A DNA stretch of 47,831 nt from Acidobacteriota bacterium (GTDB lineage: Bacteria; Acidobacteriota; Vicinamibacteria; Vicinamibacterales; CAVVIG01). The stretch lies in contig QHWJ01000353.1 of assembly GCA_003222535.1 (NCBI GenBank), forward strand, positions 1 through 47,831, given 5' to 3'. Every line of letters begins with the position of its first letter. Position 1 is the first letter of the stretch. Shown piece by piece: positions 1 through 47,831 of the stretch. The notes beneath the pieces were generated by a model. The model was not told the origin of the DNA. It made no database searches and saw only the letters and a list, made by a program, of their open reading frames with translations. A program made the translations under genes and the position numbers.

Positions 1-262
1 CCGCCGGCCGAGCCGTTGTCGCCGAAGCGGAACCAATCACCGCGACGACGCCGTTGACCGGAACCGTTTCGCCTTCCTGGACGCGAATCTCGGACACGAC
101 GCCGGCGGCCGGAGACGGAATCTCCGCGTCCACCTTGTCGGTCGAGATCTCGAACAGCGGCTCGTCGCGATCGACGTTGTCGCCGACCTTTTTGATCCAC
201 CGGACAATCGTGCCTTCGGCAATCGACTCACCCATCTGCGGCATTACAACGTCTGTGGCCAT
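1..262 (-). CDS. 2-oxo acid dehydrogenase E2 subunit, lipoyl domain (partial)
   Basis: This is the N-terminal 87 codons of a dihydrolipoyl acyltransferase; the gene runs off the left edge of the window. E2 carries acyl groups on a swinging lipoyl arm between E1 and E3 of pyruvate, 2-oxoglutarate or branched-chain dehydrogenase complexes in the cytoplasm. The protein begins MATDVVMPQMGESIAEGTI and has the lipoylation motif STDKVDAEIPSP, with the modified lysine at residue 43. It starts 91 bases after the LpdA stop on the same strand, so E3 and E2 are probably co-transcribed. The substrate class cannot be decided without the missing catalytic domain. Confidence 0.9.
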   Translation of the reverse strand, partial: MATDVVMPQMGESIAEGTIVRWIKKVGDNVDRDEPLFEISTDKVDAEIPSPAAGVVSEIRVQEGETVPVNGVVAVIGSASATTARPA

Positions 263-353
263 CGTGTCCCCGTAATGCGGATTGCGGATTGCGGATTTGC
301 GGATTTGCGGAAATCCGCGATCAATCCGCAATCCGCAGTCCGAAATCCGCAAT
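263..353. repeat. Stuttering inverted repeat between lpdA and E2
   Basis: This gap holds direct stutters of GCGGATT or GCGGATTT, followed by the complementary words AATCCGC and AAATCCGC. The two halves can fold back on each other. The same architecture, with different words, occurs near 19110, 25830, 36930 and 41535. It could act as a weak processing or attenuation hairpin between the E3 and E2 cistrons, which is inference. Confidence 0.6.
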
Positions 354-1793
354 TCACGAGTGTATCGCAGCGCCGTGCACCGCGTGCGCCGCTTCACCGA
401 TCGCCTCGGCAAAGGTCGGGTGGGCATGAATCGTGCGAATCAGCTCCTCCACCGTCGACTCCAGGCGCAGCGCGACGGTCGCTTCGGCCACCAGCTCGGT
501 CGAGCGCGGCCCGATCATGTGGACGCCGAGCAGCTCGTCGTATTTCCTGTCGGCCACGATTTTCACGAACCCCTCGGTCTCGCCGGCCATTTTCGCCCGT
601 CCCAGCACGCCGAACGGAAAGGTCCCGATCCGCACGTCGTAGCCGCGGGACTTCGCTTCCGCCTCGGTGAGGCCGACACTGCCGATCTCCGGATCGCAGT
701 AGGTGCACCCGGGCACATGGTCGTAGTTGAGCGGCCGCGATTCCCGGCCGGCGATGCGCTCGGCCGTGAGGATTCCCTCCGCGGACGAGACGTGCGCGAG
801 CTGCGGATGTCCGGGTCCGCCGAGCGTGATGACGTCGCCGATCGCGGAAATGCCGGGCACGTTGGTTCTGTACTGCGCGTCGACCTTGACGTATCCCTTC
901 TCCATCTGCAGACCGACGCCTTCCGCGTTGAGTCCCGCCGTCACGGGCCCGCGGCCGGTGGCGACCAGCAGGTAGTCGGCGCGCATTCTCTTCGTGCTGC
1001 CGTCGCCAAGCTGGACGTCGATGTCCACGCCGTCTCCGCTCACGTGTGCGGCGGTCACCCTGGCACCCGTGTGGCTCGTGATGCCCTGCTTGCGGAACGA
1101 TTTTTCGAGCTCGGCGGACACCCCTTCGTCCTCCACGGGCACCAGTCGCGGCAGCAGCTCGACGATCGTCACGTCGCTGCCGAAGCGGCCGAAGATCGAT
1201 GCGAACTCGACCCCGACGGCGCCGCTGCCCATGATCGCGATCGTCCTGGGCACGTCGCGCAAACCGATCGCCTCGTCGCTCGTAATGATGCGTTTGCCGT
1301 CGATCTCGATGCCCGGGATGCCGCGCGGCGCCGAACCCGTCGCGACGATGATCTCCTTCCGCGCGCGCAGCGTCTGCTTCTCGCCTTCGAACACATCGAC
1401 CCCGCTGTTGCCCGTCAGGCGTGCCGTCCCCTTGATCCAGTCGATTTTGTTTTTCTTGAACAGGAACTCGACGCCCTTCGTCAGGCCCGCGACGATCCGG
1501 TCCTTTCGCGCCTGAACCAGGCCCATGTCGATGCCGACGGGCCCCTGCCCTGAGCCTGCCGAGGCGTCGCCGAGCGTGACGCCCCAGTCCCTGGCGTGCC
1601 GGACGACCTTCAAGGCGTGCGCATGCTCGAGCAGCGCTTTGGTCGGGATGCAGCCCCACAACAGGCACGTCCCGCCGAGCGCGCTCTGTTTCTCGACGAC
1701 GGCGGTTTTCAGCCCGAGCTGCGCGGCCCGAATCGCGGCCACATAGCCGCCGGTCCCGGCGCCGATCACAATGAGGTCATACTCCCGCGGCAC
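354..1793 (-). CDS. lpdA: Dihydrolipoyl dehydrogenase (E3)
   Basis: This 479-residue flavoprotein reoxidises dihydrolipoyl groups of 2-oxo acid dehydrogenase complexes with NAD+. It has the N-terminal FAD fold IVIGAGTGGYVAAIRAA and the redox-active disulfide GGTCLLWGCIP with Cys43 and Cys48. The second nucleotide fold is IAIMGSGAVGVEFA, and the C-terminal dimer motif AHPTFAEA carries the catalytic His. Length is normal for the family. Around residues 76-86 the segment LGDASAGSGQGPVG is encoded by DNA resembling the CCTGAGCCTGTCGAAGG repeat family (1548-1564), so a repeat may have entered a surface loop. It lies upstream of the E2 gene on the same strand. Confidence 0.95.
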   Translation of the reverse strand: MPREYDLIVIGAGTGGYVAAIRAAQLGLKTAVVEKQSALGGTCLLWGCIPTKALLEHAHALKVVRHARDWGVTLGDASAGSGQGPVGIDMGLVQARKDRIVAGLTKGVEFLFKKNKIDWIKGTARLTGNSGVDVFEGEKQTLRARKEIIVATGSAPRGIPGIEIDGKRIITSDEAIGLRDVPRTIAIMGSGAVGVEFASIFGRFGSDVTIVELLPRLVPVEDEGVSAELEKSFRKQGITSHTGARVTAAHVSGDGVDIDVQLGDGSTKRMRADYLLVATGRGPVTAGLNAEGVGLQMEKGYVKVDAQYRTNVPGISAIGDVITLGGPGHPQLAHVSSAEGILTAERIAGRESRPLNYDHVPGCTYCDPEIGSVGLTEAEAKSRGYDVRIGTFPFGVLGRAKMAGETEGFVKIVADRKYDELLGVHMIGPRSTELVAEATVALRLESTVEELIRTIHAHPTFAEAIGEAAHAVHGAAIHS

Positions 1794-1824
1794 GAGTGGG
1801 TCTCGCCTGTCGCTTCAACAACGC

Positions 1825-2073
1825 TCATCGTTTCAAGGACGACAACGGGACGAACGCCGTCGTGCCGGCCCGAAGCGCTGTCTCAGGGGCGGTGATCGGC
1901 TGATCCGGATCGAGGCGGTTCACGCGTGCACGCAATTGACCGTGCTCGTACCGCAGCTCCCAATAGGATTCGGTGAGCCGTTCGAGCCGTTTGGCCAGGC
2001 GTCGCGCCTTCGCGAGCGCAGCCGCTGCGACGAGGACGGCTGCAACGGTGAGCAGCCACAGAAGAGTCAACAA
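1825..2073 (-). CDS. Small membrane-anchored coiled-coil protein
   Basis: This 82-residue protein has one N-terminal transmembrane helix (residues 2-22, LTLLWLLTVAAVLVAAAALA). A basic heptad-like stretch follows (KARRLAKRLERLTESYWELRYEHGQLRARVNRL), which is typical of a short coiled coil. Its stop lies 31 bases before the LpdA start on the same strand, so it may be the first gene of the lpdA-E2 operon. I do not recognise the family. It could be a small anchor or scaffold, but no function is shown by the sequence. Confidence 0.6.
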   Translation of the reverse strand: MLTLLWLLTVAAVLVAAAALAKARRLAKRLERLTESYWELRYEHGQLRARVNRLDPDQPITAPETALRAGTTAFVPLSSLKR

Positions 2074-2150
2074 AACTCTTACCTTACCGAACGGCTTGCA
2101 ACGGTGTCAACCGCCTGCCACAATACCCCGCGTTTGCCGGCCTGCGGGCC

Positions 2151-3539
<1,389 letters not shown>

Positions 3540-3552
3540 CGCCAGCCAACAA

Positions 3553-3570
3553 CTTGACCTTTCGGCCAAG
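3553..3570. terminator. Inverted repeat after the response regulator gene
   Basis: CTTGACCTTTCGGCCAAG forms a 7-base stem with one mismatch and a 4-base loop, 13 bases after the regulator stop codon. No clear T-run follows. It could be a weak terminator or an activator-binding site for the following promoter; the sequence does not decide which. Confidence 0.35.
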
Positions 3571-3645
3571 TCGTTGCCCTCTCTCCATAATCCTCTGATT
3601 TCGCACAACTAACGCGCCGGCGATGGCGGCCACTGGCGAGTCCGC

Positions 3646-3661
3646 GGGCAAACGCTTGCCC
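3646..3661. promoter_or_regulatory. Candidate enhancer site for the sigma-54 activator
   Basis: GGGCAAACGCTTGCCC is a perfect 6-base inverted repeat with a 4-base spacer. It lies about 120 bases upstream of the candidate -24/-12 promoter. NtrC-type activators bind dyad sites of this size at such distances. The gap holds no gene, which fits a control region. The assignment rests on position and symmetry only. Confidence 0.4.
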
Positions 3662-3780
3662 CCGGATGTCAACAGACGAGGTAGCGGGAAGATCGCTCAA
3701 CGTCGTGGACCGCGAAATTCTCCCAACAAAAACAATCGGCGCTGAACAAAAACGCTGCGGCCGGTCGCACGTCGTGGCAA

Positions 3781-3796
3781 TGGAATACGCGTTGCA
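3781..3796 (+). promoter_or_regulatory. Candidate sigma-54 (-24/-12) promoter
   Basis: TGGAATACGCGTTGCA has the invariant GG at 3782-3783 and GC at 3794-3795 with exactly 10 bases between, as sigma-54 promoters require. The TTGCA block at -12 is a full match; the -24 block is TGGAA rather than TGGCA. Transcription would begin near 3807, about 52 bases before the chosen maturase start. It lies directly downstream of a sigma-54 activator gene, which greatly strengthens the call. Confidence 0.65.
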
Positions 3797-3858
3797 GCCT
3801 CCGCGCACGACGGGACGACGTTTCTCAAACAATCCTCGTGCGGAGCGAAGTTTCTCCA

Positions 3859-5277
3859 ATGCAACCTTCAATGTTCAACCTTCGTGTGCCGCTCGAAGGC
3901 GGCGACGAAGTGTTTCTGATGAACACGCTCACCGATGCGCAGCTCGTCGTCTCGACCGACGTGGCCGCGCTGCTGGATCGGGCAGCGAAGGGCGAGTTCG
4001 TGGGGACGGCGATGGCGAGCCCGCCGGACGACAGCGAACGGCAGGCGTGGGATGTGCTGCTCGAAAATGGTTTTCTGGTCGAGAATCGCGCGAGCGATCG
4101 CCGCGCGCTCGACGACTACCTCACCGGCGTCAAGAGCAGCACCGAGGAGCTCAACGTCACGCTGCTGACCACCCTGCAGTGCAATTTTGCCTGCGACTAT
4201 TGTTTCCAGGGGGATCACGGCGACTACAACCTCCACGCGGACAAGATGTCGCTTGAAACGGCCGGCCGCGTGGGCGACTGGCTCGAACGAGAGCTCGATC
4301 GCGTCCGACCGGAACGGTTCGTGTTCACGTTCTTCGGCGGAGAGCCGTTGCTCAATCTGCCGGTGATGTACCTGCTGGCCGAGCGGATGTGGAACGCGAC
4401 CGAGTCGCGCGGCGTGTCGATGTTCGTGAACATCATCACCAACGGCCTGCTGCTCACGCCGGCCGTCGTCGACCGGATGCTGCCGTACGGGTTGAACGGG
4501 ATCAAGATCACGCTCGACGGCGATCACGACACGCACAACCGCATGCGTCCGCTGCGGGGCGGCCAGGGGACCTTCGACCGCATCGTCGAAAACATCCGGC
4601 GCGTGGCCGGCCGGTGCCGGATCTCGATCGGCGGCAACTTCGACGAGAGCTCCGTGGACAGCTACCCGGCGCTGCTCGACTTCCTCAAGGAACAGGATTT
4701 CGCGGACAAGCTGGTCAAGGTCAACTTCAAGCCAATCATCCGCGCGGAACCTCTGCAGCCGAAAGGGATTATCCCGTTGACGCCGGTAGGGGCGTCCAGG
4801 AAACCGTTGAACGGCACGTGTATGACGTCGGCCGGCGCGGGCCACGGGTCGACGTGCGACAGTTGCGATTTCCTCGACGACAAGATGTCGTTTCTGCGCG
4901 ATGAGACCAGGCGCCACGGCTTCACGCCGCACGACGGCGTGCACAACGGTCCCTGCCACGTGCACATGCAGCACGCGCACACGATCGGCCCGGACGGATC
5001 GCTCTATCCGTGCCCGGGCTTCACCGGCCAGCTTGCGACGTCGACCGGCCACGTCGACGATCGAAGCGAACCGGTTCGCGAGGCGGCCCGGCTCAAGTTC
5101 GATCGGCTCGACCCCTGGAAGGAATGCGGCGACTGCGCGTTCATCCCCGTATGTGCCGGCGGATGCGTAGCGAACTCGCACACCCAGCTTGGCGACATGA
5201 ATCTGCCGACATGTCACAAGCGGAGCTTCGAATCGGCACTCATCTCGCTGGCGCATACCGCGGCCAGCGCAGCGTAG
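3859..5277 (+). CDS. Radical SAM/SPASM peptide maturase
   Basis: This protein of about 472 residues is a radical S-adenosylmethionine enzyme of the type that installs cross-links or other changes in ribosomal peptides. The [4Fe-4S]-SAM motif is CNFACDYC (Cys108, Cys112, Cys115), followed by the glycine-rich motif FFGGEP. The C-terminal SPASM domain is complete: Cys366-X13-G-X4-Cys385, then CX2CX5CX3C from Cys423 to Cys436, then a final Cys. This matches the two-auxiliary-cluster layout. The N-terminal 95 residues (FNLRVPLEGGDEVFLMNTL) may handle the substrate. I chose ATG 3859, but GTG 3838 and ATG 3871 are possible. The next gene, 9 bases on, encodes a 30-residue peptide, its likely substrate. 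Anaerobic sulfatase maturases share the fold, but no sulfatase is near. Confidence 0.92.
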   Translation: MQPSMFNLRVPLEGGDEVFLMNTLTDAQLVVSTDVAALLDRAAKGEFVGTAMASPPDDSERQAWDVLLENGFLVENRASDRRALDDYLTGVKSSTEELNVTLLTTLQCNFACDYCFQGDHGDYNLHADKMSLETAGRVGDWLERELDRVRPERFVFTFFGGEPLLNLPVMYLLAERMWNATESRGVSMFVNIITNGLLLTPAVVDRMLPYGLNGIKITLDGDHDTHNRMRPLRGGQGTFDRIVENIRRVAGRCRISIGGNFDESSVDSYPALLDFLKEQDFADKLVKVNFKPIIRAEPLQPKGIIPLTPVGASRKPLNGTCMTSAGAGHGSTCDSCDFLDDKMSFLRDETRRHGFTPHDGVHNGPCHVHMQHAHTIGPDGSLYPCPGFTGQLATSTGHVDDRSEPVREAARLKFDRLDPWKECGDCAFIPVCAGGCVANSHTQLGDMNLPTCHKRSFESALISLAHTAASAA

Positions 5278-5286
5278 GAGACTACA

Positions 5287-5379
5287 ATGAAGATCAAGAT
5301 CGTGAAGAAGGCCTCGAATGTCAAGCCGAGCGGTTTCTGCATTAGCTGGGTGGACGACCCGCCGATGAACAAGAAGTAA
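5287..5379 (+). CDS. Putative RiPP precursor peptide (30 aa)
   Basis: A 30-codon frame runs from ATG 5287 to TAA 5377-5379. It follows GGAG at 5277-5280 with a 6-base spacer, and the maturase stop is only 9 bases upstream. The first half is basic (MKIKIVKKASNVK); the second half carries PSGFCISWVDDPPMNKK, with single Cys18, Trp21, Asp23, Asp24 and a Pro-Pro. Proximity to a complete SPASM maturase, the strong ribosome site and the residues usually targeted by such enzymes make it a likely substrate. No Gly-Gly leader, signal peptide or obvious cleavage site is seen, so the whole peptide may be kept. I do not recognise the family. The modification (thioether, C-C bond, epimerisation or other) cannot be read from the sequence. 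Confidence 0.75.
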   Translation: MKIKIVKKASNVKPSGFCISWVDDPPMNKK

Positions 5380-5391
5380 CAAGAAGTAGCG

Positions 5392-6906
5392 ATGGGCAAT
5401 TTGGGCGGCAAGGTCCGCAGACAGTTGACGGTCAGAGGGTGGCTTGCGCTTCTTTGCGCAGCCACAACTGTCGTCAGCGCTTGCCGCAAACCAAACGACG
5501 ACCATGTCGCTTCGACCCGGCGTGCAACGCTGAACGTCGGCGCTGCACAGTTGACGCCCGACAGTCCGATTGCAGGGCTCCGGCAATTGAGTCAGCTGCT
5601 TGCGCTGGAAGGCCTGGCCCGGGCCGGCGACGACGGGCGCATGCAGCCGTGGTTGGCGGAATCGTGGACATCACCAGATGATGGCCGCTCCGTCGTGGTG
5701 AAGCTGAAGCCGGTAGTGAAATTCCAAGATGGCGAGCCGTTCGATGCCGGGACGGCGGCGCGATTGCTCCCAGACACTTTGCGCTCGTTCATGGGGTCCC
5801 TGGCTGGGGAGGTCGTCTCGATCACACCGGTCAATCCGACAACTGTCGCGATTCAGTTCCGGCAGAGGTCTCCGTTCCTGATTGAGGCGCTGGAGGCCAC
5901 TATCCGGAAGCCAGGCCCGGCGATGATCGGCACCGGACCGTTCATGATCGAAGGCAACTCGACCACCGATCTGCGAGCGAATCATTCGTACTATCTGGGC
6001 GCTCCAGCGATCGAACGAATCACGGTTTCGAACCACGCGAGCGTCCGAACAGCCTGGGCAGAAATGCTTCGGAACCGGTTGGATATGTTGTGGGAAGTCG
6101 GTTCAGATGCCCTTGATTCGATGAAGAATTCGAGCAGCATTTCGCTGTTCACCTATACTCGCCACTACCAGCACGTCATCGCCTTCAACACGCAATCGGC
6201 TGCGCTGCGATCGCCCGAAATTCGCCGGGGATTGAATTTCGCAGTGGACCGAGCCACTGTCGTGCATTCCGCGCTGCGTGACAATGGTATTCCCTCCTCA
6301 GGGCCGATATCACCTCGACACTGGGCGTTTCCGCCTGATGCTCAGCAATTTGACTTCGATGCGCGACAAGCCGCCGGCCTTTTAGCCAGGGGGCGACGGA
6401 AGAGCGACGGTATCCACTTCACCTGTCTTGTTCCACCAGACTCGATCGATGAGCGCATTGCGCTGGAAGTGAAGCGAGAACTGGCAGTGCTCGGAGTCGA
6501 TATGGCCGTCGAAGAAGCGTCGCGCGACGAAATCGTCACGCGAGCCGCGAACCAGCGGTACGAGGCGGTCATGACCGAGGTGATCAGCGGGCCGACGCTG
6601 TTCCGTCAATACCTCGTATGGCATACAAAGAGCCCATCCAACTGGGGCCACTTCGGAAACGCGACGATCGACGGCTCGCTCGATGAGGTGCGACAGGCGC
6701 CTGACGAGGCTGCTTATCGCACAGCCGCGGCTCATTTACAGCGTGCCTTCATGGATGATCCTCCCGCCATTTTCCTGGCGTGGTCCGTACGCGCGCGGGC
6801 GATCAGCAAGCGATTTGCGGTCGAGGCAGAAGAAGGCCGCGATGAGCTGAGCACTATCCGGCTCTGGAAACCTGTGAATATTGAGCCGCGGGCGAGCCAC
6901 AACTGA
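5392..6906 (+). CDS. Family 5 extracellular solute-binding lipoprotein
   Basis: This 504-residue protein resembles the peptide/nickel-binding (SBP family 5) components of ABC importers. It has a lipoprotein signal: basic start, hydrophobic stretch WLALLCAATTVVSA and lipobox VSAC with Cys31. Family segments follow, such as MQPWLAESWTSPDDGRS, VVKFQDGEPFDAGTAARLL and GLNFAVDRATVV. It begins 12 bases after the peptide gene and ends one base before the kinase start. No permease or ATPase genes are present, so it may serve as a periplasmic receptor that presents a ligand to the kinase rather than as a transporter part. Sensing of the mature peptide is an inference. Confidence 0.88.
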   Translation: MGNLGGKVRRQLTVRGWLALLCAATTVVSACRKPNDDHVASTRRATLNVGAAQLTPDSPIAGLRQLSQLLALEGLARAGDDGRMQPWLAESWTSPDDGRSVVVKLKPVVKFQDGEPFDAGTAARLLPDTLRSFMGSLAGEVVSITPVNPTTVAIQFRQRSPFLIEALEATIRKPGPAMIGTGPFMIEGNSTTDLRANHSYYLGAPAIERITVSNHASVRTAWAEMLRNRLDMLWEVGSDALDSMKNSSSISLFTYTRHYQHVIAFNTQSAALRSPEIRRGLNFAVDRATVVHSALRDNGIPSSGPISPRHWAFPPDAQQFDFDARQAAGLLARGRRKSDGIHFTCLVPPDSIDERIALEVKRELAVLGVDMAVEEASRDEIVTRAANQRYEAVMTEVISGPTLFRQYLVWHTKSPSNWGHFGNATIDGSLDEVRQAPDEAAYRTAAAHLQRAFMDDPPAIFLAWSVRARAISKRFAVEAEEGRDELSTIRLWKPVNIEPRASHN

Positions 6907-6907
6907 C

Positions 6908-8671
6908 ATGGCTCTCAGGATCCGGCGCATCGCCACCCGCTTCGCGCTGCTCCTCGGCATAGCCGCCGTCGTGCCGCTCGTCGCATACGGCGCCGTCTCG
7001 ATCCTCTCGCTCCGGCGCGGCACGCGCGAATCGGTCGTCAACGGCAACCAGAACGTCGCGGTCCGCGCCGCCGAAGAAATCCGCCGCTACGTCGTCACCA
7101 ACGCCGAGCTGCTGAAGGCGCTTGCCGCCGATCTCCAGGACACCGGCCTCGACACCCGCCAGCAGGATCAAATCCTCAAGAACTACGTGCTGCAGTTCCG
7201 CGAGTTCCGCGAGATCACGCTGTTCGACGAGCACGGCGCGATGGTCGCGTCGAGCCGCGTCGGCAAGCCGCGCGTTGCGATTCCCAAAGACGCCCCGCTG
7301 ACGATCAACGGCGTCTCGATGTCGCCCATCCGCGTCGACGAAGATCTGCTGCCGACGTCCGTGTTCGCCATCCGGCTCACCCGCCTGAACCAGCCGTCGG
7401 GCTGGCTTGCCGGCGAGTTCAGCCTCGAAGAAATGTGGCGGATGGTCGACCAGATCCGGATCGGCGACCACGGCTTCGCGATGGTCGTCGCCCCCGGCGG
7501 CGAGCTCATCGCGCACGGCGATCCCGACAAGAAAGCGCTTGTCGCCCAGACACGCAGCATGAGCGGCCACCCGCTGTTCGCCGCTGCGCGAACGCGCCAG
7601 GACGCCACGCCCGTCTCTCAGGAGTACACAGGAGAAGACGGCCGCAGCCAGCTCGGCGTCGCCGCGCGCATCGCGCAACTGGGCTGGACCGTCATCGTCG
7701 AGCAGCCTACGCGCGAGGCGTACGCGAACGCCACCGTGCTCCAGCGGCAGCTCGTCGTCGCGATCTCGTTCGCGCTGCTGGTCATGATCGCGGTCGGCTA
7801 TCTCTTCGGCCGGAGCTTCATCAACCCAATCCTCGCGCTGCAGCGGGGCACGCACGACATCGCTGCCGGACAGCTCGAGGCCCGCGTCGACATTCGCCGG
7901 GACGACGAGCTCGGAGGCCTGGGCGAGGCCTTCAACACCATGGCCGATCGCCTCGTCAAGCTGCAGGACGACGTGAAGCGTCAGGAGCGGCAGGCGATGT
8001 TCGGACGCGTCGCCGCCGGTCTGGTCCACGACCTGTCGCACCCGATCCAGAACATCGGAAACAGCACGCGGCTGCTGCTCCGCGACGATGCCGATGCGGC
8101 GTCGCGCGACATGTTCCGCCGCACGATCGAGCGCGAGCTCGAGACCCTGAAGCGCTTCATGGACGACCTGCGCAACGTCGTGAAGCCGAAGCCGATCGAG
8201 CGCTTCCCGATGGAGGTCAACGGCTCGGTCGCCGAAATCGTGGACGTGATGCGCCCCGAAGGCGAGCGCAACGACGTCGCCGTCGAAACGCAGTACGCGC
8301 AGGGCCCGCTCGTCATCAACGGCGATCGATTCGCGCTCGGACGCGTCTACCGCAATCTGATCAGCAACGCCATCCAGGCGACCGAACCCGGCGGCCGTGT
8401 GACCATCTCGACCGCCCGCGTCGGCGACCAGGTCCGGATCGACGTCGCTGACACGGGATCCGGCATCCCGCCCGACCGGCTCCCGGCGATCTTCGACGAC
8501 TTCGTCACGACCAAACGCCGGGGCCTCGGCCTCGGCCTCGCCATCTCCAAGCGCATCGTCGAACAGCTCGATGGCACGATCACCGTCGTGAGCGAGGTCG
8601 GACGCGGCACGGCATTCACGCTGCGCTTTCCGGCCCGCGACGAAGGGTCGGCACGCGCGGCTGCAAGTTGA
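6908..8671 (+). CDS. Membrane sensor histidine kinase (dCache-HAMP-HisKA)
   Basis: This 587-residue kinase has a first membrane helix near residues 12-34, a large periplasmic region of dCache type and a second helix near 280-303. A HAMP segment (NPILALQRGTHDIAAGQ) follows, then the H-box LVHDLSHPIQ with His374, and an ATPase domain with N-box NLISNAIQAT, G1 DTGSGIPPDRL and G2 RRGLGLGLAISKRI. Length and order are normal. ATG 6908 sits one base after the lipoprotein stop, so translation is probably coupled; a TTG at 6881 would lengthen it by nine residues. Its probable partner is the sigma-54 regulator at 2151-3539. Confidence 0.93.
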   Translation: MALRIRRIATRFALLLGIAAVVPLVAYGAVSILSLRRGTRESVVNGNQNVAVRAAEEIRRYVVTNAELLKALAADLQDTGLDTRQQDQILKNYVLQFREFREITLFDEHGAMVASSRVGKPRVAIPKDAPLTINGVSMSPIRVDEDLLPTSVFAIRLTRLNQPSGWLAGEFSLEEMWRMVDQIRIGDHGFAMVVAPGGELIAHGDPDKKALVAQTRSMSGHPLFAAARTRQDATPVSQEYTGEDGRSQLGVAARIAQLGWTVIVEQPTREAYANATVLQRQLVVAISFALLVMIAVGYLFGRSFINPILALQRGTHDIAAGQLEARVDIRRDDELGGLGEAFNTMADRLVKLQDDVKRQERQAMFGRVAAGLVHDLSHPIQNIGNSTRLLLRDDADAASRDMFRRTIERELETLKRFMDDLRNVVKPKPIERFPMEVNGSVAEIVDVMRPEGERNDVAVETQYAQGPLVINGDRFALGRVYRNLISNAIQATEPGGRVTISTARVGDQVRIDVADTGSGIPPDRLPAIFDDFVTTKRRGLGLGLAISKRIVEQLDGTITVVSEVGRGTAFTLRFPARDEGSARAAAS

Positions 8672-8679
8672 TCTCGGTT

Positions 8680-8700
8680 GTGTCCGGCCTTCAGCCGGAC
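8680..8700. repeat. GTCCGGC...GCCGGAC palindromic repeat
   Basis: A 7-base perfect stem with a 5-base loop (GTCCGGCCTTCAGCCGGAC) sits between the kinase and the next small gene. The same core occurs inside the methylase gene at 14098-14115 and, in degenerate copies, inside the AstE-like gene near 28556-28667. It is a dispersed repeat family. Confidence 0.7.
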
Positions 8701-8712
8701 ATTGGAGGAGCC

Positions 8713-8961
8713 ATGGAAATGTTCCGTACGCTCGTAAAGACCGACGCGCTGGCCGTCGAGAACAGGATGGTGGCAGTGCGATACTTCGAGCTGCGCACGC
8801 TGCGCGGCGCGCGGCGCTACAGCGCCGAGATTCTGCTGGGACCGGGAGATCGGATCATCCTGGACGACGACTCGGTGACCAACCTTGAAGCCCGAACGAC
8901 GTGTCTGGTGCCGGCGACGCTTCACAGCCGGATGCTGGCGCGCGCGGTCGCAGCGGCGTAA
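8713..8961 (+). CDS. Small hypothetical protein (82 aa)
   Basis: This 82-residue soluble protein begins MEMFRTLVKTDALAVENRMV at ATG 8713, directly after GGAGGAG (8704-8710), a very strong ribosome site. The sequence alternates beta-like stretches (AVRYFELRTLRGARRYSAEILLGPGDRIIL) and has no signal or membrane segment. I do not recognise the family. It follows the kinase by 41 bases with a palindromic repeat between, so it may be read from the same transcript or from its own promoter. The strong ribosome site and good codon pattern support it as real. Confidence 0.6.
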   Translation: MEMFRTLVKTDALAVENRMVAVRYFELRTLRGARRYSAEILLGPGDRIILDDDSVTNLEARTTCLVPATLHSRMLARAVAAA

Positions 8962-8984
8962 CGGGAAGGCCCTTCGACTCGCCG

Positions 8985-9053
8985 CCTCGTCCTGAGCCTG
9001 TCGAAGGGCTCGTCCTGAGCCTGTCGAAGGGCTCGTCCTGAGCCTGTCGAAGG
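8985..9053. repeat. Three tandem 23-base repeats
   Basis: Three nearly identical 23-base units (8985-9007, 9008-9030, 9031-9053) each contain CGTCCTGAGCCTGTCGAAGG. The first unit differs by one base. A reverse-complement word, CCCTTCGAC, precedes them near 8970. Single or paired copies of this core occur near 10793 and 31316-31354, and a weak copy near 1548. The 8962-9166 gap holds nothing else that I can see. Confidence 0.8.
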
Positions 9054-9166
9054 ATGAGCGCGTCGCTCAAGACAGGCCCCACGAGAGGGCGCAACGACGA
9101 ACACAGGGCGCGCTGCGCCGCTCTCAGCCAGATTCAGAGGTCGTCAGTTGTGGGGGGGAGCCACGC

Positions 9167-9466
9167 CTACTTCCGGGGCAGCACGGCGTCTTTGAGCTGC
9201 TTCGCGATCCGCGCCTTCACGACCGTCTTGGCGGGAATCTTGATGGCCTCGCCGGTGGCGGGGTTCCGGCCCATCCGCGCCTTGCGCTTCTGAACGACCA
9301 GCTTCACCATTCCAGGCAATACGAACTCTCCGGAGCGCTTCAGCTCTCTTTCGGCCAGCTGCGTCAGCTCGTCGAAGTATTCGCGGGCCTGCGTCCGCTT
9401 CACTTCGAACTTCTCGGCGAAGTGCGAAAAGAGCTCGGATTTTCCCATCCTGCGGGCGTCAGTCAT
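9167..9466 (-). CDS. HU-family DNA-binding protein
   Basis: This 99-residue protein belongs to the HU/IHF family, which bends and compacts DNA as a dimer. It starts MTDARRMGKSELFSHFAEKF and contains the beta-arm motif GRNPATGEAIKIPAKTVVK, including the conserved Arg-Asn-Pro tip, and ends KQLKDAVLPRK. The chosen start has GAGGGGGA a few bases upstream. Size fits the family with a short N-terminal extension. It is divergently oriented from queF, with about 177 bases of shared upstream DNA. Confidence 0.9.
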   Translation of the reverse strand: MTDARRMGKSELFSHFAEKFEVKRTQAREYFDELTQLAERELKRSGEFVLPGMVKLVVQKRKARMGRNPATGEAIKIPAKTVVKARIAKQLKDAVLPRK

Positions 9467-9530
9467 CGGCGTCCCCCTCGCTTGACGCGCTGTGATGTTC
9501 ACCGCCGATCGCCGCGCGCGCAGCACCAAT

Positions 9531-9566
9531 CGCGGTTTTGCTAGGAAAAACCGCGGTGATCCTAGC
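9531..9566. promoter_or_regulatory. Overlapping hairpins between the HU gene and queF
   Basis: Two mutually exclusive inverted repeats overlap here. CGCGGTTTT (9531-9539) pairs with AAAACCGCG (9547-9555). GCTAGGA (9540-9546) pairs with TCCTAGC (9560-9566). They lie in the divergent control region. The arrangement could be an operator or a leader switch for either gene; nothing in the sequence selects between these. Confidence 0.4.
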
Positions 9567-9643
9567 GCGCTCATCTCGCCAGTGTCAATCGGCCGCGCCG
9601 TGAATCCGTGGTTTTCAGCCCGGAATGTTAGAATTTTTCGCGC

Positions 9644-10000
9644 ATGTCGAGCCCGACGATCGAGACGTTCCCCAACCCGCGGCCCGAGCGGGATTACGAA
9701 ATCGCGATTCAGTATCCCGAGTTCACGTCGCTGTGTCCGAAGACCGGGCTGCCCGACTTCGGTGAGATCCGCATCACCTACGTGCCCGGCGCGCGCTGCA
9801 TCGAGCTGAAGTCGCTCAAGTACTACATGATCGAGTTCCGCAACAAAGGCATCTTCTACGAGCACGTGACCAACCAGATCCTCGACGACCTCGTCGCCGC
9901 CATTCAGCCGCGCCGCATGACCGTCATTGGCGATTTCTCGGTGCGCGGCGGCATCAAGACGGTCGTGACGGCGGAATACAGGGCTGAGGCTCAGGGCTGA
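9644..10000 (+). CDS. queF: 7-cyano-7-deazaguanine reductase
   Basis: This 118-residue enzyme reduces preQ0 to preQ1 with NADPH in queuosine synthesis for tRNA. The short single-domain form is seen: the catalytic Cys in [16 protein letters not shown], the QueF substrate motif ELKSLKYY and the Glu/His region [13 protein letters not shown]. Size matches the unimodular class. No other queuosine genes are in the window. The start ATG 9644 gives the usual N-terminus before the PxxxRDYE-like segment. Confidence 0.95.
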
Positions 10001-10040
10001 GGGCTCAGGGATCAAGGTCAAGGCTCAGGGCTGATGCTGA
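9983..10040. repeat. Stuttering CAGGGCTGAGG-type repeat
   Basis: Short words such as GGCTCAGGGCTGA repeat imperfectly across the queF stop codon and into the start region of the Smr gene. This makes the exact start of the Smr gene uncertain. It belongs with the other stuttering intergenic tracts in this window. Confidence 0.5.
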
Positions 10041-10324
10041 TGGCTGACGAGCCTGTTCGAATCCCGATCGAAACCCAACTCGATCTGCATGCGTTCGCGC
10101 CCCGCGATATTCCATCGGTCGTGCATGCGTACATCGACGCGGCCGCCGCCGCCGGCCTCCGTGAAGTCCGCTTGATCCATGGCCGCGGCCGCGGCGTACA
10201 ACGCGGCATCGTCCAGGCTGCCCTCGACCAGCATCCCCGCGTCGTCGAATTCTGGGACGATGCCGGGGCACATCTGGGCGCCACATTCGCCCGGCTCGAT
10301 TCAGAAGACTCAGAACTCCGCTGA
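10034..10324 (+). CDS. Smr-domain protein
   Basis: This 96-residue protein is a stand-alone Smr (small MutS-related) domain, a nuclease-like fold found in MutS2 and in many small proteins that cut or bind nucleic acids. It has the LDLH motif (TQLDLHAFAPRD) and the IHGRGRG motif (VRLIHGRGRGVQRGIVQAAL), the two signature sites. Two in-frame starts exist (ATG 10034 and ATG 10040); both lie within a repeat tract and lack a clear ribosome site. It follows queF by 33 bases. The in vivo role is not shown by the context. Confidence 0.85.
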   Translation: MLMADEPVRIPIETQLDLHAFAPRDIPSVVHAYIDAAAAAGLREVRLIHGRGRGVQRGIVQAALDQHPRVVEFWDDAGAHLGATFARLDSEDSELR

Positions 10325-10357
10325 CGGTATCGGCTGCCGGCAAGCATCGGGAGCCTA

Positions 10358-10657
10358 AGTACTCGATTTCACAATTGCGGTGACGTATTTCATGACGGCG
10401 ATCGGTGGCCGCATTCAGAAATACGACGAAGAACCCGCTTCACGTAGCGCGCTCGACGCGGCGCCGCCGAGCGGCGGGCGAGGCGTGCCAACCGCAAACG
10501 AGCGACCACTGGACCGTGGACCCGTCGTTCGTTTGCGGTTAGCGCGCCTCACGACTCGGCCTGCGGTGCAGGCCGCCCGCGTCGAGCGCCTCTGTGTCTC
10601 AGTGTCTCCGTGGCTTGTCCAAATCAATACGTCGCCGTAATTACGAAATGCTGTACT
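10358..10657. repeat. 300-base fold-back element (MITE-like)
   Basis: Nested inverted repeats span this gene-free region. The outer arms, 10358-10389 and 10626-10657, match at about 25 of 32 positions. The middle arms, 10449-10461 and 10577-10589, are a perfect 13-base match. The inner arms, 10490-10506 and 10524-10540, match at 16 of 17. A further hairpin GGCCTGCGGTGCAGGCC lies at 10558-10574 and recurs exactly at 45878-45894. The whole can form one long hairpin. No convincing gene lies inside. It may be a non-autonomous mobile element. Confidence 0.65.
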
Positions 10658-10932
10658 GAGGACTTCGCTCAGGCTGGAAATCGCGAGGTGTCTCAGGATA
10701 GGAGACGTCCACACCAGAAATCGCGGCGAATTCCGATTCCGAGGTTCGCTTCCATTTCGTGCCTCCGACGTTTGAGTGCACTCGCCCGTCCAGAGCCTGT
10801 CGAAGGACGAGCGGGTTGGCATCGCCGTTGCCACTTCGCGGAGCGACGTCCGCTCGCCTGCCGTAACTTCCTGGTTTCAGGCAGCCTGTAAAACCCGCGC
10901 GGCAGGTTCCGCACGCGAGCGGCCGATGCGCG
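10658..10932. other. Gene-free stretch before the helicase
   Basis: No convincing coding frame is present. A single AGAGCCTGTCGAAGGACGAGC copy of the dispersed 23-base repeat lies near 10791-10811. No clear sigma-70 promoter was recognised, although the helicase operon must be transcribed from somewhere here. Confidence 0.5.
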
Positions 10933-12807
10933 ATGCAAATTCCGCCATCGAATCCGGCCGACGCTGGACACCCCGGACGACCGGGCGACCTCGTGTACGT
11001 GCGCCGCGCGCGTTGGCGGATCGTCGGCGTCCGCGCGTACGAGGGCTGCCAGGTTGTGACGCTCTGCGGCATGACGTCACCGCATCTTGGAATCGAACGC
11101 CGCGTTCTCACGCCCTTTGAAACGATCGTGCCGCTCGAACGCGCGCGACGGCTGCGTGTGGTGCGCGGCGTGCGCTGGCGCCGCGCCGTCCGGGCGCTGA
11201 TCACCGCGGACACGCCACCCGGCTCGCTGCGCGCGGCGAGAGCCGCAGGCATCGATCTGATGGGGCATCAGCTCGAGCCGGCGCTTGCCATCGTCAGGGG
11301 AATGGGCTCGCGGCTGCTCCTCGCAGACGAAGTCGGCCTCGGCAAGACGATTCAGGCGGGGCTCGTTGCGTCGGAGCTATTCGAGCGCCGCTCGATCGAT
11401 CGGATCCTTGTCGTCACGCCGGCCGGCCTGCGCGAGCAGTGGACGCAGGAACTGGCGGGTCGTTTCGCCCTCCCCGCCACGAATGTCGACGGCCACCTGC
11501 TGCGGCGATTGGCGGCGACGCTTCCGATGGGCGTCAATCCGTGGTCGACCCTGTCGGCGGCGATCGCGTCCGTGGATTACGTCAAGCGCCCCGAGGTGTT
11601 GCCTGCCGTCACCGCCTGTACCTGGGACCTCGTCATCGTCGACGAAGCGCACGGCGTGGCCGGCGACTCCGATCGGCGCGCCGCTGTCCAGGCGCTCGCG
11701 TCCCGCGCCGCGTACCTGCTCCTCCTCACAGCCACACCGCACAGCGGCGATCGCCGATCGTTCTCGGCGCTGTGCGATCTCGGGGCAGTCGACGAGACGC
11801 CGCTGCTGGTGTTCCGCCGCACGCGTGCGGACGTCGGGATCGGAACACGCCGGCGCGTCCACGCCGTCCGGGTGCGGCCGAGCGCGGACGAGATGCGCAT
11901 GCACCGTCTGCTGGCGCGGTACAGCGACGCAGTTCGCGCGGAACCGGGCGGCGAGGCACGGCGCGACGGGTGGCTCGCGCTGTCCGTCCTGCACAAACGC
12001 GCGCTGTCGAGCGCCTGGTCCCTGGTGCAGTCGGTGGAGCGCCGGCTCGTCGCGCTGTCTCGCTCACCCGATGCGTCGGGCGGCGCGCAGCTTGCCCTCC
12101 CGCTCGGAGATCCACACGGAGAGCTCGTCTCCGCGGACGAGCCACCGTCATGGCCGGCGGAGCTGAGCCTGTCGGATCCGGAACGCGAGCGGCAGCTGCT
12201 GACGGCGCTTGCCGCGTGTGCACGCACCGCCTCGACTGGAAAGGTGGGCGAGACGAAGCTGGCGGCGCTCGGCAAGCTGCTGCGACGCGCGAACCAATCC
12301 GCCGTCGTGTTCACGGAATACCGCGACACGCTGCTGCATGTCCGTCAGCACCTCGCGCGATCCGGGGTGACGCCCGTCGTTCTCCACGGGGGTCTCACAC
12401 GCGAAGAGCGCAGCGCGGCCCTCGCCGGCTTCTCGCCCGCGCCGCGGGCGGTTCTGCTGGCCACTGACGCCGCCGCCGAGGGGCTCAATCTTCATGGCGG
12501 CGGCTGCCGGCTGGTGATCAACCTTGAACTGCCGTGGAACCCGATGCGGCTCGAGCAGCGAATCGGCCGCGTCGACCGAATCGGCCAGCAGCGCACCGTC
12601 CACGCGTTCCACCTTATTGCCGAAGGGACCGGCGAGACGCGCATTCTGTCGCGGCTGCGCGCGCGCATCGCTGTCGCCAGGGCCGACATCGGTGCTCCTG
12701 ATCCGCTTGGCGACGAGGACGAACGCACGATGGCGAGACTGGTCATCGCGGGAGATCTGAACGATGACGACAATGCCGGTGGACCTGCGCGCGGAAGCCG
12801 CGGCTGA
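10933..12807 (+). CDS. SNF2/RapA-type helicase-like ATPase
   Basis: This 624-residue protein has a complete superfamily 2 SNF2-type motor. Motif I is LLADEVGLGKTIQAGL (about residues 130-145), motif II DEAH lies in LVIVDEAHG (near 237), and motif III is LLLTATPHSGD. In the second lobe are SAVVFTEYRDTL, VLLATDAAAEGLNL and the arginine-finger region QRIGRVDRIGQQRTV. Such motors move along double-stranded DNA or displace proteins. A beta-rich N-terminal domain precedes the motor. It overlaps the next gene by 44 bases, and a DNA methylase follows, so a role in phage defence or restriction is likely. It resembles DrmD of class 1 DISARM in type but is shorter. Confidence 0.88.
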   Translation: MQIPPSNPADAGHPGRPGDLVYVRRARWRIVGVRAYEGCQVVTLCGMTSPHLGIERRVLTPFETIVPLERARRLRVVRGVRWRRAVRALITADTPPGSLRAARAAGIDLMGHQLEPALAIVRGMGSRLLLADEVGLGKTIQAGLVASELFERRSIDRILVVTPAGLREQWTQELAGRFALPATNVDGHLLRRLAATLPMGVNPWSTLSAAIASVDYVKRPEVLPAVTACTWDLVIVDEAHGVAGDSDRRAAVQALASRAAYLLLLTATPHSGDRRSFSALCDLGAVDETPLLVFRRTRADVGIGTRRRVHAVRVRPSADEMRMHRLLARYSDAVRAEPGGEARRDGWLALSVLHKRALSSAWSLVQSVERRLVALSRSPDASGGAQLALPLGDPHGELVSADEPPSWPAELSLSDPERERQLLTALAACARTASTGKVGETKLAALGKLLRRANQSAVVFTEYRDTLLHVRQHLARSGVTPVVLHGGLTREERSAALAGFSPAPRAVLLATDAAAEGLNLHGGGCRLVINLELPWNPMRLEQRIGRVDRIGQQRTVHAFHLIAEGTGETRILSRLRARIAVARADIGAPDPLGDEDERTMARLVIAGDLNDDDNAGGPARGSRG

Positions 12808-13435
12808 AGTTCGGCGATTGACGAGCGCGCGGGCCTTCGCGCGGGACAGTGATGAAGGTGCGGTTGCCGAGCTCGAGGGGAACGGCCCGTGGATCACCCG
12901 TGCCCGGCGTCCGGTGCTGCGGCGGTTCCTCGGCCGGCGACTGATGCTCATCTGGCGCGAGGTGTACGAAGACGCGTGCGGTGGCCGTGCCGAGTCCCGG
13001 CTCATACCCGTGGTGATTGACCTTTCGGCCGCTCCGGGCCCCGGGAACGATGGATCGCGAGCCTTTCAGGCGAGCGTTGGCGCCCCACGAGCGGCGGAAT
13101 GGCTCACCACGCTGCTTCTCGAGATCGACTCCGAGGTTCGCGCGCGAATCGACGCGGACGGCCGCGAGTGGCAGGAAACAGTTGAGCGCGTGGTCCGATC
13201 GTTCACCTCGGCTCGCATCTTGCGCGAGCGCGGGATCGCGGCCTGGTCGGCGCGGACCGATCGCACGGCGTTTCAGCCGGGCCTGTTCGATCGGCGCGCC
13301 GAACGCGCGCAACGGATTCGCGCGGCGGCGAACGCGGAGTCCGATCGCATCACCGCCGACCGGCTCGCCACGGCCGAGCGGCTCGCCGCGGTGACTCGAC
13401 GACCCGCGCAGCTCCTGCTGGTGCTCGCTCCGTAG
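12764..13435 (+). CDS. Helicase-associated partner protein
   Basis: This 223-residue soluble protein overlaps the helicase end by 44 bases in another frame, and a TGA in its own frame lies one codon before ATG 12764. This indicates coupled translation rather than a simple fusion. It is rich in Arg and Ala and has helical segments. The C-terminal segment TAFQPGLFDRRAERAQRIRA resembles the tail of longer RapA-like helicases, so it may be the detached C-terminal part of such an enzyme. I do not recognise a catalytic motif. It ends 8 bases before the methylase start, in the same operon. Confidence 0.75.
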   Translation: MTTMPVDLRAEAAAEVRRLTSARAFARDSDEGAVAELEGNGPWITRARRPVLRRFLGRRLMLIWREVYEDACGGRAESRLIPVVIDLSAAPGPGNDGSRAFQASVGAPRAAEWLTTLLLEIDSEVRARIDADGREWQETVERVVRSFTSARILRERGIAAWSARTDRTAFQPGLFDRRAERAQRIRAAANAESDRITADRLATAERLAAVTRRPAQLLLVLAP

Positions 13436-13443
13436 CCTTAGCC

Positions 13444-16400
13444 ATGCTGCCCGGCGTCGACGGTCATCTGGTCTCCGGTGTGTTCATCGAAGGTCAACTG
13501 CCGCCGATCGACCCGGCGGATGTCGAGCGCGCCCGCGGCGATCTGATCGCATGGCGGACCCGCTGCGCGATGCTCGGCCCCGCATCGACGCCGCGAGCTC
13601 TCCTTCAAACCGCCGCCGCACCATTCTTTGCCGCGCTTGGATTCGAACCACCGGGGCAGGTCGAAGCGGCGGACTCTGCGCTGGCAGCCACTCTTCGGGC
13701 CGGCGGACACAACGTGGCGCTGCTGGTCACACCGTGGGGCGAGGCGCTGGATCCGCTTTGGCGGCTCGCGGTCACGCAGGCGGGGCGGCGATCGGCTGCG
13801 TGGTGTCTGCTCTTCGATGGTCTGCACCTGCGGATCGTCGACGCCAGCCGACTCTACGCGCGTCGATATCTCGCATTCGATCTTGATCTGGCGATCGACG
13901 ACCCGCGATCCTTTGCCGCGCTCTGGCGCACGGCCAGCTCGTCGTCTCTCACCTCCGATCCGGCCGACGCGCGATCGCTGCACGCGCTCGTCGCCGCTTC
14001 GGACCGCCACGCCGCTGGCGTGTGCCGATCGCTTCGCGATGGAGTGCTCGCGGCGTCCGCCGAGGTCCTGCGCGCGCTCCTCTCCAATGGGAACAGAGTC
14101 CGGCTAAGGCCGGACACTACCGAAAACGAAGTGAGGCCGCGCGACGGTGATGACGGCGGCGCTCCGGTCGTGTCCGCCGTCAGCCGAGGCGTCGCAATGC
14201 AAGACAGCTTCGAGCAGGCGCTGACGATCGTCTACCGGATGCTGTTTCTGCTCTTCGCCGAGGCGCGGGCGCTCGTGCCGCTGTGGCATCCCATCTACCG
14301 GGAGAGCTACAGCCTCGAAGCGCTCCGCGACGTCGCCGAGCGTTCGCCCCGGCCGGCCGGCCTTTGGGACGCGCTGCGCGCGATCGCCCGCCTCGCTCAC
14401 GCCGGCTGCCGCGCGGGCGATTTGCGCGTGACGCCGTTCAACGGGCGGCTGTTCGCGCCCGCGGGCACGCCGCTCGCGGAGCGCCGAGATCTGGACGACG
14501 AGGCCGCGCGGCGGGCCCTGATCGCGCTGTCGACGCGGCCCGCACCGGATCGCGCGGGACGGGAGCGGATCGCCTACCGCGATCTCGGCGTCGAGCAGCT
14601 CGGCGCCGTATACGAGACGTTGCTCGACTACGAGCCCCGGGCCAATCGCACGACGGTGACGCTCGAATCCGGGTCCGGCATTCGCAAGGCGACCGGCACG
14701 TTCTACACGCCTCAGCCGATCGCCGACTATCTCGTGCGCCGGACGCTCGGTCCGCTGGTGCGCGACGCGACGCCCGATCGCATCCTGCGGCTTCGCATCG
14801 TGGATCCGGCCATGGGCAGCGGCGCCTTCCTCGTCGCGGCCTGCCGGTATCTCGCGACCGCGTACGAGATGGCGCTCGTACGCGAGGGCGGCTGCCAGGC
14901 GAGCGACATCGGCGGCCCTGAGCGCGTCGCCATCCGGCGAGCGATTGCAGAGCGCTGCCTCTACGGCGTCGATCTCAACCCGATGGCCGTCCAGCTCGCG
15001 CGGCTTTCGCTCTGGCTGGCGACGCTGGCCGCCGATCGGCCGCTCAGCTTTCTCGACCACCGTCTGCGGGTCGGCGACAGCCTGCTCGGCACCTGGCTCG
15101 CTCAGCTGCGGCATCCGCCGGCGGCCCATCGCCGCTCCACGCCCGACGGGACGCTGCCGCTGTTCGGCGACCAGGCGGTGCGCGATGCCTTGCGGGAGGC
15201 ATTGCCGGTGCGTTTCGCCCTGGAGACGACGCCGAACGACACGCTCGAGCAGGTGCGCGCCAAGGAACGGGCGTTCGTGGCGATGACGGGACGGAACGCG
15301 ACGCTCTCGCGCTGGAAACGGATCGCCCATCTCTGGTGTGCGGCCTGGTTTCTCGGTCAAGACGAGGCCGCGCCGGCGGCGGCGTTCGGTTCGCTGTCGG
15401 ATGCGGTTCTGACCGGGCGCGGCGCTCTGCCGTCGGGCACCGCGAGCCGGTATTTGAATGCCGCGGACGCCGTCGGCGACGCCCGGCGGCTCTTTCACTG
15501 GGAGCTCGAGTTTCCCGAAGTGTTCTTCGATCGCGACGGCAGCCGTCTGCCGCGGGCGGGCTTCGACGCGGTGATCGGCAATCCACCGTGGGACATGATC
15601 CGCGCCGACGCCGGCCGGATCGAGGCACGATCGCGAGCCCGCTCCGACATGGCGCCGGTCCTGCGGTTCACGCGCGACGCCGGCATTTACACCGCGCAGT
15701 CGGACGGGCACGCCAACCGTTATCAACTATTCGTCGAACGCGCGATCGCGCTCGCGCGCCACGGCGGCCGCCTCGGGCTCGTGCTGCCATCGGGGTTGGC
15801 GACCGACCACGGCAGCGCCTCGCTGCGCAGGCTGCTGTTCTCACGGTGCGACGTCGACGCGATCGTCGGCATGGACAACCACCGCGGGGTGTTTCCCATT
15901 CACCGCAGCGTCCGTTTTCTGCTCGTCACCGCGTCGACGGGTTCGCCGACGCGGCAGATCGCATGCCGGCTCGGCGTGGACGATGCCACGGAGCTGGAGT
16001 CCCTTGGAGAGGAGCCGCCGGAGCGGTCGTCATGGTTTCCGCTGCGCGTGTCGCCCGCGCTGCTCGAGCGAATCTCCGGTCCCACTCTCGCCCTACCTCA
16101 CCTGCGCAGCGCAACCGACCTCGCGATCGTCGAGCGGGCCGCGTCGCTTTTTCCATCCCTCGGCAGCGCGTCCGGCTGGTCGGTCCGTTTCCGCCGGGAA
16201 CTCAACGCCAGCGACGATCGCGGCGCGTTCCGGCCGCCGCGCCACGGTCTGCCGATCGTCGAAGGCAAGCACGTCCTCCCGTTTCAGGTCGCGCTCCATT
16301 CGGTTCGCTACACCATCGGCGCCGCCGACGCCCGCCGGCTCCTCCGCTCCGATCGCCACGGACGTTCACGTCTGGCGTACCGGGACGTCGCCAGCGCCAC

Positions 16401-16827
16401 CAATCGGCTCACCCTCATCTCGGCGGTGCTGCCGCCAGGCTGCGTCACCACGCACACCGTCTACTGCCTCGGCACGCCGCTCCCACCGCGCGCGCAGCAC
16501 TTTCTCTGCGGCCTGTTCAACAGCTTCGTCGTCAATTACCTGGTCCGCCTGCGCGTGACGACGCATGTGACGACGGCGACGGTCGAGCAGTTGCCGATCC
16601 CCACCGCCGAGGCTGCCCCGGCAGCCTTCCGTGAGATCGCCGCGCTCGCGAGGCTCATCTCGCACGGACCGAACGCCGCAGCGTTCGCTCGGTTGAACTC
16701 GCTGGTGGCGCAGCTGTATCAGCTCACTGTCGCGGAGTTCGAACACATCCTCGGGACGTTCCCGCTGATACCGCGCGCAGACCGGGACCTGGCGCTCAGG
16801 TTGTTTGCAGAAACGACACGGAGATAG
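13444..16827 (+). CDS. Eco57I-type adenine-specific DNA methylase
   Basis: This 1127-residue protein has the gamma-class N6-adenine methylase layout. The SAM-binding motif I is VDPAMGSGAFLVAA (about residue 453), GVDLNPMAVQLA follows, and the catalytic motif IV is GNPPWDM (Asn713-Trp716). The approach helix region GTFYTPQPIADYLVRR is typical of Eco57I and PglX/DrmMI proteins. The C-terminal part (to 1127) probably recognises the target sequence. No PD-(D/E)xK motif was identified in the N-terminal third, so endonuclease activity is open. Residues near 219-250 (RVRLRPDTTENEV) are encoded by a GTCCGGC palindrome repeat, which seems to be an in-frame insertion. It is third in the helicase operon. 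Confidence 0.88.
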   Translation: MLPGVDGHLVSGVFIEGQLPPIDPADVERARGDLIAWRTRCAMLGPASTPRALLQTAAAPFFAALGFEPPGQVEAADSALAATLRAGGHNVALLVTPWGEALDPLWRLAVTQAGRRSAAWCLLFDGLHLRIVDASRLYARRYLAFDLDLAIDDPRSFAALWRTASSSSLTSDPADARSLHALVAASDRHAAGVCRSLRDGVLAASAEVLRALLSNGNRVRLRPDTTENEVRPRDGDDGGAPVVSAVSRGVAMQDSFEQALTIVYRMLFLLFAEARALVPLWHPIYRESYSLEALRDVAERSPRPAGLWDALRAIARLAHAGCRAGDLRVTPFNGRLFAPAGTPLAERRDLDDEAARRALIALSTRPAPDRAGRERIAYRDLGVEQLGAVYETLLDYEPRANRTTVTLESGSGIRKATGTFYTPQPIADYLVRRTLGPLVRDATPDRILRLRIVDPAMGSGAFLVAACRYLATAYEMALVREGGCQASDIGGPERVAIRRAIAERCLYGVDLNPMAVQLARLSLWLATLAADRPLSFLDHRLRVGDSLLGTWLAQLRHPPAAHRRSTPDGTLPLFGDQAVRDALREALPVRFALETTPNDTLEQVRAKERAFVAMTGRNATLSRWKRIAHLWCAAWFLGQDEAAPAAAFGSLSDAVLTGRGALPSGTASRYLNAADAVGDARRLFHWELEFPEVFFDRDGSRLPRAGFDAVIGNPPWDMIRADAGRIEARSRARSDMAPVLRFTRDAGIYTAQSDGHANRYQLFVERAIALARHGGRLGLVLPSGLATDHGSASLRRLLFSRCDVDAIVGMDNHRGVFPIHRSVRFLLVTASTGSPTRQIACRLGVDDATELESLGEEPPERSSWFPLRVSPALLERISGPTLALPHLRSATDLAIVERAASLFPSLGSASGWSVRFRRELNASDDRGAFRPPRHGLPIVEGKHVLPFQVALHSVRYTIGAADARRLLRSDRHGRSRLAYRDVASATNRLTLISAVLPPGCVTTHTVYCLGTPLPPRAQHFLCGLFNSFVVNYLVRLRVTTHVTTATVEQLPIPTAEAAPAAFREIAALARLISHGPNAAAFARLNSLVAQLYQLTVAEFEHILGTFPLIPRADRDLALRLFAETTRR
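14098..14115. repeat. Palindromic repeat inside the methylase gene
   Basis: GTCCGGCTAAGGCCGGAC is a perfect 7-base stem with a 4-base loop. It matches the core of the repeat at 8682-8700 and is read in frame as part of the methylase. Confidence 0.7.
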
Positions 16828-16841
16828 TGGAGGACACTGAG

Positions 16842-17246
16842 ATGGATCAGCCACAGAGACACGGAGACACAGAGCTCGACGAGATCAACACGGTCACGGA
16901 ACGCATCATCGGTTGCGCGATTGAGGTGCATCGTGTCTTGCGATGCGGCCTCTTCGAGGCCTTGTACAGGTCTGCAATGGCGATCGAGTTTGACGCTGCA
17001 GGTCTGACATACCAGCGCGAGGCTCGACTGCCTGCCGTCTACAAAGGGCGGCTGTTGGGCCAATACCGCATTGACTTCATCGTTGAGAACCTCGTGATTG
17101 TCGAGATCAAAAGCGTCGAACGCATGAACCCGATCTTCGACACACAAGTGCTCACATATCTTCGCCTCGCCAAGAAGCGTGTCGGGCTGTTGATCAACTT
17201 TAATTCGCGCCTCGTGCGCGACGGCGTGAAGCGATTGATCGTATAG
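16842..17246 (+). CDS. GxxExxY-family protein (PD-(D/E)xK-like)
   Basis: This 134-residue protein has the family-naming motif in CGLFEALY and a nuclease-like core DFIVENLVIVEIKS, in which Asp, Glu and Lys match the PD-(D/E)xK pattern. ATG 16842 is preceded by GGAGG (16829-16833) with an 8-base gap; a GTG at 16827 would add five residues. The N-terminal DQPQRHGDTELDEINT is encoded by the left 30-base inverted repeat (16845-16874), whose partner lies just after the stop. The gene therefore looks like a small mobile cassette that landed at the end of the methylase operon. The cellular function of the family is not settled. Its 3' end is tandemly copied downstream. Confidence 0.85.
   Translation: MDQPQRHGDTELDEINTVTERIIGCAIEVHRVLRCGLFEALYRSAMAIEFDAAGLTYQREARLPAVYKGRLLGQYRIDFIVENLVIVEIKSVERMNPIFDTQVLTYLRLAKKRVGLLINFNSRLVRDGVKRLIV
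16845..16874 (+). repeat. Left inverted repeat of the GxxExxY cassette
   Basis: This 30-base arm begins GATCAGCCAC and ends GACACAGAG. It matches the reverse complement of 17253-17282 at 28 of 30 positions. It lies inside the coding sequence, three bases after the start codon. Confidence 0.8.
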
Positions 17247-17564
17247 GACAACCTCTGTGTCTCGGTGTCTCCGTGGCTGATCTCTCTGTGCTCTCTTGCC
17301 CTCTCTGTGTCGGCCAGGGCGACTTTAATTCGCGCCTCGTGCGCGACCGCGTGAAGCGATTGATCGCATAGGACGACCTCTGTGTCTCGGTGTCTCCGTG
17401 GCTGATCTCTGTGCTCTCTTGCCCTCTCTGTGTCGGCCAGGGGCGACTTTAATTCGCGCCTCGTGCGCGACGGCGTGAAGCGATTGATCGTGTAGGACCG
17501 ACCTCAGTGTCTCAGTGTCTCCGTGGCTGATCTCTCTGTGCTCTCCTGCCCACTCCGTGTCGGA
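17197..17564 (+). repeat. Three tandem 124-125-base copies including the gene's 3' end
   Basis: Units start at 17197, 17322 and 17446, a period of 125 then 124 bases. Each contains the last codons and stop of the GxxExxY gene and then the right inverted-repeat words CTGTGTCTC and TGTCTCCGTGGCTGATC. The first unit holds the true gene end; the next two carry untranslated copies with a few substitutions. The right arm that pairs with 16845-16874 is 17253-17282. The whole 17247-17593 gap is made of this. Confidence 0.85.
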
Positions 17565-17593
17565 GAAAGCGCATGTTATAGTCGCAGCTCCGC

Positions 17594-19108
17594 ATGCCCA
17601 ACTACGGGTTCGCCATCGACCTTCGTAAATGCATCGGCTGTCACGCCTGCACGATCGCGTGCAAGGCCGAGCACGAGATTCCGGTGGGCGTGAACCGCTG
17701 TTGGGTCAAGACCGTCGAGAAAGGCACGTTCCCCGACACCCGCCGATTCTTCTTCCCCGTCCTCTGCAATCAATGCGACCGCGCGCCCTGTGAGAAGATC
17801 TGTCCGACCAATGCGCTCTTCAAGCGTGACGACGGCATCGTGGATCTGCATGGGGACTCGTGCATCGGCTGCCGCGCGTGCATGGTCGCGTGTCCGTACG
17901 ACCAGCTGTTCATCGATCCGAACACACGCACGGCGGAGAAGTGCAACTTCTGCGCGAACCGCGTCGAGAACGAGCTGCTGCCGGCGTGTGTGAGCGTGTG
18001 CCCGACCGAATGCCGGATCTTCGGCGACCTCGACGATCCGGCGAGTGAGGTCGCACAGATCGCCGAGCGCGAAGCGGTGAGCGTTCGCAAGCCGGAAAAG
18101 GGCACGATCCCGAAGGTGTTCTACATCGGGGCCGAAGAGAGCGCGATCCAGCCGGAGATCGCGGCGCGGCCCTTCATCTACAAGGAAGGCCGGGTGCGGC
18201 TGCGCCCGCCGGGATCACCCGCTCCGGATCCCTCGCGGCCGGGCGATCCGCGCGTCGACTACGACGCGCCGCACGAGAAGCCGTGGGGCCTCGACATGGC
18301 GCTGTACCTGATGACCAAGGGGATAGGCACCGGCGCGATGCTGATGACCGCGATCCTGTGGTGGCTGGGCGATCACTCGGTGATCACCCGTCTTGTCGGC
18401 CCGGCGATCTCGCTCGGGTTCATGATCGGTACCGCCGTGCTGCTCATCGTCGATCTCGAGCGGCCCGAGCGCTTCTATTACATCCTCCTGCGGCCGAACT
18501 GGCGGTCGTGGATGGTGTGGGGCGCGTACTTCCTGACGGCGCACGGCGCAATCGCGGCGCTGTGGATCGCCGCCGGCTGGTGGGGTCTCGCGGGCGTGCT
18601 GACCGCGCTCGTCTGGCCTGCCGTCATCGTCTCGATTCTGGCGACCTGCTATACCGGCTTCCTGTTCGCCCAGGGCCTGGCGCGCGACCTGTGGCAGGGA
18701 CCCCACGCGACGTTTGATCTGCTCGCGCAGGCCATGGCTGAAGGCGCAGCGGTCCTGATGCTCGCGTCCGCGCTGGTCGGCGGCGAATCGGCTCGGCTGT
18801 TGACGATGACGCTCGTTGGCGCGATGGTCGTGCACATCGGCTTCGTCTCGTTCGAGAACCTGCTCACGCCGAGCCCGACCCGTCATCACGAACTGGCGGT
18901 CGCCGCGATCCGCCGCGGACCGTTCGCCCGCCTCTTCTGGGGCGGCGCCGTCATCGGAGGCGGCATCGTCCCGCTCGTGCTGCTGCTGACCGCGCTGCTC
19001 GGCGGCTCCTCGCCAATCGCCGTCGTCGGCGCGATCCTGGCGATCGCCGGCGGCTTCGCCTGGGAGTACATCTGGGTGGAAGCGGGGCAAAGCGTGCCGC
19101 TCTCATGA
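17594..19108 (+). CDS. Fused four-cluster ferredoxin and NrfD membrane subunit
   Basis: This 504-residue protein joins two normally separate subunits of complex iron-sulfur molybdoenzymes. Residues 1-200 carry four [4Fe-4S] cysteine sets: CIGCHACTIAC, CNQCDRAPCEKIC, CIGCRACMVAC and CNFC...CVSVC. Residues about 235-504 form a hydrophobic NrfD/PsrC-like domain with about eight membrane helices, including the LERPERF motif. It would pass electrons between the catalytic subunit encoded next and the quinone pool. The start ATG 17594 gives a short N-terminus with no signal peptide, so the ferredoxin domain faces the cytoplasm unless carried by a partner. Fusion of both parts is the unusual feature. 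Confidence 0.9.
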   Translation: MPNYGFAIDLRKCIGCHACTIACKAEHEIPVGVNRCWVKTVEKGTFPDTRRFFFPVLCNQCDRAPCEKICPTNALFKRDDGIVDLHGDSCIGCRACMVACPYDQLFIDPNTRTAEKCNFCANRVENELLPACVSVCPTECRIFGDLDDPASEVAQIAEREAVSVRKPEKGTIPKVFYIGAEESAIQPEIAARPFIYKEGRVRLRPPGSPAPDPSRPGDPRVDYDAPHEKPWGLDMALYLMTKGIGTGAMLMTAILWWLGDHSVITRLVGPAISLGFMIGTAVLLIVDLERPERFYYILLRPNWRSWMVWGAYFLTAHGAIAALWIAAGWWGLAGVLTALVWPAVIVSILATCYTGFLFAQGLARDLWQGPHATFDLLAQAMAEGAAVLMLASALVGGESARLLTMTLVGAMVVHIGFVSFENLLTPSPTRHHELAVAAIRRGPFARLFWGGAVIGGGIVPLVLLLTALLGGSSPIAVVGAILAIAGGFAWEYIWVEAGQSVPLS

Positions 19109-19109
19109 C

Positions 19110-19166
19110 ATTGCAGAATTGCTTCGCTTCAACCAGTCCTTCCTTCCCTTTCTGCAATTCTGCAAT
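19110..19166. repeat. Inverted repeat between the two oxidoreductase genes
   Basis: ATTGCAGAATTGC (19110-19122) and its exact reverse complement GCAATTCTGCAAT (19154-19166) form a 13-base stem with a 31-base loop. The right arm continues as stutters of CTGCAATC up to the next start codon. It may tune the relative expression of the two cistrons. Confidence 0.65.
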
Positions 19167-19180
19167 CCTGCAATCCTGCA

Positions 19181-21922
19181 ATGTCTAAGTTCAGGTCTCA
19201 CCCAGACCCGTCGACCTGGGATGACTACGTGGATTTCGAGTCCACGAGCTGGCCGAAGAAAGATCGGAAGCACTACTGGATCATCCCGAGCATCTGCTTC
19301 AACTGCGAGGCGGCGTGCGGCATCCTCGCCTACGTGGACAAGGAGCAACTGAAGGTCCGCAAGATCGAGGGCAATCCGCTGCACCCGGGCAGCCGCGGCC
19401 GTACGTGCGCGAAGGGCGTCGTCACGCCCAACCAGCTCGAGGATCCCGACCGGATCCTCTACCCGCTCAAACGCGGCGGCGAGCGGGGATCGGGAGAGTG
19501 GCGCCAGGTGTCGTGGGACGAGGCGCTGAACGACATCGCGGGACGCGTACGGAAGGCGATCGTCGAGAACCGGCGGCACGAAATCATGTACCACGTCGGC
19601 CGTCCCGGCGAGGACGGCTACGCGAACCGCGTCCTGCAGGCGTGGGGCGTGGATGGACACAACAGCCACACCAACGTCTGCTCCTCCTCGGCGCGGCTCG
19701 GACACTTCCTCTGGTGCGGCAACGATCGACCGTCTCCGGACTACGCCAATGCGCAGGCGATTCTGCTGCTCTCGTCACATCTCGAGGCGGGCCACTACTT
19801 CAACCCGCATGCACAGCGCATCATCGAAGGCCAGGCGAGCGGCGCCACGCTCATCGTGATCGATCCCCGGCTGTCGAACACCTCCGCGAAAGCCGATGTC
19901 TGGCTGCCGGCGTACTCCGGCACGGAAGGTGCGCTCCTCCTCGCGATGGTACACGTCCTGCTCGACGAGGAGCTGTACGACCGCGAGTTCATGCGGACGT
20001 GGGTCGACTGGCGCGGCTACCTTCGCGCGGATCGGCCGGACCTGGCCCTCACCTTCGACAACTTCATCGTCTCGTTGAAGGAGCTGTACGCGCAGTTCAC
20101 GCCTGCGTTCGCCGCTGAAGAGACCGGCGTCGAGGCCGCGCAGATCGTGGACGGCGCGCGGGCGATCGGCCGCGCGCGTGGGACGTTCAGCACGCACAGC
20201 TGGCGATCCGCGGCTGCCGGCAACCTCTGGGGCTGGCAGATCACGCGTTGCCTGTATCTCCTCGTCGTGCTCACCGGGTCGGTCGGCACCAGGGGCGGCG
20301 TGGGTCTGCACCTGTCGAACAAGTTCGTGCCGAGGCATCCGACCCAGCCGGCGCCGGCCGATTACTGGAACGAGCTGCTCTTCCCGCGCGAGTACCCGCT
20401 CGCGTTCTTCGAGATGAGCTTCCTGCTGCCGCATCTGCTCAAAGAGAACCGCGGCAGGCTGGACGTGTACTTCACGCGCGTCTACAACCCGCTGTGGACG
20501 AACCCCGATGGCTTCTCCTGGATGGAGATGCTCACCGATCGCGACAAGATCGGCCTGCACGTCGCGCTGACGCCGACCTGGAGCGAGACGGCGTGGTTCG
20601 CGGACTACGTCCTGCCGATGGGGCTCGGCACCGAGCGCCACGACACGATGAGCCAGGAAACGCACGCCGCGCAGTGGCTCGGATTCCGTCAGCCCGTCCT
20701 GCGCGTGGCGCGCGAGAAGCGCGGCGAGACGATCAACGCGACGAATGAAGCGAATCCCGGCCAGGTCTGGGAAGAAAGCGAATTCTGGGCCGCGCTCACC
20801 TGGCGCATCGACCCGGACGGCTCGCTCGGCATCCGCAAGCACTTCGAATCGCCGTACCGTCCCGGGCAGCCGGTGACGATGGACGAGTATTACGGATGGA
20901 TGTTCGAACACTCCGTGCCGGGCCTGCCCGAAGCGGCGGCGCAGGAAGACCTGACGCCGCTCGCCTACATGCGGAAGTACGGCGTGTTCAAGGTGAAGGA
21001 TCACGTCTACAAGCCGTACGAAGAGCCGCTGCCGCTCGAGACCCTGTCGGACGTGGCGATCGACCGGGAGCAGGATCTTGTCCTGAGAGATGGTCAGCCG
21101 ATCGGCGTCCTCGTCGACGGCGTGGCGCGCACGGGATTCACGACGCCGACGCGCCGTCTCGAGTTCTATTCGCGGACGCTCGTCGACTGGGGATGGCCCG
21201 AGCATGCGGTCCCACGCTACGTGCCGGGACACGTGCATTGGCGCCACCTCAAGCGCGAGGACGGCGAATTCGATCTCCTGCCGAACTTCCGGCTGCCGAC
21301 GCTGGTGCACACGCGATCATCGGTGAAGTGGCTCTACGAGATCTCGCACGACAACCCGCTCTGGATTGCCACTCCGGATGCGCGGCGCCACGGCATCGAG
21401 ACCGGCGATCTCGTCAAGGTGCGCACGCGCATCGGTTATTTCGTGACGCGCGCGTGGGTCACCGAAGGGATCCGGCCGGGCGTGCTGGGGATGTCGCACC
21501 ATCTCGGACGCTGGCGGCTGCACGAGGAGATGGGCAATCGGACCGCGTCGGCGCTCGTGAAGATCGATCGCCTGGGGAGCGGCTATAAGGTGTCGCAGGT
21601 GCACGGCGCGCAGCCGTTCGCCAGCCGCGATCCCGACAGCTCGCGCATCTGGTGGAGCGACGTCGGCGTTCACCAGAACCTCACGTTCCCCGTGCAGCCT
21701 GATCCGGTCAGCGGCATGCACTGCTGGCACCAGCGCGTGACGCTGGAGAAACCGTCACCCGACGATCGCTACGGCGACATCTTCGTGGACACCGCCAGGT
21801 CGCACGAGATCTACAAGGAATGGCTGGCGATGACGCGTCCGGCACCGGGCCCGGACGGAACGCGCCGCCCGCTCTGGTTCGACCGGCCGCTTCGGCCTGT
21901 TCCCGAGGCGTACAAACTGTAA
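19181..21922 (+). CDS. Molybdopterin oxidoreductase catalytic subunit (Psr/Soe-like)
   Basis: This 913-residue protein is a DMSO-reductase-family catalytic subunit. The N-terminal [4Fe-4S] motif is CFNCEAACGI plus a fourth Cys in GRTCAKG. NVCSSSARLGH supplies a likely Cys ligand to molybdenum, and IDPRLSNTSAKAD binds the molybdopterin cofactor. The C-terminal domain has NFRLPTLVHTRSS and DLVKVRTRIGY. No twin-arginine signal is present, which suggests a cytoplasmic enzyme like SoeA. Upstream lies the fused FeS-NrfD subunit; nearby on the other strand are a TauE/SafE permease and a sulfurtransferase. A sulfur substrate (sulfite, polysulfide or thiosulfate) is therefore plausible but not proven. 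Confidence 0.88.
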   Translation: MSKFRSHPDPSTWDDYVDFESTSWPKKDRKHYWIIPSICFNCEAACGILAYVDKEQLKVRKIEGNPLHPGSRGRTCAKGVVTPNQLEDPDRILYPLKRGGERGSGEWRQVSWDEALNDIAGRVRKAIVENRRHEIMYHVGRPGEDGYANRVLQAWGVDGHNSHTNVCSSSARLGHFLWCGNDRPSPDYANAQAILLLSSHLEAGHYFNPHAQRIIEGQASGATLIVIDPRLSNTSAKADVWLPAYSGTEGALLLAMVHVLLDEELYDREFMRTWVDWRGYLRADRPDLALTFDNFIVSLKELYAQFTPAFAAEETGVEAAQIVDGARAIGRARGTFSTHSWRSAAAGNLWGWQITRCLYLLVVLTGSVGTRGGVGLHLSNKFVPRHPTQPAPADYWNELLFPREYPLAFFEMSFLLPHLLKENRGRLDVYFTRVYNPLWTNPDGFSWMEMLTDRDKIGLHVALTPTWSETAWFADYVLPMGLGTERHDTMSQETHAAQWLGFRQPVLRVAREKRGETINATNEANPGQVWEESEFWAALTWRIDPDGSLGIRKHFESPYRPGQPVTMDEYYGWMFEHSVPGLPEAAAQEDLTPLAYMRKYGVFKVKDHVYKPYEEPLPLETLSDVAIDREQDLVLRDGQPIGVLVDGVARTGFTTPTRRLEFYSRTLVDWGWPEHAVPRYVPGHVHWRHLKREDGEFDLLPNFRLPTLVHTRSSVKWLYEISHDNPLWIATPDARRHGIETGDLVKVRTRIGYFVTRAWVTEGIRPGVLGMSHHLGRWRLHEEMGNRTASALVKIDRLGSGYKVSQVHGAQPFASRDPDSSRIWWSDVGVHQNLTFPVQPDPVSGMHCWHQRVTLEKPSPDDRYGDIFVDTARSHEIYKEWLAMTRPAPGPDGTRRPLWFDRPLRPVPEAYKL

Positions 21923-22072
21923 TTGGTGGACGCGGTCGAGCCGGGCATGGACTCCGGCAGTGTCTCGCTTGAGCCGGATCGCGAGAGCAATGGATGAGCA
22001 AGACCCGTCCGGCCGGCGCGGAGATCGCGAGCCGGGTGTACTGATAAGATCGCCGAACGTCAGGAGAGCACC

Positions 22073-22567
22073 GTGTTAATCAGCAACGAGCTCGGCGCAG
22101 CGTTCAACGCGCAGATCGGCCACGAATATGGCGCCAGCCTTCAGTACGTCGCCATCGCCGGCCACTTCAGACAGCATCAGCTGACTTTGCTCGCCAAACT
22201 TTTCTTCGCGCAGGCCGAGGAAGAGGCACAGCATGCGATGAAGTTCGTGCAGTACCTGCTGGACACCAAAGGCGACATGCGGATTCCGGCGATTCCGGCG
22301 CCGAAGCCGACCTTCGCGTCCGCCGAGGAGGCCGTGCAGGCTGCGCTGACCTGGGAACAGGACGTGACGGGCCAGATCACCGGCCTCATGGATCTCGCCG
22401 TGAAGCAGAACGATTACCTCGCGCAGAGCTTTCTGCAGTGGTTCATCGACGAGCAGCTCGAAGAGGTCGTGAAGATGGATCGCCTGCTGAACGTCATCCG
22501 GCAGTCCGGCGAACGAAACCTGCTCATGGTCGAAGCCTACCTGGTCCACATCGAGAAAGCCTCGTAG
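22073..22567 (+). CDS. Ferritin-like iron storage protein
   Basis: This 164-residue protein has the four-helix ferritin fold. Di-iron ligand segments are seen in IGHEYGASLQYVAIAG, AEEEAQHAMKFVQYL and FLQWFIDEQLEEV. Length fits ferritin rather than Dps. The start is GTG 22073, preceded by AGGAGA. It stores iron and limits iron-driven oxidative damage in the cytoplasm. It stands alone in its transcription unit; the preceding gap 21923-22072 has no recognised feature. Confidence 0.88.
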   Translation: MLISNELGAAFNAQIGHEYGASLQYVAIAGHFRQHQLTLLAKLFFAQAEEEAQHAMKFVQYLLDTKGDMRIPAIPAPKPTFASAEEAVQAALTWEQDVTGQITGLMDLAVKQNDYLAQSFLQWFIDEQLEEVVKMDRLLNVIRQSGERNLLMVEAYLVHIEKAS

Positions 22568-22667
22568 CGCCCGCTGTCCCGAAACCCCATACGGACAAAT
22601 TCGCGTCTTTACCTGACAGGTAATTGCGACGGACGTCCGGTCGGCGCCAGTCTTTGGAAGTTGTCTT

Positions 22668-23150
22668 ATGAACACCCTGCTCGGCTTTCCCGCCGGCCGC
22701 TTTCTCAACCAGATCAACGAAGGTGACGGCTCACCGGGCTCCGGTGCGCCGGAGGCCCCTGATTTCAAGGGGCTTTTCTTCGTGTACTTGTATGGCGCCT
22801 ACGAACACTGCATCGTCGATGGCTTCCGCGAAGCGCTGATCGCAGCGAACGCCCACGGCCTGGCAGACGTCGAGGTGCGGCCCGAGCTCGCCGGCTTGGC
22901 ATTCAACAGGTGGTTCGACAGGCATCTGATTCGCATGTTTAGCTTCGCCGCCGACGCGGTCGTGGACCCGTTCGCCGGCGCCGGCACGACGGCGCCTGTC
23001 GCGATCGAGACCGGCCGCAACAGAATCAGCGTCGAAATCGAGCCACGCTATGTCGATCTGGTTGAGCAGCACCTCGCCGGCGCGAGCGCGCTTGGGGCGA
23101 AGATCGCCAGCCGCCGGAACGGAGTAAAGGCCGCGGCGCGACGCGCATGA
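22668..23150 (+). pseudogene. Truncated DNA methylase fragment
   Basis: This 160-residue frame ends with RLIRMFSF-like and DPFAGAGTTAPVAIETGRNRISVEIEPRYVDL. This is the C-terminal motif I (SAM-binding) part of a beta-class N4/N6 DNA methylase. The catalytic (D/S)PPY motif IV, which should lie N-terminal, is absent. The N-terminal part (GLFFVYLYGAYEHCIVDGFREALIAA) is unrelated and recalls HEPN-type helical domains, though weakly. It is best read as a deletion fusion. Its C-terminal part resembles that of the methylase at 23605-24572. It overlaps the next frame by four bases. Confidence 0.65.
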
Positions 23151-23734
23151 GCAAGGCGACGAAAAAGGCCGGCAGGACCGCTGGCAACAAGCCATCGAAA
23201 AAGAAACCGCCGGACCCGACCGGCGTCGACGACATCGACCGGCTGGCGGGGCTCTCGCCGTGCGCGATTCAGGATTATGTGCGCGGCGTCAGCGCCTATA
23301 TCCGCGGCGTCAGCACACTCGCCGCCGGACCGAAGAAGGCGTCGCAGATCCGCCTTTCAAACGCGCTCGCGCGCGTCCTCGCCAACGAGCTCGGTGCGCA
23401 TGTTCCCCGGCTGAAGGGCAACCTGGTCACTGACGAGCAGAAAGTCGCCGGCGGGCTGCGCACAGCCAATGCCGACGTCTCCGAGAGCCACTATCTTGAC
23501 GGACTGCGGCTCGCCGTGGAGCTGAAGCCGATCAACCTGGCTGTCGGCCGCGCCATCTGGAACCGCTTCGGCGATGTCCGCGGTGATTCACGATACAATC
23601 GGCCATGCTTCGGACTCTCTCTGTCGTGGGTTCGGAAGAACCGACACGACTTGACGCGTTTGTGCCATCCGAAATCGGACAGCTCAAGAACCCTCAGACC
23701 GACTTGCCGAGGATCGCACGGGACCCGAGGCTGA
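23147..23734 (+). pseudogene. Restriction endonuclease N-terminal remnant
   Basis: The start overlaps the preceding fragment as ATGA. After a basic Lys-rich N-terminus come LSNALARVLANELGAHVPRL and DGLRLAVELKPINLAVGRAIWNRFGDV, a pattern of type II endonucleases with a D...ELK-like site. Near 23582 the similarity stops, and the remaining residues come from the upstream region of the next methylase. The gene therefore looks cut by a deletion. It sits between two methylase genes, as expected for a restriction-modification cluster. No activity is expected. Confidence 0.6.
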
Positions 23735-24572
23735 CCGCCGTGATGACCTGGACTTTATCGAGTCGGAAAGCGTCCACCTCGCACTCACGTCTCCTCCTTA
23801 CTGGACGCTGAAAGAATATCGACGGAGCGACGGCCAACTTGGCTCCGTTACGGACTACGAAGCGTTCGTGCGTGAGCTTGATCGCGTGTGGTCTCATTGC
23901 TTTCGTGCTCTGATCCCCGGTGGACGACTGATTGTCGTCGTCGGCGACGTGTGCCTGTCCAGGCGCAAGAACGGCGGGCGGCACACAGTAGTGCCTCTAC
24001 ACGCCTCGATTCAAGAACACTGTCGTTCGCTCGGGTTCGACAACCTCGCGCCAATCATCTGGCACAAGATCGCCAACGCCGTTTACGAAGTCGAAAACGG
24101 CGGTGGTGGATTTCTAGGCAAGCCGTACGAGCCAAACGCAGTCATCAAGAACGACATTGAGTTCATTTTGATGCAACGGAAACCGGGAGGTTACCGGACA
24201 CCGGAACTGGCTGCTCGTGTTCTCAGTGTTGTGTCTGCGGAGAATCATCAGCGCTGGTTTCAACAGATTTGGACTGGCGTCACAGGCGCGTCCACGAAGG
24301 ACCATCCTGCTCCATATCCTCTGGAGCTTGCGGAGCGCCTGATTCGGATGTTCAGTTTTGTCGGGGATACCATCCTTGATCCTTTCATGGGCACGGGTAC
24401 GACTAACTTAGCCGCCTCCCGCTGGGGTCGGAACAGCATCGGAGTCGAGGTAGACTCGCACTACTTCGGATCGGCATATAAGCGCCTTGCCGAAGCGACG
24501 ACCGACTTCTTCAGCGAGACTCAAATCAGCGCGATCACACCGCCGTCGCCGGCCTCTCATGCGGGCGCTTAA
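23605..24572 (+). pseudogene. Beta-class DNA methylase, probably frameshifted
   Basis: The main open frame (from GTG 23868) encodes RELDRVWSHCFRALIPGGRLIVVVGDV and ends with RLIRMFSFVGDTILDPFMGTGTTNLAASRWGRNSIGVE, the motif I region. In the same frame upstream, without a start codon, lies DDLDFIESESVHLALTSPPYWTLKEY with the catalytic motif SPPYW. A plausible start is ATG 23605, in a different frame and preceded by TACAAT. One frameshift between about 23700 and 23750 would join them. It could instead be a sequencing error. It would protect sites cut by the broken endonuclease upstream. Confidence 0.65.
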
Positions 24573-24632
24573 TCGAGAGTTCGCTCAAGCAGTCACCTGA
24601 GCACCGTCCCTGCCTGATTCTGCCGCAGGCTC

Positions 24633-24992
24633 TTACAATCCCCTGTTGAACAGGAGCGCTGCGACCACGCTCGCCATCAGCTCGACGAGCACGATCGTCG
24701 TCAATGTCACGAACAGCCAGTCTCCTTCGGCGACGTACCCGACAATCGACGCCCCCACGCGGGCAATTGGCGTGGCCAGCAGGACGAGGACGCCCAGCTG
24801 AAGAAGCATGCTCGCAACCGGTCCGGTGACATCGATGATCGAGAGCCCGAGCCCGACCGCCAGACACACCGAGCTGGCGGTGACGCCCACGCGCAGCACC
24901 GTCCCGACGGTGCGCTCCAACTGAGGATCGGCTTCTTCAGGACCTCGACCGCGGGGCTGGACGACCCGCGTCGCATCAGAGATCTCGCTCAT
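24633..24992 (-). CDS. DUF1634 membrane protein
   Basis: This 119-residue protein has a charged N-terminus and three hydrophobic helices (VLRVGVTASSVCLAVGLGLSI, MLLQLGVLVLLATPIARV and LFVTLTTIVLVELMASVVAAL). This matches DUF1634 proteins, which commonly pair with TauE/SafE permeases. Its start overlaps the end of the TauE/SafE gene by four bases (ATGA), so it is second in the operon. It is likely an accessory subunit of that permease. Reaction and substrate are unknown. Confidence 0.85.
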   Translation of the reverse strand: MSEISDATRVVQPRGRGPEEADPQLERTVGTVLRVGVTASSVCLAVGLGLSIIDVTGPVASMLLQLGVLVLLATPIARVGASIVGYVAEGDWLFVTLTTIVLVELMASVVAALLFNRGL

Positions 24993-25822
24993 CGCGCGCC
25001 CCGCGCCAGCATCATCACCGAGATCACGAACAGGACCGTGGCCATCAGCAGCTTCAGCCATTTCGCGGACGCGCGTGCCCCGAAGCGCATCCCGCCCCAC
25101 GACCCGAGCTGGACGCCGAGCACCGCCGCTGCCGCGAAGGAGGCGTTCAGCTGTCCGTGCCCGTAGTAGATGACCGCGCCCGCCGTCGCCGTGACGCCGA
25201 TCATGAACGCGCTCGTCGCGGCCGCGGCCCGGAGCGGCACGCCGCACCAGGCGTTCAGCACCGGCACTTTGATGAAGCCGCCGCCGATCCCGAGCAGCGA
25301 CGACAGGTTGCCGGCGATGAACGACGCGACGAGCGCCACAGGCAGGCGTCTCGCGCGATACGTCACCATTCCGCCGCTCTCGTCCTCGTGATAGCGCCCG
25401 CCGAGGCGGCCGGGCTCGACCGACGGATCGAGGATGACGTTTCGACGCCCAAGACGGCCCAGCATGATGAACGCAACGACGGCGGTCGCCGCGCCGAACA
25501 GCTTCTGCACCGTCGCTTGTGCGAGCATCTGCGCGGTGACGCCGCCCAGCAGGCTTCCCGCCGCCGTCGCGACCTCGAGCACCATCCCGAGGCGAATGTT
25601 GATCAGCTGCTTGCCCGCTCGCGCGGCCGACACCGAGCTCGACGTCGCAATCACCGTCGTCAGGCTGATCGCCGCGGCGGCGGCGATCGGAAAATTGAGG
25701 CCAAGGTTCAGGAAGGGGACGAGGAAAATGCCGCCGCCGAGGCCAAGCAGCGCACCGAGGCTTCCTGCCACGGTGCCGGCGGCAAAAATGATCAGCGTGA
25801 GAACGGCGGTGACAGCGGGCAT
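24989..25822 (-). CDS. TauE/SafE-family permease
   Basis: This 277-residue inner-membrane protein has the duplicated TauE/SafE fold. Glycine-rich repeats GSLGALLGLGGGIFLVPFL and SSLLGIGGGFIKVPVL begin the two halves, and about eight hydrophobic helices are visible. The family exports sulfite, sulfoacetate or related anions. ATG 25822 is chosen; a TTG precedes it directly. The gene is paired with DUF1634 and followed, across two small gaps, by a sulfurtransferase on the same strand. Sulfur anion export is a reasonable but unproven role. Confidence 0.87.
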   Translation of the reverse strand: MPAVTAVLTLIIFAAGTVAGSLGALLGLGGGIFLVPFLNLGLNFPIAAAAAISLTTVIATSSSVSAARAGKQLINIRLGMVLEVATAAGSLLGGVTAQMLAQATVQKLFGAATAVVAFIMLGRLGRRNVILDPSVEPGRLGGRYHEDESGGMVTYRARRLPVALVASFIAGNLSSLLGIGGGFIKVPVLNAWCGVPLRAAAATSAFMIGVTATAGAVIYYGHGQLNASFAAAAVLGVQLGSWGGMRFGARASAKWLKLLMATVLFVISVMMLARGAR

Positions 25823-25827
25823 CAAAG

Positions 25828-25920
25828 AAAGTCTGAAGTATGAAGTCTGAAGTCTGAGGCGCCGTGGGCGTTCTGTTCAAACTTCAAACTTCAGACTTAA
25901 GACTTCAAACTTCAAACTTT
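25828..25920. repeat. Stuttering inverted repeat upstream of the permease
   Basis: Words of the type GTCTGAAG and TATGAAG on the left face CTTCAAA and CTTCAGAC on the right, so the halves can fold back. The right part runs into the end of the small gene at 25905-26126, whose last codons (KFEV) are made of the repeat. Confidence 0.65.
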
Positions 25921-26126
25921 CGAGTTTGGGCGAGATAACGCGTCGCCTTTTCGATCGCGCGCTCCTCGGCCTCTTCCCTCGTAGCGCCGTCAGCACGCGC
26001 GAATCGCGCGCCCGGATCGACGTTCGCGATCGTGCAGTGATACACGTCGCCGAGCTTGTAGGTCTCGATCGACACCGGCCAGCCCGCCAGCTCCTGCTGC
26101 CGCCGTGTGTAGTCTTCTGGTTTCAC
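25905..26126 (-). CDS. Small hypothetical protein (73 aa)
   Basis: This 73-residue soluble protein starts with GTG (MKPEDYTRRQQELAGWPVSI) and has a compact alpha/beta pattern with YKLGDVYHCTIANVDPGARFARA and a helical end EEAEERAIEKATRYLAQ. I do not recognise a named family. It lies four bases downstream of the sulfurtransferase stop on the same strand, so it is probably co-transcribed. Its last residues come from a repeat tract. Confidence 0.65.
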   Translation of the reverse strand: MKPEDYTRRQQELAGWPVSIETYKLGDVYHCTIANVDPGARFARADGATREEAEERAIEKATRYLAQTRKFEV

Positions 26127-26130
26127 AAGT

Positions 26131-26973
26131 CTACGGTTTCTCCACCGGAGCGCCGACGAGGTTGCCCCACTCGGTCCACGAGCCGTCGTAGTTCTTCACG
26201 TCCTGGAATCCGAGGAGATACTTCATGGCGAACCAGGTGAGGCTGGACCGTTCGCCGATGCGGCAGTACGCGATGACGGGCTGGTCCCCCGAGATGCCTT
26301 GCGCGGCATACAACGCCTTCAGTTCGTCGAAGCTCTTGAAGGTGCCGTCCTCGTTGCAGTTCTTTCCCCAAGGGATGCTCTTCGCACCGGGAATATGGCC
26401 GCCCCGCTGGCACGTCTCGGGCAGTCCAGGCGGCGCGAGAATCTCGCCCGTGAACTCGGCGGGGCTGCGCACGTCGACGAGCGCCGCCTTCTTGCCCGCA
26501 AGGGCCCGCTGCACTTCCGGCAGGAACGCACGCAGCGACAGATCGGGCGCGCCAGCCTTGTACGTCTTCGGCTGGACCGACGGCGTGTCGGTGCTGAGCT
26601 CGCGTCCTTCGGCCAGCCACTTCTTGCGGCCGCCGTCCATGATCCGCACGTCGTCGTGGCCGTAGATCTTGAGCTGCCAGAACGCCCACGCCGCGAACCA
26701 GTTGTTGTTGTCGCCGTACAGCACGATGGCGGTCTTGTTGTCGATCCCGTTCTTCCCGAGCAGCTCCTCGAGCTTCTTGGCCGGCACGATGTCGCGCACC
26801 AGGGTGTCGCAGAGCTCGGTGGTCCAGTTCCATCCGGCCGCGCCGGGCACATGGCCCTGATCGTATGCGGTCGTATCGACGTCGACTTCGACGACGCGCA
26901 TGCCGGCATCGGTGGCGTGCTCTGCCACCCAGTCGGTCGTGACCAGGACTTTGACCAGAGTCTTCGTGGACAT
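26131..26973 (-). CDS. sseA: Thiosulfate/3-mercaptopyruvate sulfurtransferase
   Basis: This protein of about 280 residues has two rhodanese domains. It moves a sulfane sulfur from thiosulfate or mercaptopyruvate to an acceptor. The second domain holds the active loop AYCRIGERSSLTW with the catalytic Cys; CRIGERS favours thiosulfate as donor. The first domain (WVAEHATDAGMRVVEVDVD) is the inactive copy. Of two adjacent ATG codons, the inner one (26973) is better spaced from AGGAGG. No signal peptide is seen. Together with the TauE/SafE permease and the molybdoenzyme it suggests inorganic sulfur handling. Confidence 0.92.
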   Translation of the reverse strand: MSTKTLVKVLVTTDWVAEHATDAGMRVVEVDVDTTAYDQGHVPGAAGWNWTTELCDTLVRDIVPAKKLEELLGKNGIDNKTAIVLYGDNNNWFAAWAFWQLKIYGHDDVRIMDGGRKKWLAEGRELSTDTPSVQPKTYKAGAPDLSLRAFLPEVQRALAGKKAALVDVRSPAEFTGEILAPPGLPETCQRGGHIPGAKSIPWGKNCNEDGTFKSFDELKALYAAQGISGDQPVIAYCRIGERSSLTWFAMKYLLGFQDVKNYDGSWTEWGNLVGAPVEKP

Positions 26974-27038
26974 CATTCCCTCCTTTTTTCTGTTTCGAAG
27001 CCCCTGATCTTATGTCAAGTCCTCAGGACAAGCCCTTT

Positions 27039-27482
27039 TTATCCTCGTACGCGCTGGCTGAACGCCGCGTACGCGCCTGGCGCCTGGGCGTTCCACCACG
27101 TGATGTACGCCGCCGCCGCGTCCTCGAGATTCTTCAGTTCGCGCGGGTGCCTGGAGCTCTCGCGGATCGCGGGCACGATGTCGCGCACGCGCTCCCAGAC
27201 GAACAGCAGCTCGCGCCCGCTGTGGTAGAACAGCTCCGGGCTCAGCGGGCCGCTCGTGAGGAACGACGCGACCATTTCCCAGTACGTCGTAACCATCCGG
27301 TACGACGCGTTGGGCTCGCTGCCTGGCGGACACAGTTTGGTGAAGTCCTCGAATGTCTTCACCTTGAACGACGCGGAAAACCACCGCCGGGCCTCGCGCA
27401 TGCGATCGTCGCGGCGTATCTCGTACAGCTTCAGAATCAGATTCACATCGTCGTAGGTCGCGCGCGCGACTCCGCTTCTCAT
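27039..27482 (-). CDS. Hypothetical protein (147 aa), DUF4760-like
   Basis: This 147-residue soluble protein is mostly helical, with conserved-looking aromatic and charged positions (MVTTYWEMVASFL, ELFYHSGRELLFVWERVRDI, YITWWNAQAPGAY). It recalls DUF4760-type proteins, but I am not certain. It lies nine bases downstream of the AstE-like gene on the same strand, so they are probably one operon. No function is evident. Confidence 0.7.
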   Translation of the reverse strand: MRSGVARATYDDVNLILKLYEIRRDDRMREARRWFSASFKVKTFEDFTKLCPPGSEPNASYRMVTTYWEMVASFLTSGPLSPELFYHSGRELLFVWERVRDIVPAIRESSRHPRELKNLEDAAAAYITWWNAQAPGAYAAFSQRVRG

Positions 27483-27491
27483 GTCAGTTCC

Positions 27492-28712
27492 TCATCTCGG
27501 GTCCGTGGAGACGACGCCCACGTTCGCGATGGTATCGCCTTTCTTCAACGACGGCAGCGCGCGCACGAACATGATGATGCCGCTCTCCGGCGCCAGCACG
27601 TCCTGAAGCGGACGATTGAGATAATCGGTGACGGACCCGATCTTCGCGCCCTTGACGACGTGCGCATCGCGATCGACGGCTGGATGGAAGATCCCCTCGC
27701 GGTCCGCCGCCACCGTGACGATCTGGCCGACCCATACCGGTTTCGCGGGCGCAGGCGCGGCTCGAGACAGCATCTTGAGGTGGCCCATCACGTTCTGCAC
27801 GCCGGTGACGAGGACGGCGGCATCCTTCGGGTCGACAGGCCCGGAGCGGCCGGCTTCCGCCGTGAACGACGGCTTGCCGCGGGTGGACGCAGTGTTCTCG
27901 AGGTACCGCGACGCCTTTGGATCCTTCGGCCGATCGGCGGAGATGATGATGTGGTCGAGGCCGAACGCCAGCACCATGGCGCGCGAGATCGCGTCCTGCT
28001 TCTGATTACCGGTCACCGTCCAGTAGCTGTAAGGCCGCAGGTTCTCGTCGAGATCGCCCCCGTGCAAATCAATCAGGTGATCGCACTTGTCGACCACCTC
28101 CCTGGTGACCACGAACGACGCCCGGTCGGTTTGCGTGCCGTTCGGATCGCCGGGATAGAAGCGGTTCATGCTCTTGTTGTCGGTGGGGTTCACATGCGGC
28201 ACAATCCGCTCGAACGAGGGAACATTGATGAGCGGCACGAGGATGAGCGTACCTGAAAGCTGCGCTGGATCGACGGCGTCGATCAGACGTTCGACGGCAA
28301 TGATGGACGCGTACTCCGTCCCGTGGGCGCCCGACGCCACGGCGAGCACCGGTCCAGGTCTGGCGCCGTGCAGCACCACGACCGGAATGTCGTAACCGGC
28401 GTCCTTCCCGGCCGGCACCTTCAGCACCCCGTACGCCTTGTGACCGCGCCCGGCCGTCGCGCTCCCGACGGTGAACGTCAGGTGCGCATCCTGGCCTTCG
28501 ACGATCTCGGGCCGCCGTGAGGCCGCCAAAACGTCAGCCGTCAGTACGCGGTGTCCGATTTCGGCCGGACCCGCCGCGTGGTGTCTCACCTCAGCCGCAC
28601 GCCCCACGTGGTGTCCCACTTCAGCCGGGCCCGCCATGTAGTGTCCGGCTTCAGCCGGACCCGTCGCGATCAGAAGCGCCGCCATCGCCGCGCGAACGAG
28701 GACTGTCTTCAT
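27492..28712 (-). CDS. AstE/AspA-family zinc hydrolase, exported
   Basis: This 406-residue protein belongs to the succinylglutamate desuccinylase/aspartoacylase branch of M14 zinc hydrolases. Zinc ligands are visible in SGAHGTEYAS (His, Glu) and HLIDLHGGDLDE (His). It starts MKTVLVRAAMAALLIA, a signal peptide, so it acts in the periplasm or outside. Directly after it, residues 18-50 read as GPAEAGHYM, GPAEVGHHV and similar, encoded by four degenerate copies of a palindromic DNA repeat. The catalytic domain begins near residue 55. The substrate is unknown; the family cleaves N-acyl amino acids. Longer upstream starts are unlikely because they would cross repeats. Confidence 0.85.
   Translation of the reverse strand: MKTVLVRAAMAALLIATGPAEAGHYMAGPAEVGHHVGRAAEVRHHAAGPAEIGHRVLTADVLAASRRPEIVEGQDAHLTFTVGSATAGRGHKAYGVLKVPAGKDAGYDIPVVVLHGARPGPVLAVASGAHGTEYASIIAVERLIDAVDPAQLSGTLILVPLINVPSFERIVPHVNPTDNKSMNRFYPGDPNGTQTDRASFVVTREVVDKCDHLIDLHGGDLDENLRPYSYWTVTGNQKQDAISRAMVLAFGLDHIIISADRPKDPKASRYLENTASTRGKPSFTAEAGRSGPVDPKDAAVLVTGVQNVMGHLKMLSRAAPAPAKPVWVGQIVTVAADREGIFHPAVDRDAHVVKGAKIGSVTDYLNRPLQDVLAPESGIIMFVRALPSLKKGDTIANVGVVSTDPR
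28556..28667. repeat. Degenerate palindromic repeats inside the AstE-like gene
   Basis: Four copies of a unit of about 27-33 bases carry words such as GTGTCCGGCTTCAGCCGGAC and variants. They are read in frame on the minus strand as repeated GPAEAGHY-like peptides. The core matches the repeats at 8680-8700 and 14098-14115. Confidence 0.75.
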
Positions 28713-28915
28713 GCGGCAAACTTTACAACGGTTTCCACAACTGAATATAGTTGCCGTTTGCGCGTAGTGCAGGCCTTCCGGCCTCCGCTCGCGAATCCTT
28801 GAAGCGGACCACGGCGAGGCTCGCCGACCAGCCTCCGCCAAGGCTACGGCGGTCCGCCGAAGCTTCAGCGAAGGTGGAAGCGCGGAACGCGCCAAGGCGG
28901 CAGTCCTGGCCACAC
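28713..28915. repeat. Divergent gap with hairpin repeats
   Basis: The gap between the AstE-like gene and the aldehyde dehydrogenase holds palindromic words GCCTCCGCCAAGGCTACGGC and CGCCGAAGCTTCAGCG. It has no convincing gene. It must contain promoters for both divergent genes; the stretch near 28735-28755 is relatively AT-rich, but no clear -35/-10 pair could be assigned. Confidence 0.5.
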
Positions 28916-30379
28916 ATGAACACGTATCCCCTTTACATCAACGGCGAATTCACGCCGGCCGAATCATCGGCCACGCTGGACGTCGTCGATCCGTCCACCG
29001 CTGACGTCATCGCACGCGTGCCCGATGCCGGCGCCGCCGACGTCGCGAGAGCCGTTCGGACCGCGCGCGCGGCGTTCGACGCCGGACCGTGGAAAGACGC
29101 CACGGCGCAGGACCGCGGCCGGGTGCTGTTCAAGCTGGCCGACATCGTTCGCAGGCGCGCCGGCGCGCTCGCCGAGCTCGAAACGCGCAACACGGGCAAG
29201 CCGATCGTCGAATCGGAGTTCGATATCGGCGACGTCGCCACCTGCTTCGAGTACTACGGGGGCCTGGCGACGAAGATTCACGGCGACGTGATCCCGATAC
29301 CGGACAACGCGATGAGCCTCGCGCTGCGCGAGCCGATCGGCGTCGCGGGGCAGATCATTCCGTGGAACTATCCGCTGCTGATGGCGTCGTGGAAGCTCGC
29401 ACCGGCGATCTGCGCCGGCTGCACCACGGTGTTGAAGCCGGCGGAACAGACGCCCCTCACCGTGCTCGAGCTGGCCTCGAGCTTCGCCGACGCCGGCCTG
29501 CCGCCGGGCGTCGTCAACATCGTCACCGGGGCGGGCGAGACGGCGGGCGCCGCGATCGTCGAGCATACGGACGTCGACAAGATCGCGTTCACGGGGAGCG
29601 CCGAGGTCGGCAAGACGATCATGCGCGCGGCCGCCGGCACGCTGAAGAAGATCTCGCTCGAGCTCGGCGGCAAGTCGCCGAACATCTTTTTCGCCGACGC
29701 GGACTTCGAAGCCGCCGTCGAAGGGGCGCTCTTCGGCGTGTTCTTCAATCAGGGCGAAGTGTGCTCGGCCGGCAGCCGCATCCTGGTGCAACGGCCGATC
29801 TACAAGAAGTTCCTGGACGCGATGGTCGAGAAGACGCGTACGATTACCGTCGGCCTGCCCATGGACCGCGACACGAAGATGGGCGCGCTCGTCAGCCGCG
29901 AGCAGTTCGATCGCGTGCGCCAGTACCAGGAGATCGGCAAGCTGGAAGCCAGGCTCGCCGTGGGCGGCGGACGGGCGTCGGGCGCCGTGCTCGACCGCGG
30001 CTTCTTCGTCGAGCCGACGATTTTTTATGACGTCGACAACGCGGACCGCATCGCGCGTGAGGAAATCTTCGGGCCCGTGGCGTGCGTGATCCCGTTCGAC
30101 ACCGAAGAGGACGCGCTGCGGATCGCCAACGACACGTACTATGGCCTCGCCGCCGCGGTCTGGACGCGCGACATCTTCCGCGCGATGCGCGTGGTGAAAA
30201 CGCTGCGCGCCGGCATCGTCTGGGTGAACCATATGCAGCCCACCTACGTCGAGGCGCCGTGGGGCGGCTACAAGCAGAGCGGCATCGGCCGCGAGCTGGG
30301 CAGGTGGGGCGTCGAGGAGTATCTCAACGTCAAACAGGTGTACATCAATCTTTCCGAACAACCCATCGGGTGGTACTAG
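28916..30379 (+). CDS. NAD-dependent aldehyde dehydrogenase
   Basis: This 487-residue cytoplasmic enzyme oxidises an aldehyde to a carboxylate. It has the NAD site in IIPWNYPLLMASWKLAPAI and FTGSAEVGKTI, the catalytic Glu in LELGGKSPNI and the catalytic Cys in NQGEVCSAGSR. The sequence is closest in style to betaine-aldehyde or gamma-aminobutyraldehyde dehydrogenases. ATG 28916 is chosen because the upstream frame runs through repeats. The gene stands alone, with hairpins right after its stop codon. The substrate is not determined by context. Confidence 0.9.
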   Translation: MNTYPLYINGEFTPAESSATLDVVDPSTADVIARVPDAGAADVARAVRTARAAFDAGPWKDATAQDRGRVLFKLADIVRRRAGALAELETRNTGKPIVESEFDIGDVATCFEYYGGLATKIHGDVIPIPDNAMSLALREPIGVAGQIIPWNYPLLMASWKLAPAICAGCTTVLKPAEQTPLTVLELASSFADAGLPPGVVNIVTGAGETAGAAIVEHTDVDKIAFTGSAEVGKTIMRAAAGTLKKISLELGGKSPNIFFADADFEAAVEGALFGVFFNQGEVCSAGSRILVQRPIYKKFLDAMVEKTRTITVGLPMDRDTKMGALVSREQFDRVRQYQEIGKLEARLAVGGGRASGAVLDRGFFVEPTIFYDVDNADRIAREEIFGPVACVIPFDTEEDALRIANDTYYGLAAAVWTRDIFRAMRVVKTLRAGIVWVNHMQPTYVEAPWGGYKQSGIGRELGRWGVEEYLNVKQVYINLSEQPIGWY

Positions 30380-30515
30380 GAGCGTGTCCGAGAAAATGTG
30401 AACACGCTCCTAGTAGGCCGGCTACGCCGGCGAAAAACGGCCCGAATTCCCATGTCCTTCCGCGCGAAGCGCGGCTACTAGGAGCCCGTGAGGGCATTAC
30501 TCACACGGGCTCCTA
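30377..30515. terminator. Two related hairpins after the aldehyde dehydrogenase
   Basis: TAGGAGCGTGT (30377-30387) pairs with ACACGCTCCTA (30402-30412), and the stem starts with the gene's TAG stop codon. TAGGAGCCCGTG (30479-30490) pairs with CACGGGCTCCTA (30504-30515). Both stems are perfect and share TAGGAGC. Smaller hairpins (CCGGCTACGCCGG, CCGCGCGAAGCGCGG) lie between. They probably end or protect the transcript and may be one repeat element. Confidence 0.65.
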
Positions 30516-30699
30516 GTGAGGCCAGGTATGATGCGATGCTGAAGAAGTGACGGCTTTGCACAAAGGTTCGAAGAGACGCGAAGACCACGAAGACTGCTAT
30601 GTACACGAGATTCTTCGTGACCCTCGTGTTCCTCCGGGGTTTCGTGATGAGCCGTCGAAGAGCGGGAGCCCGCGTGAACGTCAACAACAGGAGATCCCC
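30516..30699. other. Gene-free leader before dinB-like gene
   Basis: It contains stuttering words such as CGAAGACCACGAAGA and later CTTCGTGACCCTCGTG, which can fold back on each other. The word TTTCGTGATGAGC also occurs, with one change, near 46158. No gene is convincing here. Confidence 0.5.
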
Positions 30700-31260
30700 A
30701 TGACCTACTACGGCAGCAAAGACCTCGCGGCGGCGTTTCGGACGGTTCGAGAGAACACGATCAAGATCGCGGAAGAGATTCCGGAGAGCCAGTACAGCTT
30801 CAAGCCGGCGCCGGAGACGCGCACCATCGCGCAGACCCTGGCGCACATCGCGGTCAGCGCGGGATTCCAGGCTCACGTGCACGGGACCAAGATCACCGAT
30901 ATGAAAACCGTGAACTTCATGGAGTTATTTCAGAAGTTCAGCGCCGAGGAAGCCAAGCCTCGTACGAAGGCGGAGCTGATTGCGTTCCTCAAGGAGGAGG
31001 GCGACAGGTTCGCCTCATTCCTCGAAGGGCTGCCGGAGCCCTTCCTGGCCGAGCAGGTGACGATGCCTCCTGGCGCGCAGCCGGCGACGAGGATCCGCTT
31101 CGAGATGCTGATGTCCGTGAAGGAGCACGAGATGCATCACCGCGGGCAGCTCATGACGATGCAGCGCATGATCGGACAGGTCCCGCACCTGACACGGAGA
31201 ATGCAGGAGCGGATGGCCCAGATGCAGGCCTCGCAGCAGCCCCAGGAGGCGCGGCGGTGA
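30700..31260 (+). CDS. DinB-family protein
   Basis: This 186-residue protein has the DinB/YfiT four-helix metal-binding fold. The first metal His is in TLAHIAVSAGFQ and the C-terminal pair in VKEHEMHHRGQL. Members act as thiol transferases or metal-dependent hydrolases, and the substrate is rarely known. ATG 30700 is preceded by CAGGAGA. Its stop overlaps the start of the next gene, so it opens a tightly overlapping operon of four genes. Confidence 0.88.
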   Translation: MTYYGSKDLAAAFRTVRENTIKIAEEIPESQYSFKPAPETRTIAQTLAHIAVSAGFQAHVHGTKITDMKTVNFMELFQKFSAEEAKPRTKAELIAFLKEEGDRFASFLEGLPEPFLAEQVTMPPGAQPATRIRFEMLMSVKEHEMHHRGQLMTMQRMIGQVPHLTRRMQERMAQMQASQQPQEARR

Positions 31261-32273
31261 GATACGCGAACGCTGCGGCTGTCGTGGCGTTCGTGGTGGC
31301 GGGCATACTCGCACGCCCTTCGACAGGCTCGGCGCCGCCCGAGCCTGTCGAGGGTCAGAGCACATTTCCCTTCTCCCACGAATACGCCGACATCAACGGC
31401 GTGCGGCTGCACTACGCGCGGGCGGGCAACGGCCCGCTCATCGTCTTTCTGCACGGCTTCCCGGAGTTCTGGTACGAGTGGAAGAACCAGCTCGTGGAAT
31501 TCAGCCGCGATCACACGGCCGTGGCGCCCGATATGCGCGGGTACAACCTGTCGTCGAAGCCGGCGGATCTGTCGGCGTATCAGGTGCCCCAGCTCGTCGA
31601 GGACGTCCGCGCGCTCACGGGCGAGCTGATGAAACCGGCAGGCGGATCGAAGTTCACTCTCGTCGCCCACGACTGGGGCGGCGTCGTCGCGTGGGTGTTC
31701 GCCGCGCTGCACCCCGATCTGCTCGACAAGCTGGTCATCGTCAACGCGCCGCATCCGACGATCTTCGGAAAGCTGCTGCAGCAGGATGCCGCGCAGCAGA
31801 AGGCGAGCGGGTACATGCTGATGTTCCGCAGCCCTCAGGCCGAAGCGACGCTCTCGGCCAACTCATACGCGTTGCTCACGTCGATGGTGCTCGGCGACGG
31901 GCTGAAGGCCGGCACCGTGACGGAGGCCGACAAGGCCGCGTACCTCGAGGCCTGGTCGCAGCCGGGAGCGCTCACCGGCGGACTCAACTACTACCGCGCG
32001 GCAGGCGTCGGTCCTCCGACCGCCGCGTCGACAGAGACGGGCTCTGCGCCGCCGGCAGCCCCGCCGGCCCTGCCGCCCCTGGTCGTGCGCGTCCCGACGC
32101 TCGTGATCTGGGGCGAGAAAGACACGGCGCTCCTGACGGCCAATCTCGACGGGCTCGACGAAGTGGTCACGAAGCTGACGATCCGCCGCGTGCCCGACGG
32201 CACGCATTGGGTCGTACGTGAGAAACCTGCCGAAGTGAACAGGCTCATTCGCGAGTTCCTCGCGCAGCCCTGA
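31257..32273 (+). CDS. Alpha/beta hydrolase, epoxide hydrolase-like
   Basis: This 338-residue protein has the oxyanion motif FLHGFPEFWYEW, the nucleophile elbow VAHDWGGVV with Asp, an acid in WGEKDTAL and the catalytic His in DGTHWV. Asp rather than Ser as nucleophile points to epoxide hydrolases or haloalkane dehalogenases. The GTG start overlaps the DinB stop. A signal-like hydrophobic stretch (AAAVVAFVVAGILA) is followed by RPSTGSAPPEPVEGQ, encoded by a palindromic repeat at 31316-31354. The protein is probably exported; the substrate is unknown. Confidence 0.88.
   Translation: MRYANAAAVVAFVVAGILARPSTGSAPPEPVEGQSTFPFSHEYADINGVRLHYARAGNGPLIVFLHGFPEFWYEWKNQLVEFSRDHTAVAPDMRGYNLSSKPADLSAYQVPQLVEDVRALTGELMKPAGGSKFTLVAHDWGGVVAWVFAALHPDLLDKLVIVNAPHPTIFGKLLQQDAAQQKASGYMLMFRSPQAEATLSANSYALLTSMVLGDGLKAGTVTEADKAAYLEAWSQPGALTGGLNYYRAAGVGPPTAASTETGSAPPAAPPALPPLVVRVPTLVIWGEKDTALLTANLDGLDEVVTKLTIRRVPDGTHWVVREKPAEVNRLIREFLAQP
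31316..31354. repeat. CCTTCGACAGGCTCGG palindrome inside the hydrolase gene
   Basis: TCGACAGGCTCGG and CCGAGCCTGTCGA form a perfect 13-base stem around a short loop. This is a head-to-head pair of the dispersed repeat seen in tandem at 8985-9053. Confidence 0.8.
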
Positions 32274-32953
32274 TGGCGAAGCCCGCACCGCGATTCAGCG
32301 TCGAGACGCTCAGGTTTCTGCGCGCGCTCAAGCGCAACAACCGGCGTGAGTGGTTCAACGCGCATCGCGACGACTACGAGGCGTACGTCCGCCGGCCGAT
32401 GACCGCGATCGTCGAGCGGCTGGCGGAGGACTTCCGCGCCGTTGCGCCGGAGCTCGTCGCGAGCCCGAAGGTGTCCATTTATCGCATCTACCGCGATACG
32501 CGGTTTTCCGAGAACAAGACGCCCTACAAGACGCACGTCGCCGCGGTGTTCCCCACGCGCGGGCTTCTCAAGCACGAAGGCGCCGGCGCGTACTTTCACA
32601 TCTCGCCCGATGGGGTGTGGGTCGGCGGCGGGATGTATTCGCCGGAACCCGCGCAGCTTCATGTCGTCCGGGAGCACATCGCGTCGAACGTCAAACAGCT
32701 CCGCGCCATCGTCGAATCGCCCGGCTTCCGGCGGCAGTTCGGGAAGCTCGACGGCCAAAAGCTGCAGCGCGTGCCACGAGGCTTCCCCAGGGATCACCCG
32801 GCGGCCGAGTACCTGAAGTTCCGGAGTTTCCTCGCCGGCGCGGAATTCCCCGGAACCTTTGCCGCGAGCCCGAAGTTCTACGGCACCCTCCTCACGGTCT
32901 TCAGGCAGGTCACGCCCCTCACCCGATTCCTGAACGCGCCGCTTCTGAAGTGA
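32273..32953 (+). CDS. DUF2461 family protein
   Basis: This 226-residue protein matches the DUF2461 (TIGR02453) family. It starts with FSVETLRFLRALKRNNRREWFNAHRDDYE and has SIYRIYRDTRFSENKTPYKTH and GAGAYFHISPDGVWVGGGMY, the conserved family blocks. Its ATG overlaps the hydrolase stop and its own stop overlaps the next start. The family's function is not established. Full length and intact. Confidence 0.92.
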   Translation: MAKPAPRFSVETLRFLRALKRNNRREWFNAHRDDYEAYVRRPMTAIVERLAEDFRAVAPELVASPKVSIYRIYRDTRFSENKTPYKTHVAAVFPTRGLLKHEGAGAYFHISPDGVWVGGGMYSPEPAQLHVVREHIASNVKQLRAIVESPGFRRQFGKLDGQKLQRVPRGFPRDHPAAEYLKFRSFLAGAEFPGTFAASPKFYGTLLTVFRQVTPLTRFLNAPLLK

Positions 32954-34092
32954 CCGAGCCCGACGATCTCGATACGCTCGTCACGGAGCTGAACGCCGGC
33001 GCGCCGCGCTCGCGGCGTTCCGACGATCAGACCGCGCGGCTGCGCTCGTGGCTCGAGCAGGTCGTCGAACAGTCTGCCAGCGACCTGCTGCTCGTTGCCG
33101 GCGCTCCGCCTTCCCTGCGCATCGACGGTCACGTCGTGCCGCTCGACGCGGCCTTCGGGGGCCCGCTCTGCAGCGAGGACATCGACGATGCGGTGACGCC
33201 GGCCCTGCCGCCGCATGCGCGGCGGCTGTACCAGGGGGCAGGCATTGCCGACGGCTCGTTTCGTACGCCGGATCTCGGCCGTTTTCGCATCAACCTGCAT
33301 CACGAACGGGGACGGGCCGCCGCCGCGATCCGCCGCCTGCCTCCGGTCGTGCCGCGGTTCGCCACGCTCAATCTGCCGCCGACCGTCGAAGCGCTCATCC
33401 GCCTGCCGCGCGGCCTCGTGCTGGTCGGCGGCCCCACGGGATCCGGCAAGACGACGACGCTGGCCGCGCTCGTGAACGAGGTCAACCATCGCGACGCGCG
33501 CCACATCATCACGATCGAAGATCCCATCGAGTACGAGCATCCACACCGGAAATCGGTGATCGAACAGATTGAAGTGGGCGTCGACGCGCCGGATTTTCCG
33601 ACCGCGCTCCGCGCCGCGCTCCGTCAGGCGCCCGACATCATCGTCGTCGGCGAGATGCGCGATCCGGAGACGATGCAGATTGCGGTCGCGGCCGGCGAGA
33701 CGGGACACCTCGTCTTCTCGAGCCTCAACACGAGCGACGTGTCGACGACGGTCGCGCGGATCGCCGATTCCTTCCCGCTCGAGCGCCAGAACACGGTGCG
33801 GCAGGAGCTCGCGATGGCGCTGGCGGCGGTCCTCACGCAGACGCTGATGCCGAAGATCGGCGGCGGGCTGATTCCGGCGGCGGAGCTGCTGATGGTCGGC
33901 TACGGCGCGCGTCAGCAGGTGCGCAAGAACGCGCTGCACCATCTGCACCAGGAGATCACGATCACGCGCAAGCAGGGCTCGTTCACGCTCGAGGAGTCGT
34001 TGACCGAGCTCGTCAAGCAGGGGCTCGTCGACCGCAAGGACGCCATGACGCGCGCGGGTCACCCTGAGGAGCTCGAGCGGCTGCTGGGTTGA
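32950..34092 (+). CDS. PilT/PilU-type retraction ATPase
   Basis: This 380-residue cytoplasmic hexameric ATPase powers type IV pilus retraction. Walker A is GGPTGSGKTTTL, the Asp box IITIEDPIEYEH, Walker B LRQAPDIIVVGEMRDPETM and the His box GETGHLVFSS. GTG 32950 overlaps the DUF2461 stop as GTGA. A short N-terminal extension precedes the usual start. No other pilus genes are nearby, which is common for pilT paralogs. It is the last gene of the overlapping DinB-hydrolase-DUF2461 chain. Confidence 0.92.
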   Translation: MTEPDDLDTLVTELNAGAPRSRRSDDQTARLRSWLEQVVEQSASDLLLVAGAPPSLRIDGHVVPLDAAFGGPLCSEDIDDAVTPALPPHARRLYQGAGIADGSFRTPDLGRFRINLHHERGRAAAAIRRLPPVVPRFATLNLPPTVEALIRLPRGLVLVGGPTGSGKTTTLAALVNEVNHRDARHIITIEDPIEYEHPHRKSVIEQIEVGVDAPDFPTALRAALRQAPDIIVVGEMRDPETMQIAVAAGETGHLVFSSLNTSDVSTTVARIADSFPLERQNTVRQELAMALAAVLTQTLMPKIGGGLIPAAELLMVGYGARQQVRKNALHHLHQEITITRKQGSFTLEESLTELVKQGLVDRKDAMTRAGHPEELERLLG

Positions 34093-34450
34093 GTCAGGGC
34101 TAAGGGCCTTCCCCCTAACACGGCCGGGCATCAACTGGATCGTACGGATGTCGACGCCGTCGGCCGGCAGTCGGCAAGCGTCCTCGCGTCCCCATACACG
34201 CCGGCCAACTTGCCTCCCGAGTTGACGTCCCACGCTGGCGGTGAAGATGCTGCCGTTCAGTTGTCGGGAGCTGACGCTTCGAGCCGGAATTCGCAGATTG
34301 GCGACGCCGCTCTGCGCGCTTCCGCATCGATCGGTTTCACGCAGCTGTGGAACCGGGCCGCGAGGTACATCTCGGCGAGTGGGCACCGAAGCCGCCAAAC
34401 ACCGCGTAAAATGTCATCGTGTGACGGTCAGGCGACTGAGAGGCTGTGCC
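34093..34450. other. Gene-free stretch after pilT-like gene
   Basis: I see no convincing gene, tRNA or strong terminator in these 358 bases. Short frames here lack ribosome sites and have unnatural composition. A weak TAAAAT word near 34407 could be part of a promoter for the next gene. Confidence 0.4.
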
Positions 34451-34987
34451 ATGTCCATTCCACGAGTTTTCGCTATCGCATCCGTCTGCGTGGTTCTCGC
34501 CTTCTCTGCGCGGACCCTCCGTGCCACGCCTCAGACGGCGCCGGCGACCGACGTCCTCCCAGCACTCCTGGCCGAAGTCCACGAGCTGCGGCTCGCGATG
34601 GAGCGATCTGCCACGGTCGCCCCGCGAGTTCAGCTCACGCTCGCGCGCCTGAACATTCAGGAGCAGCGAACCGTGGTCCTGAGCCGCCAGCTCGATCAGA
34701 TTCGCCAGGAGCAGGCCAACGCTTTGCTCGAGACGAAGAAGCTGTCGAGCGAGCTGGAGGACGTCCAGAAGGCGCTTCAAACGACTCTCGACGCGTCACA
34801 GCGAAGCGGATTGGAATTCGAGGAGCAGGGGCTGAAGCGCAAGCTCGGTCAACAGGCGGCCATCGAAGACCGTTTGCGCGGGCGCGAGGTCGACGCGGCA
34901 CAACTTCTGAGCGCCGAGCAGTCGCGGTGGATCGACCTCAATTCGAAGCTCGACGAGATCGAGCGGCTCCTCGGACCGGTTCGATAG
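34451..34987 (+). CDS. Exported coiled-coil protein
   Basis: This 178-residue protein has a signal peptide (MSIPRVFAIASVCVVLAFSARTLRA), cleaved near residue 25. A long helical coiled coil rich in Gln, Glu, Leu and Arg follows (for example LNIQEQRTVVLSRQLDQIRQ). It probably lies in the periplasm as an elongated dimer. I do not recognise the family. A second exported protein follows 26 bases later on the same strand, so the two may be co-transcribed. Confidence 0.7.
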   Translation: MSIPRVFAIASVCVVLAFSARTLRATPQTAPATDVLPALLAEVHELRLAMERSATVAPRVQLTLARLNIQEQRTVVLSRQLDQIRQEQANALLETKKLSSELEDVQKALQTTLDASQRSGLEFEEQGLKRKLGQQAAIEDRLRGREVDAAQLLSAEQSRWIDLNSKLDEIERLLGPVR

Positions 34988-35013
34988 GAATCGTGTGCGC
35001 GGGAGGCTTACAG

Positions 35014-35586
35014 ATGTGCCGACGGGGCGTCTTAATCGCCGTGGCGCTGTTGGTCGCGGGAGCGGCAATCGCGCCGGAGCAGCTTCTCGACGGCGAAAAG
35101 GCGCGCGAGGGACGGCAGCGTCCGCGCAGCTCGCAGCCAGGTTCGCGCCCGGGCGTCGCGTCCCTGCGTTTCCTCCTCGGCGACTGGGAAGCGATTGGCA
35201 CTCCAGCAGGCGAGAAGGGCGGCTTCACGTTCTCGCTCGGCGTACAGAATCGCGTGATGACGCGAACGAATTACGCCACCTATGACGCGCGCAATGGCCG
35301 CACGGCGTCGCGACACGACGACTTGATGGTCATCTACGAGGAAGGTGGACAGCTCAAAGCCGACTACTTCGACAGCGAAGAGCACGTCATTCGATATCTC
35401 GTCGAACCTCGCGGCGATTATAACGTCCTGTTCGTGAGCGACTCGAAGCCGTCGGACCCTCGCTATCGCCTCAGCTACAACGCGCGCGACGATGGCACGC
35501 TCGCCGGTCAATTCGAGATCGCCGCGCCGGGCACGCCGGACGCGTTCACACCGTACCTGTCGTGGACCGCGCGCAAGCGGCGGTAA
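35014..35586 (+). CDS. Exported hypothetical protein with lipocalin-like region
   Basis: This 190-residue protein starts at ATG 35014 after GGGAGG. It has a short hydrophobic leader (MCRRGVLIAVALLVAGAAIA). The mature part (LRFLLGDWEAIGTPAGEKGG, DDLMVIYEEGGQLKADYFD, YRLSYNARDDGTLAGQFEIA) is beta-rich and recalls small barrel proteins in which a LLGDW-like motif opens the domain. No catalytic residues are evident. It is probably co-transcribed with the coiled-coil gene upstream. Confidence 0.7.
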   Translation: MCRRGVLIAVALLVAGAAIAPEQLLDGEKAREGRQRPRSSQPGSRPGVASLRFLLGDWEAIGTPAGEKGGFTFSLGVQNRVMTRTNYATYDARNGRTASRHDDLMVIYEEGGQLKADYFDSEEHVIRYLVEPRGDYNVLFVSDSKPSDPRYRLSYNARDDGTLAGQFEIAAPGTPDAFTPYLSWTARKRR

Positions 35587-35602
35587 TTGCTCGGGAGAGT
35601 CT

Positions 35603-35966
35603 TCAGTGCGGTAACCGCGGCCGCAGATACGCATACGGCCAAGTACCCACGAGCGCGCTGGCAATGGCGACGACCATCACAGGTACGCCGGCTTCCATCA
35701 GCGCGACGAGCGGTCCCGGGCAGACGCCCGTCAACGCACAGCCGATGCCAAAGAGCGTGCCGCCAACCACGCACCTCAGACCGCTGCCTGGTCCTAGTTG
35801 CTTCGGCGCGAGGCCTATCGGTTCGCCGGCAGGCGCCTCGGAGGCGGAGGCGCCTGATGATTTCCATCGACGTTCCGGCGACGGCGATCGCCAAGGCGAT
35901 GATGCCGTACATGTGAAACGATCCGAAGCGGAACGTCTCCTGGATGCGGAACCACGAGATGACCTC
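35603..35966 (-). pseudogene. DUF6691 (YeeE/YedE-like) remnant
   Basis: Two frames together give a DUF6691-family membrane protein. The first reads EVISWFRIQETFRFGSF, then HMYGIIALAIAVAGTSMEII. After a shift near 35835 the other frame reads GEPIGLAPKQLGPG, then GTLFGIGCALTGVCPGPLVA and ends RPRLPH. The family's N-terminal first helix is missing, since a stop precedes the fragment at 35994-35996. Such proteins belong to YeeE/YedE-type sulfur-compound transport. The gene looks both truncated and frameshifted, so it is probably dead. Confidence 0.8.
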
Positions 35967-36008
35967 AGCCTGTTGTTCTCCGTTGCAGACTTGTCAACAT
36001 AGGCGGCC

Positions 36009-36956
36009 ATGAATCTTCCCGTCACACGCGCCGCCATCGAGCACATGTACACCGTGATCGCGCCGCAAATCCGCCGGACGCCGGTCGTCGAAGTTGCCGG
36101 CCGCGACCTCGGCGTGGCCGCCCGGCGCGTCACGCTCAAGCTCGAACAGCTTCAGCGGGCCGGATCATTCAAGACGCGCGGCGCCTTCGCGCACCTGCTC
36201 ACCCGCCGGATCCCGCGCGCGGGCGTCGTCGCGGCGTCAGGCGGCAATCACGGCGCGGCAGTGGCGTTCGCCGCGATGGAGCTCGAGACGCCGGCCAAGA
36301 TTTTCGTGCCGACGGTGTCTTCGCCCGCCAAGATCGCGCGGATCCGCTCCTACGGCGCCAATCTTGTCGTCGGCGGCGACCGCTACGCCGAGGCGCTGGC
36401 GGCGAGCGAATCGTGGGCGGAGCACTCGGGCGCGCTCCCCGTGCATGCCTTCGACCAGCCCGAGACGCTGCTCGGTCAGGGCACACTCGGTCTCGAGCTG
36501 ATGATGCAGGCGCCGGACACCGAGACGGTGATCGTCGCGGTCGGCGGCGGCGGATTGATCGGCGGCGTCGCCGCGTGGTGCGCGGGCGCGGTCCGCGTGG
36601 TCGGCGTCGAACCGGAAGGCGCGCCCACGCTGACCGAGGCCCTGAGAGCCGGCCGCCCGGTGGATGCGCCGACCGGCAGCATCGCGGCCGATTCGCTGGC
36701 GCCCCGCCGCGTCGGCGACCTGATGTTTCCGATCGCCCGGGCGCACGTCGAGCGCGTCGTTCTGGTGAGCGACGGCGCGATTCGCGCGGCGCAGAGCACG
36801 CTCTGGGAGGGACTGCGGGTCGTCGCCGAACCGGGAGGCGCCGCTGCATTTGCCGCGCTGCAGTCCGGCGCCTATGTCCCCGCACGCGACGAGCGCGTCG
36901 CCGTCGTCATCAGCGGCGGAAATACGGAACTCTCAACTCTCAACGCTCACCTCTGA
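36009..36956 (+). CDS. Threonine/serine dehydratase-like PLP enzyme
   Basis: This 315-residue protein is a fold-type II pyridoxal-phosphate enzyme. The cofactor lysine is Lys55 in AGSFKTRGAF, the substrate loop is ASGGNHGAAVAFAA and the phosphate-binding loop is VAVGGGGLIGG. It lacks the regulatory ACT domain of biosynthetic IlvA, so it fits catabolic threonine/serine dehydratases or serine racemase-like enzymes. It is intact and on its own. The next gene, on the other strand, is an amino-acid permease. Confidence 0.88.
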   Translation: MNLPVTRAAIEHMYTVIAPQIRRTPVVEVAGRDLGVAARRVTLKLEQLQRAGSFKTRGAFAHLLTRRIPRAGVVAASGGNHGAAVAFAAMELETPAKIFVPTVSSPAKIARIRSYGANLVVGGDRYAEALAASESWAEHSGALPVHAFDQPETLLGQGTLGLELMMQAPDTETVIVAVGGGGLIGGVAAWCAGAVRVVGVEPEGAPTLTEALRAGRPVDAPTGSIAADSLAPRRVGDLMFPIARAHVERVVLVSDGAIRAAQSTLWEGLRVVAEPGGAAAFAALQSGAYVPARDERVAVVISGGNTELSTLNAHL

Positions 36957-37019
36957 CGGCGTTGAGCGTTGAGCCTTGAGACTTGAGCCTTGAGACAGCT
37001 CGATGCTCACGCTCGAGAC
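36930..37019. repeat. Stuttering inverted repeat between dehydratase and permease
   Basis: CTCTCAACTCTCAACGCTCA and GTTGAGCGTTGAGCCTTGAG words face each other around the dehydratase stop codon and before the convergent permease end. They can form a hairpin suited to ending transcription from both sides. Confidence 0.6.
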
Positions 37020-38306
37020 TCAACGGTCAACAGGCACAGCTGAGCGCGTCGCATACAAAACTCCGCCTGCAGCGAGCGCCGCGAGTCCGCCGAGCAGCTG
37101 CTCGCGCGTTGCGCCCGCGGCGATCGCAAGCGACACGACGATCGCGAGCGTCGGCACCACCGGCCCCAGCGGCGCCACGAAGGATGCCGGCTTCACGACC
37201 TCCACGAACCGGGGCGAGCGGAGCCTGAGCGTTGCGGCGGAGACGCCCGTGTAGGTGACCAGCCGCGCGAGCGCGCTGACGACCGCGAGCCTGGCGAACG
37301 AGCCGGTCAGCGCGAGCACGACCGCAACGACAGACGTGAAGATCACGGCATTGGCGGGCGTTCGGAAGCGCGGGTGGATGCGGCCGAAGAACGCCGGCAG
37401 CTCGCCATGCTCGGCGAGCGCGAACAGCATCCGCGATCCGCTCAACACCTGGCCGGCGTTGTTGCCGGTCATCGAGATCACGGAACCGACTCCGACGAGC
37501 AGCGCCCCGATCGACCCGAGCAACACCGCCGCCGCATCGGCAATCGGCGTGCTGTGCGCCGGCAGATCCGGCAGCAGACCCTGCGCGACCACCTGCGCGA
37601 GCGTCATCACGCCCATCACCGCCAGGATCGTCAGAACGAGCGCGAACGGTACATGCCGGCGTGGGTCGACCGCCTCTCCCGCAGGCACCGGGACGACGTC
37701 GTACCCGCCGTACACGAAAATCATCAGCAGCGCCGCCGCCGAGAATTGGCCGAGCGTCACCGCCGGCAGCGTCGTCAAGGCCGTGCCGTCCACGTAGCGG
37801 AGGCCGACGACGATGAAGAGGGCAAGCGGCAGCAGCTTTCCGATCGTCAATGCGTTGACCAGCCACGCGCTCTGGCGGATGCCGCGCACGTTCACCCAGG
37901 TCAGCGCCGCGGTGACGCCGAGGAGCAGCAGCGTCCGTGGCCAGCCGGCGGTGACGGCCTGCCAGTAGTAGCCGAGCGCCACCGCGATGCCGGCCATCAC
38001 GCTCGCCTGACTGGCGGCGCGCGTGAACCATTGCATCCATCCGACCTCGAACGCGACGAACCGCCCGAACGCCGCGCGCGTATAGAGATACGGTCCACCG
38101 GTGCTCTCGAAGCGGCTGCCGGCTTCCGCGAAGCACAGCGCGACGGTGAGCGATGCGAGCCCCATCAGCACGAAAGCGATCGGGCTCCAGGCGCCGATCT
38201 CGGCGGCCACCTGCGACGGCATCAGAAAGATGGCGCCGCCGATGACCTGATTGATCCCGATCGCGGTGAGATCCCAGCGCCCGAGCGCGCGTCGCAACGT
38301 GAGCAT
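37020..38306 (-). CDS. APC-family amino-acid permease
   Basis: This 428-residue inner-membrane protein has about twelve hydrophobic helices. The APC-family opening is WDLTAIGINQVIGGAIFLMP, and GSRFESTGGPYLYTRAAFGR marks helices 2-3. It probably imports an amino acid by proton symport or exchange. Substrate class cannot be read from the sequence. The neighbour is a threonine/serine dehydratase-like gene, convergent with it. ATG 38306 sits at the family's usual start. Confidence 0.9.
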   Translation of the reverse strand: MLTLRRALGRWDLTAIGINQVIGGAIFLMPSQVAAEIGAWSPIAFVLMGLASLTVALCFAEAGSRFESTGGPYLYTRAAFGRFVAFEVGWMQWFTRAASQASVMAGIAVALGYYWQAVTAGWPRTLLLLGVTAALTWVNVRGIRQSAWLVNALTIGKLLPLALFIVVGLRYVDGTALTTLPAVTLGQFSAAALLMIFVYGGYDVVPVPAGEAVDPRRHVPFALVLTILAVMGVMTLAQVVAQGLLPDLPAHSTPIADAAAVLLGSIGALLVGVGSVISMTGNNAGQVLSGSRMLFALAEHGELPAFFGRIHPRFRTPANAVIFTSVVAVVLALTGSFARLAVVSALARLVTYTGVSAATLRLRSPRFVEVVKPASFVAPLGPVVPTLAIVVSLAIAAGATREQLLGGLAALAAGGVLYATRSAVPVDR

Positions 38307-38338
38307 GCCCGGCCAGTTGTATCATGACGATCGGCTGC

Positions 38339-38457
38339 GCGAAGGCTTCAGCCGAGCGGCGAGAACGTAGGGCACCGCTTTAGCGGTGCCTCGGCCCCCG
38401 TAGAGCGAAGGCTTCAGCCGAGCGGCGAGACGTCGCGCGCAGGCTTCAAGCGAGCGA
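38339..38457. repeat. Direct 26-base repeats plus a GGCACCGCT palindrome
   Basis: GCGAAGGCTTCAGCCGAGCG begins each of two 26-base copies at 38339-38364 and 38405-38430, and a degenerate third lies at 38437-38457. Between them is GGCACCGCTTTAGCGGTGCC, a perfect palindrome that recurs in the array at 39653-39849. No gene lies in 38307-38463. Confidence 0.75.
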
Positions 38458-38463
38458 CCCTGC

Positions 38464-39597
38464 ATGCACACGACGCTTCCCCGGCGCTTTTACGCCGACC
38501 CGGCTTTCTATCGCGCCGAGCTCGAGCGCTTCTACTTTCAACGCTGGATCTGCGCCGGCCGCGCCGATCACATTCCGGAGGCCGGCGATTACTTCACCCG
38601 CACGCTCGGCGACGAAAGCGTCATCGTCACGCGCGACCGGGCGGGCGCGATTCATGCGCTGTTCAACGTCTGCCGCCATCGCGGCACCCGTCTGTGCGAG
38701 CAGGCCGAAGGTCATTTCGTGGAGCGCATCCAGTGCCCGTATCACACCTGGACGTACGATCTCGAAGGACGACTGATCGCCGCTCCGCACATGCCGCCCG
38801 GCTTTCGCAAGGACGACTACCCGCTGCATCGCGCCGGCTGCGACGTCTGGGACGGCCATATCTTTGTGTATCTCGGTCCAGCCGCTCCCGCCCTCCCTGC
38901 CCTTCCCGCCTCTCCTGCCCCTTCCGGCGTTCCTGTCCTACCTGCCCTTCGTGATCAGCTCGCCGACCTCCCGACGCGCTTTGCGCCATGGGAGATGGGG
39001 GATCTGCGCCTGGGCCGGCGGATCGTGTACGACGTGAAGGCGAACTGGAAGCTCGTCGTCCTCAACTACAACGAGTGCCTGCATTGCCCGAATCTGCATC
39101 CGGCCCTGAACAAGCTGCATCACTATCTCGACGCCGAGAACGTCGCACCCACGGCGTGCTACTGCGGCGGCGCGATGGGCTTCAGAGACGGCGTCGAGAC
39201 GATGAGCATGGACGGCAAGCGCCGGCGCGAGTATCTGCCCGGCCTGAACGAGGCGCAGCGGCGGCAGGTGAGCTACTTTGCGGTCTATCCAAATCTGCTG
39301 CTCAGCCTGCATCCCGACTACATGATGACGCACACACTCTGGCCACGCGCCCACGACCGCTCCGAGATCATCTGCGAGTGGCACTTCCATCCGTCCGAGC
39401 TCGCGCGGCCCGACTTCGATGCGGACGATGTCGTGGAGTTCTGGGACCTGACGAATCGGCAGGACTGGTGGATCTCCGAGCAGTCTCAGGCAGGAATCAG
39501 CTCGCGCATGTATGAGCCTGGACCGTACTCAGAACGCGAAGAGCTGCTCTGGAGCTTCGACGACATTGTCCGGCGCGAAGCGGAGCGGCACCTCTGA
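38464..39597 (+). CDS. Rieske-type ring-hydroxylating oxygenase alpha subunit
   Basis: This 377-residue protein has the Rieske [2Fe-2S] site in VCRHRGTRLCE (Cys-X-His) and QCPYHTWTYDL (Cys-X2-His). The mononuclear iron ligands are in NYNECLHCPNLHPAL, which resembles the E..H..H arrangement. It would insert oxygen into an aromatic or N-methyl substrate with a separate reductase, which is not nearby. Residues about 139-165 (APALPALPASPAPSGVPVLP) form a Pro-Ala-rich insert encoded by a CTGCCC-type stuttering DNA repeat. The intact length and motifs suggest it is still active. Confidence 0.88.
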   Translation: MHTTLPRRFYADPAFYRAELERFYFQRWICAGRADHIPEAGDYFTRTLGDESVIVTRDRAGAIHALFNVCRHRGTRLCEQAEGHFVERIQCPYHTWTYDLEGRLIAAPHMPPGFRKDDYPLHRAGCDVWDGHIFVYLGPAAPALPALPASPAPSGVPVLPALRDQLADLPTRFAPWEMGDLRLGRRIVYDVKANWKLVVLNYNECLHCPNLHPALNKLHHYLDAENVAPTACYCGGAMGFRDGVETMSMDGKRRREYLPGLNEAQRRQVSYFAVYPNLLLSLHPDYMMTHTLWPRAHDRSEIICEWHFHPSELARPDFDADDVVEFWDLTNRQDWWISEQSQAGISSRMYEPGPYSEREELLWSFDDIVRREAERHL

Positions 39598-39609
39598 TCA
39601 AAACGGAGC

Positions 39610-39849
39610 GGCACCTCTAAAGAGGTGCCCTACGGATGAGAGGAGCACTCGTACGTAGGGCGCCGCTTCAGCGGTGCCCCAGCCGTGCCCGAACGTAGGG
39701 CGCCGCTTCAGCGGTGCCCGGCCGTGCCCGAACGTAGGGCGCCGCTTTAGCGGTGCCTCGGCTGTGCCCGAACCGAGGGCGCCCGCTTCAGCGGTGCCTC
39801 GGCCGTGCCCGGACGAAGGGCGCCGCTTCAGCGGTGCCTCGGCCGTGCG
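39610..39849. repeat. Five-copy 40-base palindromic repeat array
   Basis: Units begin at 39653, 39693, 39732, 39772 and 39813, a period of 39-41 bases. Each holds GGGCGCCGCTTCAGCGGTGC, an imperfect palindrome, joined by a short linker GCCGTGCCCG. A different perfect palindrome GGCACCTCTAAAGAGGTGCC lies just before (39610-39629). The array ends 15 bases before the start of the P5C dehydrogenase gene, so it occupies that gene's leader. No unique spacers are present. Confidence 0.85.
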
Positions 39850-39864
39850 CTAAACTGACAGGCT

Positions 39865-41508
39865 ATGTCTTTCCCGATTGCCGCCTTCAATGGTCACCGG
39901 CGCGTGCCCGCTCCCGTCAACGAACCGATCCGCTCCTACGCGCCGGGATCGCCCGAGCGCGCCTCTGTCAAGGCGCGACTCAAAGCCATGGCCGCCGAGA
40001 AGATCGTGATGCCGCTCATCATCGGCGGCAAGGAAGTGAAAACCGGCGTTTGCAGCCAGTCGGTGATGCCTCACGATCACCGGCACGTGCTCGGCGAGTA
40101 CCACAAGGCCGCCGAGCAGCACGTTGTGCAGGCGATCGACGCCGCGGCTGGAGCGCGGAAGGAATGGGCGAACTGGTCGTTCGACGATCGCGCTGCCGTG
40201 ATCCTGAAGGCGGCCGAGCTGCTCACGACCTCATGGCGCGACACGATCAACGCCGCGACGATGCTCGGTCAGTCGAAGACGGTGTTCCAGGCCGAAATCG
40301 ATTCGGCCTGCGAGATCATCGACTTCTGGCGCTTCAACGCGCATTACGCCAAGGAGCTCCTCGAGGAGCAGCCGCTCAGCGACCACACGATGTGGAATCA
40401 GCTCGAGTACCGCGGCCTGGAAGGGTTCGTCTACGCCGTCACCCCGTTCAACTTCACTTCGATCGCCGCCAACCTGCCGACGGCCCCCGCTCTGATGGGC
40501 AACACGGTCGTCTGGAAACCTGCGTCGAGTGCGATGTACTCCGCGTACCACCTGATGAAGCTGTACGAAGCTGCCGGCATGCCGCCCGGCGTCATCAACT
40601 TCGTCGCGGGCGACGCGCCGATGATCTCGAAGGTCCTGCTCTCGCACCGCGACCTCGCCGGCGTGCACTTTACCGGCAGCACTGAAGTGTTCAACGACAT
40701 GTGGAAGACGATCGGCGCCTCCATGTCCACGTACCGCTCCTACCCGCGCATCGTCGGCGAGACGGGAGGGAAGGATTTCGTCGTCGCCCATCCGTCGGCG
40801 GACGTCGATGCGCTCGCCGTCGCGATCGTGCGGGGTGGATTCGAGTTTCAGGGACAGAAGTGCTCGGCCGTGAGCCGCGTTTATATCCCGAGATCGATCT
40901 GGGACGGGGTGCGCGACCGGATGGTCGCCATGATCGACGACATCGGGATGGGCGACATCCAGGATTTCAGCAATTTCATGGGCGCCGTCATCGACAGGCG
41001 CGCGTTCGACAAGATCAGCGAGTACGTCGGGCACGCGCGCGGCAAGGCGAAGATCGTCGCCGGCGGCAAGGTGGACGGCAGCAACGGCTACTTCGTCAGC
41101 CCGACGCTCGTCGAGACCGGCGACCCGGCATACCGGCTGCTCTGCGAAGAAATCTTCGGGCCGATCGTCACCGCGTACGTGTACGACGATGCGAAGTGGG
41201 CGGAAACGCTGCAGGTGGTGGATTCGACGTCGCCGTACGCGCTGACCGGCGCGGTGTTCGCGCAGGATCGGCGGGCGATCGTCGACGCGACATCGGCGTT
41301 AAGGCACGCGGCCGGTAACTTCTACATCAACGACAAGCCGACGGGCGCCGTCGTCGGCCAGCAGCCGTTCGGCGGCGCGCGGGCGTCGGGCACGAACGAC
41401 AAAGCCGGGTCGAAGCTGAACCTGACGCGGTGGGTGAGCGCGCGCACGGTCAAGGAAAACTTCAACCCGCCGAAGGATTATCGGTACCCGTTCATGAACG
41501 AGGCGTGA
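39865..41508 (+). CDS. pruA: L-glutamate gamma-semialdehyde (P5C) dehydrogenase
   Basis: This 547-residue enzyme oxidises glutamate semialdehyde to glutamate with NAD+ in proline and arginine breakdown. It has the ALDH4-type N-terminus NEPIRSYAPGSPERASVKA, YAVTPFNFTSIAANLPTAP near the NAD site, GETGGKDFVVAHPSAD and the catalytic Cys in GQKCSAVSR. Length and end (SARTVKENFNPPKDYRYP) match the family. It is the mono-functional form with no PutA fusion. Proline dehydrogenase is not in the window. The leader is a repeat array. Confidence 0.95.
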   Translation: MSFPIAAFNGHRRVPAPVNEPIRSYAPGSPERASVKARLKAMAAEKIVMPLIIGGKEVKTGVCSQSVMPHDHRHVLGEYHKAAEQHVVQAIDAAAGARKEWANWSFDDRAAVILKAAELLTTSWRDTINAATMLGQSKTVFQAEIDSACEIIDFWRFNAHYAKELLEEQPLSDHTMWNQLEYRGLEGFVYAVTPFNFTSIAANLPTAPALMGNTVVWKPASSAMYSAYHLMKLYEAAGMPPGVINFVAGDAPMISKVLLSHRDLAGVHFTGSTEVFNDMWKTIGASMSTYRSYPRIVGETGGKDFVVAHPSADVDALAVAIVRGGFEFQGQKCSAVSRVYIPRSIWDGVRDRMVAMIDDIGMGDIQDFSNFMGAVIDRRAFDKISEYVGHARGKAKIVAGGKVDGSNGYFVSPTLVETGDPAYRLLCEEIFGPIVTAYVYDDAKWAETLQVVDSTSPYALTGAVFAQDRRAIVDATSALRHAAGNFYINDKPTGAVVGQQPFGGARASGTNDKAGSKLNLTRWVSARTVKENFNPPKDYRYPFMNEA

Positions 41509-41534
41509 TGATCCTGGGAAGAAACACGACATTC

Positions 41535-41596
41535 AACGCAGAACACGCGGAAACACCTTGAGCAGTTTTCTCTGCGGGTTCCGCGGTTTCTGCGTT
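41535..41596. terminator. Convergent-gene hairpin
   Basis: The 18-base arms 41535-41552 (AACGCAGAA...) and 41579-41596 pair at 16 of 18 positions. They lie between the convergent pruA and GcvT-like genes and probably act as a bidirectional terminator or belong to a repeat family. No T-run is seen. Confidence 0.55.
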
Positions 41597-41654
41597 GTAC
41601 GTGATTTCTTCACGGGCTCTGCAGGCCTGTCCGCGCCCGAGGATCATCGCACGG

Positions 41655-42854
41655 TCACGCAATTGGCATCGCCGTTTTTCGCGGCGGATTGAAGAACGGC
41701 GTCCTGACCACCGTCGCCGGCGCGCGGTGGCGCACCGCTTCGACGGTGACCTCGACCTCCAGCGCGGTTCCCTCGGCGAAGTGAGGCGCCGCAATCGTCG
41801 CGAGCGCGATCAGCTTCTTCAACACCGGCGACCAGGTCGTCGTCGTCGCGCGCCCGACCTGGCCGCCGTTCCTGTAAACCGGAACCGCGGCGCGCGACGC
41901 CGCGGCCGACATCTGCGGCGCCAGGCCGAGGTCGTCGTACAGCTTCTCCACCGCCGGCCAGTCGATCTCGAGCCCGACGATCAGCCGGGCCGGGCCGCGG
42001 CGACGCTCCGCGACGAGCGCGCTGCGACCGACGAACGGCCGATTCTCGAGTTGCACGAGCCGTCCGAGGCCCATCTCGAGCGGCGTGTAGGTCTGCGACG
42101 GGATGAGCGCCTTCTTGCAGCCGTGGAAATCGACGTCGATCAGCAGGAGGCCCGCCTCGACGCGTGCGACGTCGAGCGCGAGCATGCCGACGGGGTGGAT
42201 GTCGAACGCGCGCCCCCCAATCATCAGAGCGTCCCAGACGTCGATCGCGCGGTTCCACGGCATCCAGATCTCGTAGCCGAGATCGCCCGTGTAGCCGGTC
42301 CGCGAGATGTCGACCGGCACGCCGGCAATCGTGCCGCGCGCCATGCGGAAGTACTTCAGGCCGGCGACGTCGGCGTCGGCCACGGCGGCAAGCAGGCGGG
42401 CCGACGTGGGACCCTGCAACGCGAGGGCGGCGACCTGTTCCGAGATGTCGTCGATCGCGACGTCGAGGCCGATCGCGTTCTGCCTGAGCCACCGCAGGCT
42501 GGGATCCGCGGCGGTCCAGCGGAACGTGTCCTCCGACACACGCGTCACCGTTCCGTCGTCGATCACCTTGCCACGTTCATCGCACCACGGCGTGTAGCAG
42601 ACCTGGCCGACCGCGAGCTTGAAGGCGTCGCGCGTGATCACCCGATCGACGAGCTTCACGGCATCGCGTCCGCTCACGCGGTACTTGAACAGCGGCGACA
42701 CGTCGATCAGCGCCGATGCGTTGCGGATCGCGTTGTACTCGTGCTCGTGGTGCGCCTCGTACGCGCTCACCGCGTAGTAGCCCGACCACTCGCGATAGTT
42801 CAGGCTCTCGCACAACTGAAACGTGCGGTCGTGGACGGCGGTGCCGATCGGCAT
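41655..42854 (-). CDS. GcvT-like aminomethyltransferase
   Basis: This 399-residue protein has the GcvT fold that transfers a one-carbon unit from an aminomethyl donor to tetrahydrofolate. Recognisable blocks are SALIDVSPLFKYRVSGRDA, ALQGPTSARLL, ISRTGYTGDLGYEIWMP and MLALDVARVEAGLLLIDVDF. Its form is closer to dimethylglycine/sarcosine-type paralogs than to the housekeeping GcvT, since no glycine-cleavage genes are near. It may act on an N-methylated amine produced in the neighbourhood, possibly by the Rieske enzyme, which is inference. Confidence 0.85.
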   Translation of the reverse strand: MPIGTAVHDRTFQLCESLNYREWSGYYAVSAYEAHHEHEYNAIRNASALIDVSPLFKYRVSGRDAVKLVDRVITRDAFKLAVGQVCYTPWCDERGKVIDDGTVTRVSEDTFRWTAADPSLRWLRQNAIGLDVAIDDISEQVAALALQGPTSARLLAAVADADVAGLKYFRMARGTIAGVPVDISRTGYTGDLGYEIWMPWNRAIDVWDALMIGGRAFDIHPVGMLALDVARVEAGLLLIDVDFHGCKKALIPSQTYTPLEMGLGRLVQLENRPFVGRSALVAERRRGPARLIVGLEIDWPAVEKLYDDLGLAPQMSAAASRAAVPVYRNGGQVGRATTTTWSPVLKKLIALATIAAPHFAEGTALEVEVTVEAVRHRAPATVVRTPFFNPPRKTAMPIA

Positions 42855-42933
42855 CGGGGAATTATACGCAGGCAGGAGGGGCGGGACGGGCAGGATAGGA
42901 CGGAGAACATGTGCGCGTCATAGAATCTTCGTC

Positions 42934-44134
42934 ATGAAGCAGCTTGTCGTCATCGGCGCCGCCATCGGGCTCCTGAGCGGCCAGGGCGCGGCGCCGCCGC
43001 CAATCGTCCTTCGTGCGGCACGCCTCATCGACGGACGCGGGGGCGCGCCCATCGCACCGGCCGCGGTGATGATCCGCGGCGATCGCATCGAGGCGGCCGG
43101 CAGCGGGCTCGCCATTCCACCCGGCGCGCGCGTGATCGACCTCGGAGGCGCCACGCTGCTGCCGGGACTGATCGATCTGCACACGCACCTCACCAGCACG
43201 GGCGTCCATTGGGAGGACGAGCTGCTGAAGACGACGCCCGCGCAGGCGGCGCTGCACGGAGCGCAGAACGCGCGGATCACGCTGATGGCGGGCTTCACGA
43301 CCTGCCGCGACATGGGACCCACGTGGCCCTTCGTCGACATCGATCTGCGCAAGGCGATTGACGAAGGCGTCGTGCCGGGCCCACGGCTGATGGCCTCCGG
43401 CAACTACGTCTCGCCGACGGGCGGCGCGGGCGATGCCCGTCAGTTTTCCATCTATGTGGACGTGCCGATCGTGAGGAACCTCGCCGACGGTCCCGACGAG
43501 ATTCGCAAAGCGGTCCGCACGAACCTGAAACAGGGGGCGGACTTCATCAAGATTCTCGGCACCGGCGCGGTGCTGTCGAAAGGCGTGCCGCCCGGCGCGC
43601 AGTCATACACGGAAGAGGAGATGCACGTCGCGGTCGAGGAGGCGGCGCGCTGGGGCAAGCACGTCGCCGCCCATCTGCACGGCACCGAAGGAATCAAAGC
43701 GGGCATTCGCGCCGGCGTTCGCACCGTCGATCACGGCAGCATGATGGACGACGAGGCCGTGGATCTCCTGAGAACCCATCACGCGTACTTCGCAGATCAA
43801 GGAGCTGAAGGACAGATCGTTTCAGATGGTGTTGAAGGCCGATCTGCCGATCGGCTTCGCGACGGACGCCGCGGTCGTGCCGCACGGGCAGAACGCGCGC
43901 GAGTTCGGGTATCGCGTCCGCCTCGGTCAATCGCCGATGGCTGCGATCGTGTCGGCCACCAAGACGGCGGCCGAGATCATGGGCTGGAGCGATCGCGTCG
44001 GCACGATCGAACCGGGCAAGTTCGCCGACCTCATCGCGGTCAGCGGCGATCCGATCCGCGACATCACTCAGCTCGAGAGCGTCGCGTGGGTGATGAAAGG
44101 CGGGGTGGTGTACAAACAGGAAATTAAGAATTAG
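42934..44134 (+). pseudogene. Amidohydrolase, frameshifted with an internal deletion
   Basis: The first part reads MKQLVVIGAAIGLLSGQGAA (signal peptide), then the metal motif LLPGLIDLHTHL and HVAAHLHGTEGIKAGIRAGV, an imidazolonepropionase-like amidohydrolase. Near 43790 the frame changes: the other frame continues IGFATDAAVVPHGQNAREFG, with the metal-binding Asp, and ends WVMKGGVVYKQEIKN. Between the halves, some tens of residues normally present after the TVDHG motif are missing. So either the gene is broken or the assembly is wrong here. If repaired it would be an exported metal-dependent hydrolase. Confidence 0.8.
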
Positions 44135-44190
44135 GAATTTGGAATTTGGAATTCGCAAATCTGCAATCAGGAATATCAACAATCTGCGGT
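44125..44190. repeat. Stuttering GGAATTT repeat
   Basis: Words such as GAATTAGGAATTTGGAATTT repeat across the end of the amidohydrolase and the gap before the next gene. The last residues (EIKN) of the broken gene come from the start of this tract. Confidence 0.6.
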
Positions 44191-44197
44191 TTCAGGA

Positions 44198-45772
44198 ATG
44201 AAGTACGACGCGATCGTCATCGGCGGCGGGCACAACGGTCTGACGGCCGCCGCATATCTCGCTCGGGCGGGACGGAAGGTGCTCGTAGTCGAGCGCCGGC
44301 ACGTCCTCGGCGGCGCGGCGGTCACCGAAGAAGTATTCCCCGGCTTCCGCTTCTCGGTGTGCTCCTACGTGGTGTCGCTGCTGCGGCCGGAAATCATCCG
44401 CGACCTCGAACTGCCCCGCCACGGCCTCGAGATTCTGCCGCTCGACGGCACCTTCACGCCGATGCCGAACGGCGACCACCTGTGGCGCGTGAACGACCAC
44501 GCGAAGACGCAAAGGGAGATCAGCCGCCACTCGAAGGTCGACGCCGAGGCGTACGACGAGTACGGCAAGGCGATGGTCGAGATGGCGCGCTTCGTCAAGC
44601 CGATCCTCAACATGACGCCGCCCGATCCGATGTCGCTGGATCCGCGCGAGCTCATGAAGCTGCTGTTCCTCGGCAGGCGATTCCGCGGCCTCGCGGACGT
44701 GGACCGCTACAACCAGATCCAGTTGATGACGATGAGCGCGGCCGATTTTCTCGATCAGTGGTTCGAGACCGACGTCCTCAAAGCGACAATGGCCGCGTCG
44801 GGGATTATCGGGACGTTTCTTGGCGTGCGATCGCCCGGCACGGCGTACGTGCTGCTCCACCACTACATGGGCGAGATCGACGGCGCCTTCCGCTCCTGGG
44901 GGTTCGCCCGCGGCGGCACCGGCGCGATCTCCGAGGCGATCGCGGCGGCCGCGCGCGAAGCTGGCGTTGAGATTCGCACCGCCGCGCCGGTCGCACGCAT
45001 CGCCGTGAAAGGCGGGCGCGCGGCCGGCGTCGTGTTGACGAACGGCGACGAGATGACGGCCGACATGGTGATCTCGAGCGTCGATCCGAACCTGACGTTT
45101 CTGAGGTTCATCGACTCGAGGGAGCTGCCCGGCGAGTTCCTCGACGAAGTACGGCGGTACAAGTTTCGCGGATCGTCGGGCAAGGTGAACCTCGCGCTCG
45201 ATGCGCTGCCGGACTTCACGTGCATGCCGGGCGGCGGCCCGCATCTGCGCGGCGCGATTTCGATTTCGCCGGGCGTCGACTACATGGAGCGAGCGTACGA
45301 CCAGGCCAAGTACGGCGAGTTCTCGCGACGCCCGTACATGGACATGGTCATCCCGACGCTGACCGATCCGTCGGTCGCGCCGCCGGGGAAGCACATCCTC
45401 TCGTGCTTCGTGCAGTACGCGCCGTACAAGCTCGCGTCCGGAACCTGGGACGATCAGCGTGAAGCGTTCGGCGACACGGTCATCGACACCATCGCGGAAT
45501 ACGCGCCGAACATCCGCGACATCATCCTGCACCGGCAGGTGCTGACGCCGCTGGATCTCGAACGCGACTTCGGGTTGACGGAAGGCAACATTTTTCAGGG
45601 CGAGCTGACGCTCGAACAGCTGTTCTTCGCGCGGCCGGTGCCAGGGTGGGCGCAGTACAGCACGCCCGTCCGCAATCTCTGGATGTGCGGCTCCGCGACG
45701 CACCCCGGCGGCGGCATCATGGGCGCGCCGGGGCGCAACTGCGCGCTGCGCATTCTCGGACAAAAAGCATGA
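44198..45772 (+). CDS. FAD-dependent oxidoreductase, phytoene-desaturase type (1)
   Basis: This 524-residue flavoprotein opens with the dinucleotide fold YDAIVIGGGHNGLTAAAYLARAGRKVLVVE. It belongs to the phytoene desaturase/PYROXD2-like family, with RHVLGGAAVTEEVFPGF after the first fold and the C-terminal FAD motif MCGSATHPGGGIMGAPGRNC. The substrate is unknown; no carotenoid genes are nearby. A related gene follows at 46184-47794. The two share MATERIAL-like blocks such as a ...TPLDLER..GLT.G..F.GE.. segment, so they are paralogs. Confidence 0.87.
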   Translation: MKYDAIVIGGGHNGLTAAAYLARAGRKVLVVERRHVLGGAAVTEEVFPGFRFSVCSYVVSLLRPEIIRDLELPRHGLEILPLDGTFTPMPNGDHLWRVNDHAKTQREISRHSKVDAEAYDEYGKAMVEMARFVKPILNMTPPDPMSLDPRELMKLLFLGRRFRGLADVDRYNQIQLMTMSAADFLDQWFETDVLKATMAASGIIGTFLGVRSPGTAYVLLHHYMGEIDGAFRSWGFARGGTGAISEAIAAAAREAGVEIRTAAPVARIAVKGGRAAGVVLTNGDEMTADMVISSVDPNLTFLRFIDSRELPGEFLDEVRRYKFRGSSGKVNLALDALPDFTCMPGGGPHLRGAISISPGVDYMERAYDQAKYGEFSRRPYMDMVIPTLTDPSVAPPGKHILSCFVQYAPYKLASGTWDDQREAFGDTVIDTIAEYAPNIRDIILHRQVLTPLDLERDFGLTEGNIFQGELTLEQLFFARPVPGWAQYSTPVRNLWMCGSATHPGGGIMGAPGRNCALRILGQKA

Positions 45773-45778
45773 TCCGTC

Positions 45779-46170
45779 ACGTTCACCACGAAAAACACGA
45801 AGACACGAAAAGCACGAAAAACAACGCAACGGAGACACAGAGAACACGGAGGCGCGCCAGTGCCGTTTCGGCGGGACGGCCTGCGGTGCAGGCCGACGAG
45901 CACGGCCGGGATCGGGCCGAGATACGAGCCGTTGGGAATCGTTGGAGGCTCGTATCTCGGTCCGATCCTGGCCGTGCCGCCGCTTCGCGGCGCCCGCCGA
46001 ATCGATTCAGCGCGCCATGCTCTGCGAACTTTGCGCCTGCCAGCCGAAGCTCGCCGGCGCTCGGCGAGCGAAGGTTGGAGCTCTGCGTTCAAAGGGTTTT
46101 CTCAGTGTCTCCGAGTCTCTGTGGTGGTCTGTCTTCGTGACCTTCGTGCCCTTCGTGCCTTCGTGATGAG
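45779..46170. repeat. Fold-back region between the two oxidoreductase genes
   Basis: The left side carries stutters such as CACGAAGACACGAAAAGCAC and GGAGACACAGAG. The right side carries the complementary kinds, such as TCTTCGTGACCTTCGTGCCC and TGTCTCCGAGTCTCTG. Nested inside is a 30-base inverted repeat, 45901-45930 against 45947-45976, matching at 28 of 30 with a 16-base loop. The hairpin GGCCTGCGGTGCAGGCC lies at 45878-45894, as at 10558. No gene is convincing. Confidence 0.7.
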
Positions 46171-46183
46171 CGGTTGCTGAACC

Positions 46184-47794
46184 GTGCGCGACGTGATCGT
46201 CATCGGCGGCGGCGTCAACGGTCTGGTGACCGCGACGCTGCTCGCGAAGGCGGGCTTGAAGACGCTCGTCCTCGAGCGCGGCGATCGCGTCGGCGGGTGC
46301 GCGCGGACCGGCGAGATCGCGCCGGGTTTCCGGTGCCCGACGCTGGCTCACGCCGCGGCGATCGATCCGTCCCTGCTGCGATCGCTCGGCCTCGTGCGGC
46401 ATGGACTGCGCATTGTCCGTCCGGCGGTGGACGCCTGCGCGCCGACGCGCGATGGCCCCACGCTCGTCCTCTGGCACGATGCGGCGCGCGCAACCGAGGC
46501 CATCCGCGCGTTCTCGGCGAAGGACGCGGAACAGTATCCTCGCTTCGTGAACAGCTTCGCGCGCGTGACCGCGGTGCTGCGCGCGGTGTGCGCGTCCGAG
46601 CCGCCCTCGATCGACGATCCGACGGCTCTCGATCTCATCGAGATGCTGAAGACCGGGCGCAAGTTCCGCGCGCTGGGCAGGGCCGATGCATACCGCCTGC
46701 TGCGGTGGATGCCGATGGCCGTCGCCGATCTGGCCGGCGAGTGGTGCGAGAGCGAACCGCTGCGGGCGACGATCGCGGCGGGCGGATTGCTCGGGTCGTT
46801 CCTCGGTCCGTGGTCGGCCGGAAGCGCGGCGATCCTGCTGCTTCTTGGCGCCGAGGAAGGCCACCCTGTCGCGAACGGATGGTTCATCGCCGGAGGGCCC
46901 GGCGCGCTCGCCGACGCGCTGGCCGCGGCCGCGCGTCAGGCAGGCGTGGACATCAGAACAGGCGCGGACGTCGCGCGGATCAACATCAGAGACGAGGAGG
47001 CGCAGGGCGCCGCCGGCGGGGTGACGCTCTCGAACGGCGAGGAGATCGCGGCGCGCGCGGTCGTCTCGAATGCCGATCCCAAGCGCACGCTGCTTGGCCT
47101 GCTGGATCCGATCCATCTGGCGCCGGAGCTCGTCCGGCGCGCCCGGAACATCCGCACGCACGGCACGCTCGCCAAGATCAACTACGCGTCGTCATCGCTG
47201 CCCGAGTTCAAAGGGCTGTCCGCCCTCGATGCCGATGGGCAGGCCGCGGCGCTGTCCGGGCGCATCCGGCTGGCCGCCGGCATCGACGGCATCGAGCGCG
47301 CCTTCGACGCCGCGAAGTACGGAGGTTTCGCCGAGGAGCCGTGGATCGAGCTGACGATCCCGTCGATTGCGGACCCGGGCCTCGCACCTCGGGGCCGGCA
47401 TGTCGTCTCGACGTACGTCCAGTACACGCCGTACCATTTGCGCGGCACGAACTGGGACGCCGAGCGCGATCGGCTCGCGGACGCCGCGACCCGAACGATC
47501 GCGCAATATGCGCCAGGCTTTGCCGCGTCCGTGCTCGCCCGCGAGGTGATCACGCCGCTCGACCTCGAACGCACGTACGGGCTGACGGGCGGCCACGTGT
47601 TTCACGGCGAGCTCGCGCTCGATCAGTGGTTCGTCACGCGCCCGCTGCTCGGCTGGGCGCGCTACGGCACACCGATCAGGAACCTGTACCTGTGTGGGTC
47701 GGGGACCCATCCCGGCACGGGGTTGAATGGACGCTCGGGAGCGTTGGCCGCCCGCGCGATCATCCAGGCAATCAGGGGCAGCCAGGCCAGATAG
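46184..47794 (+). CDS. FAD-dependent oxidoreductase, phytoene-desaturase type (2)
   Basis: This 536-residue paralog of the upstream gene opens with GTG 46184 and RDVIVIGGGVNGLVTATLLAKAGLKTLVLERG, a dinucleotide-binding fold. It ends with the FAD motif LCGSGTHPGTGLNGRSGALA. The mid-region DLAGEWCESEPLRATIAAGG aligns with DFLDQWFETDVLKATMAASG of the first. Such pairs could act as a heterodimer or on related substrates. The substrate is not known. The stop codon lies within a 19-base direct repeat. Confidence 0.87.
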   Translation: MRDVIVIGGGVNGLVTATLLAKAGLKTLVLERGDRVGGCARTGEIAPGFRCPTLAHAAAIDPSLLRSLGLVRHGLRIVRPAVDACAPTRDGPTLVLWHDAARATEAIRAFSAKDAEQYPRFVNSFARVTAVLRAVCASEPPSIDDPTALDLIEMLKTGRKFRALGRADAYRLLRWMPMAVADLAGEWCESEPLRATIAAGGLLGSFLGPWSAGSAAILLLLGAEEGHPVANGWFIAGGPGALADALAAAARQAGVDIRTGADVARINIRDEEAQGAAGGVTLSNGEEIAARAVVSNADPKRTLLGLLDPIHLAPELVRRARNIRTHGTLAKINYASSSLPEFKGLSALDADGQAAALSGRIRLAAGIDGIERAFDAAKYGGFAEEPWIELTIPSIADPGLAPRGRHVVSTYVQYTPYHLRGTNWDAERDRLADAATRTIAQYAPGFAASVLAREVITPLDLERTYGLTGGHVFHGELALDQWFVTRPLLGWARYGTPIRNLYLCGSGTHPGTGLNGRSGALAARAIIQAIRGSQAR

Positions 47795-47822
47795 GTCGCG
47801 TAGGGCCAGATAGGTCGCGTAG
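47785..47822 (+). repeat. Two tandem 19-base repeats at the window end
   Basis: GGCCAGATAGGTCGCGTAG occurs at 47785-47803 and again at 47804-47822, covering the stop codon of the last gene. Confidence 0.8.
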
Positions 47823-47831
47823 GCCAGGTAG

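Follow-up and report, generated by a model that had tools for sequence, protein, structure and literature searches.

By sequence comparison, the 30-codon frame directly downstream of a radical SAM/SPASM peptide maturase gene in an Acidobacteriota bacterium is a real gene tied to the maturase, and its product is almost certainly the maturase substrate. The two genes were found in contig QHWJ01000353.1 (GenBank assembly GCA_003222535.1; the whole stretch of 47,831 nucleotides that was analysed is called the window below). A response regulator gene with a sigma-54 promoter lies before them, and genes for a substrate-binding lipoprotein and a histidine kinase follow. The best explanation of this arrangement is that regulator, sigma-54 promoter, maturase, peptide, binding lipoprotein and kinase make up one functional unit (Table 1).

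Table 1. Features of the maturase and peptide unit (positions in the window; +, forward strand).
Feature	Position	Strand	Basis
NtrC-type response regulator (receiver, sigma-54 activator with GAFTGA, Fis-type HTH)	2151..3539	+	Pfam Response_reg, Sigma54_activat, HTH_8
Inverted repeat GCCAACAACTTGAC, candidate regulator site 1	3545..3558	.	matches GNCAAN4TTGNC
Inverted repeat GCCAAGTCGTTGCC, candidate regulator site 2, 20 bases after site 1	3565..3578	.	
Inverted repeat GGCAAACGCTTGCC, candidate regulator site 3	3647..3660	.	
Sigma-54 (-24/-12) promoter TGGAATACGCGTTGCA	3781..3796	+	strict site in 49/61 loci
Radical SAM/SPASM peptide maturase, 472 aa	3859..5277	+	Radical_SAM and SPASM TIGR04085 profile matches
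AGGAG, ribosome-binding site of the peptide gene	5276..5280	+	sequence
Precursor peptide MKIKIVKKASNVKPSGFCISWVDDPPMNKK, 30 codons	5287..5379	+	homologues in 61/63 testable genomes; median pN/pS 0.31
Codons of the conserved segment Cys to Cys+5 (CISWVD)	5338..5355	+	Cys 69/69, Asp/Glu at Cys+5 64/69
Family-5 extracellular substrate-binding lipoprotein	5392..6906	+	PF00496 140 bits; lipobox
Membrane histidine kinase (dCache, HAMP, HisKA, HATPase)	6908..8671	+	Pfam

The peptide gene and its conservation

A sequence-only reading of this DNA had described a complete SPASM maturase followed 9 bases later by a 30-codon frame with a good ribosome-binding site, and both genes were confirmed (Table 1). 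A search for such frames downstream of homologous maturases found an intact homologous Cys frame in 61 of the 63 carrier genomes with readable DNA at this place. Three carriers (G026, G005 and G506) were excluded from the 63; their contigs end at the maturase. Fifty-nine of the 61 genomes were identified by script. They yielded 69 frames, since seven genomes have two copies and one has four. Two more genomes were added: G017, in which the frame leaves its contig after the Cys, and G514, in which the frame is 56 residues long. Two carriers have a broken peptide gene, with two in-frame stop codons in G024 and a deletion in G462.

The peptide consensus is MKIxVVKKxxxxxKPxxFCPWxVDxPPxxKK. The Cys is present in all 69 frames, an invariance that is partly by construction because the search script required a Cys. 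It is followed by Pro at Cys+1 in 54 frames, Trp or Phe at Cys+2 in 56, Val or Ile at Cys+4 in 56 and Asp or Glu at Cys+5 in 64. The five most interesting loci among those without a plain script match (L238, L241, L254, L038 and L067) were read by eye, and in none of them does an intact Cys-less frame replace the normal peptide. The DNA beyond the maturase at L241 is 99 bases long and contains no peptide; this locus belongs to G477, which has two maturase loci on separate contigs (C97 and C198) and was counted via the other one. The pN/pS ratio was calculated for pairs of equal length with no more than 40% residue differences, tandem copies within a genome included. It was below 1 in 58 of 58 pairs (median 0.31, maximum at most 0.79), which shows conservation of the frame at the protein level. 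In the peptide, the basic MKIxVVKK part would serve as leader and the C-terminal part around the Cys as core.

Variation in copy number and in neighbouring frames was also seen. In G515 (L248) four near-identical tandem peptide genes follow the maturase with a spacing of 162 bases, and two copies are present in seven other genomes. Up to four tandem copies fit a product made in quantity. Two loci, L231 (G435) and L057 (G049), have an extra short Cys-less frame between the maturase and the normal peptide. It reads ...TGTLRPWLVDV... and is core-like, with Arg replacing Cys.

Gene order, distribution and losses

A neighbour survey was carried out on 67 loci from 66 carrier genomes. The conserved order is NtrC-type regulator, maturase, peptide, family-5 binding lipoprotein and dCache histidine kinase. 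Among loci with enough DNA, the regulator is upstream of the maturase in 57 of 57 (in one at 3.2 kb), the binding protein is downstream in 56 of 56 and the kinase in 50 of 50. The parts of a two-component system with sigma-54 output are all found, namely the kinase, the NtrC-type regulator with GAFTGA and the -24/-12 promoter, and from their position the kinase and the regulator of the unit presumably pair with each other. The gap between the peptide frame and the binding-protein gene is 12 bases in the window and hundreds of bases in many loci. No exporter or protease gene was found in the unit, and in the window no permease gene stands beside the binding protein, the next gene being that of the kinase. 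The regulator, binding protein and kinase that flank the maturase and peptide belong to the same unit and were not mentioned in the earlier reading. After the kinase in the window, a small gene (8713-8961) without a Pfam match occupies a place where most loci of the window's family that reach that far have a homologue with 71-90% identity. At L067 (G017:C298), two partial copies of the C-terminal part of the regulator lie between the regulator and the maturase.

The maturase was found in 35 of the 60 closest relatives. Within the order Vicinamibacterales 66 of 162 genomes have it, and in a phylum-wide sample 19 of 396 do, all 19 belonging to that order (the window's own genome is counted in each set). 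The maturase-less set consists of the 25 genomes in which the first search gave no maturase. The kinase is missing in 21 of them. In G002, G023 and G037 it sits at a contig edge, so the maturase may only be unassembled there. The locus in G021 keeps the regulator, a remnant peptide (MKKIVTIKKAPTQAKPQGISPIYLDDVPATRKSPH) with Ser in place of the Cys, and a kinase gene broken into two frames; neither the maturase nor the binding protein was found there. Ser for Cys is what is expected if the Cys is kept for the maturase and the maturase is gone, though as one case it is no proof. The regulator gene remains in 10 of the 25 maturase-less genomes and must therefore have other work too.

A counterpart in Nitrospirota

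The same gene order was found in a Nitrospirota locus (L154). Its maturase is 32% identical to that of the window, its peptide has 23 residues, and its binding protein and kinase, again of the family-5 and dCache types, are 25% and 38% identical. In a sample of 295 Nitrospirota genomes, 19 match the L154 maturase at 1e-55 and eight of these are close. Peptide and binding protein are both present in 7 of 7 close loci with readable DNA (of the eight), the kinase in 6 of 6 loci of sufficient length, and a sigma-54 site (TGGTATYN4TTGC) in 5 of 8. The peptides end in CTFLIG, CLFMIW, CQFWLT, CMFFIM, CPVFIR, CTWFVG and CPWFIH, exactly five residues past the Cys. Two of the loci have a TonB-dependent receptor upstream of the maturase, identified by Pfam in L283 and by eye in L285; in L283 a regulator 57% identical to that of the window stands before the receptor. 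It was concluded from these comparisons that four genes (maturase, peptide, binding protein and kinase) keep together in a second phylum.

The remaining eleven Nitrospirota genomes form a different group, two members of which score 532 and 562 bits as geopeptide maturases (TIGR04280). In the tree, the Acidobacteria, Nitrospirota and geopeptide maturases are three fully supported groups with no supported order among them. Short upstream precursors with a CC core, e.g., MEKRIVILKKGMEKKELLQGFCCAGAFIPLMI, were seen in 10 of 12 Nitrospirota geopeptide-type loci (L268-L279), and the 1.1-1.5 kb examined downstream of the 12 maturases contained no binding-protein homologue. Homologues of the partner genes (binding protein, kinase, regulator) were not found at E 1e-4 in the DNA examined around 59 more distant maturases (L155-L213).

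The maturase and the putative modification

The maturase matches Radical_SAM in Pfam with 60.9 bits (cut-off 29.5) and SPASM TIGR04085 with 47.9 bits (cut-off 27). Its ATG is supported by a conserved start, mostly MQPSxFN, in 21 aligned Acidobacteria homologues. Invariant in the same 21 are the radical SAM Cys residues of CX3CX2C (C108/112/115) and the seven-Cys SPASM set (C366, C385, C423, C426, C432, C436 and C452). Outside these sets, Cys 321, 333 and 336 (C-X11-C-X2-C) are also invariant; the insert that bears them is shorter in Nitrospirota, and they possibly form an extra metal site.

The best curated full-length family of the window maturase is TIGR04280, the geopeptide maturase, with 238.6 bits against a curated cut-off of 400. 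Other members score in the same range (242.6 for L035, 256.7 and 292.1 for two Nitrospirota members). Against the PapB model NF047865 the window maturase reaches 128.8 bits, below the cut-off of 340, and a PapB-family protein from Paenibacillus reaches 434. The profile scores indicate that the maturase is kin to the geopeptide and PapB maturases and falls below both curated cut-offs.

The predicted maturase structure has a pLDDT of 71.8 and a pTM of 0.74. The closest solved structures are TigE (8vpo, Z 21.3) and 5wgg/5why (Z 20.9), both aligned across almost the whole protein; the same Z of 20.9 was reached, over a shorter stretch, by an anaerobic sulfatase maturase. The best PDB match by sequence is 5wgg, whose entry title mentions thioether bond formation. 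We take 5wgg/5why to be CteB. Both CteB and TigE are only about 14-18% identical to the window maturase and their substrates differ. As regards a possible N-terminal leader-binding (RRE-like) domain, residues 7-93 form three strands and then helices in the model of the whole protein, and the TigE and CteB structural alignments begin at maturase residue 1 or 4.

The putative modification is likely a thioether from the conserved Cys to a residue a few places on, with Cys+5 as the first candidate. PapB forms its link between Cys and the carbon adjacent to a carboxylate, tolerates Cys-Xn-Asp for n = 0-6 and has an essential Arg, Arg372, near the substrate carboxylate (PMC9413430). Cys-X4-Asp/Glu, found in 64 of 69 Acidobacteria frames, fits this acceptor pattern, and a PapB-like Cys-Asp link is possible in most Acidobacteria. 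As a universal rule such a link was rejected: the residue at Cys+5 is Ser, Cys, Ala or Thr in family f5 (5 frames), and in the Nitrospirota peptides this position is the last. A rule that might unify the two phyla is that the link goes to the Cys+5 carbon next to a carboxylate, which in Nitrospirota would be supplied by the chain end; f5 speaks against it. The Arg in YPCQRF of the Paenibacillus PapB-family protein, which may or may not be PapB Arg372, is not kept here, where the stretch reads YPCPGF or YKCAGF. The PapB/freyrasin ranthipeptides (NF047865) have in common with the unit a SPASM maturase and, with 64 of the 69 frames, Cys-Xn-Asp/Glu; they have six motifs, whereas here there is one, and in f5 and Nitrospirota Cys+5 is non-acidic.

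The proposal of the sequence-only reading that the peptide is a maturase substrate is supported by its conservation and by the frame being kept beside the maturase. Two outcomes had been named there as refuting, a lack of the downstream frame beside homologous maturases and a lack of protein-level conservation; both were checked and neither was seen. Its family had not been recognised in that reading either, and searches gave the same outcome: no NCBIfam model was reached and the Pfam search returned a chance-level match alone (E 0.26). The further claim of a new RiPP family needs the qualifier that the maturase is related to TIGR04280, below its cut-off, and that the leaders are of a similar KK(G) type. 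The best reading is that the peptide represents a new RiPP precursor family whose maturase is related to known ones but distinct. One paper (PMC8692599) deals with other Acidobacteria clusters.

Two other accounts of the gene pair were weighed against this reading. The unit could be a geopeptide system that the curated model scores too low, given that TIGR04280 is the best curated model (238.6 bits) and that geopeptides are short peptides with a similar IVxLKKG-type leader beside a related SPASM maturase. However, the cut-off of 400 is unmet, compared with 532 and 562 bits for the two geopeptide-type maturases, and the window's group is a clade of its own, separate from the geopeptide maturases. 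Geopeptide precursors lie upstream and have a CC core (10 of 12 loci), while the peptide here lies downstream and has a single Cys, mostly followed by Pro. The window unit also has a binding protein, a kinase and a sigma-54 promoter, unlike the geopeptide system, in which the 1.1-1.5 kb downstream lacked a binding-protein homologue. We consider this account very improbable. Equally hard to sustain is the idea that the small frame is a leader frame which aids translation of the next gene and is no substrate. It is prompted by the position of the frame directly before the binding-protein gene, 12 bases away in the window, but in many loci that gene is hundreds of bases away. Residue-level conservation with purifying selection, the tandem copies, and the loss of the Cys in G021, the one genome that lost the maturase, all argue against it.

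Promoter and upstream repeats

A strict sigma-54 site precedes the maturase in 49 of 61 loci, compared with 1.5 expected from shuffled DNA and 2 in the reversed control; 12 loci are without it. Inverted repeats of the form GNCAAN4TTGNC were found at 65 sites in 39 of the 61 maturase upstream regions, with 22 regions lacking a strict repeat. They are paired 20-21 bases apart in several loci, and in several one repeat lies about 98 bases before the promoter. A composite repeat-promoter pattern occurred 10 times in 28 genomes, 8 times at the maturase, and its reversed pattern 5 times. The window's own repeat-to-promoter spacing, 120, is outside the range of 85-115 that was searched, and the window is therefore missing from these 8. 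It is very probable, as judged from promoter and repeat sequences and from the GAFTGA loop of the regulator, that the NtrC-type regulator drives the unit.

Single repeats are not enriched in the window's own genome (78 forward matches vs 127 for the reversed pattern). Paired repeats gave 31 forward matches over 60 genomes vs 3 for the reversed control, an excess that makes other regulator targets possible; seven genomes have such a pair at the maturase and one (G012) beside the regulator. No consistent promoter or neighbour was found at paired repeats in 12 loci inspected. Another motif, GTCAATnnTTTGTCCATGACAAA, makes up some of the repeat pairs; it lies beside MerR-type regulator genes in L297 (G003) and L302 (G040), and similar matches also occur in G001, G005 and G029. 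In eight genomes that lack the unit (L101-L108), no GNCAAN4TTGNC repeat was found within 450 bases downstream of the regulator gene, and one of the eight has a promoter-like match after the regulator. In G021 one repeat and a sigma-54-like match are retained after the regulator.

A possible sensing role of the unit

The arrangement of the unit suggests that the peptide is a self-sensed signal with positive feedback. The modified product would reach the periplasm or the exterior, with export and proteolysis supplied by genes elsewhere, and would be bound there by the family-5 lipoprotein. The loaded lipoprotein would be read by the dCache kinase. The kinase would phosphorylate the NtrC-type regulator, which would bind the GNCAAN4TTGNC repeats and fire the sigma-54 promoter to switch the operon on. 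The sensing loop itself appears probable. For the whole chain, in which a maturase-modified peptide is bound by its own lipoprotein and relayed via kinase and regulator to its own operon, we consider that the balance tips somewhat in its favor. Set against the chain are the lack of an exporter or protease in the unit and of any output other than self-activation, the other work and possible other targets of the regulator, and the absence of promoter or repeat in some loci. The repeat and sigma-54-like match kept in G021, the broken peptide genes of G024 and G462, the low p of control pairs in the co-variation runs and the frames without Asp/Glu at Cys+5 also count against it.

A lipoprotein signal was detected in the binding protein of 34 of 58 loci under a strict rule, the window included. 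In all 53 loci compared, the binding protein is less conserved than both the maturase and the kinase (its median identity to the window protein is 33%, that of the maturase 62% and that of the kinase 54%), as expected of a protein following a changing ligand. Co-variation was analysed in two partial Mantel runs of 45 and 39 loci. Peptide core and binding protein gave a partial r of 0.20 and 0.29, the highest value of the core in both runs, and controls (core vs kinase domain, 0.15 and 0.18; leader vs kinase sensor, 0.29) also reached low p. Leader vs maturase was significant in the first run and not in the second. Co-variation as proof of recognition was rejected, control pairs reaching similar values; that of core and binding protein favors sensing in a suggestive way only.

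Two alternatives to self-sensing concern what the lipoprotein binds. The product may be a metal-binding or scavenging compound, in which case binding protein and kinase would detect the returning complex in the manner of metallophore uptake and no cell-to-cell signal would be involved. Nickel and metal-opine binders are among the best curated matches of the binding protein, the peptide has a conserved Cys, and two Nitrospirota loci have the TonB-dependent receptor upstream of the maturase. Yet the peptide has one Cys without another invariant metal ligand, the binding protein has no adjoining permease, and in Acidobacteria no TonB receptor was noticed between regulator and maturase, a gap of less than 900 bases in 59 of 61 loci. 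This alternative seems unlikely to us. The same low probability is given to the suggestion that the ligand sensed by binding protein, kinase and regulator is an unrelated environmental one, and that they switch on a peptide with another job, as an antimicrobial or a cofactor. Family-5 binding proteins are generally known to bind many ligands, and regulators of biosynthetic clusters often respond to outside cues. Binding protein and kinase, however, share a gene run with the peptide in two phyla, and no immunity or export gene was seen in the unit. The binding protein is also the fastest-diverging member, and its distances agree best, if weakly, with those of the peptide core.

Self-sensing of the modified peptide could be stated more narrowly as a Gram-negative pheromone system, a version that we put forward only tentatively and regard as rather doubtful. 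In this version the maturase would join the Cys to the carbon adjoining a carboxylate five positions further along, and the resulting small macrocycle would be bound by the dedicated lipoprotein and reported to its own operon via the kinase and the sigma-54 regulator. The carboxylate would be the Asp/Glu side chain in most Acidobacteria and the chain's own end in Nitrospirota. The agr autoinducing peptides have one Cys followed by a few hydrophobic residues and are paired with a histidine kinase. The likeness of the agr system to the window unit is in working only: the latter differs in its radical SAM maturase, interposed binding lipoprotein and sigma-54 output, and a Pfam scan of six window proteins contained no AgrB-type protease.

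In the open-access literature (preprints not covered), we found no description of such a peptide signalling system or of a maturase peptide in this sensory setting. Such short precursor genes readily escape notice; in this case one seems to be the heart of a five-gene unit, which is carried by 66 of 162 genomes from a soil order with few cultured members. If the loop is true, it would be a peptide signalling system for Acidobacteria and Nitrospirota, and it would offer a matched ligand and receptor, a reporter promoter already in place, and cores whose natural variation could be used to probe what such maturases tolerate.
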